64,000 nt of DNA from Lewinellaceae bacterium SD302. GTDB taxonomy: Bacteria; Bacteroidota; Bacteroidia; Chitinophagales; Saprospiraceae. Under the pieces are notes generated by a model that saw only the letters and a list, made by a program, of their open reading frames with translations, was not told the origin of the DNA and ran no database searches. Position 1 is the stretch's first letter. Each line of letters opens with the position of its first letter. Below are positions 1-64,000 of the stretch, piece after piece. The stretch spans positions 62,001 to 126,000 of the forward strand of contig PDLQ01000001.1 in assembly GCA_002591745.1 (NCBI GenBank), in the 5' to 3' direction. Both the position numbers and the translations under genes were made by a program.

Positions 1-2187
1 ATCAGGGAACTCACAGAGTATCCTGTTCGTGATGATACCGTTACTCAGGTCGAAGCAACCGGTGAGGTCGATTAGTCGGCCACCGACGGTGTCGCCCTGA
101 ATCTCACCCTCAGCGCTGAGAAAATAAATCACACATTCGTCAATACCCGCGTCAGCCAGGTCAAATACTCCGTCCTGGTTGCCCGCACCGAGGATGAAGC
201 CGTCCTGGTTGGTAATGATGAATTGAGTATTGTCACCTGCGGGCATACCCGTTTGTATGGCCTGCACCATGCTGTTGGAGTCAGGGTCGAGGCAAACGAT
301 GATGCTGTCACTACCGTCAGCAAACGTAATCATGCCTCCGTCTGCCAAACAAGGGTTGCAAATTTCGCGGACGGTAACGATCCCATTCGAGAGATCGAAA
401 CAACCATTGATACCTGCGATCGGTCCCCCGACCGTATCTCCCTGAATTTCGCCTTCGGAAGCCAAAAAGTAAATTACGCAGTTCCCTTCCCCGGCATCGC
501 CGACATCAAACATCCCCGTTTCATTATCAACGGCGAGGATGGTACCATCCGCGCTGGTAATGATGAATTCGAAATTGTCGCCCATAACCGAGCCGCCGTT
601 GCTGACGAAAGCTTGTACTATAGTATTGGAGTCTGGATCCAGGCAGACGAAAATTTCGGTGCTACCATCGGCGAAAGTGATATTACCGGCGTTGGCTTCA
701 CAATCCGGGAACTCACACAGGATTCTAGTGGTGACAATGCCATTACTCAGGTCGAAGCAGCCGGTCAGGTCGATGATTCGACCACCAACGGTATCTCCCT
801 GAATATCTTCATCGGCACTGAGGAAGTAGATTACGCAGTTGTCGATGCCGGCGTCAGCCAGGTCGAAAACACCGTCCTGATTACCCGCACCCAAAATAAA
901 ACCATCCTGGCTGGTGATGATGTACTGAGTACTGTCTCCTGCCGGCGCGCCTACTTGCAGGGCCTGGACTACACTATTAGAGTCCGGGTCGAGACAAACT
1001 ATAATGCTGTCACTACCGTCCGCAAAGGTGATCATTCCGGCATCAGCCAGGCAAGGGTTACAAATTTCCCGCACCACGCTCAGGGGGTTGGATAGATCAA
1101 AGCAGCCTTCCAGATCACTGGCGTTGTTGCCAACGGCTGCACCTTCCAACCCGTCTTCAAAAGCAAGATTCCAAATCAGGCAAGTACCTGCTCCGGCTTC
1201 ACTGAGGTTAAAGGGAGGTTCGGTTGGTAGACCAAGAATATTGCCATCCAAATCAGTAATCACGAAAGTAAAGTTGGCCCCGGAAAGAGCGCTCGAATCG
1301 ATTTGTTCTACGAAAATACTGTCAGCACCACCTTCATCGAGACAAACCGAAATACTGTCGCTGCCACCGGGGAAGGCCAGGGTGCCTCCGTCTACTTGAT
1401 TGCGGATAACCTGGATCGGCGAAGAAAGGCTGAAGCATCCCTCCAGATCATCGGCGTCCAGACCAATCTCCAAACCGGTCAGCCCGTCTTCGAAGCTAAT
1501 ATTCCAGATCAGGCAAACGCCTCCGCCAGCGCCTTCCAGATCGAATGGAGGAGCAGCGGGTAAGCCCAGGATCGTACCTTCCGTATCGGTGATCAGCCAG
1601 GCCATGTTTGAGCCCTCTGCGTTGTCCAATGATACTTCAATAGAGTCTGGTTGTCCGTCACCGGCACAGATCGTAATCGATCCGCCGCCACCGGCCAGAC
1701 TTAAATCTCCACCTTCTACGTCGCAGTTCAGGCCCGCACAGTCTTCACCGGTTAAGCGGATTACGGTGATATAGGTAGAAAGACTGAAACAACCGTCGTC
1801 TGCAGTCAGGTCGCAAACGTTGTCGCCCACGTCAATTGATCCGGTAAAGGTCGGATCTGTAACGACATTATAGATGAAAACAGGTCCGTCGCCAGTACCT
1901 TCAAAGTTGAAAACCGGGGTAAGCTGGGTTGACAGAATCAGGCCAAACGGGGTAGTGACCACGTAATTGATCTCACCGTTGGAGTTGCCATTAATATTGG
2001 TGACGATATTATCGTTCATCCCATCGTCCGTACAAACGAAGACACTGTTTTCGCCGTCGGCTAACGTAAATTCTCCACCGAACAGGGAGCAGCCGAACTG
2101 GGCCTTGAGCCCGGAGAAGATTACAATAAGTAAAATGGTCAGCAAAGGCCGAATTCGGCAATTATAATAGAATGTTTGCTTCCACAT
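1..2187 (-). CDS. Secreted repeat protein, 3' part missing (runs off window start)
   Basis: The reading frame is open from an ATG at 2187 to base 1 (729 codons), so the C-terminus lies outside the window. Residues 1-30 look like a signal peptide ending at Ala-Gln. The rest is tandem repeats of roughly 95-115 residues, each with acidic Gly-rich turns and a cysteine in an xVCLD segment, and closing with GCFxLSxxI. Six such closings are visible. The N-terminal half is closely paralogous to the next gene (2477-6076), so the pair is a tandem duplication. By analogy with that gene a T9SS sorting domain probably follows, but this is not seen. Function unknown. A cell-surface or secreted structural role is inferred from the signal peptide and repeat architecture. 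Confidence 0.85.
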   Translation of the reverse strand, partial: MWKQTFYYNCRIRPLLTILLIVIFSGLKAQFGCSLFGGEFTLADGENSVFVCTDDGMNDNIVTNINGNSNGEINYVVTTPFGLILSTQLTPVFNFEGTGDGPVFIYNVVTDPTFTGSIDVGDNVCDLTADDGCFSLSTYITVIRLTGEDCAGLNCDVEGGDLSLAGGGGSITICAGDGQPDSIEVSLDNAEGSNMAWLITDTEGTILGLPAAPPFDLEGAGGGVCLIWNISFEDGLTGLEIGLDADDLEGCFSLSSPIQVIRNQVDGGTLAFPGGSDSISVCLDEGGADSIFVEQIDSSALSGANFTFVITDLDGNILGLPTEPPFNLSEAGAGTCLIWNLAFEDGLEGAAVGNNASDLEGCFDLSNPLSVVREICNPCLADAGMITFADGSDSIIVCLDPDSNSVVQALQVGAPAGDSTQYIITSQDGFILGAGNQDGVFDLADAGIDNCVIYFLSADEDIQGDTVGGRIIDLTGCFDLSNGIVTTRILCEFPDCEANAGNITFADGSTEIFVCLDPDSNTIVQAFVSNGGSVMGDNFEFIITSADGTILAVDNETGMFDVGDAGEGNCVIYFLASEGEIQGDTVGGPIAGINGCFDLSNGIVTVREICNPCLADGGMITFADGSDSIIVCLDPDSNSMVQAIQTGMPAGDNTQFIITNQDGFILGAGNQDGVFDLADAGIDECVIYFLSAEGEIQGDTVGGRLIDLTGCFDLSNGIITNRILCEFPD

Positions 2188-2350
2188 AAACGAACGGGGT
2201 TGATTGTTCAAAAAACTAAATTAGTATCACTCGAAGGGGAGTGAGATTCTTTGTCCGGTATGAGATAGCTGTAAGAAATTCTTGGCGGTTTTGCTCTAAA
2301 ATACCCGCCTTTGCCCCTGAACAGGGATTGGTAGTTGCGTAAATATAATG

Positions 2351-2368
2351 GTTAACAAAGTAGCAATG
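2351..2368 (-). repeat. Dispersed motif copy 1 (intergenic)
   Basis: Reverse strand reads cattgctactttgttaac. It lies between the two paralogous surface genes, about 160 bases upstream of the start of the first one. Confidence 0.75.
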
Positions 2369-2410
2369 TTGGTAAATGACCGAAAAAATATTGTTACCAG
2401 ACCAAATAAC

Positions 2411-2446
2411 AAAAAAAACGAGCCTTCTCCGTAATGGAAAAGGCTC
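2411..2446 (-). terminator. Rho-independent terminator of the 2477-6076 gene
   Basis: On the minus strand a stem GAGCCTT...AAGGCTC, extended by TCC/GGA around an internal mismatch, is followed by eight T residues. It begins about 30 bases after the stop codon. Confidence 0.9.
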
Positions 2447-2476
2447 ATTGGTCTTCATAAAATGAAAATTACAACA

Positions 2477-5400
2477 CTACTGAAGCTTTACGAAACGATC
2501 GGTCAGTATGTTCTCACCATTACTGATGCGTAAGTAATAAGTACCGGCGGCCAGTTCGTTGGTCGGGATACTGATCACTTGCTCACTAAGGTCAAAACGC
2601 AGATCAAGCAGGCGGCGGCCGGTTTGGTCGAAAACGGTGATCGTAGACTCGCCGAAGCTGCCTCCACTCAGCGAAATACTCAGTTGCTCACGAACCGGAT
2701 TCGGGAATAGTTCGGCGGTGATTCCGGAAGCAGGATCGAATACACTGCTTGGGGAAGCATTTGGAGCACACGGAGTAGGAATAGCGTTGAACCAGTTACT
2801 TATACCGTTAACCTCATCAACCAACTGTAGCGACTGCTCGGTTGTTGGTGCCACAAGTTGCTGGCTGGCGTCCCATTGGCCGGCAGCGATGGCCAGACCA
2901 AGGTAATTGCCGGTAGCGTCTCCCCAGTTTAGGTAGTCAAGCAGATTATTCGCAATAAATTCGCTGCTGTTGAACAGTGCGATCTCGTCACTCATGATCC
3001 CCAGACCCGGAACATTATCAAAAAGGACTACTTCGCCGGGCGCCAGGGTCAGGCTGCCACAGTTGGTAGTAAGCATGTCTAGACGATTTTGACCAAGCGA
3101 GGTTACCAGGTATAGGTTATTCAGATTAACGGTGAACTCACTCAGATTTAGAATCTCTACCTGACCTTGTGCGGTAACTTCGTTGATGACGACGTTGCCG
3201 GTAAAGTCTTCACATTCTTCCTCACGGACGGTTACTATGCCATTGGAAAGGTCGAAACACCCCGTAATACCGTCGAGCGTTCCACCCATGGTGTCACCGG
3301 TGATCTCGCCGTCGCTAACCAGGTAGAAAATAACGCAGTTGCCCACGCCGGCCGGACCAACGTCGAAAGTACCGGTTTCGTTACCAGCGCCGAGAATCAT
3401 GCCGTTACCATCGGTGATGATGAATTGCACGTTCTCGCCACTAACGGAAGCTGAATCAACCTGGATGGCTTGCACAACGGTACCAGTGATGGAATCGTCC
3501 AGGCAGACCAGAATTTCAGTGTTGCCGTCTTCGAAGGTCAACTCCCCGGCTTCTGCCTCACAGTCGTCGTCACAGAACTGACGGACAGTGGTGATGCCAT
3601 TGGAAAGGTCGAAACAACCCGTGATGCCGTCGAGCGTTCCACCCATGGTGTCACCGGTGATCTCGCCGTCGCTGGCCAGGTAGTAAATAACGCAGTTGCC
3701 CACGCCGGCCGGACCGACGTCGAAAGTACCGGTTTCGTTGCCAGCACCGAGGATCATGCCGTTACCATCGGTGATGATGAATTGCACGTTCTCGCCACTA
3801 ACGGAAGCTGAATCAACCTGGATGGCTTGCACAACGGTACCGGTGATGGAATCGTCCAGGCAGACCAGAATTTCGGTACTGCCATCTTCGAAGGTCAATT
3901 CTCCGGCTTCTGCCTCGCAATCGTCTTCACAGAACTGGCGAATGGTGGTGATCCCATTGGACAAGTCGAAACAGCCGGTAATGTCATCTAACATTCCGCC
4001 CATGGTATCTCCCTGGATTTCACCAAAGCTGTTGAGGTAATAGATGACACAGTTACCTATGCCGGCAGGACCTACATCGAATGTGCCATTCTGGTTGCCC
4101 GCACCCAAGATCATACCCATACCATCGGTAATGATGAACTGGGCGTTGTCGCCACTCAGTGATTCTTCATCGACCTGTACGGCCTGAACTACGGTGTTGG
4201 AATCTGGATCGAGACAGACCAGGATTTCATTGTCTCCATTATCAAAAGTTAACTCCCCGGCATTGGCTTCATTGCGAACGGTTACAATGCCTTCTGTAAT
4301 ATCGAAACATCCGGTCAGATCCTCAATATTTCCACCCATGGTGTCGCCCTGAATGGGCCCAAAAGCATTCACGTAGTAGATTACACAGGCTCCGGGACCA
4401 GCCGGTCCTACATCGAAAGTGCCCGTTTGGTTGCCAGCACCCAAAATCATACCAGCTCCATCGGTAATGATGAACTGGGCGTTGTCGCCACTCAGATCTC
4501 CAGGCGTATTTTGTACGGCTTGTACAACGGTGCTCGAACCGTCATTCAGACAAAGAATCACCTCGTTGCTACCATCTTCGAATGATATTGAACCGGCGTT
4601 TGCTTCGTTACGAATAGTGGTGATGCCATTGGACAGGTCGAAACAGCCTTCCAGATTATTGATGTTACCACCAACTGTGTCACCGGAAATGGCACCAAAT
4701 CCGGCAAGGTAATAGATCACACAAGCTCCCGGACCAGCTGGGCCGACGTCAAAACCGCCGGAAGCATTCATGCCGAGAATCATTCCGTCGCCATCCGTGA
4801 TGATAAATTCATTATCCGTACCACTAAGAATGCTTACGTCCTCGAAAATGGCCTGCACCAGGGTGCTGGAGCCGTCATTGAGGCAAAGCGTAACTTCATC
4901 AGAACCGTCTTCGAAACTGATAGTGCCTGCATCTGCTTGTTGGCGTACGGTAGTGATACCGTTAGACAGGTCGAAGCATCCAGTGATGTCATCGATACTT
5001 CCTCCTATGGTATCACCCTGAATCTCATCAAAAGAGGTGAGGTAGTAAATAACGCAAGAGCCTTCACCGGCCGGACCCACGTCAAAGGAGCCATCTTGGT
5101 TACCTGCACCAAGTATCATTCCTTCTGAGTCAGTAATGATAAATTGCGCTTCGGTCCCTGATAAGGATGAGCTATCCATTTGCAAAGCTTGAACTACAGT
5201 ACTCGACCCGTCATTAAGACAAAGGAAAACCGCCGTCTGCATGTCGTTTTCAAAAACCAGAGTTCCTGCTTCGGGTTGATTGCGAATTACCTGAATAGGT
5301 GTTGAAAGGTCAAAACAGCCCTCCAGGTCATCGGCATCGGCCCCTACTTCCAGGCCTTCGAGGTCATCCTCGAAGCTGATGTTCCAAATGAGGCAGACAC

Positions 5401-6076
5401 CAGGTCCAGCGCCATCCAGGTCAAAGGGTGGTGCATCCGGAAGACCGAGGATCACGCCTTCGGTATCGGTGATCAGCCAGGCCATATTATCGCCGAAGGT
5501 GCCGTCTAATTCTACGTCAAAGGCATCACTCTCGCCATCTCCGGCACAGATAGTAACGGAATTACCGCCCCCTTCCAGGGCCAGTTCTCCTCCATCTACG
5601 TCACAATCGAGACCTTCACAATCTTCGCCGGTCAGGCGAACAACCGTGATGTAGGTGGAAAGACTGAAACATCCATCCAAGGGAGTAAGGTTGCAAACAT
5701 TATCGCCCACACCGATCGAGCCGGTGAAGTCGGCTCCGGTGGCGATGTTGTAAATAAAGACCGGGCCGTCTCCAGTTCCTTCAAAGTTGAAGGTAGAACT
5801 GGTCTGAGTAGAAATGATAACACCAAAAGGGGTGGTCACCAAGTAACTGGCGGGAGTATTGGTATTGTCATTTAGTACGGTGACAATGCCATCGGCTACT
5901 CCGTCATCGGTACAGACAAAAATGGCGCTTTCGCCATTATCCAAGGTAAACTCTCCTCCGAATTCGGTACAGGCTTGGGCGGAGAGAGTGTTTACCAAAG
6001 ACACTAAAAATAACAGTAAGGCCGGTAAGACTCTACTGTTAAATCGCGAATGATTGAATAGTAATGTGTTGAACAT
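2477..6076 (-). CDS. Secreted tandem-repeat protein with lamin-tail-like region and T9SS type A sorting domain
   Basis: The protein has 1199 residues from the ATG at 6076. An upstream TTG at 6127 is possible, but the ATG places a clean signal peptide (ending LSAQ) at the start. Eight tandem repeats close with GCFDLSNGI or a variant. The last few are nearly identical, including at DNA level with a period of about 360 bases. After the repeats, a segment beginning NVVINEVTAQGQVEILNLS resembles a lamin-tail/LTD domain. The last ~80 residues (FPNPVREQLSISLSGG...GTYYLRISNGE) form a typical T9SS type A C-terminal domain, so export and surface anchoring or release by T9SS is expected. Ligand unknown. 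It is paralogous to the truncated gene at 1-2187. Confidence 0.9.
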   Translation of the reverse strand: MFNTLLFNHSRFNSRVLPALLLFLVSLVNTLSAQACTEFGGEFTLDNGESAIFVCTDDGVADGIVTVLNDNTNTPASYLVTTPFGVIISTQTSSTFNFEGTGDGPVFIYNIATGADFTGSIGVGDNVCNLTPLDGCFSLSTYITVVRLTGEDCEGLDCDVDGGELALEGGGNSVTICAGDGESDAFDVELDGTFGDNMAWLITDTEGVILGLPDAPPFDLDGAGPGVCLIWNISFEDDLEGLEVGADADDLEGCFDLSTPIQVIRNQPEAGTLVFENDMQTAVFLCLNDGSSTVVQALQMDSSSLSGTEAQFIITDSEGMILGAGNQDGSFDVGPAGEGSCVIYYLTSFDEIQGDTIGGSIDDITGCFDLSNGITTVRQQADAGTISFEDGSDEVTLCLNDGSSTLVQAIFEDVSILSGTDNEFIITDGDGMILGMNASGGFDVGPAGPGACVIYYLAGFGAISGDTVGGNINNLEGCFDLSNGITTIRNEANAGSISFEDGSNEVILCLNDGSSTVVQAVQNTPGDLSGDNAQFIITDGAGMILGAGNQTGTFDVGPAGPGACVIYYVNAFGPIQGDTMGGNIEDLTGCFDITEGIVTVRNEANAGELTFDNGDNEILVCLDPDSNTVVQAVQVDEESLSGDNAQFIITDGMGMILGAGNQNGTFDVGPAGIGNCVIYYLNSFGEIQGDTMGGMLDDITGCFDLSNGITTIRQFCEDDCEAEAGELTFEDGSTEILVCLDDSITGTVVQAIQVDSASVSGENVQFIITDGNGMILGAGNETGTFDVGPAGVGNCVIYYLASDGEITGDTMGGTLDGITGCFDLSNGITTVRQFCDDDCEAEAGELTFEDGNTEILVCLDDSITGTVVQAIQVDSASVSGENVQFIITDGNGMILGAGNETGTFDVGPAGVGNCVIFYLVSDGEITGDTMGGTLDGITGCFDLSNGIVTVREEECEDFTGNVVINEVTAQGQVEILNLSEFTVNLNNLYLVTSLGQNRLDMLTTNCGSLTLAPGEVVLFDNVPGLGIMSDEIALFNSSEFIANNLLDYLNWGDATGNYLGLAIAAGQWDASQQLVAPTTEQSLQLVDEVNGISNWFNAIPTPCAPNASPSSVFDPASGITAELFPNPVREQLSISLSGGSFGESTITVFDQTGRRLLDLRFDLSEQVISIPTNELAAGTYYLRISNGENILTDRFVKLQ
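3200..3930 (-). repeat. Near-identical ~360-base coding repeats
   Basis: The segments around 3239-3560 and 3599-3915 match almost base for base, including the runs encoding FIITDGNGMILGAGNETGTFD and DTMGGTLDGITGCFDLSNGI. Differences are scattered single bases. This indicates recent duplication or gene conversion within the gene. Confidence 0.85.
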
Positions 6077-6200
6077 GTATGTTGGGCTTAGTGAAACGAA
6101 GACTACGTTTCGGTTGAAAGAGGACAATACAATGGCTATTTGCCGAAGCGCGGCAAAAATTGATAAGTAGTATTGCTTGTTAAGATGTCAGCTCAGTAGG

Positions 6201-6228
6201 AAATAGAATCTTCCCTCGGATTCTATTT
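6201..6228. other. Perfect 10-bp stem hairpin
   Basis: Arms aaatagaatc (6201-6210) and gattctattt (6219-6228) with an 8-base loop. It lies about 125 bases upstream of the 6076 start. It could be a terminator or a leader structure. Confidence 0.6.
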
Positions 6229-6377
6229 GTAGTTACTGCACGGTATAAGTTGATGTTCGAATCTGGTGAAAATTGAAAGATTTGACCAGCGTTCTACCGT
6301 ACTTAGTACCATTTGAGGTGCGTAAAAGCTGCGTGTCTGGATTTTTTTGCTTTAAAATTCCGCTTTTGAACAACCGA

Positions 6378-6394
6378 CATTGCTACTTTGAAGT
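6378..6394 (+). repeat. Dispersed motif copy 2 (intergenic)
   Basis: Reads cattgctactttgaagt. Together with the seven preceding bases (from 6371) it matches the copy at 18675 over 24 bases. Confidence 0.8.
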
Positions 6395-6579
6395 AACAAA
6401 AAACAAATTTAGTTGTTTGATATTCAGTTATTTATGTTTATTTATCGTGATTTTTGTATTCACAAATAATGATTTCTGTATGCTGGTTTGGCTATGTTTT
6501 GCCCGATCATTGTAATGTCAAACGAAAGCAATTCCGGCAGATGAGCCGGTTAGATTGGAAAACACAGAGAATTCTTCGA

Positions 6580-6629
6580 GGCGGTAAGTCAGTATTTTTT
6601 ATGACTTGGAGTTGAACTGACTTACCGCC
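6580..6629. other. Perfect 14-bp stem hairpin, orphan
   Basis: Arms ggcggtaagtcagt (6580-6593) and actgacttaccgcc (6616-6629) with a 22-base loop containing TTTTTT. No gene ends nearby on either strand. Confidence 0.65.
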
Positions 6630-6729
6630 CTTGATTTTCCTTCAGCTTCAACCTGACCCCACTAAAAGAACACTCGGACCTAGCGTCCGCTTTCGCATAT
6701 AGATTTCAGATTACGATTATTTACTAGCA

Positions 6730-6770
6730 AGGTCTTATCGCACTGGGGAGCGCGATGAGACCTTTCTCTT
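6730..6770 (+). terminator. Orphan terminator-like hairpin
   Basis: Arms aggtcttatcgc (6730-6741) and gcgatgagacct (6752-6763) pair over 12 positions with one G-U, followed by a T-rich tail. There is no plus-strand CDS upstream, so it may end a small RNA transcribed from the 6230-6730 interval. Confidence 0.5.
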
Positions 6771-7256
6771 TGGTGCAATTCATAGTTTCGATTGAACTGC
6801 GACGAATACAAGTCTAAAGTAACCATATTTAAAGGAAGCTAAAGAAGCAATTGCTTACCAAGCTTTCTACTCATCTTCATGAACGGCTGACTTAAGATTG
6901 CCGTTCTTTAAATCGATGCCCACGATATTTTACCCGGATTATGAACTTGGGGTTGTTCTCTGCCTTTATAAAATTGAAATCATTTGTTTAATAAGAGCTA
7001 AAGGCCGTACTTTGTCCTCGTAGTTCCGAAATACATTTGAAGAACGACCGGACTACTCCCCGAAATTCGCCCCTTATTACCGCTTTGGGGCGTGCACATC
7101 TACCACATCCACTACGAGTCGCAACATCGTTGCGTCCGGCTAGTGATGCTTTCCCCTTCAGTATTGTTCCGCTTAGCGGAAAACTCTTGTAATCTGCCAT
7201 TCCCACTTTGGGAGTGGACGACCTTTTATATTGTACTAACAAATTATCAATCCATT

Positions 7257-10200
7257 ATGCCAAAAACTATACTCACTAAAGGCTTCCTCCGTTGGATGTT
7301 CGGAGCTGCATTGTTACTCCTGTTTCAGGGGGTGAACGCGCAGCTTTCGGTCGTTTTACAGGAGACGGATCCTTCTTGTTTCGGCCTCGGTTCGGGGTCC
7401 ATCGTTTCCAACGTTAGTGGTGGAGAAATACCTTATACCTATGCCTGGAGCAATGGCGAAACAACGCCCTTCATTGAAAACCTTACTGCTGGCACTTACT
7501 CTCTGACGGTCACCGATGCCAATGGTGTTCAAGGATTTGCTACTGCTTTACTGGAAGAACCACCTCAGGTAACGCTGGAGCTCTCGGCTGACCAATTATG
7601 TGAAGAGCCGTTTGTTATTACCGCAGACGGGGATGGTGGTGTTCCTCCCTATACCTATAATTGGAGCACGGGTGATGAAACGCAAAGCATCACGGTACCT
7701 TCTGGGACTTACTGCGTAACAATCGTTGACGCTAACCTCTGTGGTACTTTTGACTGTATTACGGTTGAGGTTAATCCGCCGACGGTAAACGTCATTGGTG
7801 TTGACGTGACCTGTTTTGGCGGCGAAGATGGTACGTTGACTGCATTTCCTTCCGCCGGAAGCCCGCCCTATACCTTTCTGTGGAGTAACGGTAGTACTAA
7901 CCAGACTATTGATGGTCTTACCGCGGGTACCTACGGGGTAACGATTACCGACTCGGGGGGCTGTACAGCTTCAGCGACCGGAACGGTGAATCAACCACCA
8001 CAGTTAAACGTTACAGTGACCCAAGACGGTCCTGTCTGCGCCGGAGATTTTGACATCACCGTTACGGCCTTTCCCAGCGGAGGCACACCGGATTACACTT
8101 ACTTGTGGAGTACCGGGGCTACTACTCAGGCCATCAGTGGCCTCGGAGCAGGAACTTATTCCGTAACCATTACCGACGAAAACGATTGTACCGTAGTTGG
8201 ATCTACCACGGTAATTCAAGCGCCTTCTCCAGATGTTACCATCAGTGGTGACGATGTGATCTGTGGTGACGGAAATACGACTGATCTAACGGCTACCCCC
8301 AGTGATGGTACGCCTAACTATCAGTTACTTTGGTCGACGGGTGAAGTAACGCCAACGATTACGGTAAGCCAAGCAGGCACCTACTCCGTTACGGTCACTG
8401 ATGCCAACGGTTGTACGGACGAAGCATCTATTGAGGTAACACTGGTGAATTTAAGTGTTAACGCCGTAACCAACGATGTAACTTGTTTCGGATTCGATGA
8501 CGGTAGCGCTACCTTATTCGGTACCGGTGGCACGCAGCCCTACACCTATATGTGGAGTACGGGAGAAACAACACAGACCATTAGTGGATTGGAGCCAGGA
8601 ACTTATTCTTTCACCCTAACGGAGGCTGACAACTGTAAAGCCAGTGGTACCGTAACGATTACGGAGCCACCATTACTGACCGTATTTGGTGTAGTTACTA
8701 ATCCCACTTGTCCGGATGAAATGGACGGCAGCATTGATGTGACCGCTAACGGAGGCACGCCGCCTTACACCTATCTTTGGAACACGGGGGCAACCACCCA
8801 GGACCTTGAAAACCTGGGCACCGGAGCTTACGCTATTACGGTAACTGATGATAATGGCTGTACGGCGGATGCGACTTTCACCATCATAGCACCTGACGAA
8901 ATTGAGGCTTCTACGGTTGTGACTAACGTTGATTGTTTCGGTGAAGATACTGGTGCGATCGACCTGACGGTAAGCGGTGGAACACCTCCTTATACTTACG
9001 ATTGGAGTGATGACGGTATGGAAGACCCGGATGATGACGACCAGGATCTTTTCGATCTGATCGCCGCAACGTACCAGGTTACGATCACGGATGCTAACGG
9101 GTGTATGGTTGTAGAACAAGCTACGGTGACTCAGCCACCAGCCCTCAACTTGTCCATTACTGGTGTGGACGTTCTTTGTTTCGGCCAGTCAACCGGCTCT
9201 GCTGATCTTACAGTATCCGGTGGAACGCCCCCCTATACTTATCAATGGAACACCGGTGCAACCAGTGAAGACCTGGATAACCTGCCCGCAGGAACTTATA
9301 CAGTAGTAGTGACCGACGCCAATGAGTGTACGGAAACGGCTTCGGTAACCATCGAACAGCCTGACCAACTGGTTATTACCGGTACGGTGGATGACCTGGA
9401 TTGTTTCGGTGATCTGGATGGTTCGATTAATGTAACCGTAACTGGTGGTACCGAAGATTACTCTTATGAATGGAATACCGGTGCGATCACTGAAGACTTA
9501 TTCAACTTATCCGGCGGTGCTTATTCTTTGACGGTAACCGACGCCAACGGCTGTATGACTTCTGCCACCTTCATCGTGAGCGAACCGTTGGAAATCGGGC
9601 TTTCGACCACCCAGATTAATGTAGATTGCTTTGGCGATGCTACCGGTTCGATTGACCTGACCGTAACCGGCGGAACTGCTCCCTACACCTATGACTGGGA
9701 CGGAGACGGGGTTGATGATGACCAAGACCTGGATAACCTGGAGGCCGGCACCTACACCGTAGTAGTGATCGATGCTAACGGATGTGAGGCAACTACTAGT
9801 GTTACCATTACCGAACCTACCCAACTGGTGCTTGATCTGGCTGAAACTGACGTGCTTTGCTTTGGCGAGGCTACGGGGTCAATCGACTTAACGATCACTG
9901 GAGGTACGCCTGGATATACTATCCAATGGAACACTGGTTCAACCAGCGAAGACCTGAACAACTTACCAGCGGGTACTTATACTGTTGTCGTAACGGACGC
10001 TAACGAATGTAGCGAAACCGCCAGCGTAACCATCGAGCAGCCTACGCAATTGAACGTTGACGCGATCGCTACCGATGTCGATTGCTTTGAAGGCGGTAAC
10101 GGTTCGGTTAACGCTACTGCGAGCGGTGGTACTGAGCCCTATACTTATCTATGGAGTACCGGTGCAGAAACGGAAGATATTTTCAATCTGGTGGCCGGTA

Positions 10201-13200
10201 CCTACACGGTTACGGTTACGGATGCCAATGGCTGTGAAGCTACTGCTTCGGCTACGGTAGAAGAACCCACCGAAATTAGCCTCTTTACCGTCGTTACTGA
10301 CATTGAATGTGCTGGGGAAGAAACTGGCGCCATCGATCTGAATGTGTCCGGCGGAACGCCAGGCTACACTTATCTCTGGAGCAACGGCGAGACCACCCAG
10401 GATCTGGATAACCTTGCGGCCGGTACCTACACGGTTACCGTTACCGATGCTAATGGTTGTACAGCAACTACTTCGGCCACTGTGAACGAGGTCAACCCAA
10501 TCATGCTTACGGGAGTAGTGACTGATCTTATCTGTTTTGAAGATAATAGTGGTGCTATCGACCTGACGGTAAATGGTGGCACCCCTGGTTACTCCTACCA
10601 ATGGAGTAACGGCGCAACTAGCCAAGACCTGAATGGCATTGCCGCCGGTAACTATTCTGTGACCGTTACTGATGCAAACGGTTGTACGGCCCAGGATAAC
10701 TTTACCGTTGAGCAGCCCGATGAGTTGACGCTGGATATCAGTGCTCCCACGATCACCTGTGGAGGTACCAATAGTGGCTCCATCATTGCAACGCCCAACG
10801 GCGGCACTGGTCCTTATGAGTTCCTGTGGTCGAATGGTGCTACTACCAGTAGCATTAACGATCTGCCGGCTGGAATCTATGACGTAACCGTCACTGATGA
10901 CAACGGCTGTGAAGCTACGGCTACAAATATTCAACTTAGTGAAATTCCGGAGCTTACTTGCGAGGTGATCGTTGACCAGGAACCAACCATGGGTAATAAC
11001 GGTCAACTCAGCGTAGATATCGAAGGAGGAACCGCACCGTTTACCTATTTGTGGAGTACCGGAGCTACGACACCAACGATCGACGGCCTTTCCGCAGGCA
11101 CTTACTCAGTGACAGTGACCGATGCTAATAATTGTGAGACCACTTGCTCCACTACGCTGGAAGCTTTCGCAGGAATTGGTGATTACGTATGGATTGATGC
11201 AGACCTCGATGGTATTCAGGATCCGGACGAAGTAGGTTTCCCCGACGTAACGGTTAATCTCAAAGACGCTGACGGCAACGTTATCGCTACGACGACTACC
11301 GACGCAGATGGGTTCTACTCCTTTATGGGCCTGGAACCTGGAACTTACTCCGTACAGTTCATTACTCCGGTTGATTGGGACTATACTGCCTCCAATATCG
11401 GCCCGGATGATGCACTGGACAGTGACATCATCCCTGGAATGAATGGTATGACGGGAACTTATGACCTTGATCCAGGCGAATTTGATATGACCGTAGATGC
11501 TGGATTGATCTTTATTGAAGGGGCCATTTCAGATCCGTGTGCTTGTCTGGATAATGCTACTAACGATGCCGACGGTCAATTCAGTGAGCAATTGAAGATC
11601 ACTTCTTTCTCCGGATTAGACTGGACGATTATCGCCCGGGAAAATATGTTCGTCGACGATCCATCCAACGACCCGCCGGCCATGCCAGAACTAGTACCGC
11701 TTGGCTTCGTTCTGGAAGAGTTCCCAATCGGCGGCGGACTGAGTGAGTACATTCTTGATTTCCGCATTGTAGACGAATTGACCTACACCGTTACGGTACA
11801 GGCCGGTTTGCAAACCCTGAATATTAGCAACACTTGCTTCTACCCGAATATTTTCTTCGAAGACGAGCCGCCCAGCGAGCTTTGTATCTTTGACGAAGCA
11901 TTCCCGATCAACGTGGACTCTGACATCGATGGTGATTTCACTTTCGAGATCGCCGGCCAAACCGTTACGGCCATTGACCCTTCAACGTTGCCGGAAGGTA
12001 CTTACAACCTGGTTGTTACCCTTGATCCATTCGACGAGGATGAGTGTGAAGCCGTACTTTCGGTCACATTCGACATTGCTAATAACTGCCCCGCTAAATT
12101 GGGAGACTTCGTCTGGAACGATACTAACTTCAACGGCATACAGGACCCCGGCGAGCCCGGTATTCCCGGTGTAACCGTGACAGTGACCAGCCAGGATGGA
12201 AGCTTCACCGACACCCAGGAAACAGATGCCAACGGTATGTATATGTTCATGGTTGACCCGGGAACGTATAAGCTGACCTTTGAACAGCCGGCCGGTCTGA
12301 CGCCTTCTCCGCAAAACGCTGGAACGGACGATGAATTGGACAGCGACGTAGATCCCGTCATGTTGATGACACCTTTCTATACCGTAGGACCGGATGGAAT
12401 GGACCTGACCATTGACGCTGGATTCTTCGACGAATGTATTGCCAACATTGACGATCCGGGAACTATTGGTTTCGACCAGGAGCTTTGTGGACCAGGCAAT
12501 GTGCCAGATCTGCTGGTCGAACTGACCCCCGCTACTGGTGGTGTCGGAGAGATCAACTATCTGTGGATGAAGAATACAGTGGACCCCAACCAGCCGATCG
12601 GTTTCTGGACGCCTATTCCTAACTCCGACTCGCCTAACCTGCAACTCGGCCCGGTATACGAATCTACTTACTACGCTCGCTGTGTGCGCCGTAACAATTG
12701 TATTTTCCTGGAGTCCAACAGCGTGTTCATTGAAGTGGGAGATGACGCGAATGCTATAATTGACGGTCCGAACGTAGTATGCGAACTGAGTACAGTTACT
12801 TTCAACGCCGTTGGTGCCGACAACGCCGATAACATTGAATGGTCTTTCACCGGACCGGCCAATGTGACTAATAACCCTGATGGTTCCGTAGATGTATTCT
12901 GGGGTTCCTTTGGCCTATTCTCCGTAACGCTTTCCGTAACCGAGAATGGCTGTACTGCAACCCGCAATATGGGAGTTACGGTCATTACCAGTCCGGCTTC
13001 TTGTGCAGACGGATTCACCGCCAGCGGTACGATCAGTGAAATGGAAAGTCGCGACGTCAGTATCAACTGGATACTGCCAATGGACGGTAGCGAACTCTCT
13101 TTTGTAATAGAACGCTCTACTGACGGGCTTGACTTTGCAGCCATCGGTACGATGAGTGAACCGACTGAGATTGTAAACGGTACTGACGGTTTTTACCGAT

Positions 13201-13574
13201 TCGATGATATCGCTCCGTTTACCGGATTGATCTACTATCGAGTATGGGTGACCGACGCATTTGGTAACCAGGCAGTATCCAATGTCGTGGAAATGCTGTT
13301 GACTTCGGATGACGCTTCTCAATTAGCCCAGGTTTATCCTAACCCTGCCGTTGGTAGTATGCTACACGTACAAATGCTGACGCCACAGATTTCATCGAAT
13401 GAGGCTACGGTTGTAGAGTTGTACACCACCACTGGTAACCTGATCAGTAGTCAGGTTGTACCGCAAGGTAGCAACGCACTCGATTTACCCTTGAATAACC
13501 AGCCATCTGGCGTTTACATGCTCCGCGTAATCCGAGGAGATCAGGTTGAAACACACCAGGTGATGGTTGACTAA
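7257..13574 (+). CDS. Giant SprB-repeat surface protein with SdrD-B-like domains and T9SS type A sorting domain
   Basis: The protein has 2105 residues from ATG 7257, chosen because MPKTILTKGF begins a normal signal peptide ending GVNAQ. Upstream in-frame codons give no secretion signal. Residues ~30-1300 hold about 17 tandem SprB-type repeats (GGTPPYTYLWSTGATTQ...AGTYSVTVTDANGC). Two repeats carry extra Asp-rich loops (DGDGVDDDQDLD-like) that could bind calcium. Residues ~1305-1400 and ~1613-1720 are SdrD B-like modules (GDYVWIDADLDGIQDPDEVG, GDFVWNDTNFNGIQDPGEPG). PKD/Ig-like and Fn3-like segments follow (~1830-2010), then a type A sorting domain (VYPNPAVGS...GVYMLRVIRGD). SprB in Flavobacterium johnsoniae is a mobile gliding adhesin, so a gliding or adhesion role is inferred by family only. 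Confidence 0.9.
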   Translation: MPKTILTKGFLRWMFGAALLLLFQGVNAQLSVVLQETDPSCFGLGSGSIVSNVSGGEIPYTYAWSNGETTPFIENLTAGTYSLTVTDANGVQGFATALLEEPPQVTLELSADQLCEEPFVITADGDGGVPPYTYNWSTGDETQSITVPSGTYCVTIVDANLCGTFDCITVEVNPPTVNVIGVDVTCFGGEDGTLTAFPSAGSPPYTFLWSNGSTNQTIDGLTAGTYGVTITDSGGCTASATGTVNQPPQLNVTVTQDGPVCAGDFDITVTAFPSGGTPDYTYLWSTGATTQAISGLGAGTYSVTITDENDCTVVGSTTVIQAPSPDVTISGDDVICGDGNTTDLTATPSDGTPNYQLLWSTGEVTPTITVSQAGTYSVTVTDANGCTDEASIEVTLVNLSVNAVTNDVTCFGFDDGSATLFGTGGTQPYTYMWSTGETTQTISGLEPGTYSFTLTEADNCKASGTVTITEPPLLTVFGVVTNPTCPDEMDGSIDVTANGGTPPYTYLWNTGATTQDLENLGTGAYAITVTDDNGCTADATFTIIAPDEIEASTVVTNVDCFGEDTGAIDLTVSGGTPPYTYDWSDDGMEDPDDDDQDLFDLIAATYQVTITDANGCMVVEQATVTQPPALNLSITGVDVLCFGQSTGSADLTVSGGTPPYTYQWNTGATSEDLDNLPAGTYTVVVTDANECTETASVTIEQPDQLVITGTVDDLDCFGDLDGSINVTVTGGTEDYSYEWNTGAITEDLFNLSGGAYSLTVTDANGCMTSATFIVSEPLEIGLSTTQINVDCFGDATGSIDLTVTGGTAPYTYDWDGDGVDDDQDLDNLEAGTYTVVVIDANGCEATTSVTITEPTQLVLDLAETDVLCFGEATGSIDLTITGGTPGYTIQWNTGSTSEDLNNLPAGTYTVVVTDANECSETASVTIEQPTQLNVDAIATDVDCFEGGNGSVNATASGGTEPYTYLWSTGAETEDIFNLVAGTYTVTVTDANGCEATASATVEEPTEISLFTVVTDIECAGEETGAIDLNVSGGTPGYTYLWSNGETTQDLDNLAAGTYTVTVTDANGCTATTSATVNEVNPIMLTGVVTDLICFEDNSGAIDLTVNGGTPGYSYQWSNGATSQDLNGIAAGNYSVTVTDANGCTAQDNFTVEQPDELTLDISAPTITCGGTNSGSIIATPNGGTGPYEFLWSNGATTSSINDLPAGIYDVTVTDDNGCEATATNIQLSEIPELTCEVIVDQEPTMGNNGQLSVDIEGGTAPFTYLWSTGATTPTIDGLSAGTYSVTVTDANNCETTCSTTLEAFAGIGDYVWIDADLDGIQDPDEVGFPDVTVNLKDADGNVIATTTTDADGFYSFMGLEPGTYSVQFITPVDWDYTASNIGPDDALDSDIIPGMNGMTGTYDLDPGEFDMTVDAGLIFIEGAISDPCACLDNATNDADGQFSEQLKITSFSGLDWTIIARENMFVDDPSNDPPAMPELVPLGFVLEEFPIGGGLSEYILDFRIVDELTYTVTVQAGLQTLNISNTCFYPNIFFEDEPPSELCIFDEAFPINVDSDIDGDFTFEIAGQTVTAIDPSTLPEGTYNLVVTLDPFDEDECEAVLSVTFDIANNCPAKLGDFVWNDTNFNGIQDPGEPGIPGVTVTVTSQDGSFTDTQETDANGMYMFMVDPGTYKLTFEQPAGLTPSPQNAGTDDELDSDVDPVMLMTPFYTVGPDGMDLTIDAGFFDECIANIDDPGTIGFDQELCGPGNVPDLLVELTPATGGVGEINYLWMKNTVDPNQPIGFWTPIPNSDSPNLQLGPVYESTYYARCVRRNNCIFLESNSVFIEVGDDANAIIDGPNVVCELSTVTFNAVGADNADNIEWSFTGPANVTNNPDGSVDVFWGSFGLFSVTLSVTENGCTATRNMGVTVITSPASCADGFTASGTISEMESRDVSINWILPMDGSELSFVIERSTDGLDFAAIGTMSEPTEIVNGTDGFYRFDDIAPFTGLIYYRVWVTDAFGNQAVSNVVEMLLTSDDASQLAQVYPNPAVGSMLHVQMLTPQISSNEATVVELYTTTGNLISSQVVPQGSNALDLPLNNQPSGVYMLRVIRGDQVETHQVMVD

Positions 13575-13610
13575 CTCAAAGCTTTCGCATACCGAATAGC
13601 AACTATTTAT

Positions 13611-13650
13611 GAATGCTCCGCGAACAGTTTCGCGGAGCATTCTTTTTGTT
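13611..13650 (+). terminator. Strong rho-independent terminator of the SprB-repeat gene
   Basis: Perfect 14-bp stem (gaatgctccgcgaa / ttcgcggagcattc) with a CAG-centred loop, followed by a run of five T. It starts 36 bases after the stop codon. Confidence 0.95.
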
Positions 13651-13858
13651 TCGTGTCTGCAGAAAATTGTGTTAATGTGACTGATGAAAGACAACTAAAA
13701 AACGCTTGATGTAGTTAATATGGTGAGTGCAATGAATTGATGGTATGTGAAATATATTTTAACTATATTCTTGTGTCTTGAAATATTGTTGCGCTTGCCT
13801 AGTTTAAACCAACGATAGTTCTATTTTTATTATCTACTTACCCATAAAGCTTCTTCCA

Positions 13859-14095
13859 ATGAACCGAACCAAAATTCTGCGTAAATTTATCCGTACCCGT
13901 ATGGCGCTGGCCGAAACAATGCAGAAGATCATGGACCTTAATCGGACCAGGAAATTGACTTCGACGATGCCCGTAGTGGGCAAGCAAGAAGAGTTGGCCG
14001 AAGAACTTAAGATCCTCAACGCTACTGCAGAGATTCAGAATAAAGTCATGAAGCGTTACGAGGCACAACTTAATCGCGACCAACAACGAGCTTAA
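13859..14095 (+). CDS. Small hypothetical protein
   Basis: 78 residues from ATG 13859, rich in Lys, Arg and Glu, with heptad-like helices at residues ~1-30 and ~42-75 (EELAEELKILNATAEIQNKV). It has no signal peptide, membrane segment or recognised domain. It is probably a small cytosolic helical or coiled-coil protein. Opposing open frames cover the same bases, but this one has the better codon pattern and start context. It ends next to the convergent gene at 14096. I do not recognise a family. Confidence 0.5.
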   Translation: MNRTKILRKFIRTRMALAETMQKIMDLNRTRKLTSTMPVVGKQEELAEELKILNATAEIQNKVMKRYEAQLNRDQQRA

Positions 14096-14707
14096 CTACC
14101 GTTGTTTTTTCTTTTCCTTACTTAATCGCCAGGCTTCTCGCCTGGCTTCCAAAATTCTTGTAACACTTTCTTTCATCTCGATAGGCCGCTCGTTTAGTTT
14201 TCGATGCCAGCTAATGATGATCAGTTCTGCCAGATCATCCGGGTGTTTTAATTGCAAATCGTGGAACAGATAACTCAGTCGAGAACCACCATTGAGTCCC
14301 CATTTATTAACGATCCAGAGACGTAGGCTATGAAATAGTCTGCGAAAAGCCTGATCTTCCGGAAGAGCTGCGAAGGAGATTCTCGATTCTTCGTCGGTGA
14401 GGCGATCGAGTTCAGCTAATGCTTCGTTCAGGTTCGCGGGGATATAAACGCCGTTGAGGGTTTCTTGAGCAATTCGCCACTGATACTGTTTTGCGTATTC
14501 CTCCGGGGTGTCCGGTGGCCCATCGAACTGTGCGGACAGGTTTTGGATGCTAGTTGCCAAGGTCAGACAGCTCAATAGTATAAATTTGATTATGGCTGGC
14601 AAGGTAGCAATGCCGTTGGATAAAATGAATGGCTTGCTCCGGAACCAAGTATCAGAACCAGAGAAACAGGATAGGGTGGAATCGGAAAAATTAAAGCTGG
14701 TATACAT
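14096..14707 (-). CDS. Exported protein resembling the DUF6794-type family
   Basis: 203 residues if ATG 14707 is used. The segment IKFILLSCLTLATSIQNLSAQ looks like a signal peptide but sits ~40 residues in, so translation may start later at a non-ATG codon near 14590. The mature part (QWRIAQETLNGVYIPANLNEALAELDRL...LRLWIVNKWGLNGGSRLSYLF...HPDDLAELIIISWHRKLNERP) resembles uncharacterised Bacteroidota proteins grouped as DUF6794. I give that name from memory. A dispersed-motif copy lies exactly between the two possible starts, suggesting the upstream stretch is untranslated leader. Function unknown. Confidence 0.7.
   Translation of the reverse strand: MYTSFNFSDSTLSCFSGSDTWFRSKPFILSNGIATLPAIIKFILLSCLTLATSIQNLSAQFDGPPDTPEEYAKQYQWRIAQETLNGVYIPANLNEALAELDRLTDEESRISFAALPEDQAFRRLFHSLRLWIVNKWGLNGGSRLSYLFHDLQLKHPDDLAELIIISWHRKLNERPIEMKESVTRILEARREAWRLSKEKKKQR
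14594..14612 (-). repeat. Dispersed motif copy 3 (variant core)
   Basis: Reverse strand reads cattgctaccttgccagcc, with one C for T in the core. If translated in the 14096-14707 frame it encodes ATLPAI, the same hexapeptide as the copy inside the serine hydrolase at 26987. Confidence 0.6.
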
Positions 14708-14805
14708 AGGGTAGATTCAATGTGCAATAGCGATAACTATAAAGCTGCAACAACTATTGTAAAAGTCAACTGAATCCAGTTAAAAGGAAAGTCGATAAGA
14801 AAGAT

Positions 14806-14821
14806 TAGCGAAATTTCGCTA
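14806..14821. promoter_or_regulatory. Perfect 16-bp palindrome, candidate operator
   Basis: tagcgaaatttcgcta, 31 bases upstream of the -7-like box at 14852. It could be a binding site for a dimeric regulator of etfBA. No regulator is identified. Confidence 0.4.
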
Positions 14822-14851
14822 TTTGGTTTAGGGTAGCCACGGTGGTGTTTT

Positions 14852-14859
14852 TATATTTG
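14852..14859 (+). promoter_or_regulatory. Candidate -7 box for etfBA
   Basis: TATATTTG matches the Bacteroidota TAnnTTTG consensus. It would give a leader of about 170 bases. No well-spaced -33 TTTG is evident. Confidence 0.4.
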
Positions 14860-14900
14860 CGGTCTCGCCGGGAAACTGTCAATCTTTGTCTGGCCAAAGT

Positions 14901-14919
14901 CATTGCTACTTTGTTAGCC
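14901..14919 (+). repeat. Dispersed motif copy 4 (etfB leader)
   Basis: Reads cattgctactttgttagcc, matching the consensus throughout, about 115 bases upstream of etfB. Confidence 0.8.
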
Positions 14920-15032
14920 AAAATGCAGCTTATTCCTCGGAGTTGATTGCCTGAAGAGGCGAACAAAGCCGGCGGCAAAGCATTAATAAATATAGCGCCT
15001 GAACCCAAAGGCCTAACCATAAATGAAACCAT

Positions 15033-15773
15033 ATGAAGCTGCTTGTTTGTATCAGCAAGACGCCAGAAACAACTGCGAAAATCGAGTTTACGGACGGTAA
15101 TTCGTCCTTCGATGGCAGTGGCGTCAACTTTATCATGAACCCCTACGACGAGTGGTACGCATTAGTACGCGCTCTGGAGCTGAAAGAAGCGACCGGGGGA
15201 AGCGTAACCATCCTGAACGTAGGCCCTGCGACCAATGACCCGACCATCCGCAAAGGATTGGCCATCGGTGCCGATGAAGCTGTACGGATCAATGCCGAAG
15301 GAACCAGTAGCCTTTTTGTAGCCAAACAAATTGCTGAATACGCCAAAAGCGGCGATTACGATGTGATTTTTTGCGGTAAAGAAACGATTGACTACAACGG
15401 CTCCGAGGTGGGCGCGATGGTGGCCGAACTACTGGACTTGCCATTTGTGAGCTACGCGAGTGACATGAATGTAGATGGTAACGTGGCCACCGTAACCCGC
15501 GATATCGAGGGAGGTGTGGAAGTACTGGAAGTAGAAGCTCCCTTTGTACTGAGTGCCGCCAAAGGACTGGCTGAGCAGCGAATTCCCAACATGCGTGGAA
15601 TCATGATGGCCAAACGTAAGCCATTGAAAGTAGTGGAGCCGGTAGCTTTTGAAGACGTGGCCCGGGTGGTCAGTTATAGTAAGCCACCGGAAAAGGGCGC
15701 AACAAAAATGATCGAGCCCGATCAGATGGATGAACTGGTCCGCCTGTTACACGAAGAAGCGAAAGTCATTTAA
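15033..15773 (+). CDS. etfB: Electron transfer flavoprotein subunit beta
   Basis: 246 residues, the usual EtfB length. The N-terminus MKLLVCISKTPETTAKIEF and the segment NPYDEWYALVRALELKE are characteristic. GADEAVRI and the C-terminal GVEVLEVEAPFVLSA region also fit. EtfB pairs with EtfA to carry electrons from acyl-CoA and other dehydrogenases to the quinone pool in the cytosol. etfA follows 37 bases downstream, so the two form an operon. The start is the first ATG giving the conserved N-terminus. Confidence 0.95.
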   Translation: MKLLVCISKTPETTAKIEFTDGNSSFDGSGVNFIMNPYDEWYALVRALELKEATGGSVTILNVGPATNDPTIRKGLAIGADEAVRINAEGTSSLFVAKQIAEYAKSGDYDVIFCGKETIDYNGSEVGAMVAELLDLPFVSYASDMNVDGNVATVTRDIEGGVEVLEVEAPFVLSAAKGLAEQRIPNMRGIMMAKRKPLKVVEPVAFEDVARVVSYSKPPEKGATKMIEPDQMDELVRLLHEEAKVI

Positions 15774-15778
15774 TAATC

Positions 15779-15795
15779 CTCCGCTACGAGCGGAG
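15779..15795 (+). other. Intercistronic hairpin between etfB and etfA
   Basis: Perfect 7-bp stem ctccgct/agcggag with an ACG loop and no T-tract. It may affect mRNA processing or the subunit ratio. Confidence 0.5.
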
Positions 15796-15810
15796 TCAAA
15801 ATATAAGATC

Positions 15811-16770
15811 ATGGTATTAGTATTTGCTGAGGCTACGAATGGTAGTTTTAAAAAGGCGGCCCACGAAGCAGTCACTTACGGCAGTAAAACTGCCGAGTCG
15901 ATTGGTGTTGATTGCGTAGCCCTTACCTTGGGTGAAGTAAAAGATGCTGGTGAGTTGGGGAAATATGGTGCTAGCAAGGTTTATAATCTTACTGATGCGG
16001 CACTGAGCAACTTTGATGCCCAGGTTTACACCGCCGCTATCGCCGGTGCCGTAGAACAACTGGGAGCAAAGGTAATTGTGCTTTCACACAGCAGTACCGG
16101 AAAGAGTTTGCTGGGCCGTTTGGCAGCTCGCTTCAACGCTGGTTCAGCGCCAGGGGTGAATGCCGTTCCTACAAACGAAGGCGGAAATTTCCGGGTGCGT
16201 AAGCCAGTTTTTTCAGGTAAAGCATTCGCAGAAGTAGAACTTAACTCAGATGTGAAAGTGATTAGTCTGGTGGGTAACTCTATTCCCGTGGAGGAAAACG
16301 GGAGTGTAGTGAGTGTGGATAGCCTCAGTGTTGATCTGCCGCAGCCCAAAGTAAAAGTAAAAGAAGTGAAACGGGCTGAAGGTACTGTGCCACTTCCCGA
16401 AGCTGAGTTGGTGGTCAGTGCCGGCCGTGGGATGAAAGGACCCGAGAATTGGGGGATCATCGAAGCTCTGGCGGATGAATTGGGTGCTACTACGGCTTGT
16501 AGTCGCCCGGTTGCTGATGTGGGCTGGCGCCCTCACCACGAGCACGTCGGCCAAACGGGTGTAGCTATTCGCCCTAACTTATACATCGCGGCGGGGATTT
16601 CTGGTGCGATTCAGCACTTGGCCGGGGTGAATAGTTCCAAAACGATCGTAGTGATCAATAAAGACCCGGACGCACCGTTCTTTAAGGCCGCAGACTACGG
16701 CGTTGTAGGCGATCTTTTTGAGGTTGTACCTGCTCTGACTGAGGCGATCAAGAAGCACAAGGCGAGCTAG
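15811..16770 (+). CDS. etfA: Electron transfer flavoprotein subunit alpha
   Basis: 319 residues from ATG 15811 (MVLVFAEATNGSFKKAAHEA). The C-terminal FAD-binding domain is intact: SAGRGMKGPENWGIIEALAD, then GATTACSRPVADVGW, HHEHVGQTG, and GAIQHLAGVNSSKTIVVINKDPDAPFF. It forms the heterodimer with EtfB. Upstream in-frame sequence overlaps the etfB end and lacks EtfA features, so the later ATG was chosen. Confidence 0.95.
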   Translation: MVLVFAEATNGSFKKAAHEAVTYGSKTAESIGVDCVALTLGEVKDAGELGKYGASKVYNLTDAALSNFDAQVYTAAIAGAVEQLGAKVIVLSHSSTGKSLLGRLAARFNAGSAPGVNAVPTNEGGNFRVRKPVFSGKAFAEVELNSDVKVISLVGNSIPVEENGSVVSVDSLSVDLPQPKVKVKEVKRAEGTVPLPEAELVVSAGRGMKGPENWGIIEALADELGATTACSRPVADVGWRPHHEHVGQTGVAIRPNLYIAAGISGAIQHLAGVNSSKTIVVINKDPDAPFFKAADYGVVGDLFEVVPALTEAIKKHKAS

Positions 16771-16803
16771 ACAGTTTATTACGTGAAGAAGATTTGACTT
16801 GGA

Positions 16804-16830
16804 AGCCTGACCGTTTGGTTGGGCTTTTGA
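16804..16830 (+). terminator. Terminator downstream of etfA
   Basis: Nine-pair stem agcctgacc/ggttgggct (two G-U) with a GTTT loop, followed by TTTT, 34 bases after etfA. Confidence 0.65.
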
Positions 16831-16877
16831 GTTTTTAGGGGAGTTTTTTGTATAAATGCAAATACACGTATTTATGT

Positions 16878-16903
16878 ATTTATAAATACATGTATTTATA
16901 AAT
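16878..16903. other. 26-bp perfect AT-rich palindrome
   Basis: The palindrome is centred on ATACATGTAT and symmetric from 16878 to 16903. It abuts the stop codon of the minus-strand regulator, and related ATAC/GTAT arms lie at 16860-16889. It could act as a terminator for the convergent genes, or as an operator. Confidence 0.6.
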
Positions 16904-17272
16904 TTACTCGCCAATCCCCCCACTCCCAAATTCATACAAAGTCCTCATTAAATCTTCATAAACAGGACTTACAATCTTAAACCCGGCAGAACATACCGAG
17001 TCATGATCCAACTGAATCAGCTGAACTCGCTGAAGGTGAATGAGGTGTTGCTGCAGGGTTGATGCAGCCAATGGAATGTTTCTAGTAAGGTCGTGAGCTG
17101 TCTTGACCTCCCCGCTTCTCAACAGATTTAATATCCGCCAGCGCGCCGGATGTCCCATTGCTTTACAATAGGCGGAAAATAGTTGCTCCTCATCGGAAAA
17201 CAGAAATTTTTTGGCATGTGCCATGGGTACTGGTTTTAGCTTTGTCTTTTGCCTGTCCAGTGCCTTTCTCAT
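16904..17272 (-). CDS. ArsR-like winged-helix transcriptional regulator
   Basis: 122 residues from ATG 17272. A later start at 17224 (MAHAKKFLFSDEEQ) is possible. The HTH core is KAMGHPARWRILNLLRSGEVKTAHDLTRNIPLAASTLQQHLIHLQRVQLIQ, the ArsR/winged-helix layout with a recognition helix at LAASTLQQHLIHL. No metal-binding cysteine pair of the ELCVCDL type is visible, so it is probably not a metal sensor. The target is unknown. It is convergent with etfBA and the 26-bp palindrome lies just past its stop. It may regulate itself or the nearby kinase gene. Confidence 0.8.
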   Translation of the reverse strand: MRKALDRQKTKLKPVPMAHAKKFLFSDEEQLFSAYCKAMGHPARWRILNLLRSGEVKTAHDLTRNIPLAASTLQQHLIHLQRVQLIQLDHDSVCSAGFKIVSPVYEDLMRTLYEFGSGGIGE

Positions 17273-17333
17273 CGCTAATTTAACACAAAATATTATCTTA
17301 AGCGAATTTGTGTTTTATTTTTTAAACATTTGT

Positions 17334-17978
17334 TTAAATTTTTACCCGGTGTAGCCCCGGCGCGTAGCTTTTTTGCATTGCTGTCAACATCCGCTCGTAA
17401 ATTGCTGGTTCCGATATGAAGTCCTTCTCCTGTAGATCCAGGATTAAGACCGGAGCTTCGTTATAAGTTTTGAAATAGTCAAGATAAGCGGTTTGGATGT
17501 TGGTTAGATATTCGTCGGAAATACTCTGCTCATAGCTGCGGTTGCGCTTGGCAATGTTGGCTTGCAGGGCTTCTACCGGCCGGTAGAGATAGACGAGCAA
17601 ATCGGGTTGGGGGAAACTGCTGGTCAATACATTATAAAGGCGAGTGAATAGTCGGTACTCCTCATCCTGGAGATTGTTGCGGGCAAAGAGCAGGGTCTTG
17701 ACGAAAAAGTAGTCGGCTACTACGTCCTGTTCAAAGAGTTGAGTTTGCGCCAGGTCGGTTTGTAGCTGCTTGTGACGTTCGGTCATGAAGAACAACTCTA
17801 CCGGAAAGGCATAACGCTCCGGGTTTTCGTAGAAGTAGGGGAGGAAAGGGTTATCGCTGAATTGCTCCAGGATCAATCTTCTGTCCTGACGTTCGGCGAG
17901 CATTTCCGACAAAGTTGTCTTGCCGGCACCTATGTTGCCCTCGATGGCAATGAAAGAATATGGTAACTTCGTTTTCAC
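17334..17978 (-). CDS. Deoxynucleoside kinase
   Basis: 214 residues from a GTG start at 17978. The Walker A motif GNIGAGKTT is at residues 14-22. FYENPERYAFPVELFFMTERHKQ and the Arg-rich lid KRNRSYEQ follow, all typical of the deoxynucleoside kinase family (dNK/dGK/dAK type). It phosphorylates salvaged deoxynucleosides in the cytosol. The exact nucleoside is not predictable here. It is divergent from folK with 169 bases between, an adjacency I recall as common in Bacteroidota. Confidence 0.9.
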   Translation of the reverse strand: MKTKLPYSFIAIEGNIGAGKTTLSEMLAERQDRRLILEQFSDNPFLPYFYENPERYAFPVELFFMTERHKQLQTDLAQTQLFEQDVVADYFFVKTLLFARNNLQDEEYRLFTRLYNVLTSSFPQPDLLVYLYRPVEALQANIAKRNRSYEQSISDEYLTNIQTAYLDYFKTYNEAPVLILDLQEKDFISEPAIYERMLTAMQKSYAPGLHRVKI

Positions 17979-18147
17979 CGGGGGCGAAGATAACAGACGT
18001 CGGCAATTTGAGCTTTTAAAAACAATCCTATCTGTTAATTTTCGTGGGTCTGGTATTTTTAGCGTTAAAACTATTGAAACAGATGGTCGGGGCTAGGAGG
18101 ACAAAACCTGAATCCACCAAAATTTTAGCGAATCACTTAATCAATCT

Positions 18148-18639
18148 ATGTCACAGCTCATCATCGGACTCGGATCCAATCAGGGTGATCGCTCTCGCAA
18201 ACTCAGTTTGGCGCGTGGACTCTGCCGTCAATTTTACGGACCATTATTGCGTGTCTCCCCGATCTATCAAACAGCTGCCTGGGGAGTGGAAGAGCAGCCC
18301 GATTTCCTGAACCAGGTGATCATCCTGGAAACCGAGCTGCGCCCCCAAACTTGCCTGACAACCGCTATGGCCATTGAGAATCTTATGGGGCGTGTCCGAC
18401 GGCAGCACTGGGGCCCCAGAGTAATTGACGTAGACTTACTATACTATGATGATCAGATCATAGATTCGCCGGACCTGGTCCTGCCACACCCCAGAATTCA
18501 GGAAAGAAACTTTGTATTGCTGCCCCTGGCGGATATTGCTGGCGAGTTGGTAGATCCTAAAGGCGCAAAGACGATTAATCAACTTTTGATAGAAAGCAAA
18601 GACCCATTAGGTGTTTCTCTCTATGCTGGCCCATCTTGA
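18148..18639 (+). CDS. folK: 2-amino-4-hydroxy-6-hydroxymethyldihydropteridine pyrophosphokinase
   Basis: 163 residues, normal for HPPK. It has the GLGSNQGDR motif (residues 7-15), SPIYQTAAWGVEEQPDFLNQV, and the signature RRQHWGPRVIDVDLLYYDD (from ~84), followed by LPHPRIQERNFVLLPLADIAG. It transfers pyrophosphate from ATP to the pterin in folate synthesis. Divergent from the deoxynucleoside kinase. No other folate gene is in the window. Confidence 0.95.
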   Translation: MSQLIIGLGSNQGDRSRKLSLARGLCRQFYGPLLRVSPIYQTAAWGVEEQPDFLNQVIILETELRPQTCLTTAMAIENLMGRVRRQHWGPRVIDVDLLYYDDQIIDSPDLVLPHPRIQERNFVLLPLADIAGELVDPKGAKTINQLLIESKDPLGVSLYAGPS

Positions 18640-18674
18640 TTTCCACCAGCTTTATCACTTCAGTTTGCAACCGA

Positions 18675-18692
18675 CATTGCTACTTTGAAGTC
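18675..18692 (+). repeat. Dispersed motif copy 5 (intergenic)
   Basis: Reads cattgctactttgaagtc, between the ends of the convergent folK and TonB-type genes, so it is not in promoter position for either. Confidence 0.8.
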
Positions 18693-18807
18693 AACAATAT
18701 TTAGGCTCGCTAATCGTATTTCAGCACTCAGTGTTGAAGTGAACTTGGCCAATTAGACTGGCTTATTACAGTTAAGCTTCCTTTACCCCAAAGTCCGCAG
18801 CATCATT

Positions 18808-19695
18808 TCAATCCAACTGAAAGTTAATCGGCACCGTAAAGCGTACCCGAACTTTTCGTCCTTGCTGGCTACCAGCCTTGAATCCATCCGATTTGGTATT
18901 GATCAATTCGATAACCCGCTTGGCTTCGCGGCCTAAGCCCGCTCCCGGATCACGTAGGATCTCAACATCTGTAACAGTGCCATCTATTTCTACGGTAAAG
19001 CTCACTACGGCCCGACCTGCAATTCCATTAGTCCTGGCCAATTCAGGATATTTGACACTACGACTGAGGAAACCCAGAAGGGCTTTGTCCGAGCAAGTCT
19101 TCCGCTCGGCCTCGTTAGGTAGATCCTTGCATTCACCACCGAATACGGGCATGCGCTCGGCAAAAATTAAGACAGTTGGCTCAACGACGGGCGGTGGCGG
19201 TAAGGGTGGGGGAGCGGGCGGTGGAACGTTTTTCTTAATTACTACCGGTGGATCATTGACTACCGCCGTATTGTCGTCGATGCTTTGATCAACAAAAACT
19301 GTATCCTGCTCGAATTCAGGGTCTTCCATGGTTTCAATCACCGGTGGTGGCGGAGGCGGTGGTGGCGGTGGCGGGAAATCAGTTGTTGGGGGAATGGTGA
19401 TGTCGAACGGATCGATATCCTCTTCAATCGTCATGGTGAAGGCGGCGGCATCTTCAAAAGTTGTCCAGTTAATAGCCAGTACCGATAGGCCGATGGCTAC
19501 GCAGAGTGCCAGCCGGTGGATGGGGCCGCTGAGGGCGAAAGCATTGGCTTCGTCCAGCTTGGTACGGCCGTCTTTTACGCCCGGTTTTGCGCTGTGGAGC
19601 CGGCGGCGCAGAAACATGACCAGTCCGGCCAGTCCTACGCAAAGCGCACCCAGCCAAACCAGCACCACGGTGCCGGAAGGTATAATGAAAATCAT
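18808..19695 (-). CDS. TonB-like energy transducer with proline-rich spacer
   Basis: 295 residues. There is an N-terminal membrane segment (residues ~5-30) and a second one (~62-80). A periplasmic linker follows with an uninterrupted run of eleven prolines (~108-118) and a second Pro-rich block (~158-168). The C-terminal TonB_C domain (~205-295) has KYPELARTNGIAGRAVVSFTVEIDGTVTDVEILRDPGAGLG, ending in VPINF. TonB proteins transmit proton-motive energy to outer-membrane transporters. The two membrane segments before the linker resemble BlaR/M56-like truncated TonB proteins. No exbBD or receptor gene is adjacent. Confidence 0.85.
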   Translation of the reverse strand: MIFIIPSGTVVLVWLGALCVGLAGLVMFLRRRLHSAKPGVKDGRTKLDEANAFALSGPIHRLALCVAIGLSVLAINWTTFEDAAAFTMTIEEDIDPFDITIPPTTDFPPPPPPPPPPPVIETMEDPEFEQDTVFVDQSIDDNTAVVNDPPVVIKKNVPPPAPPPLPPPPVVEPTVLIFAERMPVFGGECKDLPNEAERKTCSDKALLGFLSRSVKYPELARTNGIAGRAVVSFTVEIDGTVTDVEILRDPGAGLGREAKRVIELINTKSDGFKAGSQQGRKVRVRFTVPINFQLD

Positions 19696-19827
19696 ATTTA
19701 GAGTTTTGAAACCTCAGCAGAGGTTAAGTGAACGATCGAAGCTTCGTACACTTTCAAGATGCACGTGGTATTGATTTTGGTGGTAACTCTGAAGATGATT
19801 GAGGTACACTTTATTGCTATACGGAGT

Positions 19828-19924
19828 GCGCCGCTCTCCGAACGGCTGGTACTGCTCTGCGGAGTATGCCGCTCTCCGAGCGGCTAGTATCACATGAGTT
19901 AGTAGCCGCTCGGAGAGCGGCGTA
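19828..19924. repeat. Three copies of a 24-base GC-rich palindromic repeat
   Basis: Two direct copies (19828-19851, 19866-19889) and one inverted copy (19901-19924) of a unit with core gccgctctccgagcggct. Copies 2 and 3 can pair into a long hairpin with an ~11-base loop. The array sits just downstream of the minus-strand gene at 19931. Confidence 0.75.
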
Positions 19925-19930
19925 TTCCGG

Positions 19931-20341
19931 CTACCGGTCCAGTGGCGTAATCACCAAGCTGTCTCCTTTTTTTCGAATCTGTACGATCTTTTCTTCCAAG
20001 GAAATAAGGTGGAGGAAGCAACTGGCAGTGGGGTCTTCTTTATCCTCTTTTGGTTCAGTTTGTACGATATCGATCGAGCCAATTAGACTTAGGGTCTTGC
20101 TACTCCGGTTATAAGCTAAAGTGTACTGACTGTCAGCCGCCAACTTCAAAGTGATCGGCCGATCCGGTTTCCGGCTACTCTTCTCTTCGTCGAGACCCAA
20201 GCTACTGATGGCACTAAGTTGGCCACCCAGCAGCCCGATGGTTACTCCCTCTTTGGTTTCGAGGTCGAAGGCGATCACGCGCTTGGCGTCGATCAGGAAA
20301 AGCTGTTTCTGGTCGTTGGAAAGACTAATGGTATTGATCAT
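19931..20341 (-). CDS. Hypothetical protein, beta-rich
   Basis: 136 residues from ATG 20341. The pattern of short strands (KQLFLIDAKRVIAFDLETKEGVTIGLLGGQLSAISSLG...SQYTLAYNRSSKTLSLIGSID) suggests a PH-like or beta-sandwich fold. No signal peptide is evident. I recognise no family. It is divergent from menG with 81 bases between starts. Confidence 0.65.
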   Translation of the reverse strand: MINTISLSNDQKQLFLIDAKRVIAFDLETKEGVTIGLLGGQLSAISSLGLDEEKSSRKPDRPITLKLAADSQYTLAYNRSSKTLSLIGSIDIVQTEPKEDKEDPTASCFLHLISLEEKIVQIRKKGDSLVITPLDR

Positions 20342-20422
20342 AATCGTGTAAACTGCGGGTTGAGCGCACTAAGCTACGTAATTCGGCAGAACCATTTTAA
20401 GATAGGAAGGTTCTTGATAGAT

Positions 20423-21163
20423 ATGAGTAGTAAACCAACCGTTACGCCCTACGGAGCCGGAAAATCAAAGAAAGAGGAAGTCGGAGCCATGTTTGATAGC
20501 ATTGCTTCTACCTACGATCTGTTGAACCGTGGAACCAGCCTGGGCGTGGATACGCTGTGGCGTAAAAAAATGATCGCTCAACTCGATCCACAAAGCCACA
20601 AAAGAATTCTCGACGTGGCCACCGGGACGGCCGATGTTGCCATACAAACTGCCAAGCGAATGCCCGTCGAACAGATTACTGGTATTGACCTGAGTAATGA
20701 AATGCTGCGCTATGGACGCAAAAAAGTGACGAAAGCGGGCCTGGATGACACTATTTTGCTAAAGCAGGGCGATAGCGAAAACTTACCATTGGAGACGAAT
20801 AGTTTCGATGCGGTGACCGTATCTTTCGGCGTTCGCAACTTCGAAAACCTGGAAGAAGGCCTGGCAGAAATGCTGCGCGTGTTACGGCCGGGTGGAAAAT
20901 TAGTGGTTCTGGAGTTCAGTAAAATACGCTTCGCCCCGGTGCGTGCGTTATTTAATTTTTACTTCGGGCGAATAATGCCGCTGATCGGGCGTTTACAATC
21001 CAAAGATCCGCGTGCTTACGCCTATTTGTTCGAAAGCGTCCAGGCTTTCCCCTCCGGTAAGGAATTTACCGATATCCTGGACGGCGTTGGTTATAAACAA
21101 TCTGCATGTCAACCACTTACACTGGGAATCGCCAGTATTTACACGGCTTACAAGCCCTCTTAG
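20423..21163 (+). CDS. menG: Demethylmenaquinone / ubiquinone-type methyltransferase
   Basis: 246 residues from ATG 20423. An earlier in-frame start would overlap the divergent gene. SAM motif I is VATGTADVAIQ. The UbiE/MenG signatures are FDSIASTYDLLNRGTSLGVDTLWRKKMI, DAVTVSFGVRNFENLEEGLAEMLRVLRPGGKLVVLEFS, and the end QPLTLGIASIYTAYKPS. It methylates demethylmenaquinone in the last step of menaquinone synthesis. The same window carries mqnE and mqnA, so the quinone is menaquinone. porT overlaps its 3' end by 58 bases. Confidence 0.93.
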   Translation: MSSKPTVTPYGAGKSKKEEVGAMFDSIASTYDLLNRGTSLGVDTLWRKKMIAQLDPQSHKRILDVATGTADVAIQTAKRMPVEQITGIDLSNEMLRYGRKKVTKAGLDDTILLKQGDSENLPLETNSFDAVTVSFGVRNFENLEEGLAEMLRVLRPGGKLVVLEFSKIRFAPVRALFNFYFGRIMPLIGRLQSKDPRAYAYLFESVQAFPSGKEFTDILDGVGYKQSACQPLTLGIASIYTAYKPS

Positions 21164-21855
21164 TTCTCGCAATATTCTTGCTCTTGCCTGTCCAGGCACA
21201 GGCGCAACAGTTCGTCGGCGGCGGTAACCGCAACTTCTATGATTTCAGCCAGAAGCCTTACTACTTCGGTATTACACTGGGGGTCAATAGTAGCCGCTAT
21301 ACCCCATTTCGCAGCGAAGATTTCCTGTTTTCCGACAGTATCCGCATCGTCGAGTCCATTAATGGCCCCGGATTCAACCTGGGTATCATCACCAATCTGA
21401 AGATCGGTAAGTACTTCGATTTTCGATTCCTGCCTACGCTTTCTTTTTCGGAACGTAACCTCAATTATACGGCTGGAACCCGAAGTATTCGGGAGCGGCA
21501 GCGCACGGTAGAGTCTGTTTTCGTGGAATTGCCCTTTCATTTTCGCTTCAAATCAGCACCCTACAAGGATAAGCGCTTATTCCTCATCGCCGGTGTCAAG
21601 TACAACTTCGACGTAGCCAGTGAAAGCCGCGCTCGCCAGGCTGATGCCCTCGTTAAGATCAGCCCCCATGATTTTGCCGTGGAGTACGGCGCGGGCATCC
21701 AGTTCTTCTTTCCCTACTTCATCTTCAGCCCGGAGTTCAAGGTCAGCCACGGCATTGGCAATACGCTTATCTTTAACCCTAACCTGGCAGAAAGTACCGT
21801 GTTGGAGAAGGTGTTGAGTCGGACGTTTACCCTATCTTTTCACTTCGAAGGATAG
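21106..21855 (+). CDS. porT: T9SS outer-membrane-associated protein PorT
   Basis: 249 residues with signal peptide LLVLAIFLLLPVQAQA. It is a beta-barrel-like protein with the PorT-typical opening NFYDFSQKPYYFGITLGVNSSRY and the closing alternating hydrophobic strands FIFSPEFKVSHGIGN and SRTFTLSFHF. PorT is needed for type IX secretion in Porphyromonas gingivalis (SprT in gliding flavobacteria). The menG-porT adjacency is one I recall from other Bacteroidota and supports the call. The two genes overlap and are probably translationally coupled. Confidence 0.9.
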   Translation: MSTTYTGNRQYLHGLQALLVLAIFLLLPVQAQAQQFVGGGNRNFYDFSQKPYYFGITLGVNSSRYTPFRSEDFLFSDSIRIVESINGPGFNLGIITNLKIGKYFDFRFLPTLSFSERNLNYTAGTRSIRERQRTVESVFVELPFHFRFKSAPYKDKRLFLIAGVKYNFDVASESRARQADALVKISPHDFAVEYGAGIQFFFPYFIFSPEFKVSHGIGNTLIFNPNLAESTVLEKVLSRTFTLSFHFEG

Positions 21856-21860
21856 CCTAC

Positions 21861-22074
21861 AGACATAAGACAGCTTGCTCGCTGCATAGAAATACGGCAC
21901 AAACTTGCGTCTACTGCAAGTGGGAATGGCCCCCGGCTTTGCTAAAGCAAACCATTAGAACTTCCGCCCCGTTTCGCTTCAGCGAAATAAAGTTCTATTC
22001 CTGTAAGCGTACTCGTTTAGTCGGCGTATTCCTCCTACGAAGTTTCGCGCAGCGGAACGAGCTGTCTTATGTCT
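21861..22074. other. Structured 214-base intergenic inverted-repeat element
   Basis: Perfect 15-base terminal inverted repeats agacataagacagct (21861-21875) and agctgtcttatgtct (22060-22074) enclose several smaller hairpins (cttgcgtctactgcaag, gtttcgcttcagcgaaat, an agaactt/aagttct pair). The plus side ends in TTTTTT. It may be a multibranched RNA or a miniature mobile element. Confidence 0.6.
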
Positions 22075-22079
22075 TTTTT

Positions 22080-22098
22080 GGCTAGCAAAGTAGCAATG
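22080..22098 (-). repeat. Dispersed motif copy 6 (at Nudix start codon)
   Basis: Plus strand reads ggctagcaaagtagcaatg. Its last base is the first base of the GTG start of the Nudix gene, and its own ATG is followed directly by TGA. Confidence 0.8.
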
Positions 22099-22649
22099 TG
22101 AAGAAGCAACATAATAACCCCTGGACCCTCAAATCCTCTCGCGTCGCTTACGAAAACCCCTGGCTGCGCGTAGAGCACCACGAAGTCATTAATCCCTCGG
22201 GCGGTGATGGTATTTATGGCAAAGTCCACTTCAAGAACCACGCCATCGGGATCGTCCCATTGGATAATGACGGCAATACCTACCTGGTAGGCCAGTGGCG
22301 TTACACCCTTGAAGCTTACCACTGGGAGATACCAGAAGGTGGCTGCCCCGTCGGCACCGATCCGCTGCAAACGGCCCGGCGGGAATTAAAGGAAGAAACC
22401 GGCTTGGTGGCTAATGAATGGACCAAACTGCTGGACTTTCACCTAAGTAATTCGGTAACCGACGAATACGGGATCGCTTACCTGGCTCGCGAGTTGAAGC
22501 AGGAAACCGCCGAACCCGAACCTACCGAAGATTTAGTGATTTGGAAATTGCCGCTGGCCGAAGCCATTGAAATGGTAGTGGCGGGGAAGATCAAAGATGC
22601 TTTGAGTGTAATGGCTTTACAACGAGTAGCATTACTCGGCTTGCATTAA
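22098..22649 (+). CDS. Nudix hydrolase (ADP-ribose pyrophosphatase-like)
   Basis: 183 residues from GTG 22098. The Nudix box is at residues 81-103 and ends RRELKEETGL. The usual first glutamate (GX5E) is Thr87 here, while the catalytic REUxEExGU part is intact. Context (VAYENPWLRVEHHEV, VGQWRYTLEAYHWEIPEGG) fits ADP-ribose/nucleotide-sugar pyrophosphatases that clean up nucleotide derivatives. The 3' end overlaps the convergent next gene by 18 bases. Confidence 0.88.
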   Translation: MKKQHNNPWTLKSSRVAYENPWLRVEHHEVINPSGGDGIYGKVHFKNHAIGIVPLDNDGNTYLVGQWRYTLEAYHWEIPEGGCPVGTDPLQTARRELKEETGLVANEWTKLLDFHLSNSVTDEYGIAYLARELKQETAEPEPTEDLVIWKLPLAEAIEMVVAGKIKDALSVMALQRVALLGLH

Positions 22650-24125
22650 ATCCAAAACGGAGGTGCCGCTGATTCGCGCGGTGAGCCATTTTTCAATCAA
22701 TTGATCGAGTTCGAGGGGGAGGTTTTGCCAGTCTCGAAGCATAATTTCTTTAGCTAACGATAGTACTTGTTTCCGGCCTTTCCCATACTCATTATTGAAA
22801 TGCTTCAGTTGCTTGATTAGCCATAGTCCAAACTCAGTTAATCTGTCTTTATCGAGTTTGTTGAATTGCCGTTGTTCACTTCTGAGCATTGCTTCTATGA
22901 AGTCACCTTCCATCCCTTGATCCAGCAATGTAAGCAGTCTTAAAAGTCGTGCCGATCTATTTACATCGGGCAACAGAGTATTGTCTTTTTGGGAAATTAT
23001 AGGGTCTAGCCACTCTTCACAACGCTCTGCTGCTCCTTGAATAAAATAAAGAATTGCTGCATTGAATCGAATATTCATTTTGTAGATCGGGTGAAGCTCG
23101 ATTTTAGTCAACCTTTCTTCTACCGGAATCAATATCTCATCCGCCGGTGTCTTAACATCGTAATTGATTGCGTAAAACAGTCGATAGGTCGTCACTTGCT
23201 GAAACAGCATCGCCTCATCGTGGATATTTTTAGGGGATTCGTTAGCCAGTCGGTCCAGTAAACTCCGTGCTTCTTTGGTCACGGGAGGATAATTGAAAAT
23301 AGCGAAAAGCAGATTGAACGCATCGTTCAAATAACGATTGAACTCTTCCTTTTTCAAGGCCGGATGCTCTTCCCAACAGGCTACGGCGGCCTTGAAGTTG
23401 TTGTAGACTTCCAACTGATTACCCAGTAGTTGCTGGTAAATGGCCTGGGATTGATAGTAACGGAGCCGGGCACGTACGGAAACGGGCGGCTCGCTCTTCA
23501 GCAGGTCGACTCTCTCGATATCTTCGACCGGATTATTGGTTTTTGCGGAACTGTCTTTGTTCTGACGTACCTGTTTTCTGGTCCGGATCAACCGATCGAA
23601 TAGATTGAGGTAATTGAATTCCTCGTCTAGTAGACCGAGGCTTTGTCGGGAGTCGGAAATAAGATCAGACAATTCATGGTCTTCTTCCCGGTCCAGTTTG
23701 CTGTTCAATAATCTCCGGAGTTCCCGGTTAATCTCGAGCAGGGAGGGCTGGTCGTATAACTCCCTGGCGATCCGCTCTGCTTCGAGTAACCTGACTTCAG
23801 TCTGGGCGTATAACTGCCGCTCGTACAGGAAGTTGGCATCCAGTAATAATTCCTTGATCCGCGCCGTTCGACTGCGCTGAGAGCGGTAATCCCGCATGGA
23901 GCGGAGAATCGCCTCGTAGAGCCTGGACTTATCGTCGTTCAACTTATTGCCGAAAGTCGCCTTCAGCACCTTTTCATCGTAAATTTCCTGTTTATTGATC
24001 GCTTGAAACAATTGCAGATAGCGACTTTGACTACGCCCTCCTTTACGCGCGTCCAGGGTGAAGTAGCGTTTCTCGGCGCGGGACATGGCTTGGATCAGGG
24101 CGTGGAGGTCGGATTTTTTTTTCAC
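22632..24125 (-). CDS. Large helical hypothetical protein (TPR-like)
   Basis: 497 residues from GTG 24125. The sequence is almost entirely helical, charged and leucine-rich, with degenerate TPR-like pairs (YAQTEVRLLEAERIARELYDQPSLLEINRELRRLL). The opening (LHALIQAMSRAEKRYFTLDARKGGRSQSRYLQLFQAINKQEIYDEKVLKATFG) resembles uncharacterised Bacteroidota proteins, but I cannot name the family. It has no signal peptide or membrane segment. A cytosolic scaffold or regulatory role is a guess. Confidence 0.8.
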   Translation of the reverse strand: MKKKSDLHALIQAMSRAEKRYFTLDARKGGRSQSRYLQLFQAINKQEIYDEKVLKATFGNKLNDDKSRLYEAILRSMRDYRSQRSRTARIKELLLDANFLYERQLYAQTEVRLLEAERIARELYDQPSLLEINRELRRLLNSKLDREEDHELSDLISDSRQSLGLLDEEFNYLNLFDRLIRTRKQVRQNKDSSAKTNNPVEDIERVDLLKSEPPVSVRARLRYYQSQAIYQQLLGNQLEVYNNFKAAVACWEEHPALKKEEFNRYLNDAFNLLFAIFNYPPVTKEARSLLDRLANESPKNIHDEAMLFQQVTTYRLFYAINYDVKTPADEILIPVEERLTKIELHPIYKMNIRFNAAILYFIQGAAERCEEWLDPIISQKDNTLLPDVNRSARLLRLLTLLDQGMEGDFIEAMLRSEQRQFNKLDKDRLTEFGLWLIKQLKHFNNEYGKGRKQVLSLAKEIMLRDWQNLPLELDQLIEKWLTARISGTSVLDLMQAE

Positions 24126-24151
24126 TTTATTTTAGCACTTTGTTTTGTTTG

Positions 24152-24216
24152 CTGTTCTAGCGTGCTGTTCTAGCGTGCCGTTCTAGCATGCCGTTCTAGC
24201 ATGCCGTTCTAGCATG
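24152..24216. repeat. 13-base tandem repeat, five units
   Basis: Unit (c/c)(t/c)gttctagc(g/a)tg: two copies of ctgttctagcgtg then three of ccgttctagcatg, without interruption. Confidence 0.9.
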
Positions 24217-24225
24217 CCTCCGGCG

Positions 24226-24256
24226 GCTTCTTTTTTGCATTGCCAAAAAAAGAAGC
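24226..24256. other. Hairpin gcttctttttt / aaaaaagaagc
   Basis: Eleven-pair A/T-rich stem with a short loop (gcattgcca). It lies downstream (minus sense upstream) of the 22632-24125 gene start and could act as a bidirectional terminator or repeat end. Confidence 0.55.
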
Positions 24257-24590
24257 AAATAAGTCTAGAACTCAGAAAACTCGCTTCGCTCAAACAGTTC
24301 TGAGTTCGATACGCTCCGAACCAATGCTTTTAGCGAAGGACAGAGTCGCTCAAAGCGACATGCTCAAAGCGACATGCTCGGGTTCCGTTTTCAAGAATCA
24401 CTGAGAATAACCACTGGTGACTAGGCTAGCGTAAGATCGGACATTAGCGCTGGTAGCGAAAAAGAGCCGAAAATACGTTAAGAAACGGCAACTGTTTGAG
24501 CAATTGGACAGCATGTTCGAAGTCAAAAGATTTCTGAGTTCATAAAAGCATGTTTACGGAGATAGTCGGTTGTGCGAGTTTACCTTCGGT

Positions 24591-24718
24591 GGTCGTCCTT
24601 CGTCCTCAGAGTTTGCCGTTTTAGCATTTTCAGTTCTTTTTAGCGTTAAGCCAGCGGTACAGTCCTGGAATTTTTTGCTTCGTTTTTTCTTCAATGGAAC
24701 TCTGAGGACGAAGGACGA
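24591..24718. repeat. Inverted repeat pair of a dispersed ~20-27 base element
   Basis: The segment cgtccttcgtcctcagagtt (24594-24613) is the complement of aactctgaggacgaaggacg (24698-24717). A third copy, 26 of 27 bases identical to the right arm region, lies at 59035-59061. Confidence 0.75.
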
Positions 24719-24897
24719 TCAGCGAAGCTAAAAAATGAAGTCGCCGAAGGCACGCCGGTACGGCGCACGAAAGCGCAGCGTTACTAGCCGGCATTAAGTC
24801 GCCTAAGGCACGCAGCGCGTGATGCACGTAAAGCAGCAAGCTCCTTCATCAAAGAGCAACAAAAACAAAGGTAAGCTTTTGCGCCAAGCGGAATAGC

Positions 24898-26205
24898 TTA
24901 TACCTCCGGTAACCGCTTCTTCGCCCGCGCCCCCAACTCCCGCAACCGCTCCGCCCGACCGATCAAGGTATCTCCTTTTTTACCCCCATCCTTCAACTTA
25001 TTCAAGGCCGCCTGGTAAGACTTCTGCGTCCGATCCAGCTGTGTGCCGATGTCTTGAAGATCATTGACGAAGCCAACGAATTTATCGTACATCAACCCAC
25101 TCTGATAGGCGATCTCCTGCACGTGCTGCTGTTGCTTTTCCTGTTTCCAGATATAGCTGACGGTACGCAAGGTGGAGAGCAGGGTAGCGTTGGTGACGAT
25201 CACGATATTACGGTCCAGTGCTTCCATAAAGATATTACGGTCTTCACGCAAAGCCAGATTGTAGGCAGGTTCGATGGGAACGAACAACAGTAAGTAGTCA
25301 GGAGAGTTGATCTGGTATAGTTGTTCGTATTTTTTGCTGGAGAGGTCTTTGACGTGCTGTCGCAAACTCTGGCAGTGGCTTTTTAGATGTATTTTTTGGT
25401 CAGCGTCCTCGGAGCAGGAACTGAAGCGCTCGTAGGCAGCCAGTGAAACCTTGCTATCGATGACCAGATGTTTATCGTCCGGGAGATTAATGATAAAATC
25501 GGGGCGTTTTTGCCTGCCTTCTTCGTCGCGGAAACTGTTCTGGGCGACGTAATGAACACCGGCTTCCAGACCACTGGACTTCAGCAAGGTTTCCAACTGC
25601 CATTCTCCCCAGTCTCCCTGCATTTTATTGTCGCCCCGCAAAGCATCGGCCAGGTTGTTGGCATCGGTGCTCAACTGAGCGTTGAGGTTGCGGAGGTGAA
25701 TGATCTCTTCTTTGATGCTGACGCGGTCGCGGGTTTCTTCTACAAAGCGTTTTTGGATCTGCTCCTCGAATGTTTTGATCCGGTTTTGTAAAGGAGCCAG
25801 TAAATGATTGAGTTGCTCGGCGTTCTGGCGGGTAAAACGTTGGCCTTTTTCTTCGAACAACCTGGCGGCCACCCGTTCGAAGTGGGCGTGGCTTTCGGCT
25901 TGTAGCCTTTCCATTTCCTCCCGCTGGCCGGTTAGTTGCTTTTCCAGTTGATCGAACTCCGTTTCCAACTTGGTCAGTTGTAAGGAGAGATTTTGCTCAC
26001 TGGCAATCTTTTCCTGCAAGTTTTCGAAGTTGAGATCCGCTTGCTGTTGGAGATTATCATACAGCTCTTTGCTTACGTGCGTGGTCTGCAGTTGTGAGCG
26101 GGCAACAAAGCTATCCCTCAACTTAAGTTGCAAATACAGGTAAGTAATCAATCCTCCGACCAGGAGACAGAGCACGGCAACAATCAATGAATACTCGATG
26201 GGCAT
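24898..26205 (-). CDS. rmuC: DNA recombination protein RmuC
   Basis: 435 residues from ATG 26205. There is an N-terminal membrane helix (YSLIVAVLCLLVGGLITYLYL), a long coiled coil (~45-150), then the RmuC nuclease-like core: GDNKMQGDWGEWQLETLLKSSGL, KRPDFIINLPDDKHLVIDSKVSL, and PSYLLLFVPIEPAYNLAL-type sequence. RmuC limits inversions at short inverted repeats in E. coli. The minus strand has TACTTTGCC just before the ATG, a possible close-set promoter box giving a very short leader. Confidence 0.93.
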   Translation of the reverse strand: MPIEYSLIVAVLCLLVGGLITYLYLQLKLRDSFVARSQLQTTHVSKELYDNLQQQADLNFENLQEKIASEQNLSLQLTKLETEFDQLEKQLTGQREEMERLQAESHAHFERVAARLFEEKGQRFTRQNAEQLNHLLAPLQNRIKTFEEQIQKRFVEETRDRVSIKEEIIHLRNLNAQLSTDANNLADALRGDNKMQGDWGEWQLETLLKSSGLEAGVHYVAQNSFRDEEGRQKRPDFIINLPDDKHLVIDSKVSLAAYERFSSCSEDADQKIHLKSHCQSLRQHVKDLSSKKYEQLYQINSPDYLLLFVPIEPAYNLALREDRNIFMEALDRNIVIVTNATLLSTLRTVSYIWKQEKQQQHVQEIAYQSGLMYDKFVGFVNDLQDIGTQLDRTQKSYQAALNKLKDGGKKGDTLIGRAERLRELGARAKKRLPEV

Positions 26206-26398
26206 AAGGCAAAGTAAAGTATTTTTGGTAAATATGTAGTTTTAAAACAAAAAATAGACTGAGGGCCTTGAATGTTCAGAGCCCGGGTTATTCGTATAAT
26301 ATGATCTGACTACCTTCGTTAAAGTTACCGGCACCCATTATTGATTTGACTTTTACCCGACTGAAGGCCCTTTGGCCAATGTGCTAATCCCCGACTGA

Positions 26399-28294
26399 AT
26401 GCGTTTTTCCCTTGTCCTTTTATTAACACTGTTGGTCATTTCCAGTACCAGCGCCGCCGGCTTCGGTGACCGCTTCAAAGACTGGTTGCCAGACTTTATT
26501 TCCGAATGGTGGTGGCCGGAAACGGAAGAGGTTGCCGGGTCAAGTATCGTTGACGAAGAGCTATACGCCCTCCCCGGTGCTGAAGAGTGGCTGCGCCTCC
26601 CTACGGCCGCCGAAAATAACTTTCAGTTCCACTGGCCCTTGGCCAGTATCGACCCGGGTTCCGACGAAGATCGATTTATTAGGGCCAAAGCCAATACTCT
26701 CGTCTACCAGGACGAGCACGATTTCTTACCCCTTTCAGGGGGTACGCCCGTCCGCCTGATCTTTGGCGAGCGCGGCTATCCATCTTATTTTTCTAATGTT
26801 TTACAGGCTTATTCGCCGGTTACCAGTCTGGAATACGACCCGGACCGTGACCGCGATTTGATTCCGTTGGCCCGCCCCGAAGTCGCTAATGTGCTGTACG
26901 CCCGCGCCCTAGATTTTGATGCCGTGGTAAAGCCCTGGCTGATGGACTTCGCCGAGCTGCCCGTGGTGCTCGTGCTTGAAGGAAACCCTGCTACTTTGCC
27001 AGCCATACCCCCGCAATGGACGGTCATTCAGGCGCTGGAAAATGATCCTTTCTCCCAGATTGCCGCCGCTACGCTCTTGTTCAACACCCCGGATCAGGAT
27101 GATCGCTTGCTTTCTTACCGTACCCCGGCCGCCGAAAATTTTGACCCGATCCAGCTGGAGAAAGTCGACTACCACATTAACCGGGCCATCCGCCGCAGAG
27201 CCACTCCGGGCGCCCAGCTGTTGGTGACGAAAGGCGGCCACATAATTTATCAGAAGACTTACGGTCACCACACTTACAAGAAAGAACAAGAGGTCTTTAC
27301 CTCCGATCAATACGACCTGGCTTCGGTAACCAAAGCAGCCTCCACCAGTCTGGCGGTCATGCTGGCTTACGAAGACGGAAAGATCGACCTGAAAAAGCAG
27401 GTACGTGATTATTTGCCCAAACTCAAACGACGTGCGGCCGGTCGTTATACCATCGAGCAGTTGCTTACCCACCAAACGGGGATGCAGGCCAATCTGCCCC
27501 TTTCCAAGTATCTGGGTAAAAAATACGTCAGTGACGAATTCAAGGGTGACTTTACCATTCAGCTTTCCGAAGATCGTTGGCTGGATGAAGCGGTGCCGGA
27601 AGAGATCATCGACGACCTCAAGTACGTAGATCATACCCGCCGCCGAATTTATCGTTATAGCGATGTCAACTACGTTTTGTTGCAGCTTATCATCGAACGG
27701 CAATATAACCGGTCCATTGCCGACTTCCTCGCCGAACGAGTCTACGTGCCGCTGGGGTTGCAACGCCTGGGTTATCAACCCACCGAGCAGTTTGCTCCCG
27801 AGCAGATCGTGCCGACCAGTCGTGATTACTGGATGCGGGGTGGGGTGATCCGCGGCTACGTACACGACGAAGGCGCGGCCCTGCTGGGTGGTGTTGCCGG
27901 TCACGCAGGATTGTTCGCCACGGCTACTGACCTAGCGCAGCTATTCCAGCTACTGCTCAATAAAGGCACCTATAATGGCGTACGTGTCTTCGAGGAAGAA
28001 ACCGTGGAATTGTTCACGACCCGGTCCCGTTATAATTACCGGGCTCTTGGCTTCGATCGCCTGGCTGGTGGTTATAATAACGTGATCAGAGCCGGGGCTT
28101 CGGAGGCTACTTTCGGCCATACGGGGTTTAGTGGTACCTGTGTTTGGGCTGACCCGGATAACGACCTGGTTTTTGTGTTGCTGACCAATCGTATCCATCC
28201 GGACCCTAACAATAAGCGGTTGGCTAAGCTGGGTACCCGGGCCAGGGTCCACAAGCAGGTGTACCAGAGTTTTTTGCCGGTTTCGGTTAAATAA
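26399..28294 (+). CDS. Exported serine hydrolase, beta-lactamase/class C PBP-like
   Basis: 631 residues with a signal peptide ending SSTSAAG. The C-terminal beta-lactamase domain has SVTK (Ser ~307), YSDVN (~420) and HTG (~574), the three expected active-site motifs. Residues ~130-250 (ANVLYARALDFDAVVKPWLMDFAELPVVLVLEGNP...AAATLLF) resemble the C-terminal part of glycoside hydrolase family 3, which is fused to this domain in some Bacteroidota proteins. The catalytic GH3 part is absent. It is probably a periplasmic esterase or peptidoglycan-related hydrolase. Substrate unknown. A dispersed-motif copy lies inside (26987). Confidence 0.88.
   Translation: MRFSLVLLLTLLVISSTSAAGFGDRFKDWLPDFISEWWWPETEEVAGSSIVDEELYALPGAEEWLRLPTAAENNFQFHWPLASIDPGSDEDRFIRAKANTLVYQDEHDFLPLSGGTPVRLIFGERGYPSYFSNVLQAYSPVTSLEYDPDRDRDLIPLARPEVANVLYARALDFDAVVKPWLMDFAELPVVLVLEGNPATLPAIPPQWTVIQALENDPFSQIAAATLLFNTPDQDDRLLSYRTPAAENFDPIQLEKVDYHINRAIRRRATPGAQLLVTKGGHIIYQKTYGHHTYKKEQEVFTSDQYDLASVTKAASTSLAVMLAYEDGKIDLKKQVRDYLPKLKRRAAGRYTIEQLLTHQTGMQANLPLSKYLGKKYVSDEFKGDFTIQLSEDRWLDEAVPEEIIDDLKYVDHTRRRIYRYSDVNYVLLQLIIERQYNRSIADFLAERVYVPLGLQRLGYQPTEQFAPEQIVPTSRDYWMRGGVIRGYVHDEGAALLGGVAGHAGLFATATDLAQLFQLLLNKGTYNGVRVFEEETVELFTTRSRYNYRALGFDRLAGGYNNVIRAGASEATFGHTGFSGTCVWADPDNDLVFVLLTNRIHPDPNNKRLAKLGTRARVHKQVYQSFLPVSVK
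26987..27004 (+). repeat. Dispersed motif copy 7 (inside serine hydrolase)
   Basis: Reads cctgctactttgccagcc and encodes PATLPA within EGNPATLPAIPPQ, a loop-like segment before the catalytic domain. Confidence 0.75.
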
Positions 28295-28422
28295 AATAGC
28301 AGTATCTTTAGAACTGAGCGGTGTTATTTCTGGCCACTCAAGTTCCTCCTTATTACTTGTTCGTGCTTATTCACCTGGTGCCTTTCGGGAGCGAGGTGAA
28401 CTGGTGCATCCGTTACGTAATA

Positions 28423-29199
28423 ATGAAGAACTATTTGCCGATGCTTAGATCACTGACTTTTTACCCGCTCATTTTGCTGGCCCTCATTACCTCCTGCGGC
28501 CCGAGGCAATTGGTCAAACCCTATAACGCGGAGAAGGCCAAAGCCAAGTATGTTAGGGCCGTTGCCGACGCGGCTAAACCCGAACCCTGGGAGATCAGCA
28601 ATGATTTAATCGCCATTCGAGAAGACAACTCCAGCTTGATCTGGAAGAATTTTGGAGGGGAAGCTCACCTGTTGGTTTCTTCCTGGAAAGGGGATACGAC
28701 CTATTACTTCAATGATTCCATCACGGGGCGTTACAATACCGGGAAATATCCCATCTGGGTAACGGCATCTCCCGAATTACAGGAACAGTGTACCCGACCG
28801 GGCTTTGGAAGAAGAGAAGGATTGGACTTAAGGCTCAAACAACTTTTCGGGATGCCGCCCGGAGTTAATAAAAAGTACTTCGTTTCCTTTTGGGTGAGGC
28901 CGGCCGACCTTTACCGCCCGTGTCCGGATGGAGAGATCGGGGACCGTAGTTGTGGCCTCGCATTTCCGGACTTCGTCTCCGACAACCACAAAAACTGGGT
29001 GAATGAACAGCGTATTGCGTCCTACTACAACATGAAATGGGATGCGAACTACCCCTGGACTGAACTTGGTTATACTTATGACTGGAACCCGGGGAACAAA
29101 CTGCACATCGGTCTAAGTGAATTCATCATTGCGACCAATAGCAATGTGATCGTTAAGCGGGCGTATACCACCGAAGAGTTTTGCGCGATCAGGAAGTAA
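28423..29199 (+). CDS. Putative lipoprotein, unknown function
   Basis: 258 residues from ATG 28423, which puts a lipobox-like LALITSC at residues ~20-26, consistent with a lipoprotein. An earlier GTG at 28321 gives an unlikely leader. The mature part contains Trp/Tyr-rich stretches (SLIWKNFGGEAHLLVSSWKGDTTYYF, RIASYYNMKWDANYPWTELGYTYDWNPGN) and four cysteines. I recognise no family. It follows the serine hydrolase gene on the same strand by 128 bases. Confidence 0.8.
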   Translation: MKNYLPMLRSLTFYPLILLALITSCGPRQLVKPYNAEKAKAKYVRAVADAAKPEPWEISNDLIAIREDNSSLIWKNFGGEAHLLVSSWKGDTTYYFNDSITGRYNTGKYPIWVTASPELQEQCTRPGFGRREGLDLRLKQLFGMPPGVNKKYFVSFWVRPADLYRPCPDGEIGDRSCGLAFPDFVSDNHKNWVNEQRIASYYNMKWDANYPWTELGYTYDWNPGNKLHIGLSEFIIATNSNVIVKRAYTTEEFCAIRK

Positions 29200-29202
29200 T
29201 GC

Positions 29203-30534
29203 TCAAAGTTTGGTTAATGCAAGACTACTTAATTGCACGTCTTCAAAAATGATGGCGTATTGCCCGCTTTTAAGACTGGTATAACCAATTTCATTAAAGC
29301 CGTTCCGAAGAGAGAAACTATGCACCTTGCGGCCGTTCATGTCCACGATCGTGGCCCTGGTGGCCGTTTTGGTCAGTCCACTCATTCGGAGTTGTAGCTC
29401 ACCACTTTGCCGCCACGTCAGGCTAGCCGTGAGTACGGTCGTGGGTGGGCTGATGATCCAATTACTGCGGAAAACGTGACCGTCGGCGTCCGTTGTCTCG
29501 ATGCGGTAGAAATAGGCCGCTTGCCGGCTTTCAGCGGGTCGGTGGTGGAGGAAACGACCAGCCAGTTTTTGTTGCTCGGAGCGACGTTCCAGCAGTAATA
29601 ATTCAGTTTGATCAACACCGCCGTACAGCCGGATTTCTTCCAGGCCGTTACCCGATATCTCGTAACTGATCACGGTTTCCCCGCCTTCTGAACCGCTCAG
29701 GTCGGCGGTAATTCCGGCTACGGGTAAAGTCGCATCAGCTTCCACGCACCAGCAAAGCGCATCTCGCATCAGCTGGCGAAAATCGTTATCCGGGTCGGTA
29801 TAGTTGAACTGCCCGTGCCCCAGGGCACTGTAGTAGGAACGCCCGCCTTCGGCAAAGGTCTGGTACCAGCTGATCGGCCGGGCTGCGTCGTAGCTTTCCG
29901 GCCCGGTTTCGCGAACGCGCAGCGTCTCTACGATATTGGGGTCCAGTTGCCCGCCGTTGAGTTCCCAGTAATAATATTCCTCTGGCTTTTCCCAGGGGTT
30001 AGGCAGATTGACGGTTGAGGGGTGGCTACCGATCACGTCCATGGTGCCCGGGTAATTGTTGGCGGTATGGTTCGGTCCGCTTTGTACGATGCCGCCCACG
30101 AGTTGGTTATAAAACGGCCAGCTTTGATTGCGGTAAGTATCGGTAGCCGCGTGGATGCCAAGGAAGGCCCCGCCGGCGGCCATGTACGCCTCTACGTTAT
30201 CACGTTGGGTTTGATCCAATAGATTGTTTCCGCTGGTGTTGGAAAAGATGATCACTTCGTAGCCCAGTAAAGTATTCAGGTCGTCAAAAACGTTGGCGTT
30301 CTGGGAGTTGACAACCGTGAAATTTTCAGTTGTACCAATTTCGCTGAACATGGTATTGCTCACGTTTCTGGTTCCATGGTCAAAACCATTGGTCTTGGTA
30401 AAATGCAAAATCTGGAAAGCATTTGCCCCGCCACAACTTATGTTTTGAGCGGAAAGGGAGCTGCAGCAAACAATCAGCAACACCAGGGATAAGAGCAATG
30501 TCCGTTGGTGTCTTGGGAGGATTTGGACTAACAA
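29203..30534 (-). CDS. Secreted ThuA-like domain protein
   Basis: 443 residues if the TTG at 30534 is used. No ATG precedes the signal peptide (LLLSLVLLIVCCSSLSAQ). Residues ~35-245 match ThuA/glutamine-amidotransferase-like domains: FQILHFTKTNGFDHGTRNVSN, GYEVIIFSNTSGNNLLDQ, AYMAAGGAFLGIHAATDTYRNQSWPFYNQLVGGIV, ALGHGQFNYTDPDNDFRQL. The C-terminal ~80 residues (RATIVDMNGRKVHSFSLRNGFNEIGYTSLKSGQYAIIF) look like a T9SS type A sorting domain lacking a clear PNP start. ThuA proteins act in sugar (trehalose-like) oxidation. Substrate not predictable. The TTG lies inside a dispersed-motif copy. Confidence 0.85.
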   Translation of the reverse strand: MLVQILPRHQRTLLLSLVLLIVCCSSLSAQNISCGGANAFQILHFTKTNGFDHGTRNVSNTMFSEIGTTENFTVVNSQNANVFDDLNTLLGYEVIIFSNTSGNNLLDQTQRDNVEAYMAAGGAFLGIHAATDTYRNQSWPFYNQLVGGIVQSGPNHTANNYPGTMDVIGSHPSTVNLPNPWEKPEEYYYWELNGGQLDPNIVETLRVRETGPESYDAARPISWYQTFAEGGRSYYSALGHGQFNYTDPDNDFRQLMRDALCWCVEADATLPVAGITADLSGSEGGETVISYEISGNGLEEIRLYGGVDQTELLLLERRSEQQKLAGRFLHHRPAESRQAAYFYRIETTDADGHVFRSNWIISPPTTVLTASLTWRQSGELQLRMSGLTKTATRATIVDMNGRKVHSFSLRNGFNEIGYTSLKSGQYAIIFEDVQLSSLALTKL

Positions 30535-30544
30535 AGTAGCAAAG
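30525..30544 (-). repeat. Dispersed motif copy 8 (at ThuA-like start)
   Basis: Reverse strand reads ctttgctactttgttagtcc. The TTG used as start codon is the last three bases of the core. Confidence 0.75.
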
Positions 30545-30703
30545 TTTGCGGGGTATAGTCGGCGAGATCAAATTATTGATGACCGATCTCACAAGATAAG
30601 TATTCTTTACAAACGTCGGTTGGCAAACCGGAGCGTGATATACTACGGAAGAAATTCCTCTAAGGAGCCTGTTGGCTTACTTTGAGGCTGGCAAATTATA
30701 AAT

Positions 30704-30746
30704 CTTGCTACTTTAGCTCGCCATAAGCACTGCTACTTTGTTAGCC
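30704..30746 (+). repeat. Dispersed motif copies 9 (degenerate) and 10, tandem
   Basis: cttgctactttagctcgcc at 30704-30722 and actgctactttgttagcc at 30729-30746. A still weaker relative, ggcttactttgaggctgg, starts at 30674. They lie 36-80 bases upstream of the M14 peptidase gene. Confidence 0.7.
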
Positions 30747-30781
30747 GGAAAATCAAAAGTCCAGCCATAACCATAACACGC

Positions 30782-33412
30782 ATGACCAGATCCGTACTTT
30801 TTGTCTTTTTAATGACCGCCACCGCTGTCCTCTTCGCCCAGAGTAGCCCCCGGGACCGCTTTCAGTTTGCCCAACAATCGACCGAACTAAAAAGCCCCGC
30901 CGATTTTCTCGGTTACGAACTGGGGGATCGGTTCACGGAATACGAGCGCAGTGTCGACTACTTCCAATACCTGGCCGCGAATAGCGATCGTATTCACCTG
31001 GAGGAGTATGGCCGTACCTACGAAGACCGACCGTTGCTACTACTTACGGTGAGTAGTGAGGGAAATATGGCCCGCCGGGAGGAGATTCGGGATCGCCACG
31101 CGGCCATGACCAACGCTTATCGCCTGGGTAAGGGTGATCAGGATGCTTTTTTAAATGAACCGGTGGTGACCTCCTTCAGCTACAACATTCACGGTAACGA
31201 AGCCAGTGGCACCGAGGCTGCCCAACAGGTAGCTTACGAACTGGCCGCGAGCAATGATCCGGCACTATTGAATGCATTGGAGGAATCCGTAATCCTGCTT
31301 TTCGTTTGCATTAATCCCGATGGCCGTAACCGCTACGTTTCCTGGTACAATACAGTTTCCCGCGCCACCGGTGGTCAAGAACCGGCCGATCTGGAGCACC
31401 ATGCACCCTGGCCCAATGGCAGGACCAACCATTACTGGTTTGATCTGAATCGCGATTGGGTATGGGGCGTCCACCCGGAAAGCAGGGGGCATACCCGCGC
31501 CTATCAGCAATGGATGCCGCAAGTACACGCAGATTACCATGAGCAGGGTTATGACGCCAATTATTTTACCATGCCCGGCACCACCCCCCGTAACCAGCTT
31601 TTGCCAGACCTGTACGAGGGCTGGACGGATACTTTCGGCATGGCCAATGTCCGTGCCTTCGACGAACATGCGATCACTTACTTCACCCGCGATCGGTTCG
31701 ATTTTTACTACCCCAGCTACGGTAGCAGCTACCCAAGCGTAATGGGAGCCGTAGGCATGTTGACCGAACAGGGCGGTATCGCCGCCGGTCTGGCCGTAGA
31801 AACCGAAGATGGTTATATCCTGACTTTACGTCAACGCATCTTTGATCACTACCTGACCAGTTTGGCTACCATCAAAGCTGCGGCCCGTAACCGCAGAGCA
31901 CTGCTTCAATACAGCCTGGAGGCCTGGGATCCGATGGCCAGTAAAGCCCCGGCCAACGCTTACCTGATCGAAAATGACGGCAGCGAATTTTTGCGGGACT
32001 TTATCGATGCCATGCTGCTCAACGGAGTGGAAATGGAGGTAACCACCGAACGACTAAAAGCCAAAGCAGAGGGCTTTCGTAGCGGAGAAACTGAAGACCG
32101 CAGTTTTGCCGCCGGCAGCATCATTATTCCGACCGAACAGGCCCGCCACCTCTTCGTAAATAGTTTGCTGGGGCGTAATCTGGTCATCGAGGACAGTGTA
32201 ATGTACGATATGGCAACCTGGAGCGCGCCGCTGGCTTATAACCTGGAAGCATATACCCTCAACGGCACCATCCAGGTAGACACCGAGCCGCTGCAGGAAA
32301 ATCCATTCCGTTACGCAGGGTTAGTGATGAATGGCACGGGGGGTAATCCGCTCTACGCCGCCGTAATTGACAATCGACAGCGTAATACGCCAAGGGCACT
32401 GGCTGCGATCTGGGAAACCGGTCTGAGGGTACGTGCTGCCCACGAGCCATTCGTTAGTCAGGAAGGCACTGCTTTTGCCACCGGCAGTCTCATCATCATG
32501 GCCGGCCGCAACCTGGAAAAGCAAAAAGAACTACCCGAGCTGTTGAATATGATCGCCGCTGAAACCGGCGTGACGATCCATACTTTTGCCTCCGGCCGGA
32601 TGGCCGAGGGGATGGATTTAGGCAGCACCCGCAATGTACCCCTGAAAAAACCCAGGGTAGCCCTGTTGGTGGAACCGCCTTTCAATACCTACACCAGCGG
32701 TCAGCTATATTTTCTCTTTGACCAGGAAGTAAGGCTTCCCGTAGAGCGGATTCGGATCAGCAAATTGCAGCAAACTTCGCTACCCAAATTTGGCAGCCGC
32801 TACGGTTACGCCGATCTGAATGACTATGATGTATTGATCCTGCCGGGGGCCAACCGCCTCACCGAGGTTTTCAAAGAAAAAGCATTAGCGGAACTGACGG
32901 AGTGGATTCGCCGGGGAGGTACGGTCGTCGCCCTGGAAAATAGTGCCCTTTTCTTCACCAAAGAGGGCAAAATTACTGACCTGCCGGTAAAAAGTCTTCC
33001 CCGTGATCGTGATTCCAGTGCTATGGTCGTTGCCTACGCTGACCGGGAAGACTACCGGGGTAAGCGTAACATTCCCGGCTCGGCCCTGCGGAGTACGATT
33101 GACCAAACCCATCCGTTGGCCTTTGGGGTGAAACCAGAAGTATTTACCCTCAAATTCGGTACTAAAGCCTTAACGCCGAACCTCAACTTGCAGACCGTTG
33201 GCCGCTATCTGGAAGACCCTGATAAATTGCTAACCGCCGGTTATGCGGCTAAAGAAAACCTGGATGTACTGGCAGGGAATACCTGGGCGGGGGTGCAACC
33301 GTTTGGACGGGGTAAGATCGTCTACCTGTTGGATAACCCACATTACCGCATGTTCTGGCGGGGGGCAAGTCGGATGGTGGTAAACGGAGTTATGTGGGTG
33401 CCGGGCTTTTAG
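30782..33412 (+). CDS. Secreted M14 zinc carboxypeptidase
   Basis: 876 residues with signal peptide ending AVLFAQ. The M14 zinc site begins with NIHGNEASGTEA (His/Glu near residue 137). FVCINPDGRNRYVSW and FDLNRDWVWGVHPESRGHTRAYQQWMPQVHADYHEQGYDANYF supply the substrate-binding and third-ligand region. Residues ~590-876 contain a glutamine-amidotransferase-like fold (DLNDYDVLILPGANRLTEVF...ELTEWIRRGGTVVALENS), common in this secreted peptidase type. It probably degrades extracellular peptides. No sorting domain is visible, so it is likely periplasmic or Sec-exported. Confidence 0.92.
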   Translation: MTRSVLFVFLMTATAVLFAQSSPRDRFQFAQQSTELKSPADFLGYELGDRFTEYERSVDYFQYLAANSDRIHLEEYGRTYEDRPLLLLTVSSEGNMARREEIRDRHAAMTNAYRLGKGDQDAFLNEPVVTSFSYNIHGNEASGTEAAQQVAYELAASNDPALLNALEESVILLFVCINPDGRNRYVSWYNTVSRATGGQEPADLEHHAPWPNGRTNHYWFDLNRDWVWGVHPESRGHTRAYQQWMPQVHADYHEQGYDANYFTMPGTTPRNQLLPDLYEGWTDTFGMANVRAFDEHAITYFTRDRFDFYYPSYGSSYPSVMGAVGMLTEQGGIAAGLAVETEDGYILTLRQRIFDHYLTSLATIKAAARNRRALLQYSLEAWDPMASKAPANAYLIENDGSEFLRDFIDAMLLNGVEMEVTTERLKAKAEGFRSGETEDRSFAAGSIIIPTEQARHLFVNSLLGRNLVIEDSVMYDMATWSAPLAYNLEAYTLNGTIQVDTEPLQENPFRYAGLVMNGTGGNPLYAAVIDNRQRNTPRALAAIWETGLRVRAAHEPFVSQEGTAFATGSLIIMAGRNLEKQKELPELLNMIAAETGVTIHTFASGRMAEGMDLGSTRNVPLKKPRVALLVEPPFNTYTSGQLYFLFDQEVRLPVERIRISKLQQTSLPKFGSRYGYADLNDYDVLILPGANRLTEVFKEKALAELTEWIRRGGTVVALENSALFFTKEGKITDLPVKSLPRDRDSSAMVVAYADREDYRGKRNIPGSALRSTIDQTHPLAFGVKPEVFTLKFGTKALTPNLNLQTVGRYLEDPDKLLTAGYAAKENLDVLAGNTWAGVQPFGRGKIVYLLDNPHYRMFWRGASRMVVNGVMWVPGF

Positions 33413-33469
33413 AAGAACTGTGCGCTTTTGAAAGTCGTTTAGCTAATTGCAAAAGCGAAGATCATTTTT

Positions 33470-34327
33470 CTAAAAAATCGCCATTTGCTGCTCATCAGTC
33501 AACACCTTCGGTCGTTTATGCTGAAGAATGCTCGGCTGATCGCTGTCTGGCAATAAGCGCTTGACAATGCGAAGACGGTGGGTGTACTTGCCAAGATCGT
33601 AGTTGAAGATGCCGTAGTGGTCGATAGCGTCGATGCGGACGCGGTCATCTACGTGGATGATGCGGCTGTCGGGAAGCAGGAGACCGACGTGGTTGATGTT
33701 GCCTTTGCTATCGTCGAAGAAAGCGAGGTCGGCGGCTTGGCACTGGACGATGAAGTCTACGGAACGGCCGCAGTTCACCTGGGCTTCGGCGGTACGGGGA
33801 AGTTGAATGTTGACAATACGGGCCACCAATTGGATCAGGGCCGCCGCGTCGATACCCGTTGGTGTACGGCCACCGGTCAAGTGGGGCACGAAGAGCATTC
33901 GCCGGGCCAGTTTCAGCATCAGCTCGCCTTCGGTACGAATGTCGCGACTCATCACGGCTTGGCCGGAGTAAGTATAGCGCCCGCCGCCAAGGCTGAGGTG
34001 CATGCCGTCGAAATCCGGCAAACGACTACCGAGGGTTACCTGGATTCCGTTGCGATCGCCCAGGATGGGGGAGAAGAGGTCCAGGGCAAAAGCCGGGTTG
34101 TTTTTTTGTTGCAGGAAAGTCAGTTCGTCCACGAATGCGATCTGATTACTACGTACGTAACCTTCAAAACCATCTTCGGCGCACTGTACTCTCGACCATG
34201 TTTTACCGTAACTGATCACGCGTAGCGGCTCCCCCAGTAATATCTGACTGAGCAATTCCGCGTTTTCCTTTGCTTTGGCGCGTAACGCGACGGCGGTGAA
34301 GCGCCCGATGGCGTAGTGTGAATCCAT
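33470..34327 (-). CDS. NlpC/P60-like protein with SH3 domain, catalytic Cys replaced
   Basis: 285 residues from ATG 34327 (MDSHYAIGRFTAVALRAKAKENAELLSQ). An SH3b-like domain covers residues ~1-75. The NlpC/P60 fold has LTGGRTPTGIDAAALIQLVARI at ~163-184, where the catalytic cysteine of the usual GxDCSG is alanine (codons GAC GCG GCG). The later NINHVGLLLPDSRIIHVDDRVRIDAID keeps the histidine. It lacks a signal peptide. It may be an inactive cell-wall-binding relative of dipeptidyl-peptidase VI-type enzymes. The frame is otherwise intact, so it is not an obvious pseudogene. Confidence 0.85.
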   Translation of the reverse strand: MDSHYAIGRFTAVALRAKAKENAELLSQILLGEPLRVISYGKTWSRVQCAEDGFEGYVRSNQIAFVDELTFLQQKNNPAFALDLFSPILGDRNGIQVTLGSRLPDFDGMHLSLGGGRYTYSGQAVMSRDIRTEGELMLKLARRMLFVPHLTGGRTPTGIDAAALIQLVARIVNIQLPRTAEAQVNCGRSVDFIVQCQAADLAFFDDSKGNINHVGLLLPDSRIIHVDDRVRIDAIDHYGIFNYDLGKYTHRLRIVKRLLPDSDQPSILQHKRPKVLTDEQQMAIF

Positions 34328-34487
34328 TAACGGCAAGATAATAAGGATAATTGATTTTCCGTTTGTGCAGGAGTAGCGCTACTTTCGCATCTCGTTAGTC
34401 GTTATGGTAGTATAACAGTACTGAAGTAAGCCAGAACTACTATCATGTATCACCAGGCTACCGGACTACGTATTCTAATTTCCCCCG

Positions 34488-35552
34488 ATGAAAAGACTTT
34501 TTCCCCTCTTCCTTCTCCTAAGCCTCCTCTTCACCTCGGCCACCGCTCAGGATCAGCATTTTACTCAGTATTTTGCTTCTCCGCTGACCTTGAACCCGGC
34601 CTTGACGGGACTTTACGAAGGTCGCTACCGTGTTTCTTTTATTTATCGCGACCAGTGGCGAAAGGCACTGGAAAATCCTTACAGCACCTTTTCCGGGGCG
34701 GCTGATTTTCGCTACTTTGTCAATCCCAGAAAGCGGCAATACAAGGATGCTTTCGGGGTGGGGGTGCTCTTTTATAGTGACCGCGTGGCGGAACTCAACT
34801 ACAGCACCAACCAGATCATGTTCTCCGGCGCTTATCATAAAAGCCTGAGCAAAGACAATACCCAAACACTAAGTCTTGGTGTGCAATTCGGTATTGCTCA
34901 GCGTAACGTGAGCTACGATCAATTGACGTTCGAGGATGAATTCAATGGCACCACTGGCTTCGACGAAGGAGCTACCGGAGAACTGTTTCCCGAAAACAAT
35001 TTTGCTTTTGGCGACTACCAGGTCGGACTGAATTACAGTTCCGTGCCCCGTAAGGGAATGGCCCTTTACGCCGGAGCATCTATGCATCACATCACCGAAC
35101 CCGAGCAAAGTTTTTATTTCGAACTGACGCGTGACGAAGAGGTACAGGTGACCAACAAGCTTTTCCGGAAGTACAGCGGTTACCTCAGTCTACGCATTCC
35201 ACTGAGCCGTGATGTACAGTTCAGCCCACGGGTACTGCTTTACTCACAGGGGCCTCACCTGGCCATGACCACGGGCAGCAATCTGCGTTTTTTAGTAAAT
35301 GACGTCAATGGCGCTGCTATTCACGTAGGTGGTTGGGTACGGCCGGTACAAAACGACGATAGTAAATTCAGTATGGATAGTGCCATTGCATTCTTTGGCG
35401 TCGAGTACAGTAATTTCCTTCTGGGTTTATCTTACGATATCGGACTCAACCAATTGAACACCGACCGCCGCCACCAAGGGGCATTTGAACTCAGCGTTGC
35501 TTATCTTGGCCAATCTGATGACGACGAGGCAGTCCCTTGCCCCAAGTTTTAG
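34488..35552 (+). CDS. PorP/SprF family T9SS membrane protein
   Basis: 354 residues with signal peptide ending TSATAQ. The family signature opens directly after it (DQHFTQYFASPLTLNPALTGLYEGRYRVSFIYRDQWRKAL), then repeated membrane-strand segments and the ending FELSVAYLG. SprF/PorP proteins are outer-membrane components needed for secretion of particular T9SS cargo, often type B proteins such as SprB. Usually these genes sit beside their cargo. Here none is adjacent. Confidence 0.92.
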   Translation: MKRLFPLFLLLSLLFTSATAQDQHFTQYFASPLTLNPALTGLYEGRYRVSFIYRDQWRKALENPYSTFSGAADFRYFVNPRKRQYKDAFGVGVLFYSDRVAELNYSTNQIMFSGAYHKSLSKDNTQTLSLGVQFGIAQRNVSYDQLTFEDEFNGTTGFDEGATGELFPENNFAFGDYQVGLNYSSVPRKGMALYAGASMHHITEPEQSFYFELTRDEEVQVTNKLFRKYSGYLSLRIPLSRDVQFSPRVLLYSQGPHLAMTTGSNLRFLVNDVNGAAIHVGGWVRPVQNDDSKFSMDSAIAFFGVEYSNFLLGLSYDIGLNQLNTDRRHQGAFELSVAYLGQSDDDEAVPCPKF

Positions 35553-35603
35553 AATAGAATTTCCCGACTTTTTTAGCCTAGCAAACAATCACATTTTCCA
35601 GTT

Positions 35604-36143
35604 ATGAAATCGACCTTACTCTCACTTTTCCTGCTCTTATTGGCTGGCAACCTTTCTGCTCAATCCAAGTTTAAAAAGCCAGCTATTAAGTGGTATACCT
35701 GGACTGAAGCCATTGCTCAGATGGAAAAGGACGATGAACCAAAGAAAATCATGGTCGATCTCTATACAGAGTGGTGCGGCTACTGCAAAAAAATGGATCG
35801 AGAGACTTTTACCGATCCGGTGGTGGTCAAATACGTCAACGAGCACTTTTACCCCGTCAAATTCGACGCCGAGCAGAAAGGAAGCCTCATATATGCCAAA
35901 CACACTTTCAAATACGACCCGGACAAGGGCCGCCGAGGTGTACACGCCCTGGCCTTTGCCCTCACCGATGGACGGATGTCATACCCGAGTATGGTCTATC
36001 TGGACGAAAATCAAAAAAGAATCGCTATCAGTCCTGGGTTTAAACCCGGTGATAGCTTTATGACCGAACTGCGCTATTTCGGCGATAATCATTATAAGGT
36101 GATCGGCTACGAGGAGTATAAGAAAAAGGCCGGCCGCCGATAA
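35604..36143 (+). CDS. Exported thioredoxin-like protein
   Basis: 179 residues with signal peptide ending NLSAQ. The active site is WCGYC (residues ~56-60) in IMVDLYTEWCGYCKKMDRETF. SYPSMVYLDENQKRIAISPGFKPG supplies the cis-Pro region. It is probably a periplasmic disulfide reductase/isomerase. It follows the PorP/SprF gene by 51 bases on the same strand, so it may be cotranscribed and help fold secreted proteins. Confidence 0.9.
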   Translation: MKSTLLSLFLLLLAGNLSAQSKFKKPAIKWYTWTEAIAQMEKDDEPKKIMVDLYTEWCGYCKKMDRETFTDPVVVKYVNEHFYPVKFDAEQKGSLIYAKHTFKYDPDKGRRGVHALAFALTDGRMSYPSMVYLDENQKRIAISPGFKPGDSFMTELRYFGDNHYKVIGYEEYKKKAGRR

Positions 36144-36159
36144 ATCCCAAGGTTTAGCC

Positions 36160-36612
36160 TCAATCTCTTAGCTTATCCAGAAGGTTGCTCAACTTATCCG
36201 CTTCCTCGGAAGTAAGTCCGTTGAAATTGTCCCGGAAACTCTTATCCAGGTCGTCGGAGGCCTTGGCTAACAGTTCCAGCCCGGATTTAGTGATTGTGAT
36301 GTCTACCCGGCGGCGGTCGTTCTGACACTGCGATCGATCGACTAACCCTTTGCTCACCAGTTTGTCGACCAGCCTACTGGCATTGGACATCTTATCCAAC
36401 ATGCGCGCCGTCAGTAATTTGATCGTAGCGGGTTTACCCTTGCACCCCCGCAATATTCGCAGAATGTTAAACTGCTGAACACTAATGCCATATGGTTTTA
36501 GAAGACTTCCATTTAGCTGGTTGAGCCACGCAGCGGTGTACAGGATATTTATGTGAGCCCGTTGCATAGAGCTTTGGAAGAACGGTTGTTGGATGGCATC
36601 TTCAATGCGCAT
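36160..36612 (-). CDS. MarR family transcriptional regulator
   Basis: 150 residues from ATG 36612 (MRIEDAIQQPFFQSSM). This start is chosen because a promoter-like TATCTTTG lies ~75 bases upstream and the preceding in-frame sequence has no MarR features. The winged HTH is LLTARMLDKMSNASRLVDKLVSKGLVDRSQCQNDRRRVDITITKSGLELL, with the typical DxRR wing. MarR proteins are usually repressors responding to small aromatic ligands. The target is not evident. The divergent neighbour is proC. Confidence 0.9.
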   Translation of the reverse strand: MRIEDAIQQPFFQSSMQRAHINILYTAAWLNQLNGSLLKPYGISVQQFNILRILRGCKGKPATIKLLTARMLDKMSNASRLVDKLVSKGLVDRSQCQNDRRRVDITITKSGLELLAKASDDLDKSFRDNFNGLTSEEADKLSNLLDKLRD

Positions 36613-36685
36613 AATTCGGTTTGGGTTCGTGTAGGGACGTAAAGGCAAAAATCGACTAGTTCTCAAGGCAACCAACGTTGCTACA

Positions 36686-36693
36686 CAAAGATA
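36686..36693 (-). promoter_or_regulatory. -7 box of the MarR gene
   Basis: Reverse strand reads TATCTTTG, an exact TAnnTTTG match, ~75 bases upstream of the chosen start. Confidence 0.55.
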
Positions 36694-36789
36694 TGCTTTT
36701 TCAGACCGTAATTCAGTCCGCAATTCGACCAGACAGATCGTAACATCCACGAACTAACCGGCTTACCTTGCCGATTCTAAAGTAATACT

Positions 36790-37593
36790 ATGAAAATTCT
36801 CATCATCGGCGGGGGCAATATGGGTAAGACCTATGCCCGCAGTCTGCTGCGCGCTCACCTGACTACCGAAAGCGACCTCATGCTGCTGGAACGCGACCCA
36901 GAGAAAGCCAAAGCCCTGAGTCAGTCCGGAGTAGGAACGGTCTATCTGGATGCCGCTCACTGCCTCGATGCTGCCGATCTTATCATTCTGGCCGTGAAGC
37001 CTCAGGATAGCGGTGACTTATTCGCCAGACTACGACCTCTGGTTCATCATCAGCAGGTTTACCTCTCCATAATGGCCGGGGTTAAAATAGCTACCATTCA
37101 GGCTGCATTAGGTGCTACCAAGATCATCAGGGCCATGCCCAACCTGCCCGCCCAGATCGGTATGGGGATGACCGCTTACACCGCCAGCCCGGAGGTGACC
37201 CGTATCGAATTGGTATTGGTGCAGAACCTGCTCAATACTACGGGCAAGGCTATTTACGTAGCCGAAGAAAGTGCCATCGATGCCACCACGGCCATCAGTG
37301 GTTCCGGCCCGGCCTACGTCTTTTACTTCATGGATGCCATGATCGACGCAGCCCGAAAGATGGGTTTCGACCGCCCCCAGGCCGAGTTGCTTGTTTCCCA
37401 GACTTTTTTGGGCGCCGTGGAACTCTATGCCAAAAATGACCTCAGTTGCGCTGAGTGGATTGAACGGGTATCCAGTAAAGGTGGGACCACCGAAGCAGCG
37501 ATTAAGACTTTCAGGAATACTAGTGTATACGAGGATATTGTGAGCGGGGCTGAAGCAGCTTTACGCAGGGCGGAAGAATTGGGAGGTGGCTAG
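36790..37593 (+). CDS. proC: Pyrroline-5-carboxylate reductase
   Basis: 267 residues, normal length. The N-terminal dinucleotide-binding motif is GGGNMG. ILAVKPQ and IRAMPNLPAQIGMGMTAY follow, then the signature ISGSGPAYVFYFMDAMIDAARKMGF and SKGGTTEAAIKTF. It reduces pyrroline-5-carboxylate to proline with NAD(P)H. No other proline gene is nearby. A repeat array starts directly after its stop codon. Confidence 0.95.
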   Translation: MKILIIGGGNMGKTYARSLLRAHLTTESDLMLLERDPEKAKALSQSGVGTVYLDAAHCLDAADLIILAVKPQDSGDLFARLRPLVHHQQVYLSIMAGVKIATIQAALGATKIIRAMPNLPAQIGMGMTAYTASPEVTRIELVLVQNLLNTTGKAIYVAEESAIDATTAISGSGPAYVFYFMDAMIDAARKMGFDRPQAELLVSQTFLGAVELYAKNDLSCAEWIERVSSKGGTTEAAIKTFRNTSVYEDIVSGAEAALRRAEELGGG

Positions 37594-37594
37594 T

Positions 37595-37702
37595 CATTAG
37601 TCGGGAGTCAGGAGTATCGCTGCGCTCATTAGTCAGGAGTCAGGAGTATCGCTGCGCTCATTAGTCAGGAGTCAGGAGTATCGCTGCGCTCATCAGTCGG
37701 GA
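37595..37702. repeat. 32-base tandem repeat with GGAGTCA heptads and GC-rich spacer
   Basis: Three full units starting at 37595, 37627 and 37659 and a partial fourth at 37691. Each has cattagtc(a/g)ggagtcaggag followed by tatcgctgcgct. Confidence 0.9.
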
Positions 37703-37733
37703 GTGTATCTAGTTTCAATTATTAAATAACTAA

Positions 37734-37810
37734 ACTCCCGACTCTCGACTCCCGACTCCCGACTCCAGACTCCCGACTCTCGACTCTCGACTCCCGACTC
37801 TCGACTCCAG
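37734..37810. repeat. Eleven heptamer units, ACTC(C/T)CG
   Basis: Eleven consecutive 7-base units (actcccg, actctcg or actccag). They are complementary to the GGAGTCR heptads of the upstream 32-base array, so the two arrays face each other as an inverted pair. Confidence 0.9.
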
Positions 37811-37877
37811 GGCCATCAGACCAAAACTTTACTTTTTTTCTACCCCAAAACGCCCAAAAGCCCCCATCTTCGCACCC

Positions 37878-39020
37878 ATGGATAAACTGATTAGACAATC
37901 GTGGTGGAAGGCCGTTGCGGTGCTCATTTTACTCTACGTATTCGTGGCTGGCCTGCTGGTGCCTTTGAAACCCAATATAACAACCGTCGAGTTAGAAGGC
38001 GGGGGGATTGCTATGGCTGGCAAAGTAGCGGTGCTGGAGATAACCGGCTACAATACGCACTTCGTGACCGCAGGTGACGAACTCCAGGCTTGGCTATTAC
38101 ACGATCAGTCGGCTAAATTACCCGTCGCCGGTATCGAGGTGGTTGACGAGCAAATCGCCAGGCTTACCTTTCAACTGCCCGCTGACAATCCGGGCAACAA
38201 AGAAACGATCAGTGCTTCTCTGGTCATGGATAGTCCGGTAGACGGGTTCTTCGTGAGGCCCTCGGCCTTGACCATTGGCCCTGCTACTTTGAAGTCAGAA
38301 AACACCCGCATAACTAACTGGGAGAACAGTCCGCCGAAAGGATTACACACGTTGGATGGCGTTACTTATCCTTTCCGGAATATTCTGGCTGAGACCATCC
38401 GCAATACCTACTTTCATGTCTCCCTGTGGCTGGCCATGATGTTGATCTTTATAGCCGCGGTGGTCTATGCAGTAAAATACTTGCGACTCCAGGGGAAGAT
38501 GAATAAGGGCAAGGTCCTGGAAACGGAACTGACCGGCGTGAGCCCCCGTGAAAGAGCCGATTACTGGAGCCAAGCCCTGACCGGTGCCGGCCTATTGTTC
38601 GGTCTCCTGGGGCTGACGACCGGAATGCTGTGGGGAAAATACACCTGGGGAAGTTGGTGGAGCTGGGACATCAAGCAATTCACAACGCTGATCGCTTTGC
38701 TGATCTACGCCGGCTATTTCGTGCTAAGAGCCAGTTTCTCCGACCCGGAAGCGAGGGGGCGAATCGGCGCAGTTTACAATATTTTCGCCTTCGCGGCCCT
38801 GATTCCACTGATCTACGTGCTGCCCCGGCTGAGCGACAGCAGTCTGCACCCCGGCAACGGTGGCAACCCGGCCCTGGGCGGTGAAGATCTGGACAATACC
38901 ATGCGGATGGTGTTTTACCCTGCCGTCATTGCCTGGACGCTGATGGGCGGCTGGCTGGCCTCGGTTCTATACCGAATTCGACGGCTGGAACAAGTCCGAA
39001 AAGAGGCATTGGACTTCTGA
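37878..39020 (+). CDS. Cytochrome c maturation protein, CcmC/CcsA family
   Basis: 380 residues. There is an N-terminal membrane helix, a periplasmic domain (~35-170), then about five further membrane helices. The tryptophan-rich heme-handling motif WGSWWSWD (~258-265) is intact, and conserved histidines are fewer than in full CcmC. It delivers heme for cytochrome c assembly. A CcmD-like gene follows. The periplasmic insertion between helix 1 and 2 is larger than in typical CcmC. Two dispersed-motif copies lie in that insertion (38015, 38279), in opposite orientation. Confidence 0.85.
   Translation: MDKLIRQSWWKAVAVLILLYVFVAGLLVPLKPNITTVELEGGGIAMAGKVAVLEITGYNTHFVTAGDELQAWLLHDQSAKLPVAGIEVVDEQIARLTFQLPADNPGNKETISASLVMDSPVDGFFVRPSALTIGPATLKSENTRITNWENSPPKGLHTLDGVTYPFRNILAETIRNTYFHVSLWLAMMLIFIAAVVYAVKYLRLQGKMNKGKVLETELTGVSPRERADYWSQALTGAGLLFGLLGLTTGMLWGKYTWGSWWSWDIKQFTTLIALLIYAGYFVLRASFSDPEARGRIGAVYNIFAFAALIPLIYVLPRLSDSSLHPGNGGNPALGGEDLDNTMRMVFYPAVIAWTLMGGWLASVLYRIRRLEQVRKEALDF
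38015..38033 (-). repeat. Dispersed motif copy 11 (inside ccmC-like gene)
   Basis: Plus strand ggctggcaaagtagcggtg encodes AGKVAV within IAMAGKVAVLEI. Confidence 0.75.
38279..38296 (+). repeat. Dispersed motif copy 12 (inside ccmC-like gene)
   Basis: ccctgctactttgaagtc encodes PATLKS, 245 bases from the inverted copy 11. Confidence 0.75.
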
Positions 39021-39122
39021 ATTCAGCATCTTCAAGAATTATTTTCCCTTTTTGCCAATAACAATTTGCTAAACCGACTGAAAGAGCGACTTTTGACCAG
39101 TCGGACCATTAACAAGCTAAGC

Positions 39123-39347
39123 ATGATTCGCAAACTTAACCACCTTGCCAGAACGGGATTGATTCTCGGTCTTTGCTTTCTGGCCGATGCTCTGGCGGCC
39201 CAATCCGCGGCCCCCGTTGACTTTATGCGTTCCATCGGTAAGATGTACGTGGTCGTGGGGGTGATTGTGATTGTCTTCCTGGGCTTGGTCGGGTGGCTCG
39301 TTTACCTGGACCGACGACTAACCAAATTAGAGGACCAAATCGATTAA
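39123..39347 (+). CDS. CcmD family protein
   Basis: 74 residues from ATG 39123. It has a signal-peptide-like N-terminus (ARTGLILGLCFLADALAAQ), then FMRSIGKMYVVVGVIVIVFLGLVGWLVYLDRRLTKLEDQ: one membrane helix followed by a charged tail, as in CcmD. CcmD helps heme delivery in cytochrome c maturation. It sits 102 bases after the CcmC-like gene and one base before the dehydrogenase gene, so all three are probably cotranscribed. Confidence 0.8.
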   Translation: MIRKLNHLARTGLILGLCFLADALAAQSAAPVDFMRSIGKMYVVVGVIVIVFLGLVGWLVYLDRRLTKLEDQID

Positions 39348-39348
39348 A

Positions 39349-40776
39349 ATGTCCGCAGATAAGCATGGCACTTTTTTAGCCAGTGTCAACAGCTATTATG
39401 ATAGCGCCGCTCAACACACCGGCCTCAACCAGGGGCTGCTCGATCAGATCAAGAGCTGCAACAGTGTTTACCAGGTGAACTTCCCCGTGAAGATCAATGG
39501 GAAAGTGAAAGTGATCGAAGCCTACCGGGCCCAGCACTCTCATCACCGCAATCCGACCAAGGGTGGTATCCGCTACAGTATGCACGTTAACCAGGATGAG
39601 GTAGTAGCCCTGGCTACCCTGATGTCTTACAAGTGTGCCATCGTAGACGTTCCCTTTGGTGGAGCTAAAGGTGGGGTGAAGATCAACCCCTGGGAGTACA
39701 GTGAGAACGAACTGGAAAAGATCACCCGCCGCTACACCACTGAATTGGTACGCCGCAAGTTCATCGGCCCGGCCATCGACGTACCCGCCCCCGACTACGG
39801 AACGGGCAGCCGTGAAATGGCCTGGATCTACGATACCTATCGTGCTTTTCACCCGGAAGACATCAACGCTGCAGGTTGTGTAACCGGTAAGCCGGTGAAC
39901 CAGAACGGTGTGCGTGGGCGTACCGAGGCAACCGGCCGAGGCTGCTACTACGGAATCCGCCAAGCCCTTAATACGCCTAAGCTGATGAAAAAGCTGGGCA
40001 TGACCGTGGGCACTGCTGGCAAACGTATCGTGGTGCAGGGACTGGGTAACGTAGGTTCTCATACCGCTATGATCAGCCAGGACGAAGGCGATATGGTGAT
40101 CGTTGGTGTTTCCGAAGTAGAGGGTGCCATTTACAAGAAAGACGGGATCGATATTCATGATCTGCTGAAATTCCGCAAGGAGCACGGCAGTATCCTGAAC
40201 TACCCCGGAGCGGAGAGCTTTGGCAAAGATCAGCGCCGTATCGTAATGGAATTTGACTGTGACGTATTGATTCCGGCTGCTTTGGAGAACCAGATCACGG
40301 AAAAAAATGCTGAAAAAATTCAGGCTAAGATCATCGGAGAGGCTGCCAATGGTCCCGTAACCGCCGGTGCTGCCAAAATTCTGGCGCAACGGGGCGTTAT
40401 GGTCATTCCGGACATCTACCTTAATGCCGGTGGAGTAACGGTAAGCTATTTCGAATGGCTCAAGAACCTTAGCCACATGCGCTTCGGCCGCTTAGAAAAG
40501 CGCTTCGATGAAGCCAACAACCGCCGGATCATCGACCAGATAGAAAAGCTGACCGGAAAGTCTGTGGACGAACGGGACCGCAACATGATCGTTCGTGGAG
40601 CCGATGAGGTAGATCTGGTACGTTCCGGACTGGAGGAAACTATGATCTCCAGCTTCGATCAGCTCTACGAAGTTTACGAACGCAAGCGCAAGGTTGAAGA
40701 CTTGCGGAGTGCTGCATTCGTGACCGCGATCTCCAAGATTGCCAATGATTACATCAGCCTGGGTATCTGGCCATAG
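39349..40776 (+). CDS. Glu/Leu/Phe/Val dehydrogenase (glutamate dehydrogenase-like)
   Basis: 475 residues. The catalytic region is YRAQHSHHRNPTKGGIRYSMHVNQDEV with VPFGGAKGGVKINP. The NAD-binding domain has VVQGLGNVGSHTA, and IIGEAANGPVTAGAAKIL with DIYLNAGGVTVSYFEW completes the family pattern. It interconverts glutamate and 2-oxoglutarate plus ammonia. Cofactor preference (NAD or NADP) is not determined from sequence here. A strong terminator follows. Confidence 0.93.
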   Translation: MSADKHGTFLASVNSYYDSAAQHTGLNQGLLDQIKSCNSVYQVNFPVKINGKVKVIEAYRAQHSHHRNPTKGGIRYSMHVNQDEVVALATLMSYKCAIVDVPFGGAKGGVKINPWEYSENELEKITRRYTTELVRRKFIGPAIDVPAPDYGTGSREMAWIYDTYRAFHPEDINAAGCVTGKPVNQNGVRGRTEATGRGCYYGIRQALNTPKLMKKLGMTVGTAGKRIVVQGLGNVGSHTAMISQDEGDMVIVGVSEVEGAIYKKDGIDIHDLLKFRKEHGSILNYPGAESFGKDQRRIVMEFDCDVLIPAALENQITEKNAEKIQAKIIGEAANGPVTAGAAKILAQRGVMVIPDIYLNAGGVTVSYFEWLKNLSHMRFGRLEKRFDEANNRRIIDQIEKLTGKSVDERDRNMIVRGADEVDLVRSGLEETMISSFDQLYEVYERKRKVEDLRSAAFVTAISKIANDYISLGIWP

Positions 40777-40806
40777 GCTTTACCTTCTGAAGATGTATCT
40801 CGGTTT

Positions 40807-40850
40807 ATCGCCGGCGCTAATCCGTCAGGATTCGCGCCGGCGATTTTTAT
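40807..40850 (+). terminator. Terminator of the ccm-gdh unit
   Basis: Long GC-rich stem atcgccggcgc...gcgccggcgat extended by aatcc/ggatt, with a GTCA loop and a TTTTT tail, 30 bases after the dehydrogenase stop. Confidence 0.92.
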
Positions 40851-40862
40851 TAAATTTGTTGC

Positions 40863-42188
40863 TTGAACCTTTCCTTCTACATCGCCAAAAAGGTGGCTAC
40901 CGGTAGCCGCAAGTCCTTTTCCCGAATGATCATCCGGATTGCCATCGTTGCCGTAGCGGTGTCGATGACGGTGATGGTGATCTCCACGGCCCTGATTGCG
41001 GGCTTCAAAAATGAGATCAGCAACAAAATCTTTGGTTTTTGGGGCCACATCCACATCACGGATTATAGTGCCTCTTATTCCCTGCTGGAAAATTTCAACT
41101 ACCCAATCAGTAATGACGAGGACTTCTACCCGGTCGTAGATACGACCGGGCCGATTGAATACACGGAGTTTCCTACCTTTTTCGGCCAGGAGTACCCCCG
41201 CCAGACGATGACCAAAGGAGGAATCCGCCACATCCAGCAGTTTGCCGTGATGCCCGGCCTCGTGAAATCCTACCCGCGCGACGAGCAGGAGGACATCATC
41301 ATGGAAGGCATCATCCTGAAGGGGATCGCCGAAGATTACGAGTGGGACTTTTTTAACCGCTACCTCGTAGAAGGCGATGCGCTGGTCGTTACCCCGGACT
41401 CTATTGCCCGGACGGTCCTGATCAGCCAATCGACGGCTAACCGATTGAAATCCGGGGTAGGGGATCGGTTGGAATTTACTTTTCTGCAGGACGATCGCCG
41501 TCCCATTGTCCGGGGATTAACGGTAACCGGAATATTCAAAACGGGGCTGGAAGAGTACGATAAAGAATTCGCTTTGGTAGATATAAAGCAAATTCAGAAT
41601 ATCATGGGCTGGGAGCCCGATCAGATCGGTGGATTCGAGATATTTCTTGATAACATTGATGATTTGGGCCCCTTTACCGATTACGTTCATAATGACGTTC
41701 TACCCGGAGAGTTGTACGCCGAGAGTATCCGTGAAAAGATGGTCAGCCTCTTCGACTGGCTGGACATTCAGGATTATAACGAAGCCCTCATCCTCGGCCT
41801 CATGACGCTGGTGGCGATCATTAATATGATGACCGCCCTGCTGATCCTCATTCTGGAGCGGACCAATATGATCGGCATCCTTAAGGCCTTAGGGCAGAAT
41901 AACTGGAGCATTCGCCGCATATTCCTGTATTACGCCGGTTACATTGTGGTATTAGGTTTGTTCTGGGGGAACTTAATTGGCCTCGGGCTGTGTTGGTTAC
42001 AGGATACCTTCGGGTTCGTGACCTTGGACGAAGAGAGTTATTACCTGGCCATAGCACCGATCAGCGTGAATTGGTGGGTGATCATTCTGCTCAATCTCGG
42101 AGTATTACTGATCACCTTGATTTTTCTGATCATTCCGAGTTATTTGGTGACGCGGGTAGATCCGGTAAAGTCTATCCGATTCAAGTAG
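40863..42188 (+). CDS. ABC transporter permease, LolC/LolE-like
   Basis: 441 residues from a TTG start that gives the family opening NLSFYIAKKV. The layout is one N-terminal membrane helix (~22-45), a large periplasmic MacB-like domain (~46-310), and three C-terminal helices of the FtsX/LolE type ending VTRVDPVKSIRFK. In this family the permeases release lipoproteins from the inner membrane with a LolD ATPase. No ATPase gene is adjacent. The start codon is only 13 bases after the preceding terminator. Confidence 0.9.
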   Translation: MNLSFYIAKKVATGSRKSFSRMIIRIAIVAVAVSMTVMVISTALIAGFKNEISNKIFGFWGHIHITDYSASYSLLENFNYPISNDEDFYPVVDTTGPIEYTEFPTFFGQEYPRQTMTKGGIRHIQQFAVMPGLVKSYPRDEQEDIIMEGIILKGIAEDYEWDFFNRYLVEGDALVVTPDSIARTVLISQSTANRLKSGVGDRLEFTFLQDDRRPIVRGLTVTGIFKTGLEEYDKEFALVDIKQIQNIMGWEPDQIGGFEIFLDNIDDLGPFTDYVHNDVLPGELYAESIREKMVSLFDWLDIQDYNEALILGLMTLVAIINMMTALLILILERTNMIGILKALGQNNWSIRRIFLYYAGYIVVLGLFWGNLIGLGLCWLQDTFGFVTLDEESYYLAIAPISVNWWVIILLNLGVLLITLIFLIIPSYLVTRVDPVKSIRFK

Positions 42189-42230
42189 GCCCGTTTTCAA
42201 TCTTCGAGACTTAGCAATAAACAATAGATC

Positions 42231-42767
42231 ATGCCCGGGAAAATTGTTTACTACGTAGCCTGTTCGCTGGATGGTTATATTGCTGGTAAAAACGACGATA
42301 TCAGCCGCTTCGCATTCGGTGGGCCGGGGGTAGAGCAATACAAGCAGGACTTACAAAAATTCAAGACCGTTATCATGGGGCGGAGGACCTATGAGTTCGG
42401 TTATCAGTACGGATTAGAGCCCGGCCAGGCTGCTTACCCGCATATGGATCACCACATATTCTCCGAGTCATTAAAATTTTCAGACTCGGCCCAAAATGTC
42501 TTTGTGGAAAAGATGTCCATTGACCGGGTAAAGGAGATCGCTGAAACGGCGAATACAGATGTTTACCTGTGCGGTGGAGGAGCTTTTGCCGGCTGGCTGC
42601 TGGATAATGACCTGATCGACGTACTGAAGCTAAAGCTCAATCCCATTGTTCTGGGTGGTGGAATTCCGATTTTCGGAAGTTCGGAAAAGTCAACTGATAC
42701 AGAATTGTTTGAGAAGCAGGAATATGCAGATGGGCTACAAATTTTAAGCTACCGGGTAATTCGATAG
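42231..42767 (+). CDS. Dihydrofolate reductase-like (RibD C-terminal) protein
   Basis: 178 residues. It has VYYVACSLDGYIAGKNDD, FKTVIMGRRTYEFG and VYLCGGGAFAGWLLDNDLIDVLKLKLNPIVLGGGIPIF, the standard pattern of the DHFR-like RibD_C superfamily. It probably reduces a pterin-, flavin-precursor- or related substrate with NADPH. It is not a housekeeping folA. Role unknown. It follows the permease gene by 42 bases on the same strand. Confidence 0.9.
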   Translation: MPGKIVYYVACSLDGYIAGKNDDISRFAFGGPGVEQYKQDLQKFKTVIMGRRTYEFGYQYGLEPGQAAYPHMDHHIFSESLKFSDSAQNVFVEKMSIDRVKEIAETANTDVYLCGGGAFAGWLLDNDLIDVLKLKLNPIVLGGGIPIFGSSEKSTDTELFEKQEYADGLQILSYRVIR

Positions 42768-42914
42768 TCGATAAACTTGCGGAAGCGGTTGGTAAGCACT
42801 CAGAAAAATAAGGGCAAGATGCGCGGTCGGTTTCTGCAGGAATGACGGAATCAATTTGGTACTGTTCGAAACATCCGAATATCATCGCTGTTAGGGCCAT
42901 TAAACATAAGATAA

Positions 42915-43814
42915 ATGTCCCCAGCTCTACAACGTACCGCCCTTGGCCTGACCCTGCTTACTTTGGCTATCGGTGTACTATCTTCTCAACGCAGCCGCGA
43001 TTCCGTCTACCGCTACAACCTGTTGAGTACCGAATTGACGCTCGACCCCACCGTTGATAAAGTCTATAAGGTCAACCCCTGGATTTCTCTGGGAATTGCC
43101 GGAGCGGGTATACTAACCAATGATATCGGCCTGCGTCGCCTGCGTGATCAGGAGCGGTTGGATCAATCGACTTTAGACGGACTGGGGGAAGACGACGTAC
43201 CACCCATTGATCGCTGGGCACTGCGGCAAGACGTAGACAAAAAGAAAAGCGCCGAGGAAGTATCGGATATCGGTTTCCGGGTGGGGCTGCTGATGCCGGC
43301 GCTGTTGTTCATCGATAAGCGCATCCGCAAAGATGCCCTCGATGTGGCAATCTTGTTCCTGGAAACTCAATCACTTTCTTCCAATTTTTATACCTGGGGC
43401 CCCTTTGGCCCGACCTTTGTGCAACGTTACCGCCCGGTGGCCTGGTACGACGAGTTGAGTTACGAGGAACGCTCCCTGGGTAATGTGCGTAACAGCTTTT
43501 TCAGCGGCCACGTTAGCGTAACGGCCACCGGTGCATATTTCGCGGCCAAAGTTTATAATGACTATCACCCTGAATTCAGCTTCGGTAAAAAAGTACTGGT
43601 GTACGGCATCGCCTCCATCCCACCGGTGTGGGTAGGAGTAAACCGGGTCCGTGGCCTGCGCCATTTTCCCAGCGACTGTCTGGCCGGACTGGCCGCGGGT
43701 GCCTTTTTCGGCACTTTCATCCCCAGCTTGCACAAACGCTGGAACCTGCGCCACCGGAGTCAGTTGAAGATTCGTGGCGGGGCCGATGGGGCCAGTTTGA
43801 GTTTGCGGTTTTAG
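42915..43814 (+). CDS. PAP2 family phosphatase
   Basis: 299 residues with several membrane segments. The active-site motifs are RYRPVAWYDE (first), NSFFSGHVSVTATGAYF (SGH motif) and VNRVRGLRHFPSDCLAGLAAG (Arg..His..Asp). It is probably a membrane lipid phosphatase or undecaprenyl-pyrophosphate phosphatase-like enzyme with the active site on the periplasmic side. The N-terminal ~100 residues before the core are unassigned. Confidence 0.9.
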   Translation: MSPALQRTALGLTLLTLAIGVLSSQRSRDSVYRYNLLSTELTLDPTVDKVYKVNPWISLGIAGAGILTNDIGLRRLRDQERLDQSTLDGLGEDDVPPIDRWALRQDVDKKKSAEEVSDIGFRVGLLMPALLFIDKRIRKDALDVAILFLETQSLSSNFYTWGPFGPTFVQRYRPVAWYDELSYEERSLGNVRNSFFSGHVSVTATGAYFAAKVYNDYHPEFSFGKKVLVYGIASIPPVWVGVNRVRGLRHFPSDCLAGLAAGAFFGTFIPSLHKRWNLRHRSQLKIRGGADGASLSLRF

Positions 43815-43905
43815 GAGAACCACTAAGGGCACTAAGTTGCACAAGAGGGCACAAGGTTTTTACGGCCGGCTGGAGTCTTTAGTAGCTGGATGGCTGTATT
43901 GGGTG

Positions 43906-44766
43906 CTAGTTAGGAAGTTTGAATTTAACTGGTAGGTTGAATAGAACGGCCCTGGCAATTCCTCCCTGGGTCCCTGGCATCCACCGTACATCCTCGGTCT
44001 GCATTAATTTGATCACGTCTAATGCCATCGCTCCTAATCCGTCACCTGGGTCGCGAACAATCTTTGGGTCGGTCACTCTCCCGTCGGGTTCAATGACAAA
44101 AGAAACAACGGCCATTCCCTCAGTACCGTTTGCTTCAGCTTCGGGGGTATAGCGAACGTTGCCATAGATGAATTCTAATAGCCGTTTCTGAGCGCATTGA
44201 GCTTGCTCCATGATGCCTTGAATTTCCTCGCAGCCTGGAAACATCGGCATTTTTTCCACAACTTTAAATATATCACGTTCAGGCTTTTCAGATAAAGTCG
44301 ACTTAGTTGGCTCTAAGACAGGATGTTCACTTTTGCGAAAAGGGAATTTCAAACTTTGTTGAGATCGGATTACGTTCTCTTTGTACTCTCCGGGCACCCA
44401 GCGGATGTCCAATTCGTTCATTCTCTCAAGCGAGGCTATACCAGCTTCCTTCAATCCATTTTGTGGATCGTCAAAAACTTTAATGCTTGTGAGTTTACCG
44501 CTTTTTTCCACAATAAAGCTTACCGCTACCTTGCCATGGACGGGGTTGCCATCGGCACCTAGAGGCTGCTGCCAGACACTATCCAAAAAAGCCGCTAAAG
44601 CTTTTTGAGAGCAGTCGTGTTTGCTGCCTTTGCAGTCGGTCTCGTCATAAGGGAAGTAACCGTGGGTATGGCCCATCCGGTAGGGCTGTTCCTTGGGAGC
44701 ATCCTGGGCTAGAAGCGAAATGGACAGGCAAAAGAGCAGGATAGTGCAAAGCGACCTGTTTGTCAT
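43906..44766 (-). CDS. Secreted protein with two TonB_C domains
   Basis: 286 residues with signal peptide ending SISLLAQ. There are two copies of the TonB C-terminal fold: ~55-145 (GKVAVSFIVEKSGKLTSIKVFDDPQNGLKEA...RWVPGEYKENVIRSQQSLKFPF) and ~195-286 (GMAVVSFVIEPDGRVTDPKIVRDPGDGLGAMALDVIKLM...VLFNLPVKFKLPN). There is no membrane anchor or Pro-rich linker, so it is not a classical energy transducer. It is a close paralogue of the next gene. Role unknown. Confidence 0.88.
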   Translation of the reverse strand: MTNRSLCTILLFCLSISLLAQDAPKEQPYRMGHTHGYFPYDETDCKGSKHDCSQKALAAFLDSVWQQPLGADGNPVHGKVAVSFIVEKSGKLTSIKVFDDPQNGLKEAGIASLERMNELDIRWVPGEYKENVIRSQQSLKFPFRKSEHPVLEPTKSTLSEKPERDIFKVVEKMPMFPGCEEIQGIMEQAQCAQKRLLEFIYGNVRYTPEAEANGTEGMAVVSFVIEPDGRVTDPKIVRDPGDGLGAMALDVIKLMQTEDVRWMPGTQGGIARAVLFNLPVKFKLPN

Positions 44767-44844
44767 AATAGTTTTGTTGAATGGGTTGGTAGGAGCTCGT
44801 TGATGATTTTTCGTACCTCAATATTTTCTACGTATCTCAAGTCA

Positions 44845-45696
44845 CTAGTTAGGAAGCCTGAATCTGACGGGAAGGTTGTACTGAACCCTTACGATTCGGC
44901 CTTCGTGAGTGCCCGGTTTCCAGACTATGTTGTCAGCGATCATTTGACCCGCAATACGAAGGGCTTCTTCTCCGAGGCCATAACCCGGATCTTTGTAAAG
45001 AATGGCATCACTTATCGTACCGTCTCTCTCAATGATCAGACTTACTATTACCATCCCTTCGACTTCATTATTCAAGGCATCGTCTGGATAATTTAATTCT
45101 TTACGGATATAATTCTTGAGGTAAAGTTGCGAACAGTTTATTTGGTGACCTCCTGGTATCTGATCACAGTCGTTATTGTGCGGAAATTCAGGCATCTGTG
45201 ATACAACTTTATAGATCTTTTCTTCCGTTTCATAACGTTCCTTTTCTTTTGAATGCTTCATTTCAGTAAGTGGAAATTCCAAACTCTGCTGCGAGCGTAC
45301 GGTCTTTCCTTTGTATTCCCCGGGCACCCAACGAATTTCCAATTCGTTCATTCGTTCCAAGGCGGCAATGGCGGCTTCCTTGAGGCCGTTCTGCGGGTCT
45401 TCGAATATCTTCATTTCGGAGAGACTGCCATCTTTTTCTACGATGAAACTGACGGTCACTTTGCCGCGGGCCGGTTCGCCGGGGGCAGGGTGGGGGTGCT
45501 GCCAGACACTGTCGAGAAAAGCTGCCAGGGCTGTTTGGGAGCAGTCGGACCTGCTATCGGTACAAGTATCTTTATCATAAGGGAAGTAACCGTGGGTATG
45601 GCCCATCCGGTAGGGCCGTTCTTTGGGGGTATCCTGGGCGGTCAGTGGAAGAAGAAAACAACAGAGCAGGGTGAAGCAGAGAGCTTTTCTAAGCAT
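44845..45696 (-). CDS. Secreted protein with two TonB_C domains (tandem paralogue)
   Basis: 283 residues from ATG 45696. Upstream in-frame sequence precedes a clean signal peptide (ALCFTLLCCFLLPLTAQ). It shares the YRMGHTHGYFPYD segment, the double TonB_C arrangement and the ending LPVRFRLPN with the gene at 43906. The two starts also share upstream AACAAAACnATT sequence. They form a tandem duplication 78 bases apart and are probably cotranscribed. Confidence 0.88.
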   Translation of the reverse strand: MLRKALCFTLLCCFLLPLTAQDTPKERPYRMGHTHGYFPYDKDTCTDSRSDCSQTALAAFLDSVWQHPHPAPGEPARGKVTVSFIVEKDGSLSEMKIFEDPQNGLKEAAIAALERMNELEIRWVPGEYKGKTVRSQQSLEFPLTEMKHSKEKERYETEEKIYKVVSQMPEFPHNNDCDQIPGGHQINCSQLYLKNYIRKELNYPDDALNNEVEGMVIVSLIIERDGTISDAILYKDPGYGLGEEALRIAGQMIADNIVWKPGTHEGRIVRVQYNLPVRFRLPN

Positions 45697-45847
45697 AATG
45701 GTTTTGTTAATAGGTGATCCAGTAAAGATAAATAATTTCGGAAATTCAGCCCTTAATACAGCAGTTTTGCTTGCACTGAGCATCGACTTCGTGCTTCAGG
45801 ACCGGCTTCGTTGCTCGTTGCCTGGCGTAACGGTCTCGCACCATACT

Positions 45848-45866
45848 CATTGCTACTTTGATAGCC
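45848..45866 (+). repeat. Dispersed motif copy 13 (upstream of miaB)
   Basis: cattgctactttgatagcc, ~150 bases upstream of the miaB start, ~110 bases before its -7 box. Confidence 0.8.
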
Positions 45867-45977
45867 AAAAAACTATTAGTCCTCAATTAACTCCACAAGT
45901 CAGGACCAAAATATTTACTCGGTTGGCGACGATGGTAAACCTTATACTGCTACTGCCAAAAAGTCAGTTCTAAGCCG

Positions 45978-45985
45978 TACCTTTG
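45978..45985 (+). promoter_or_regulatory. -7 box of miaB
   Basis: TACCTTTG, an exact TAnnTTTG match followed by C, ending 13 bases before the ATG, so the leader is very short. Confidence 0.65.
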
Positions 45986-45998
45986 CCCGTTCAATTTA

Positions 45999-47447
45999 AT
46001 GTGCATGTACAACGATAATCCGACGCTGGAGGGAATTGACCGCAAACTGCTGGGCGAAGAGCGGCAGGGAGAGGTTTTGGAGATGGCTAACAAAGTAGCA
46101 ATGCCGGTGGAGGGAGGAAAATCCTTCTACATCGAAAGCTACGGTTGCCAGATGAATTTTTCTGATTCCGAGATCGTGGCATCCATCCTGGCCGAGGCCG
46201 GCTACGCGCCCACCCGCAATATGGAGGCAGCAGACCTGATCATGATCAACACCTGCTCCATTCGGGAGAAGGCTGAGGATACCGTACGCAAACGATTACG
46301 GGTCTTCGATAAGGTTAAAGCCAAAAGGCCCGGTACGATGGTGGGTGTACTTGGCTGTATGGCCGAGCGTCTGAAAGCCAAATTTCTGGAAGAGGAAAAA
46401 CTGGTTGACATCGTCGTAGGCCCCGATGCCTACCGTGATTTGCCCAGCCTGGTCGCCGGAGCAGAAGAGGGTGAGAAAGGTGTCAACGTATTCCTGAGCC
46501 GGGAAGAAACTTACGCCGACATCAGTCCGCTGCGTTTACAAAGTAACGGTGTTACCGCCTTCATTTCCATCATGCGCGGCTGTGATAATATGTGTTCTTT
46601 TTGCGTAGTGCCCTTTACCCGGGGGCGGGAACGTAGTCGCAATGCCTTCAGTATTGTAGCCGAAGCCGCCGACCTTTACGACAAAGGTTTCCGTGAAGTT
46701 ACCCTGTTGGGACAGAACGTAGACAGCTACAAGTGGGAGAACCCGGAAACCGGCGAACCCGTCTCCTTCGCTCAGTTGTTAACGATGGTCGCCGGTGTCC
46801 ACCCCGACCTGCGCGTCCGCTTCAGTACCAGCCACCCTAAAGATATTACTGACGATGTTCTTTACGCCATGCGTGATCATGAGAACGTCTGCAAATACAT
46901 CCACCTGCCGGTACAGAGCGGTAATTCCCGCATCCTGAAACTGATGAACCGCACCTACACCCGCGAGTGGTACAAGCAAAAGATCGACCGCATCTACGAG
47001 ATCATGCCAGACTGTGCCATCAGTTCCGACGTGATCACCGGCTTTTGCTCCGAAACCGAAGAAGAGCACCAGGAAACCCTGAGTATCATCGAGTACAGCC
47101 AATACTCTATGTCCTATATGTTCTTTTACAGCGAACGCCCCGGCACTTTGGCCGCGAAAAAGTTTGAAGACGATATTCCACTGGCCACTAAAAAACGTCG
47201 CCTTACGGAAGTCATCGAACTGCAGACCGGGATCAGCCATAAACTGAATGCCAAGGATGTCGGCAAGACTTTCCGTGTGCTTATCGAGGGTGACTCCAAG
47301 AAATCCGAACTGGACTGGAAAGGGCGGAATTCTCAGAACAAGATGATGATCTTCGCCAAAGAGGATCGTGATCTGAAGCCGGGTGATTACGTTGAAGTGA
47401 AGTGTACGGGGAGTAGTAGTGCTACTTTGCTGGGCGAGATGGTTTGA
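45999..47447 (+). CDS. miaB: tRNA-2-methylthio-N6-isopentenyladenosine synthase
   Basis: 482 residues. The UPF0004 domain carries cysteines C50, C86 and C120 for the auxiliary iron-sulfur cluster. The radical-SAM motif is CDNMCSFC (C195, C199, C202). A TRAM domain is at the C-terminus. It adds the methylthio group to i6A37 of tRNAs. Residues 1-40 precede the conserved core ([15 protein letters not shown]) as a variable extension and include KVAMP encoded by a dispersed-motif copy. A second copy encodes the C-terminal SSSATLLGE. Confidence 0.95.
46085..46103 (-). repeat. Dispersed motif copy 14 (miaB N-terminal extension)
   Basis: Plus strand ggctaacaaagtagcaatg encodes ANKVAM, in the non-conserved N-terminal extension. 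Confidence 0.8.
47418..47435 (+). repeat. Dispersed motif copy 15 (miaB C-terminus)
   Basis: agtgctactttgctgggc encodes SATLLG five residues before the end of MiaB. Confidence 0.65.
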
Positions 47448-47451
47448 TTTA

Positions 47452-48124
47452 GAAATAGGAAATAAGAGCACTACGCTTTTGGAAATAGGAGCTCGCCTAA
47501 CAGTCAAACTGTATAAGTAGTGCACCCTTATTCATAAATGCATTCTGCTTGGCCCTGTTATCAAAAACAATTGTTCAAATCTGAAAAGATGAGAAAACAT
47601 AATCACAAAAGCCTTCGGATATATCAGGAAGGAATAGAAATTACTGTGAAAATTTATCAGTTCGCCGAGTGCTTCCCTGATAAAGAAAGATACGGTTTAT
47701 GGAGTCAAATGACACGATCCGCTTCATCTATTCCAAATAATATCTCTGAAGGATCGGCTCGAACTAATCGGTCGTTCAAAAGCTATTTGAGAATTGCGCT
47801 AGGGAGTGCTTATGAATTGGACACACAACTTACTTTATGTAGCCGTTTGGGTTACGGAAATAAAGCCGAAATAGAAGAACTTCAGACTGAAGTGCAGAAA
47901 GAGCAAAAGATGATCCTGAAATTTATTGATTCGCTACCGAGCGACAAAGGTGTAAGTTTACCGATCACAATTGTTTTGTGTGTTTTGTCTTCGATGATCG
48001 GTTTACTGTTGTTTTAGCCACACAGCCGATCCTGCACCTAGGTACGCATCTCCGTTATCAACGTCAAATATGGCACACGTCCTATCCTATCTCTAAAAGC
48101 GCAGCGCTCCTATATCCTAGTTCC
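47452..48124. mobile_element. Candidate element: four-helix-bundle gene between inverted heptad repeats
   Basis: Left end 47452-47492: GAAATAGGAAATAAGA, spacer gcactacgcttttg, then GAAATAGGAGC. Right end 48081-48124 is the reverse complement of a matching series: heptads ACTAGGA TATAGGA, spacer gcgctgcgctttta, then AGATAGGATAGG. The ends are imperfect inverted repeats and the only cargo is the gene at 47589. No transposase is present. Confidence 0.5.
47589..48017 (+). CDS. Four-helix-bundle protein, 23S rRNA intervening-sequence family
   Basis: 142 residues from ATG 47589. The family core is KSLRIYQEGIEITVKIYQFAECFPDKERYGLWSQMTRSASSIPNNISEGSARTNRSFKSYLRIALGSAYELDTQL. These small helical proteins occur in 23S rRNA intervening sequences and as accessory proteins of diversity-generating retroelements, but are often stand-alone, and their function is unresolved. 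No reverse transcriptase is nearby. The C-terminal tail SLPITIVLCVLSSMIGLLLF is a hydrophobic helix, unusual for the family, and may come from read-through into the element end. Confidence 0.9.
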   Translation: MRKHNHKSLRIYQEGIEITVKIYQFAECFPDKERYGLWSQMTRSASSIPNNISEGSARTNRSFKSYLRIALGSAYELDTQLTLCSRLGYGNKAEIEELQTEVQKEQKMILKFIDSLPSDKGVSLPITIVLCVLSSMIGLLLF

Positions 48125-48130
48125 GAATTC

Positions 48131-49531
48131 ATGCCCAACCTCACCCAAGTAAAACGCCGCTACAACATCATCGGTCGCTCGCCCGCTCTCGAAAGGGCGT
48201 TGCAAACCGCCGTTCGCGTAGCCAATACCGATCTTTCAATTCTCATTACCGGTGAAAGCGGGGTGGGTAAGGAAGTTTTTTCCCGTATCATTCACGATAA
48301 CAGCAGCCGTAAACACGAGGGCTTTATCGCCATCAACTGCGGGGCGCTGCCGGAAGGAACGATCAACTCAGAGCTCTTCGGTCACCTGAAGGGGGCCTTC
48401 ACCAGCGCGGGTAGCGACCGGAAAGGCTACTTCGAAACCTATGATGGCGGAACCATCTTCCTGGATGAGATCGGGGAGATGCCCTTGGAAACCCAGGCTT
48501 ACTTGTTGCGGATTTTGGAAAGTGGCGAATTTATTCGCGTAGGTGCCTCGGCCGTGCAACGGACGGATGTTCGGGTGGTAGCCGCCACCAATCGTAACCT
48601 GATGGATCGGGTACGGGAAGGTAAGTTTCGCGAAGATCTGTACTGGCGGCTGGCCACTGTGCCTATTGAGTTGCCGGCTTTACGGGAAAGACCCGAAGAT
48701 ATTTACTTGCTCTTTCGCTTCTTTGCCAACGATTTCGCTGAAAAGCAAGATATTGACCCCATTGAAATCGATGAAGAAGCTCGCTGGTTGCTGGAGCATT
48801 ATCACTGGCCCGGCAATATCCGCGAACTTAAAAACGTGGCCGAACAACTCAGTATCCTGGCCGAGAAGCGAGAATTGACGGCTCTGGACCTGACCGAGAT
48901 GATGCCCCGGGTCACTCAGCGTCACCTGCCTGCCAAAACGGGGGCGGATGCCGCTGGAAATGGAAGTGGACAGTCTTTTCAGGAAAGAGAAATTCTCTAC
49001 AAGGTCCTCTTCGATATGAAGGCCGACCTGAACGAAATGAAGGGGCTTATCTTCGAACTCATCCGCAACAACGACCTGCGGGTTCCGGATATGCAAAGGA
49101 TCAAAGCTCTGCAATTACCCGGTGAGTTTCCCGCCGCCGCTGCGGAGATCGACCGTTATGCCCCAGGTGGGCGAACGCCCGCACCCAGCCCGCGCTTCGA
49201 TGACGATGACCTTTCCTTCCACCGAGAAAAAGATGCAGGATTCGGACTTCAAAGTAGCAGTGATTACTACCCGAAATCCAAGCCCGACGCTAACGGACCA
49301 CTGGATATAGATCTCTCCGAAGAACAGGGGCCGGTTATCGTCAACCGGGAAATGCGGGAAGCCTATGATCGCAGCGAAGTAGTGGAAGAAAACCTGAGCC
49401 TGGCCGCCAACGAACGCGAATTGATCAAAAAAGCCCTCAAAAAGCACGACGACCGGAGAAAGGAAGCCGCTGCGGAGCTGGGCATTTCGGAGCGGACGCT
49501 TTACCGGAAGATCAAGGAGTATGAATTGTAG
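48131..49531 (+). CDS. Sigma-54-dependent transcriptional activator without sensor domain
   Basis: 466 residues from ATG 48131. The AAA+ domain starts almost at the N-terminus: Walker A GESGVGKE (41-48), GAFTSA (88-93) in place of GAFTGA, Walker B TIFLDEIGE (~108-116), R-finger region LYWRLATVPIELPALRERPED. The C-terminal Fis-type HTH is DDRRKEAAAELGISERTLYRKIKEYEL. No receiver or GAF/PAS domain is present. A long low-complexity linker (~310-420) separates AAA+ and HTH. It probably activates sigma-54 promoters constitutively or through a partner. Targets unknown. Confidence 0.92.
   Translation: MPNLTQVKRRYNIIGRSPALERALQTAVRVANTDLSILITGESGVGKEVFSRIIHDNSSRKHEGFIAINCGALPEGTINSELFGHLKGAFTSAGSDRKGYFETYDGGTIFLDEIGEMPLETQAYLLRILESGEFIRVGASAVQRTDVRVVAATNRNLMDRVREGKFREDLYWRLATVPIELPALRERPEDIYLLFRFFANDFAEKQDIDPIEIDEEARWLLEHYHWPGNIRELKNVAEQLSILAEKRELTALDLTEMMPRVTQRHLPAKTGADAAGNGSGQSFQEREILYKVLFDMKADLNEMKGLIFELIRNNDLRVPDMQRIKALQLPGEFPAAAAEIDRYAPGGRTPAPSPRFDDDDLSFHREKDAGFGLQSSSDYYPKSKPDANGPLDIDLSEEQGPVIVNREMREAYDRSEVVEENLSLAANERELIKKALKKHDDRRKEAAAELGISERTLYRKIKEYEL
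49245..49262 (-). repeat. Dispersed motif copy 16 (inside activator linker)
   Basis: Plus strand gacttcaaagtagcagtg encodes LQSSSD in the low-complexity linker of the activator. Confidence 0.7.
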
Positions 49532-49559
49532 TACGCTGCGCGTTGGTAACCTTTGGCTT

Positions 49560-49578
49560 AGTATCGCTGCGCGTTAGT
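49560..49578. repeat. Solo copy of the atcgctgcgc spacer
   Basis: agtatcgctgcgcgttagt shares its first 13 bases and its TTAGT end with the spacer of the 32-base units at 37595. It lies just after the activator gene. Confidence 0.5.
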
Positions 49579-49623
49579 GCGGCTGCGCCGTTTTTTCGCA
49601 TTGCGTCAGGATAACTCTTTATG

Positions 49624-51558
49624 TCAGGGGACCAGGGTAACGGCTCCGCTTTTCATCAAATCTTCCCCATAAATATTGGTGTACCGAAGGATGTAGACAT
49701 AGACACCGGCTACTACTTTACGACCACCGGCCCGGCCATCCCAGCTGGCAGTAGGGCCGCTTTCCTGGTACATGAGGCCGCCGTAGCGATCATAAATCTC
49801 CAGTTCGGTAATGGTGAAAAAGTTTCCGTAGGCTCTAAATTCGTCGTTGACTCCGTCGAAGTTCGGGGAGAAAGCGGTTGGAAGATAAAATTGGGCATCC
49901 TGACGGGCCACCTCAATATTGTAGAGTAAACTATCGCTGCAGGCACCGTTGCTGGCCGTAAGTTGAATGCTGCCACTTAAGAGCGGATCTACGCGGATTG
50001 TAGAGCAAGTCGTGCAATTTAAATCGAGTTCTCCACTGAGGACTTGCCAGTGATATTGTCGGGCGTTGAAACCGGCGGGGAGGGTGAGTAACTCGCCTAC
50101 GTTCGCACTGTAATTTTGTGGGGCTATCAGTGGGGTTGGAAATGACTCAACCACCAGATCGGTGAGGGTCAGCGTGTCTGCATTCAAATTGCCATTAACG
50201 ATAAAGATAAGTTCGTAACTACCAGGGTCGTTGGGGCAAAATTCGAAATTCTCCGTATCGGACGGTAGGGTTTCCAGGTTGCCGGGGGTGCCGAACTGGA
50301 TAGAACCGGAAAAATTTCTGCTGTCGTTGGTCAGTCGGAAGCATTCACCCTGGCAGATCGTGGGCCTTGCTACTTTGAAGTCCGCCACCGCTAAATCCAA
50401 TACTTCGATGTTGTAGCTGCAAGTGTCTGGGCAAAATCCATCGATGGAAATTGTAGCAATCAATTCGGCCGAACTGGTGCCGGTGAAAACGGGCGAGGGA
50501 CAATCGAGGCAGCTTAAACCAGGGTGGGGCGACCAGTCGATCGTCCAATCCAGTGAGTTGTCGCAGATTTCGAGGGGTAGTTCATCTCCACTAAGGATTT
50601 GAAAATTTTGGGTGGCCGTATTAATTGTTGGGTTGGGAAGTACAACGATCGCCTCCGGCCAGTTGCGGCTGTAGGTGCCGTGGCAATGCTCAGCACTGAG
50701 TCCGATCGGATAAACGCCTGGGGTGTCGTAACAGACGGTCACTACGGAATCGGTGGAGCTGCCCAAATTTGAACCCGGTAAGTCCCAAGAAAAAGATCCC
50801 GGTACGCGGCTGTGACTGGACGAAAGCGTAAGGCATTCCCCGGCGCAAATGGTGTCCCGCTCCGGAGTAATGACCAGGCTAAGGGTGTCGGGGACCTCTA
50901 CTAGGTAGAAAGCGTCGTAGGAGTAATTCCGCCAGACCGCGTAATCGGTCACAACTTCTTCAATGGGCCGGAAAACGCCAAAGACCGCCGCGGAATAATT
51001 TTGGTCCGGTGTGTAACAAAACGAGAGCTTCTTCCAAAAACCTCTGGCGTGTACGACCGTGTCGATTTCAAGTTGCGGCTCAACTAGGATCGGGTACATA
51101 TCAAATGTTTGCGGATTGACTGCATCCAATACAATTTCGTTGGAGAAGTAAACCCCGAGGTGAGAAACGGCCGCGTCGAATTCGTTTTTCTGGCGAACGT
51201 AGTATTCTAAATAATAATTACGGTTTTCGTAGATCGAGTCGATTAATGCTACTTGGGGATATTCTCTTCGCTGGCCACCCGAATCATCGGGGATGTCAGT
51301 GAGTATAGTATTGGCGGTAATGTATCCTTTGCCATTGTATGGTGGGTGAAAAAGGTTGTCACAATCTTCGTTGACGTAATCGGCAGTGGCGACTCTGGCG
51401 GACCAACCCGGTAAAATATCTTGTAACAGATCGAATTGTATCTCATAGCCACAGCCGTAATATTCCTCAAAGTCCGGATTGGGGATGAGATTTTGTTGAG
51501 CATACGATGGATTCAAAAATGCGCAACTTGCAAAGAGGGTAAGGTAAATTAGTCGCAT
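49624..51558 (-). CDS. Secreted protein with gliding-motility-type C-terminal domain (T9SS type B)
   Basis: 644 residues with signal peptide ending NPSYAQ. Residues ~20-220 form a carbohydrate-binding/discoidin-like N-terminal region (NLIPNPDFEEYYGC...). Two PKD/Ig-like segments follow (~230-400). The C-terminal ~90 residues (FYLPTAFSPNFDGVNDEFRAYGNFFTITELEIYDRYGGLMYQE...GVYVYILRYTNIYGE) are the gliding-motility-associated CHU_C domain, a type B T9SS signal. It is probably an extracellular adhesin. A motif copy encodes FKVARP. Confidence 0.92.
   Translation of the reverse strand: MRLIYLTLFASCAFLNPSYAQQNLIPNPDFEEYYGCGYEIQFDLLQDILPGWSARVATADYVNEDCDNLFHPPYNGKGYITANTILTDIPDDSGGQRREYPQVALIDSIYENRNYYLEYYVRQKNEFDAAVSHLGVYFSNEIVLDAVNPQTFDMYPILVEPQLEIDTVVHARGFWKKLSFCYTPDQNYSAAVFGVFRPIEEVVTDYAVWRNYSYDAFYLVEVPDTLSLVITPERDTICAGECLTLSSSHSRVPGSFSWDLPGSNLGSSTDSVVTVCYDTPGVYPIGLSAEHCHGTYSRNWPEAIVVLPNPTINTATQNFQILSGDELPLEICDNSLDWTIDWSPHPGLSCLDCPSPVFTGTSSAELIATISIDGFCPDTCSYNIEVLDLAVADFKVARPTICQGECFRLTNDSRNFSGSIQFGTPGNLETLPSDTENFEFCPNDPGSYELIFIVNGNLNADTLTLTDLVVESFPTPLIAPQNYSANVGELLTLPAGFNARQYHWQVLSGELDLNCTTCSTIRVDPLLSGSIQLTASNGACSDSLLYNIEVARQDAQFYLPTAFSPNFDGVNDEFRAYGNFFTITELEIYDRYGGLMYQESGPTASWDGRAGGRKVVAGVYVYILRYTNIYGEDLMKSGAVTLVP
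50365..50382 (+). repeat. Dispersed motif copy 17 (inside secreted protein)
   Basis: ccttgctactttgaagtc. The minus-strand gene reads it as DFKVAR in a linker between domains. Confidence 0.75.
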
Positions 51559-51580
51559 GGTAATTTAAAATAAATAGCAT

Positions 51581-51608
51581 AGAGTCCGTACCAAGCGGCA
51601 CGGACTCT
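51581..51608 (-). terminator. Terminator downstream of the 51633 gene
   Basis: Perfect 9-bp stem agagtccgt/acggactct with an inner extension. The minus-strand tail is only moderately T-rich. Confidence 0.65.
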
Positions 51609-51632
51609 ACTAATAAGTTTTCCGTTATTTGA

Positions 51633-53090
51633 CTATCTCTTTATGAAGGTGCCGGACTGCGTACCGGTGTCCCACACGATGTTATAGTGATAAGCTCCGG
51701 CTGGTAGATCCAAGTCAAGTCGGTAACTCGAGTAAGCCTCGATTGGGACTTTCACGTTTCTTACGATCTGCCCGGTACTACTGAATATGATAAACTCCAT
51801 TTGATTAGTAGACACTTCTTGCCAGTTAATCATCAGGTGGTCGTCGACCGGATTAGGGAATACATCAAATGCTTCGGTTTGTGACATACCGAGTTGATCA
51901 TTGATTTTACCCCCTGGCTCTGGTACTAAATCTGGACAGTTTTCACCAATTTTATAGTACCCACTGAGTGTGCCGAATCCTCCTTCGTTACAGATGTCAG
52001 TATAAGTAAGGTCTAAGCGATAACAGTAGCATTCAGGATCACTTTCATTTACGGGGACAACTCCAATTCCAGTTGCGCCAGACGCTATTTCCGCTGCTGT
52101 CAATGTACCTGTGCCAAGACTTTCATAATCACTAGAGGATGAACATACTTTTCTTAGTAACGAGTACTCAATATCCTCTCCTCCTGAATTAACGATATTA
52201 TCTAAAGATAGGAAATAATCATCGTGGCAGGTGGGGTCGTAGTCGATCGTTACGCCGTCTGGTTGTGGGCTCAGGTCGCCGCTGGGTAGGGGGCAGTTCT
52301 GGAATATTTGCCCAAGAACAGAATATTCCATGTCGGCTGTAAAAACATCTCTTTCTAACTTTATGTAACTGGTTTTAGCAATATTCGGCGTTTGAGCGCA
52401 GTTGCCCGCTCCCGTGGTGCAACTCAGGACCATTTCGAAAGTGTAAGTACCATTCGGGACACCGGTGAAAAAGTTGGTCAGATCTACCTCATCTCCGTTT
52501 AATGCGAGACTATTAAGTATAGTAGTTTGTACAACCGTTCCTCCAAAAATATCCCTGAGCCTGATGATTAATCCCTGGCCACTCATATCAGGAATTTCCA
52601 GACCTGGTACTTTTAAAGTTACCGGATCGCCATCACAGAAATTCAATTCCGTCGCTGAATTGATATTATTGTTGAAAGTACTATAGATCCTTCCCACGCA
52701 GGAAGAGTTGCTGCTCCATGGTTCTAGCGGATAGTTGCCAAGTACCGTTCCATTAATTGAAGAGTTGCGTGGCAGAGATTGGTAAACACTGCCGGAACCA
52801 TCCTGGCACAGGTGCCAGTTTTTGTATTCCAGGCATATTCCTCTTCTTTTGTCGCTACAACCAATGTAATCGCTCCAGCAAAAATCGTCATCATTTCCGG
52901 TGAGGTCTTCGACTCTTTGTGAGCCACGACAGTAGGTCGTCACCTGGGCACCGGGAAAAGACGCGGTGTTGCCGGTACAATTAAATTCGAAGTCGATACA
53001 ATCACCATTAAAAATGACTTGGCTATTTAGCCCCCCCCCATAGAAAAAAGTTAAAAGGGTGATGAATAAGAATGATTTGAAGAAATTCAT
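51633..53090 (-). CDS. Secreted cysteine-rich protein with T9SS type A sorting domain
   Basis: 485 residues from ATG 53090, placing the signal peptide FLFITLLTFFYGGGLNSQ at the start. A run of nine G (53031-53039 on the opposite strand) encodes GGG in the signal peptide. The mature region is Cys-rich (CSDKRRGICLEYKNWHLCQDGSG, NCPLPSGDLSP, DPECYCYRLDLTYTDIC). The last ~85 residues (DVFPNPVDDHLMINWQEV...GAYHYNIVWDTGTQSGTFIKR) form a T9SS type A domain. Function unknown. Probably a surface or released protein. Confidence 0.9.
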   Translation of the reverse strand: MNFFKSFLFITLLTFFYGGGLNSQVIFNGDCIDFEFNCTGNTASFPGAQVTTYCRGSQRVEDLTGNDDDFCWSDYIGCSDKRRGICLEYKNWHLCQDGSGSVYQSLPRNSSINGTVLGNYPLEPWSSNSSCVGRIYSTFNNNINSATELNFCDGDPVTLKVPGLEIPDMSGQGLIIRLRDIFGGTVVQTTILNSLALNGDEVDLTNFFTGVPNGTYTFEMVLSCTTGAGNCAQTPNIAKTSYIKLERDVFTADMEYSVLGQIFQNCPLPSGDLSPQPDGVTIDYDPTCHDDYFLSLDNIVNSGGEDIEYSLLRKVCSSSSDYESLGTGTLTAAEIASGATGIGVVPVNESDPECYCYRLDLTYTDICNEGGFGTLSGYYKIGENCPDLVPEPGGKINDQLGMSQTEAFDVFPNPVDDHLMINWQEVSTNQMEFIIFSSTGQIVRNVKVPIEAYSSYRLDLDLPAGAYHYNIVWDTGTQSGTFIKR

Positions 53091-53486
53091 GTGAAATGAA
53101 CGTTTTATTAGGGTTGAGAGAAATAGGCGAGAAATCAATGGTGCTGGAACGATCATTGGATGTAAAAGAACAAGTAACGAAAGTCATGCTTTCGAAATTC
53201 TTGCACGATTACGGCCGCTGAAAATCAGCAAGGCTAACGAAATCTTGCCTACGAAGTAAACGGAACTAATTAAAGACCGCAGTTGATAAGTAATGTGGAT
53301 AAAGTCCGGGTAGAAATGGGCATTAAAGGAACGCCCGCGATCGCTTTATATTAAATTGTCTCTTAAGTGTTATCTACAAATCGAATACAATATATAGGGG
53401 GGATTGTTGATATACAAATATTATTGGTCGTCTATCGTACAAATATTGGTAATATCATTGAAATAATTGTGATGAAGGTGAATCCC
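53091..53486. other. Intergenic region between surface gene and GbsR gene
   Basis: No credible gene. A small cgaaag/ctttcg hairpin (~53178-53194) and AT-rich sequence with repeated tacaaatatt (around 53412 and 53440) are all I see. Confidence 0.6.
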
Positions 53487-53987
53487 CTACCGTATCATCG
53501 ACAAAAACGTACTGAAAAACCAATTCGAATCCGCCTTTACCAGAGCATCCAGTGCGCTGTCGGCTTTGTGGCTGAATAACTTGAGGTCTTTTACAACTTT
53601 GCGCATCTCCTCGGCTTCTTGGTCTTGTCCTTCTACGCCGGTCAGATCGTCTAAAATACGGAGCATGGGTTCCAGTTCGCGTTTCTTGCGCTGGATGATG
53701 ATGCTTTTAACCACCTTGGCCATATCTTTTTCGGCAACGAAGAATTCCCGGCGCTCTCCCTGTTTGTGCTCTTTATAGACTAGCTGCCAGTCGATGAGGG
53801 CGCGGAGATTCATATTGGCGTTGCCCCGGCTGATCTGGAGGTTTTCCATGACCTCATCGGCGCTGAGCGCTTCGGGAGAGAGTAACAGGAGGGCGTGAAT
53901 CTGGGCCATTGTCCGGCTAATGCCCCAACTTGATCCCAGGGTGCCCCAGGATTGGATAAACTTGTCTTTACCGTCCTCGTAATTCAT
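53487..53987 (-). CDS. GbsR/MarR family transcriptional regulator
   Basis: 166 residues. The opening FIQSWGTLGSSWGISRTMAQIHALLLLSPEALSADEVMENLQISRGNANMNLRALIDWQLVYKEHKQGERREFFVAEKDM is the GbsR pattern, with the HTH recognition helix at SRGNANMNLRALIDW. The C-terminal half is helical and probably a dimerisation/ligand part. GbsR proteins often control osmolyte (glycine betaine) genes. None is adjacent. Confidence 0.9.
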   Translation of the reverse strand: MNYEDGKDKFIQSWGTLGSSWGISRTMAQIHALLLLSPEALSADEVMENLQISRGNANMNLRALIDWQLVYKEHKQGERREFFVAEKDMAKVVKSIIIQRKKRELEPMLRILDDLTGVEGQDQEAEEMRKVVKDLKLFSHKADSALDALVKADSNWFFSTFLSMIR

Positions 53988-54186
53988 CGCTCACTTAACT
54001 TTCAGGAAATATTGAAACCTACAGATGTGCAAACTAGTGATGTCGGGATATTGTTCAGCATGATTAGTGAATAATATTAGTCGGTCTGGGCCAAAGAGAT
54101 TTGAATCATTGGTAAATCGAATTCGCCAGAAGATGTGCCAGGCAGTGGCCTACACTATACAATAGTAATATTACGCCTTGGCACGC

Positions 54187-55539
54187 CTATTGTACCTCCA
54201 TTCTGATCCGCCACCCAGCCGGATAATAATTATTATACCGGTTCCCCAAGCCCTTGACCCAAAGTAAGCCATTCCCATTGTAGGTGATCAGGTGCCAACC
54301 ACGCTCCAGGCTGGGAAGGGGTGGCGTCTCCTTCTTCAACAGGCGCAAAGCGGTTTTTCGATCTACGGAATAACTGGCCAAGTCTTTACGTCTGGCCGTG
54401 TGCAAGGCTAATTCCGCGGCGGGTACAATCTGCTTTCCTTTCACTTCACCTACCGGAAAACCGAGATCGATTCTTCCTAGTGCAGCGACGAGTATTTCCA
54501 TTTCTTCCGTCCATCGCCGTTCCATCGCATAAATCATTCCAGCCTTATTGCGGTAGTAATCGTATAACTCGGGATTTTCGAGTAAACTTTCGGCCAGGCC
54601 AGATTCGCTTTTTTTGAGTTGAACCCAATGGCCGGGGCGCTTTCTTTTGTAGCGACCGCCAGTTCCCTTATTCGGGCGGGCGGCAAAGGCAAAAAAACCT
54701 TCACCTTCCGTTTGGTGGGGGTAAAAGCGGTAGCTGGAGTTCTCGTGATTTATTTTCCATTCGGACGGTGGTACAGCATCTAATACTTCAAAATCCTGAT
54801 GTTGATTCAGCCATTCTATTTGCTGCTCGTTTTCTCGCCGATTATAGGTACAGGTAGAATAAATAAGAACCCCATCTTTACTCACCAGGGGGGCTGCGGC
54901 CGCCAGAATGCGTTCTTGCCGTAAACCGCAAAGTTCTACGTGCTCGGTAGACCATTCTTTGATCGCATTGGGGTCTTTACGAAACATGCCCTCTCCGGAG
55001 CAGGGAGCATCTACAACAACCAGATCGAAGAAGCCGGTTAGATTAGTAAATCTTTCGGGGTCTAAGTTGGTCGTCCAGCAATTGGCAAGTCCCCACTTAG
55101 CCAGGTTATATTTCAGGATGCCGTAGCGATTTTTGATGACCTCATTACTTACCAGCAGGCTACCCGCCGGCATGATTGAGGCCAACAAACACGACTTTCC
55201 ACCGGGTGCGGCGCAGAGGTCCAGTACTTTCCAAGGACGATTCTGTGGCAAGTGCTGCCTGGCGAGCCAGCCCACAAACATGCTACTGGCCTCCTGTACG
55301 TAGTAAGCACCAGCTTGAAAATCGGGGTCGAGCGTGAAAACTGGTCGACTGGGCAGGTATTCACCATCTGCGTGCCAGGGAACAGGGCGGTTGATTCTAG
55401 TCCCGTCAGAATTTTTGTAGGGGTTTCGCTGAATACTCACGGGTATGGTCCCGGTCAGCGCGTTCTCAAATGAGAGGCTTTCCTTTTGCCCCAATTGGAC
55501 TTGCATACGTTGGCGGAATTCGGCGGGGAGGTTGCTCAT
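54187..55539 (-). CDS. RsmF/RsmB-type rRNA (cytosine-5-)-methyltransferase
   Basis: 450 residues. The SAM-binding motif VLDLCAAPGGKS is present. The catalytic cysteine pair is in DAPCSGEGMF and STCTYN. The flanking YVQEASSMF and FDLVVVDAPCSGEG fit the NOL1/NOP2/sun family. The C-terminal region (KRPGHWVQLKKSE...) is the RsmF-type RNA-binding extension. It methylates a cytosine in 16S rRNA. The exact position is not predicted here. Confidence 0.93.
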   Translation of the reverse strand: MSNLPAEFRQRMQVQLGQKESLSFENALTGTIPVSIQRNPYKNSDGTRINRPVPWHADGEYLPSRPVFTLDPDFQAGAYYVQEASSMFVGWLARQHLPQNRPWKVLDLCAAPGGKSCLLASIMPAGSLLVSNEVIKNRYGILKYNLAKWGLANCWTTNLDPERFTNLTGFFDLVVVDAPCSGEGMFRKDPNAIKEWSTEHVELCGLRQERILAAAAPLVSKDGVLIYSTCTYNRRENEQQIEWLNQHQDFEVLDAVPPSEWKINHENSSYRFYPHQTEGEGFFAFAARPNKGTGGRYKRKRPGHWVQLKKSESGLAESLLENPELYDYYRNKAGMIYAMERRWTEEMEILVAALGRIDLGFPVGEVKGKQIVPAAELALHTARRKDLASYSVDRKTALRLLKKETPPLPSLERGWHLITYNGNGLLWVKGLGNRYNNYYPAGWRIRMEVQ

Positions 55540-55652
55540 GGTAAACTTACTGGGTTGAAGGGCCTGGGTGGGGAAAGAAAGTACGTTTTGTTACCTATAG
55601 ATGGACAAAGATGAAAAATTACCGTATAATCGTAGCCAGACAAGCCATTTTC

Positions 55653-56354
55653 ATGAAGTATACCGGATTACTGTTTTTAGCTTTTTTGTTTTCCTCCCTG
55701 GCTGCTCAGCGCGAGGAACTAATCGATGAGATCAGTGAGGAGACCTGTGAATGTCTGAAAGTAGCCGATCCGGCCGCCGATTTCGAAATGAGCATGGGGC
55801 TTTGCGCAGTTCAGGCCGCTTCCAAACGCACCGAGGAAGTAGAGGAAGTACTGGACATTAAAATGACTTCCATGGACCAGTTCGAAAAACTGGGACAGGT
55901 GATCGCCAGTTCTCTGGTGGAAAATTGTCCCTATTTCGTAGAGAAAATGATGGAAGGCATTGAAAACGGCGACTTTGAGTTGAACGAAGAAGAGCCCGCC
56001 GAAGTCTGGTCAGACATGGACGCCGCCGCGGAAGCCACGGCAAGGCCGGAATACGGTGGTCCCGAAAACAAGGAATTTATTACCGGGCCGATCCCGAACA
56101 CCAATGGAAGTAGCCTGGCCAAACCTATGGTAAAGGGTAAAATCAAATCAGTCAGGGAGGGATTAAGCAATGAGATAACCCTAAAAGGGGAAGACGGACA
56201 AACTTATCGCTTGTTTCTGAGGAATAATGTTTCTAACGCCGGATTACTGAAAAAAGGAGCTGAACTAAATATCGGTTACCGCATCCAGAAAACCTACCAT
56301 GCGGGTGAAGGACGGGAAATGGAGGTGCTGGTGATCACAAAAGTTGAAAAATAA
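55653..56354 (+). CDS. Hypothetical exported protein
   Basis: 233 residues from ATG 55653, placing a signal peptide (LLFLAFLFSSLAAQ) at the start. An earlier ATG at 55611 is also possible. The N-terminal half is helical with a Cys pair (ETCECLK). The C-terminal ~75 residues (MVKGKIKSVREGLSNEITLKGEDGQTYRLFLRNNV...LVITKVEK) look like an OB-fold. It sits upstream of mqnE on the same strand. Family not recognised. Confidence 0.75.
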   Translation: MKYTGLLFLAFLFSSLAAQREELIDEISEETCECLKVADPAADFEMSMGLCAVQAASKRTEEVEEVLDIKMTSMDQFEKLGQVIASSLVENCPYFVEKMMEGIENGDFELNEEEPAEVWSDMDAAAEATARPEYGGPENKEFITGPIPNTNGSSLAKPMVKGKIKSVREGLSNEITLKGEDGQTYRLFLRNNVSNAGLLKKGAELNIGYRIQKTYHAGEGREMEVLVITKVEK

Positions 56355-56391
56355 GCTTTCAATTAAAACTGAAAGTTGTTGGGGGCTGTTG

Positions 56392-56399
56392 TAGCTTTG
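56392..56399 (+). promoter_or_regulatory. -7 box of the mqnE operon
   Basis: TAGCTTTG, an exact TAnnTTTG match, 25 bases before the mqnE ATG. Confidence 0.6.
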
Positions 56400-56424
56400 T
56401 CATTTCGTACAAACGAATCCGTTT

Positions 56425-57618
56425 ATGCAGCCCACATCCATCAATGTTATTTTAGCCGACGAGAGCCTCGACGAGGACCTGAGTCGGATCGCGAAAAAAG
56501 TCTTCGCCGACGAGCGAATCAGCTTCGACGAAGGGGTCGTGCTTTACGAGAAAGCACCATTAGGCTACTTGGGGGGGCTGGCGAACCATATTCGTGAAAA
56601 AAAACACGGTAACAAGACCTACTTCAACCGTAATTTTCACGTAGAACCCACAAATGTCTGCCTCTATACCTGTACTTTTTGCAGCTACAGTCGCCGCATC
56701 AAAAAACGGGAAGACGGTTGGGAATACAGCCTGGATGATATCATGGACATCGTTAAAGGCTATGATGGCAAGCCGGTGACCGAAGTACATATCGTCGGCG
56801 GAGTATTGCCACAGTATGATGTTGCTTTTTATAGCGACCTTTTCCGTCAGATCAAGAATCACCGACCGGACCTACACGTCAAAGCCCTTACTCCGGTCGA
56901 ATACCACTACATTTTCAAGAAAGCTAAGATCAGCTACGAAGAAGGTATGCAACTGATGCTGGAAGCCGGCCTGGACAGTATGCCCGGCGGCGGAGCAGAA
57001 ATCTTTGACGAAGAAATCCGTGACAAAATCGCCGGTGGAAAGTGCAGTTCCGAGCAATGGCTACGTATCCACGAAATCTGGCACGAGCTCGGCAAGCGCA
57101 GTAACGCTACTATGCTCTATGGCCACATCGAATCCTTCGCTCACCGGGTTGACCACATGGATCGTTTGCGGAAGCTTCAGGACAAAACCGGTGGCTTTCA
57201 AACCTTTATTCCGCTCAAGTTCCGCAATAAGGGCAATGAGATGAGCGATGTTCCGGAAAGCACTACGGTGGAAGACCTCCGCAACTACGCCATCGGACGC
57301 ATCTACCTCGATAATTTCGACCATGTGAAGGCCTACTGGCCCATGATCGGCCGCAGTACCGCCCAACTCAGTTTGGCCTTTGGGGTAGATGATATCGATG
57401 GTACCATCGATGATACCACCCGTATTTATACCATGGCCGGCAGCGAAGAGCAAACCCCCGCCCTCAGTACCGAGCAATTGGTCAAACTTATCCGTAACGT
57501 CGGTCGTAAGCCCATTGAGCGCGATACACTTTATGGCGTTATCAAAGACTATACGGATGAGGTATTCGAGGATGATAATAAATACCGTGGCTACCTGGCC
57601 TTGCCAGTCGTAAATTGA
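56425..57618 (+). CDS. mqnE: Aminodeoxyfutalosine synthase
   Basis: 397 residues. The radical-SAM cluster motif is C79-x3-C83-x2-C86 in NVCLYTCTFCSYSR. MPGGGAEIFDEEIRDKI and RIHEIWHELGKRSNATMLYGHIESFAHRVDHMDRLRKLQDKTGGFQTFIPL are diagnostic of MqnE rather than MqnC. It makes aminodeoxyfutalosine from the MqnA product and SAM, an early step of futalosine-route menaquinone synthesis. It heads a three-gene operon. Confidence 0.93.
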   Translation: MQPTSINVILADESLDEDLSRIAKKVFADERISFDEGVVLYEKAPLGYLGGLANHIREKKHGNKTYFNRNFHVEPTNVCLYTCTFCSYSRRIKKREDGWEYSLDDIMDIVKGYDGKPVTEVHIVGGVLPQYDVAFYSDLFRQIKNHRPDLHVKALTPVEYHYIFKKAKISYEEGMQLMLEAGLDSMPGGGAEIFDEEIRDKIAGGKCSSEQWLRIHEIWHELGKRSNATMLYGHIESFAHRVDHMDRLRKLQDKTGGFQTFIPLKFRNKGNEMSDVPESTTVEDLRNYAIGRIYLDNFDHVKAYWPMIGRSTAQLSLAFGVDDIDGTIDDTTRIYTMAGSEEQTPALSTEQLVKLIRNVGRKPIERDTLYGVIKDYTDEVFEDDNKYRGYLALPVVN

Positions 57619-57623
57619 AACAA

Positions 57624-58256
57624 ATGGCCAAGAAAATATACATCATCCGCCACGGAGAAACCGACTTCAACCGCCTGGGTATAGTACAGGGAAGCGGGGT
57701 AGACTCCAGCCTGAATGAAGTTGGGCGGGAGCAGGGTCGCCTGTTCTATGAAAAGTATCAGGACGTGCCCTTTGAACTGGTGGTGACCAGTAAGTTGAAA
57801 CGGACTGCGGAAACGGTACGCCGTTTCATTGATGAGGGCATTCCGACGGTGAGCTTTGCCGAGATCAACGAGATGAGCTGGGGTGAACACGAAGGAAAGA
57901 AAGGAACGGCCGATAGCATCGCCGAATACCAGCGGATCAAAGATGGTTGGGGCCGCGGCGAGATCGACGGCCGTATCGGTGGGGGAGAGAGCGCCCGCGA
58001 AATGGGGGCTCGGCTGCAGGTCTTCATCGAGCAGCTGCGCGCCATGCCTGAACAAACGATCCTGGTCTGTAGCCACGGCCGTGCGATGTGCGGTCTGGTG
58101 ACCCTGATGATGGGTAAACCGATCGATCTGATGAACTCGTTTCGCCACAGTAATACCGGCCTTTGGCTGGCGGAGCAAGCCGATGACAATTTCGTGTTTC
58201 ACTTGGAAAACGACCGTAGTCACTTGGCTGAAATGCTCAACGAAAGTACTCTTTGA
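57624..58256 (+). CDS. Histidine phosphatase (phosphoglycerate mutase-like) protein
   Basis: 210 residues from ATG 57624. A TTG at 57615 overlaps the mqnE stop and is less likely. The catalytic motif is IIRHGETDFNRLG with a downstream SHGRAM. These phosphatases remove phosphate from small substrates. It lies between mqnE and mqnA, with which it shares a stop/start overlap (TGATG at 58254), so it is part of the menaquinone operon. No known futalosine step needs such an enzyme. Confidence 0.9.
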   Translation: MAKKIYIIRHGETDFNRLGIVQGSGVDSSLNEVGREQGRLFYEKYQDVPFELVVTSKLKRTAETVRRFIDEGIPTVSFAEINEMSWGEHEGKKGTADSIAEYQRIKDGWGRGEIDGRIGGGESAREMGARLQVFIEQLRAMPEQTILVCSHGRAMCGLVTLMMGKPIDLMNSFRHSNTGLWLAEQADDNFVFHLENDRSHLAEMLNESTL

Positions 58257-59017
58257 TGGATAAGCTCAAGCTTTGTGCGGTCAGTTACCTGAACACCAAA
58301 CCATTATTGTACGGTCTGTTGCGACATCCCGTAAACGAGCGGCTGAAAATGGATACAGCCATCCCCAGTGAGTGCGCCCGTAGACTAACGGCCGGTGAAG
58401 TTGATCTGGCTTTGATGCCCGTTGGTGCCATCGCTGATCTGGGTGAATACTACATCGTGAGTGATTACTGCATCGGTACCGTCGGGGCAGTCAAAACGGT
58501 TTGTATCTACGGGGACGTGCCCATTGAAGAAATGCATTCCATTTATCTGGATCACCACAGTCGTACCTCGGTGATGCTGACGCGCTTGTTATTACAAGAA
58601 TACTGGCAACTGGAACCCGCCTTACTCCCCGCCGAAGAAGGCTACATCCATCACATTGGCGGCACCACCGGCGGCCTCGTAATCGGAGATCGCACCATTG
58701 GGCTGGAACAGGATTTCAATTACGTCTATGACCTCGGGGAGATTTGGGAAAAGCACAGCGGCCTACCCTTCGTTTTTGCCGCTTGGGTAAGTCGTAAACC
58801 TTTGCCTGCTGACTTTGTCTTGGCCTTCAACGAAGCGCTGGAAGACGGGGTTGCCCACATTCCCGAACTTCAGTTACTGCTGCCTAGCCCTCACCCGAAT
58901 TTCAGCCTGGTGGAATACTTTACCAATTTCATCAGCTACGAACTGGACGCTGAAAAACGTGAAGCCATGGAACGCTTTCTGGTCTTTTGTCGAGAATCAG
59001 ATCTGGTCAAGATATAA
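58256..59017 (+). CDS. mqnA: Chorismate dehydratase MqnA
   Basis: 253 residues from ATG 58256, sharing its A with the TGA of the preceding gene. The opening LCAVSYLNTKPLLYGL and the core PSECARRLTAGEVDLALMPVGAI, DYCIGTVGAVKTVCIY, LDHHSRTSVMLTRLLLQEYW, GLVIGDRTI are the MqnA pattern. It converts chorismate to 3-[(1-carboxyvinyl)oxy]benzoate, the MqnE substrate. mqnB, mqnC and mqnD are not in the window. Confidence 0.93.
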   Translation: MDKLKLCAVSYLNTKPLLYGLLRHPVNERLKMDTAIPSECARRLTAGEVDLALMPVGAIADLGEYYIVSDYCIGTVGAVKTVCIYGDVPIEEMHSIYLDHHSRTSVMLTRLLLQEYWQLEPALLPAEEGYIHHIGGTTGGLVIGDRTIGLEQDFNYVYDLGEIWEKHSGLPFVFAAWVSRKPLPADFVLAFNEALEDGVAHIPELQLLLPSPHPNFSLVEYFTNFISYELDAEKREAMERFLVFCRESDLVKI

Positions 59018-59034
59018 ACCTGTTTTTTGGCTTC

Positions 59035-59061
59035 AACTCTGAGAACGAAGGACGATCAGCG
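59035..59061 (+). repeat. Dispersed 27-base repeat, copy 3
   Basis: Matches 24698-24724 at 26 of 27 bases (one G to A). It is immediately followed by a degenerate dispersed-motif copy (59064-59079). Confidence 0.8.
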
Positions 59062-59063
59062 CC

Positions 59064-59079
59064 AGCTAAAGTAGCAAAG
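59064..59079 (-). repeat. Dispersed motif copy 18 (degenerate, intergenic)
   Basis: Reverse strand reads ctttgctactttagct, between the convergent mqnA and argS genes. Confidence 0.55.
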
Positions 59080-59201
59080 TTTTCGTCAGTACACTCGACG
59101 ACGATAGGAGAAGATGGGCTGATGACTGGTGATATTGTTCAATTTATCAGAGACTCCTCCTTCTAAGATCATCGAGCGTTCAGACCACTGTACGGGGGCG
59201 T

Positions 59202-61055
59202 TTACATCCGGTCCGGCATATCAATGCCGATCAGATTCATCCCCGTCCGCAGCACGTTTCCAACTGCTTTACAGAGAGCTAGCCGGAAGGAAATAGTTGC
59301 CTCGCTTTCTGCGCTCAGGATGCTGTAGTCGTGCCAGAATTTATGGAATGCCTTAGCCAGTTCGTAGCAGTAAGTAGCTACTACGCTGGGGTCGTAGTTT
59401 TCGGCGGCTTCCTCGATGATGGAAGGGAAGGTGTAGAGCTGGTTGATCAAATCGACTTCTCCGCTTTCGAGAGAGGTATGCTGACTGGCCAGGCTGAGAT
59501 CGCGCTCACCGGCTTTTCTGGCTACGGCCTGGGTACGGACGTAGGCATTTTGTACATAGGGGCCGGTCTGCCCCTGCATGTCTACGGATTCCTTGGGGTC
59601 GAATACCATCCGTTTTTTCGGGTTCACCTTCAGGATGAAGAACTTCAGGGCGGCCAGCCCGATCTGGTCGATAATCCTCTCCTTTTCTTCTGCACTTAAG
59701 TCACTGGTGGTTTCCCGGTCGGCACTAGCGGCCCGGGCTTCACCGATGACCTCATCCATGAGGTCGTCTGCGTCGACAACGGTGCCCTCCCGGCTTTTCA
59801 TCCGTCCGGTGGGCAGGTCAACCATCCCGTAGTTGAGGTGGTGAAGACCTTCTGCATAAGGTTCGCCCAGTCTTTTCAGAATTTCGAAGAGGACCTGAAA
59901 GTGATAATTCTGCTCATCGGCTACAACGTAGACCATTTTATTTACTCCGAAATCCTGGTAGCGCAATTGGGCAGTACCGAGATCCTGGGTGATGTAGAGT
60001 GAGGTTCCGTCGCTTCTCAGCACGGCTTTTTCATCCAGCTTGGCATCGGTGAGGTCTACCCAGGTACTACCGTCCTCTTTGGTGAAGAAGGTGCCACTGG
60101 CCATTCCTTTTTCGATGATGTCCTTACCCAGTAAGTAGGTATTGGACTCGTAGTAGAGTTTGTCGAAATCGACACCCAACCGATCGTAAGTCTCACCGAA
60201 GCCGGCGTAGACCCAACCGTTCATGGTTTTCCAGAGTTCGACGGTTGCTTCGTCGCCGGCTTCCCAATTTTGAAGCATCTGCTTGGCTTCCTGGCCGAGC
60301 TGGCTGTACTCGTTGAAGTAAGTATTTTTATAAGCTTTAAAAAAAGCTTCAGGTGACTGTCCTTCTTTGGCCTTCTCAGCGTACACGGCTTCACCAACAC
60401 TGCTACTTTGCCAGTCCAGATACTCCGCTTTGAATTTTTGTTCAAAAAGCACGTAGTATTTACCGACGAAGTGATCGGGCTTGGTCCCCGTGGATGCTGG
60501 CGTCGCCCCTTCACCAAATTTTTTCCAGGCCAACATACTTTTGCAAATAGCGATGCCCCGGTCGTTGATTACCTGAACTTTATAAACTTCGTAACCAGCG
60601 GCATCCAAAATCCGGGCCGTGGCGTAACCGAGCAAGTTGTTGCGAATATGACCGAGGTGCAACGGTTTGTTGGTGTTCGGGCTGCTGTATTCCACCATAA
60701 CCTTCTCGCCGTTGTCAGGCTGGCGGCCGTAATCAGTATTTTCGTAAATACTGAGCAGGAATTCCTGCCAGAAGCTATCGGCTACGCTGAGGTTACAGAA
60801 GCCTTTGATCACATTGTAGTCACTAACGAGTTCGAGGTTCTCTTTGAGGTAAGCACCCAGTTTTTCGGCAATTTCGTCGGGCTTTTGCTTGGCCACACGA
60901 GTGTAGGGAAAGGTGACTACGGTGTAATTGCCGGCAAATTCCTTACGGGTGGTTTGCAAGCTCACCGGTAATGCGGCAGCGTCGGGGCCATACAGCGCCA
61001 TCAGAGCATCTTTCACTCCACTCTCGAGGGTCGTTTTCAAGTCAGTAACAGTCAT
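59202..61055 (-). CDS. argS: Arginyl-tRNA synthetase
   Basis: 617 residues from ATG 61055 (MTVTDLKTTLESGVKDALMAL). The HIGH-type motif is HLGHIRNN (133-140), with SSPNTNKPLHLGH before it. GRMKSREGTVVDADDL is the KMSKS-equivalent region and VMVEYSSPNTN the ArgRS signature. The C-terminal anticodon-binding DALR domain ends GMNLIGIDMPDRM. A dispersed-motif copy encodes WQSSSVGEA within it. Confidence 0.95.
   Translation of the reverse strand: MTVTDLKTTLESGVKDALMALYGPDAAALPVSLQTTRKEFAGNYTVVTFPYTRVAKQKPDEIAEKLGAYLKENLELVSDYNVIKGFCNLSVADSFWQEFLLSIYENTDYGRQPDNGEKVMVEYSSPNTNKPLHLGHIRNNLLGYATARILDAAGYEVYKVQVINDRGIAICKSMLAWKKFGEGATPASTGTKPDHFVGKYYVLFEQKFKAEYLDWQSSSVGEAVYAEKAKEGQSPEAFFKAYKNTYFNEYSQLGQEAKQMLQNWEAGDEATVELWKTMNGWVYAGFGETYDRLGVDFDKLYYESNTYLLGKDIIEKGMASGTFFTKEDGSTWVDLTDAKLDEKAVLRSDGTSLYITQDLGTAQLRYQDFGVNKMVYVVADEQNYHFQVLFEILKRLGEPYAEGLHHLNYGMVDLPTGRMKSREGTVVDADDLMDEVIGEARAASADRETTSDLSAEEKERIIDQIGLAALKFFILKVNPKKRMVFDPKESVDMQGQTGPYVQNAYVRTQAVARKAGERDLSLASQHTSLESGEVDLINQLYTFPSIIEEAAENYDPSVVATYCYELAKAFHKFWHDYSILSAESEATISFRLALCKAVGNVLRTGMNLIGIDMPDRM
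60408..60426 (+). repeat. Dispersed motif copy 19 (inside argS)
   Basis: cactgctactttgccagtc. The minus-strand gene reads it as DWQSSSV. Confidence 0.75.
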
Positions 61056-61556
61056 AGCGCAAAAGTAAAATAAAATCATTTGTGGGAAGGCGCACCTACC
61101 CGCAATTAAAGTAACCGAAGTACGGAGAAATTACCCGATAACGAACGAAATGAGTGTAAAAACCAAGATTGGAGTATGTTTAATTTTGCTTGTGTTTAAT
61201 TAGTGCAAATTAAGTTTCAGTAATATAATTTGCAACTTTGGTTTTATTCCGTTAACTTGACATTAGTTAAGTTCTTATTCTAAATATGTTTTTCGGCGAT
61301 TTTATACATCTCGCCGATTACAGTCGGGTGATTTTATGAAACGGGCAAAGCGGCATCATCGCTTTGCCCTTTCTATGTCTAGAAAATAAATAAAGGTAGA
61401 GACATCAAAATTAAATTCGGAATCCTGGCAGCTTTGCCAATGATATGCTTATTATTAGGGCGAAATTAACGGCTTTGGCTGGTGATGCAATTTTTAAGTA
61501 TAAAGCACATTCTTTGAGAAGAACTATGAGGTTTTCAAAGATCACACAAGAAGTTT
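61056..61556. other. Intergenic region upstream of the SSS transporter
   Basis: No gene. An orphan terminator lies at 61343-61373, preceded by a smaller ggcgattttatacatctcgcc hairpin (~61299-61319). Together they may form a leader or small RNA upstream of the symporter. Confidence 0.65.
61343..61373 (+). terminator. Orphan terminator upstream of the symporter
   Basis: Perfect 10-bp stem gggcaaagcg/cgctttgccc with a 7-base loop and a TTTCT tail, 184 bases before the symporter start, with no plus-strand gene upstream. It is a candidate attenuator or sRNA end. Confidence 0.7.
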
Positions 61557-63248
61557 ATGGATATTAATTTTACTCTGAGTACGCTGGATTGGTCGATCAT
61601 GATCCTCTACGCGGTATTTATCATTGGTTATGGACTGTACAGCGCCAAAGCCAAAACTTCCGAAGACTACTTCTTGGCGGGAAGGGATATGACCTGGCCG
61701 GTGGTCGGAATTTCCCTTTTTGCCGCTAACATCAGTAGCTCCACCCTGATTGGCCTGGCCGGTTCAGCTTATTTGCTGGATATGACGGTGTACAACTACG
61801 AATGGTACGCCGTACTCGTACTGGTTTTCTTCGCCATTTTCTTTCTGCCCTTTTACCTGAAGAGTGGCGTCTATACCATGCCGGAATTCCTGGAACGGCG
61901 TTACGACAGTAAATCCCGTTACTATTTTTCCTTCATTACGGTAGTCGGTAACGTGCTGATCGATACGGCGGCCTCTTTATACGTGGGAATGATAGTACTG
62001 GGGCTTATCTTTCCGAATACGGAGCCCTGGATCGTGATCACCATCCTGGCGGCTTCGGCGGCAGCTTACACTATTCCCGGCGGACTGAACTCGGTGGTAA
62101 AAACCGAGGTGATCCAAGCCATTGTGCTCATCTTCGGCTCCATCGTACTGACCTATTACGGCCTGGAAGCAGTAGGTGGTTGGGGCGGAATGGTTGATCA
62201 GCTCAATGCCGCCCAGCCAGAAACCGGAAAAACCGCCGAAGAAGCCCTGAGTATCGTACGGGACAATAGCGGTGACTGGTGGCGGCAGTACGATAGCCCG
62301 ATTGTGCCCTGGTGGGGATTGCTGACCGGTGTTCCGCTACTGGGCTTTTACTTCTGGGCCAACAATCAGTTTATGGTGCAGCGGGTACTGGGCTCAAAAA
62401 ATTTGAACCACGGCCGCTGGGGAGCACTTTTCGCCGGCTTCCTGAAGTTACCCGTAATTCTGATCATGGTCATTCCTGGTACTATTGCTTACCTGATGTT
62501 TGACGGGGAAGCGATCAACTACCTGACCTCCAACGGACCCTGTACCGATCTGGCCAATTGTACTGATTATACCTATCCAACACTACTGGGTACCCTGTTG
62601 CCAAGTGGATTAAAAGGGCTGGTCGTTGCTGGCCTGCTGGCAGCCATGATGAGTTCGATCTCCGCCACTTTCAACTCTGCTTCCACGCTGATCACTATGG
62701 ACTTCGTAGCCAAGATCAATCCAAACCTATCCAGCAAGCAGCTGGTGCGTTCCGGCCAGATATCTACCCTAATTCTGGTGATCCTGGCTTCGGCCTGGGC
62801 ACCACAAATTGGTAAATACGGAGATCTTTTCCGTTACCTGCAGGATATTCTCGGCTACATTGCCCCGCCCATCGTTTCGGTCTTCGTGCTGGGACTGTTC
62901 TGGAAGCGAGCCAATGCTACCGGTTCTATCGTGAGTTTGATCGTCGGTCTGACCATGGCGGCGGTATGGGTGGTCGGTATCCTGAGCGAGGTGGATCACT
63001 GGTTCTTCCAGCTTCACTTCCTGCTGCGCACCACGGTACTGTTCCTGGTTTGTCTGCTTACGCACTTAGTGGTCAGTCTGGCGACCGACCCGCCACCGGC
63101 CGATAAGGTGGAAAGTATGACCTGGTCCAAGGAGCTTATCCGGGAAGAGACGGAAGAGCTGGCGGGCCTGCCCTGGTACCAGAACTATCGCTACCTGGCG
63201 ATAATCCTGTTGATCGCCACCGCTTTCGTAGTAGGGTACTTCTGGTAA
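61557..63248 (+). CDS. Sodium:solute symporter family transporter
   Basis: 563 residues, about 13 membrane helices in the SSS/SGLT pattern. Signatures include SEDYFLAGRDMTWPVVGISLFAANISSSTLIGLAG, GVYTMPEFLERRYDSKSRYY, and LVVAGLLAAMMSSISATFNSASTLITMDFVAKINPNLSSKQLVRSGQISTLI. It probably imports a sugar or sugar-related solute with Na+. The substrate cannot be fixed from sequence. An orphan terminator in its leader suggests regulated expression. Confidence 0.92.
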   Translation: MDINFTLSTLDWSIMILYAVFIIGYGLYSAKAKTSEDYFLAGRDMTWPVVGISLFAANISSSTLIGLAGSAYLLDMTVYNYEWYAVLVLVFFAIFFLPFYLKSGVYTMPEFLERRYDSKSRYYFSFITVVGNVLIDTAASLYVGMIVLGLIFPNTEPWIVITILAASAAAYTIPGGLNSVVKTEVIQAIVLIFGSIVLTYYGLEAVGGWGGMVDQLNAAQPETGKTAEEALSIVRDNSGDWWRQYDSPIVPWWGLLTGVPLLGFYFWANNQFMVQRVLGSKNLNHGRWGALFAGFLKLPVILIMVIPGTIAYLMFDGEAINYLTSNGPCTDLANCTDYTYPTLLGTLLPSGLKGLVVAGLLAAMMSSISATFNSASTLITMDFVAKINPNLSSKQLVRSGQISTLILVILASAWAPQIGKYGDLFRYLQDILGYIAPPIVSVFVLGLFWKRANATGSIVSLIVGLTMAAVWVVGILSEVDHWFFQLHFLLRTTVLFLVCLLTHLVVSLATDPPPADKVESMTWSKELIREETEELAGLPWYQNYRYLAIILLIATAFVVGYFW

Positions 63249-63254
63249 CGCACT

Positions 63255-63295
63255 GGTCCAGCCACCCGGATATGATGTTTACGGGTGGCTGGACC
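63255..63295. terminator. Bidirectional terminator between convergent genes
   Basis: Perfect 14-bp stem ggtccagccacccg/cgggtggctggacc with a 13-base loop. It starts 6 bases after the symporter stop and ends one base before the minus-strand stop. Confidence 0.7.
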
Positions 63296-64000
63296 CTAAA
63301 AATGCAAATTCTCCAGGATTAGAAAATCAGCATTATTACGGTTTTCGCCTGCTTTACCCCTGAGCAGAAAAGGGTAATTACCCAGCATCAGGTCCAGGTC
63401 TCCGTCTTCGTCAAAGTCGCCTTTTTCCATGGTCAGCCAGTTGCCGTCAGCTGCAAGGGGCGTAGTCATTGTAGTGAAGTCGTAGGTGGACTCATCTTCG
63501 TTGCGGAGGTAGACGAGGCCCTCTTCGGGCGAATGATTAAAATCGGGGAAGAAGGCAAGGACTGCGAAATCGAGGTCGCCGTCCTGGTCGAAGTCATCAG
63601 CCTCCAGACGGGTAGCGCCGTAGATGGGGTAAAACCAGGCTTCGTCGAAATCGTCTTCACCACCGTTCAGGTAAAGACGGATACCGTGATAAGGTTTTAG
63701 AAAATTTGAATAATCGGCGTTGTCACCGTTGGCAATCACGATATCAAGATGACCGTCCCGATCATAATCCACCAGTTCAAACCAGCTGGACCCATGCTGC
63801 GGTGGCAGTTCGATAGGCTTTGCTACTTTGAAGCCAAAATCCTCTTGTTGGTAGAAAATGTAAATACCCTCCTGACCCTGGGAGAAGAGAGCGATGATGT
63901 CCAGTCGCCCATCGTGATCCATATCCGCCAACTCTACTTTTATACTGCCGGGGAGCGGAAGTAAGGTGCCCTTTTTATAGCCTTCCGCCGTCTTTGAAAT
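63296..64000 (-). CDS. FG-GAP/VCBS repeat protein, 5' end outside window
   Basis: The frame is open from 64000 to the stop at 63296 (235 codons). Its true start lies upstream of the window. It contains at least three FG-GAP/VCBS-type repeats with DxDxDGxxD calcium loops (DMDHDGRLDIIAL, DYDRDGHLDIVIANGDN, DDFDQDGDLDFAVLAF, DFDEDGDLDLMLGNYP). It is probably a secreted surface protein. No C-terminal sorting domain is visible. A dispersed-motif copy encodes FKVAKP. Confidence 0.88.
   Translation of the reverse strand: MSKTAEGYKKGTLLPLPGSIKVELADMDHDGRLDIIALFSQGQEGIYIFYQQEDFGFKVAKPIELPPQHGSSWFELVDYDRDGHLDIVIANGDNADYSNFLKPYHGIRLYLNGGEDDFDEAWFYPIYGATRLEADDFDQDGDLDFAVLAFFPDFNHSPEEGLVYLRNEDESTYDFTTMTTPLAADGNWLTMEKGDFDEDGDLDLMLGNYPFLLRGKAGENRNNADFLILENLHF
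63818..63835 (+). repeat. Dispersed motif copy 20 (inside FG-GAP gene)
   Basis: ctttgctactttgaagcc. The minus-strand gene reads it as GFKVAK between two FG-GAP repeats. Confidence 0.75.

Follow-up and report, generated by a model that had tools for sequence, protein, structure and literature searches.

Four kinds of described system come closest to the locus analysed here: rRNA IVSs, RAYT/REP systems, intergenic heptamer arrays and the Avd proteins of diversity-generating retroelements. The IVS of the Coxiella 23S rRNA lies in helix 45 and has tandem GACAGAT heptamers by its S23p ORF. RNase III cuts this IVS in vitro; the same paper gives S23p as a homopentamer and calls the origin and function of rRNA IVSs and S23p ORFs unclear (PMC4990558). 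RAYT genes, as described in PMC2817692, are flanked by two inverted cognate REPs, and many gene-less repeats are present in the same genomes. Intergenic heptamer arrays include (i) GGGAATC of Xanthomonas (in inverted pairs), (ii) GGGGA(T/C)T of Nostoc and (iii) TAACTGA of Beggiatoaceae, and many bacterial genomes contain an excess of 7-nt repeats (PMC4692102, PMC4679880). The main texts of these two reports contain no occurrence of S23 or four-helix proteins, and XCC0516 is absent from the main text of the Xanthomonas repeat paper. A limited survey of the literature yielded no link between S23p/IVP proteins and heptad arrays beyond the remark on the Coxiella IVS.

The window (the whole stretch of 64,000 nucleotides of Lewinellaceae bacterium SD302 that was analysed) contains an S23p gene enclosed by inverted heptad arrays (Table 1). 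It is located between a miaB-type gene ending at 47447 (UPF0004, Radical SAM and TRAM domains in Pfam) and a sigma-54 activator gene starting from the ATG at 48131 (Sigma54_activat, E 2e-65). Gene names checked with Pfam are miaB-type, sigma-54 activator, MraY, MurD and SRP54, while miaB, fadB, metH, rluA and ffh are the names that we presume for neighbours of IVP genes. A sequence-only reading had described degenerate GAAATAG-like heptads with a GCxCTxCGCTTTT spacer, inverted at the two ends of a tract at 47452-48124. Both arms were confirmed and the tract was placed rightly, each end being about 5 nt short of the extent found here (47447-48128). The spacer is present in both arms and reads, in the reverse complement of the right one, GAGCGCTGCGCTTTTAG. 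No longer inverted pair than these arms (44 nt, 80% complementary) is listed for 47000-48600, and their score of 21.5 was equalled by none of the 36 control pairs.

Table 1. Coordinates of the features of the element and of one gene-less array in the window.
Feature	Position	Strand	Description
Left arm	47447..47490	+	degenerate GAAATAG-type heptads with spacer GAGCACTACGCTTTT
IVP/S23p gene	47589..48017	+	142 aa from ATG 47589
Right arm	48085..48128	-	inverted copy of the left arm
Gene-less heptad array	37734..37807	-	ACTCCCG (other strand AGTCGGG-like); unit that of the arms of IVP gene L011 of the same genome

The sole enclosed gene is, as the same reading had proposed, of the 23S-IVS type with a predicted four-helix bundle: it matches PF05635 (23S_rRNA_IVP/S23p) only, with an E-value of 5e-31 and the domain at nucleotides 47607-47915. 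The program-listed ORF is longer at its 5' end (47538-48017, ATG 47538, 159 aa). By eye, the protein has a hydrophobic C-terminal tail encoded from about 47958 to 48014, and the IVP protein of locus L009 of the same genome also has a hydrophobic, membrane-like tail (about 1860-1915). No known nuclease or transposase domain was found inside the cassette, and no Rfam match at E≤1 was obtained within 45000-50000, which places the element outside a 23S rRNA gene. The S23p family and the terminal inverted repeats are shared with the 23S rRNA IVSs of Leptospira, Coxiella and Azospirillum (locus L293, see below), but the latter are inside rRNA, whereas the window element has another unit and lies between two protein genes, so that its IVP gene would be read in mRNA and an IVS gene in rRNA. 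Similarly to a RAYT, the window gene is flanked by two inverted cognate repeats, with gene-less repeats elsewhere in the genome. It differs in that a RAYT is a Y1 transposase, while the window protein is a four-helix bundle with no Y1/HUH domain match, and in that a REP is a palindrome with a GT(A/G)G head, while the window repeat is a tandem array of 7/8-mers. The reading favoured here, which we hold with about even confidence, takes the tract as an element of IVS type that lies outside rRNA, composed of an S23p gene and its cognate 7-8-nt inverted arrays and behaving in a RAYT/REP-like manner.

The AlphaFold2 model of the window protein is a confident four-helix bundle (pLDDT 95). Its nearest folds are 2gsc (XCC0516; best TM 0.95) and 2rld (0.85-0.88), structures of five chains each, followed by Avd (0.80-0.81; 4dwl 0.81) and chain 8ub7_E of a DGR ribonucleoprotein (0.83); in the matches to 4dwl and 8ub7 the sequence identity is 11-12%. 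Despite this likeness of fold, Avd works with a reverse transcriptase, whereas the source genome (G000) has no match to PF00078 (RVT_1) at E≤0.001; such matches are found in 81 of the 150 family genomes. A reverse transcriptase as a requirement was rejected because several IVP-rich genomes are listed with no RVT_1 match, i.e. G000 itself, with seven IVP genes, and also G029, G012, G024, G015 and G035. In another genome, the nine RVT_1 matches of contig G125:C1 have nearly the same score and may be copies of a single retroelement. The seven PF05635 genes of G000 share 22-58% identity, and there are no near-identical genes among them. One IVP query against 50,697 phage records gave no match.

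Flanks of IVP genes were compared by scoring the upstream flank against the reverse-complemented downstream flank, with a threshold of 15. The 95% control level was 15.0 in the 37-locus and 75-locus tests and 16.75 in the plasmid test. Among 37 loci (7 from the source genome and 30 from the same family), 30 scored at least 15; the control pairs here include related loci (95% level 15.0, 99% level 84.5, maximum 188.5). The second set comprised 75 loci of a GTDB scan, i.e. the best 80 of 580 relatives, picked by similarity, without the duplicates L059, L073 and L107 and the short-flank loci L080 and L084; the 95% level was exceeded in 52 and the 99% level in 23 (1500 control pairs). The third consisted of 20 loci from 29 plasmid records, including two near-copy pairs, of which 17 exceeded the 95% level and 10 the 99% level (376 control pairs); loci L292-L298 were scored in this test only. 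In the pooled set, from which the same five loci and the near-copies L206 and L208 were removed, 97 of 123 loci scored at least 15, where chance alone would give about 6 at the 95% level. The best period of the arms (n = 95 loci) was 7 in 66, 8 in 25, 9 in 2 and another in 2, and an aligned arm has a median of 4.9 units. The Xanthomonas, Nostoc and Beggiatoaceae heptamers, as far as their published description allows the likeness to be drawn, are 7-nt arrays like these arms.

The 26 loci below the threshold include L011, L014, L061 and L116, which still show short arrays. No inverted pair was present at L062, L044 and L204, the last two having an array on one side only. By eye, all seven IVP genes of the source genome have flanking inverted arrays, two of which (L011 and L014) the score test misses, and each is built of another word: GAGATTG, GAAATAG, AGTCGGG, a TGGACGC/TTCGCTT mix, TTAGTATGCTCG, GTAAGACC and AATGATCT. 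The expectation that other four-helix-bundle genes carry the same heptad ends therefore held for most of those tested as regards heptad or octad ends, while the word itself varies between copies. Arms were found in many Bacteroidota, in Gastranaerophilales, Cyanobacteria, Brachyspira (L135), Desulfobacteraceae (L118), Gemmatimonadota (L292) and Azospirillum (L293); the MAG records L067 and L089 may contain foreign contigs. Such an arrangement around IVP genes of several phyla hints at a family of genome insertions that has drawn little notice. The pattern is wider than the sequence-only reading noted, and the candidate new element class that it proposed is not wholly new, since the 23S rRNA IVS has the same architecture. 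As a separate observation, L011-L014 (a subgroup of four IVP genes of the source genome) have by eye a common upstream palindrome of the TTTAAACG...CGTTTAAA type, perhaps an operator.

The relation between unit and protein was analysed without the 26 loci that scored below 15. Among pairs that are not syntenic, the more alike the proteins, the more similar are the units (Mantel r 0.135, 0/1000 permutations): the unit was shared in 3/3 pairs of at least 70% identity, in 12% of the 65 pairs at 60-70% and in 0-3% in the bins below 60%. For example, the proteins of L200 and L202 are 73% identical, and both loci have a TTAGCT unit in unlike gene contexts. As sharing is confined mostly to close proteins, the word turns over fast, with the left and right arms still matched. 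When read inward, the arms contain 2125 G and 635 C, with G exceeding C in 92 of the 97 loci.

Of the 83 loci in which mirrored unit order could be tested, 19 show it at p<0.05 (about 4 expected) and 5 at p<0.01, with a median p of 0.18; the remaining 64 loci were not significant, which supports strict pairing in part only. Four chosen gene-less hairpins form strong stems (z -7.5 to -11.9). Together, the mirrored order and the strong stems suggest copying between arms or selection for pairing. An alternative is an element acting at the RNA level, whose arms pair in the transcript, where RNase III would cut the stem and so excise or separate the IVP gene, as in 23S IVSs, the protein being autoregulatory or idle. 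We rate this alternative as possible, though unlikely. It is in line with the mirrored order and the strong stems, with the pairing of the window arms when the transcript is folded (z -3.7 against 20 shuffles), with the location of IVP genes between co-directional operon genes and with the cutting of the Coxiella IVS by RNase III in vitro (PMC4990558); however, it is at odds with the large share of loci lacking significant mirrored order and leaves unexplained both the dispersal of units and the lower number of arrays in the sampled IVP-free genomes. An RNA-processing role is compatible with the RAYT-like reading, perhaps as the older function.

That dispersal was seen with the left arm as a query, which matched the genome at 18 other places with E≤0.1, including 14 with E<1e-4, two of the 18 being second arms of copies already counted. 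An alignment that leaves out L023 and L027 shows 14 gene-less copies extending along about 185 bp, non-repeat core included, and the likeness of the left arm to them reaches about 47508. Among the 21 genomes of the genus, window-arm matches are listed for G000 only, a statement that covers the scored part of the first-look candidates. These gene-less copies are the multiplied, plainly non-autonomous ones. They share terminal inverted repeats, and the genome has one weak match to a Y1 transposase (28.9 bits), as might be expected of an ordinary MITE moved by an unrelated host transposase with the IVP gene as cargo. This explanation is nevertheless highly improbable, as no target duplication was seen by eye in the 14 aligned copies, whose ends are degenerate, and as the ends of each IVP locus of this genome have a sequence of their own, which makes it hard to see how a single transposase could recognize them all by sequence.

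Arrays were also searched for irrespective of the window unit. In 864 kb of the source genome, 16 arrays of period 7/8 were found at score 12, compared with 0-2 at any other single period in the range 5-13, and a trinucleotide shuffle of this genome gave no arrays of periods 5-15 at score 18. With a lower threshold, an inverted mate was located at most 1 kb downstream in 6 of 19 period-7/8 arrays vs none of 12 control-period arrays. Twelve of the 16 gene-less arrays match the IVP flanks of their own genome better than 95% of 7-locus draws (taken from 30 loci of other genomes), and four do not match its IVP arms. Counting both arms of a pair as two arrays, 40 period-7/8 arrays were present in 1264 kb of three IVP-bearing genomes (per Mb: G000, 18.5; G125, 80, where 3 of 16 arrays look like trinucleotide-type coding repeats; G062, 40), whereas 15 IVP-free genomes, sampled over 985 kb, had 7. 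These seven are distributed as follows: none in 400 kb of G127, one in 326 kb of G043, G025, G021 and G078 together, and six in 259 kb of ten further genomes, four of which share a 6.5-kb contig of G092. This contig (L288, from a genome without a PF05635 match) has four heptad arrays at 129-184, 827-1089 and 6364-6397, and the ORFs between the first arrays are not IVP-like by eye.

These counts bear on a passive process in which inverted 7/8-nt arrays would arise anywhere through polymerase slippage and fold-back copying, with IVP genes as passengers. Gene-less hairpins are indeed mirrored, arrays occur in 4 of the 15 IVP-free genomes, and heptamers are the commonest 5-11-nt repeat class in most of the genomes surveyed in PMC4679880, where slippage is proposed. 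We consider such a process very improbable in the light of the scarcity of arrays in IVP-free genomes, the matching of arrays to the units of their own genome and the rarity of periods 5, 6 and 10-13 in every sample. The RAYT-like reading would have the S23p protein as a trans-acting partner of the unit arrays, with gene-less inverted pairs of the cognate unit spreading in the genome and the protein gene seldom moving; RAYTs, too, rarely copy themselves.

Comparison of congeners supported the suggestion of empty sites at the miaB-activator junction. The stretch between the matched flanks has 109-337 nt in all 20 congeners vs 737-804 nt in the window. Nineteen junctions were read, and different inverted arrays occur in four of them, namely (i) G156 (L154), with a decayed IVP gene and another repeat unit, and (ii-iv) G164, G116 and G165 (L142, L144 and L146), with gene-less inverted arrays of still other units. 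The G162 junction (L147) has palindromic segments, and the remaining ones read are without clear arrays by eye. The mraY-murD junction (L009) could be assessed in 17 of 20 congeners, those in which both flanks were located, and is 460-593 nt shorter in every one of them. At the ffh site (L013) only one flank was matched in congeners, and G157 also has an IVP gene beside ffh.

In a tree of 122 proteins, based on few columns and with many open forks, many genes group by host junction. All 11 met rows fall into one clade (97/98), which also takes in three rows without a label. Fifteen of the 16 pan rows cluster in a single clade, one change suffices for the 7 gro rows (77/76), and 14 of the fad rows (32 in total) make up a 100/100 clade, all but one of them from Flavobacteriaceae or unplaced Bacteroidota; the fad rows as a whole need four changes. 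L031 (pan) and L046 (fad) were labelled by weak neighbours only. Flanks of the conserved clusters are enoyl-CoA hydratase/thiolase, Cpn10/Cpn60, panB and metH-type genes, and a location of these IVP genes inside rRNA was dismissed, as Rfam found nothing in 20 loci. Taken together with the 22-58% identity within the source genome, this grouping indicates that most copies of the gene are old, whereas those without a gene seem to be younger, as with RAYTs and REPs.

The same grouping, together with the alike units within junction groups (TGTATAAT, GATTNTTN), would be expected of a domesticated operon regulator, in which S23p and its arrays are selected at fadB|fadA, groES|groEL, panB|rluA-like and metH junctions. 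The 80 loci of the GTDB scan were chosen by similarity, which favours orthologues. A regulator appears improbable to us, as the congener junctions are short at both sites of the source genome that could be judged, IVP genes are present on plasmids and inside cas and rRNA operons, and the host genes are mutually unrelated, the fad rows requiring several changes. For the notion of a non-autonomous mobile cassette, the outcome is divided: the inverted arms and the short junctions agree with it, while the divergence of the genes within the genome and their often vertical maintenance do not. Neither a target duplication nor a catalytic gene was found, which likewise does not fit a simple mobile cassette. 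An apparent recent transposition between L205 and L206 was discarded, since it is one duplicated 2.7-kb plasmid region (97%).

An insertion into rRNA was encountered on plasmid AZO_p2 of Azospirillum lipoferum 4B. Locus L293 lies inside a 23S rRNA gene (Rfam LSU, 2109 bits) and combines an open PF05635 frame (E 1.9e-32) with arms of ACGGATG/ACAGAGG-type heptads (score 23.5, reached by none of 19 controls). Other 23S copies, on AZO_p3 of the same strain (L299) and in strain B510 (L300), have a short hairpin instead of the element, at a site which we take to be helix 45. No target duplication is visible at this rRNA site, and the element occupies the place of the hairpin. With these arms and the Coxiella heptamers, rRNA IVSs seem to represent a single niche of a more widespread element.

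The favoured RAYT-like reading may be extended to a mechanism, the steps of which we infer. An S23p pentamer would grip a single-stranded G-rich array, one unit per subunit, as the median of 4.9 units per arm suggests; TRAP offers a comparison. Both arms would fold back into a hairpin, and the element may exchange with, or land on, other hairpins, such as the terminal stem-loop of rRNA helix 45 or intergenic stem-loops. Fold-back copying between the arms could keep left and right matched while the word drifts, and cutting of the stem in transcripts by RNase III might make insertion in operons and rRNA tolerable. In its broadest form, which we put forward tentatively and think rather less probable than not to hold, S23p/IVP proteins maintain and spread 7/8-nt inverted arrays across phyla as a nuclease-less, reverse transcriptase-independent class that swaps hairpin for hairpin, and this would explain both the origin of 23S IVSs and the excess of intergenic heptamers. 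Two questions, the nature of rRNA IVSs with their S23p ORFs and the excess of 7-nt repeats, would thereby merge into one testable claim, and a common family, whose annotations go no further than 'four helix bundle protein' or 'S23 ribosomal protein', would gain a specific candidate ligand, readable from the flanks copy by copy.

Several plasmid loci have unusual gene contexts. IVP genes are found within CRISPR operons on plasmids of Pseudanabaena, Anabaena and Picosynechococcus (L202, L210 and L297), twice between cas6 and cas4, with different units, and once between cas10 and a Cmr3-type gene. On plasmid pNe_5 of Nostoc edaphicum (L201), an IVP gene with AGTAGGG arms is located between two ribonucleotide reductase genes.
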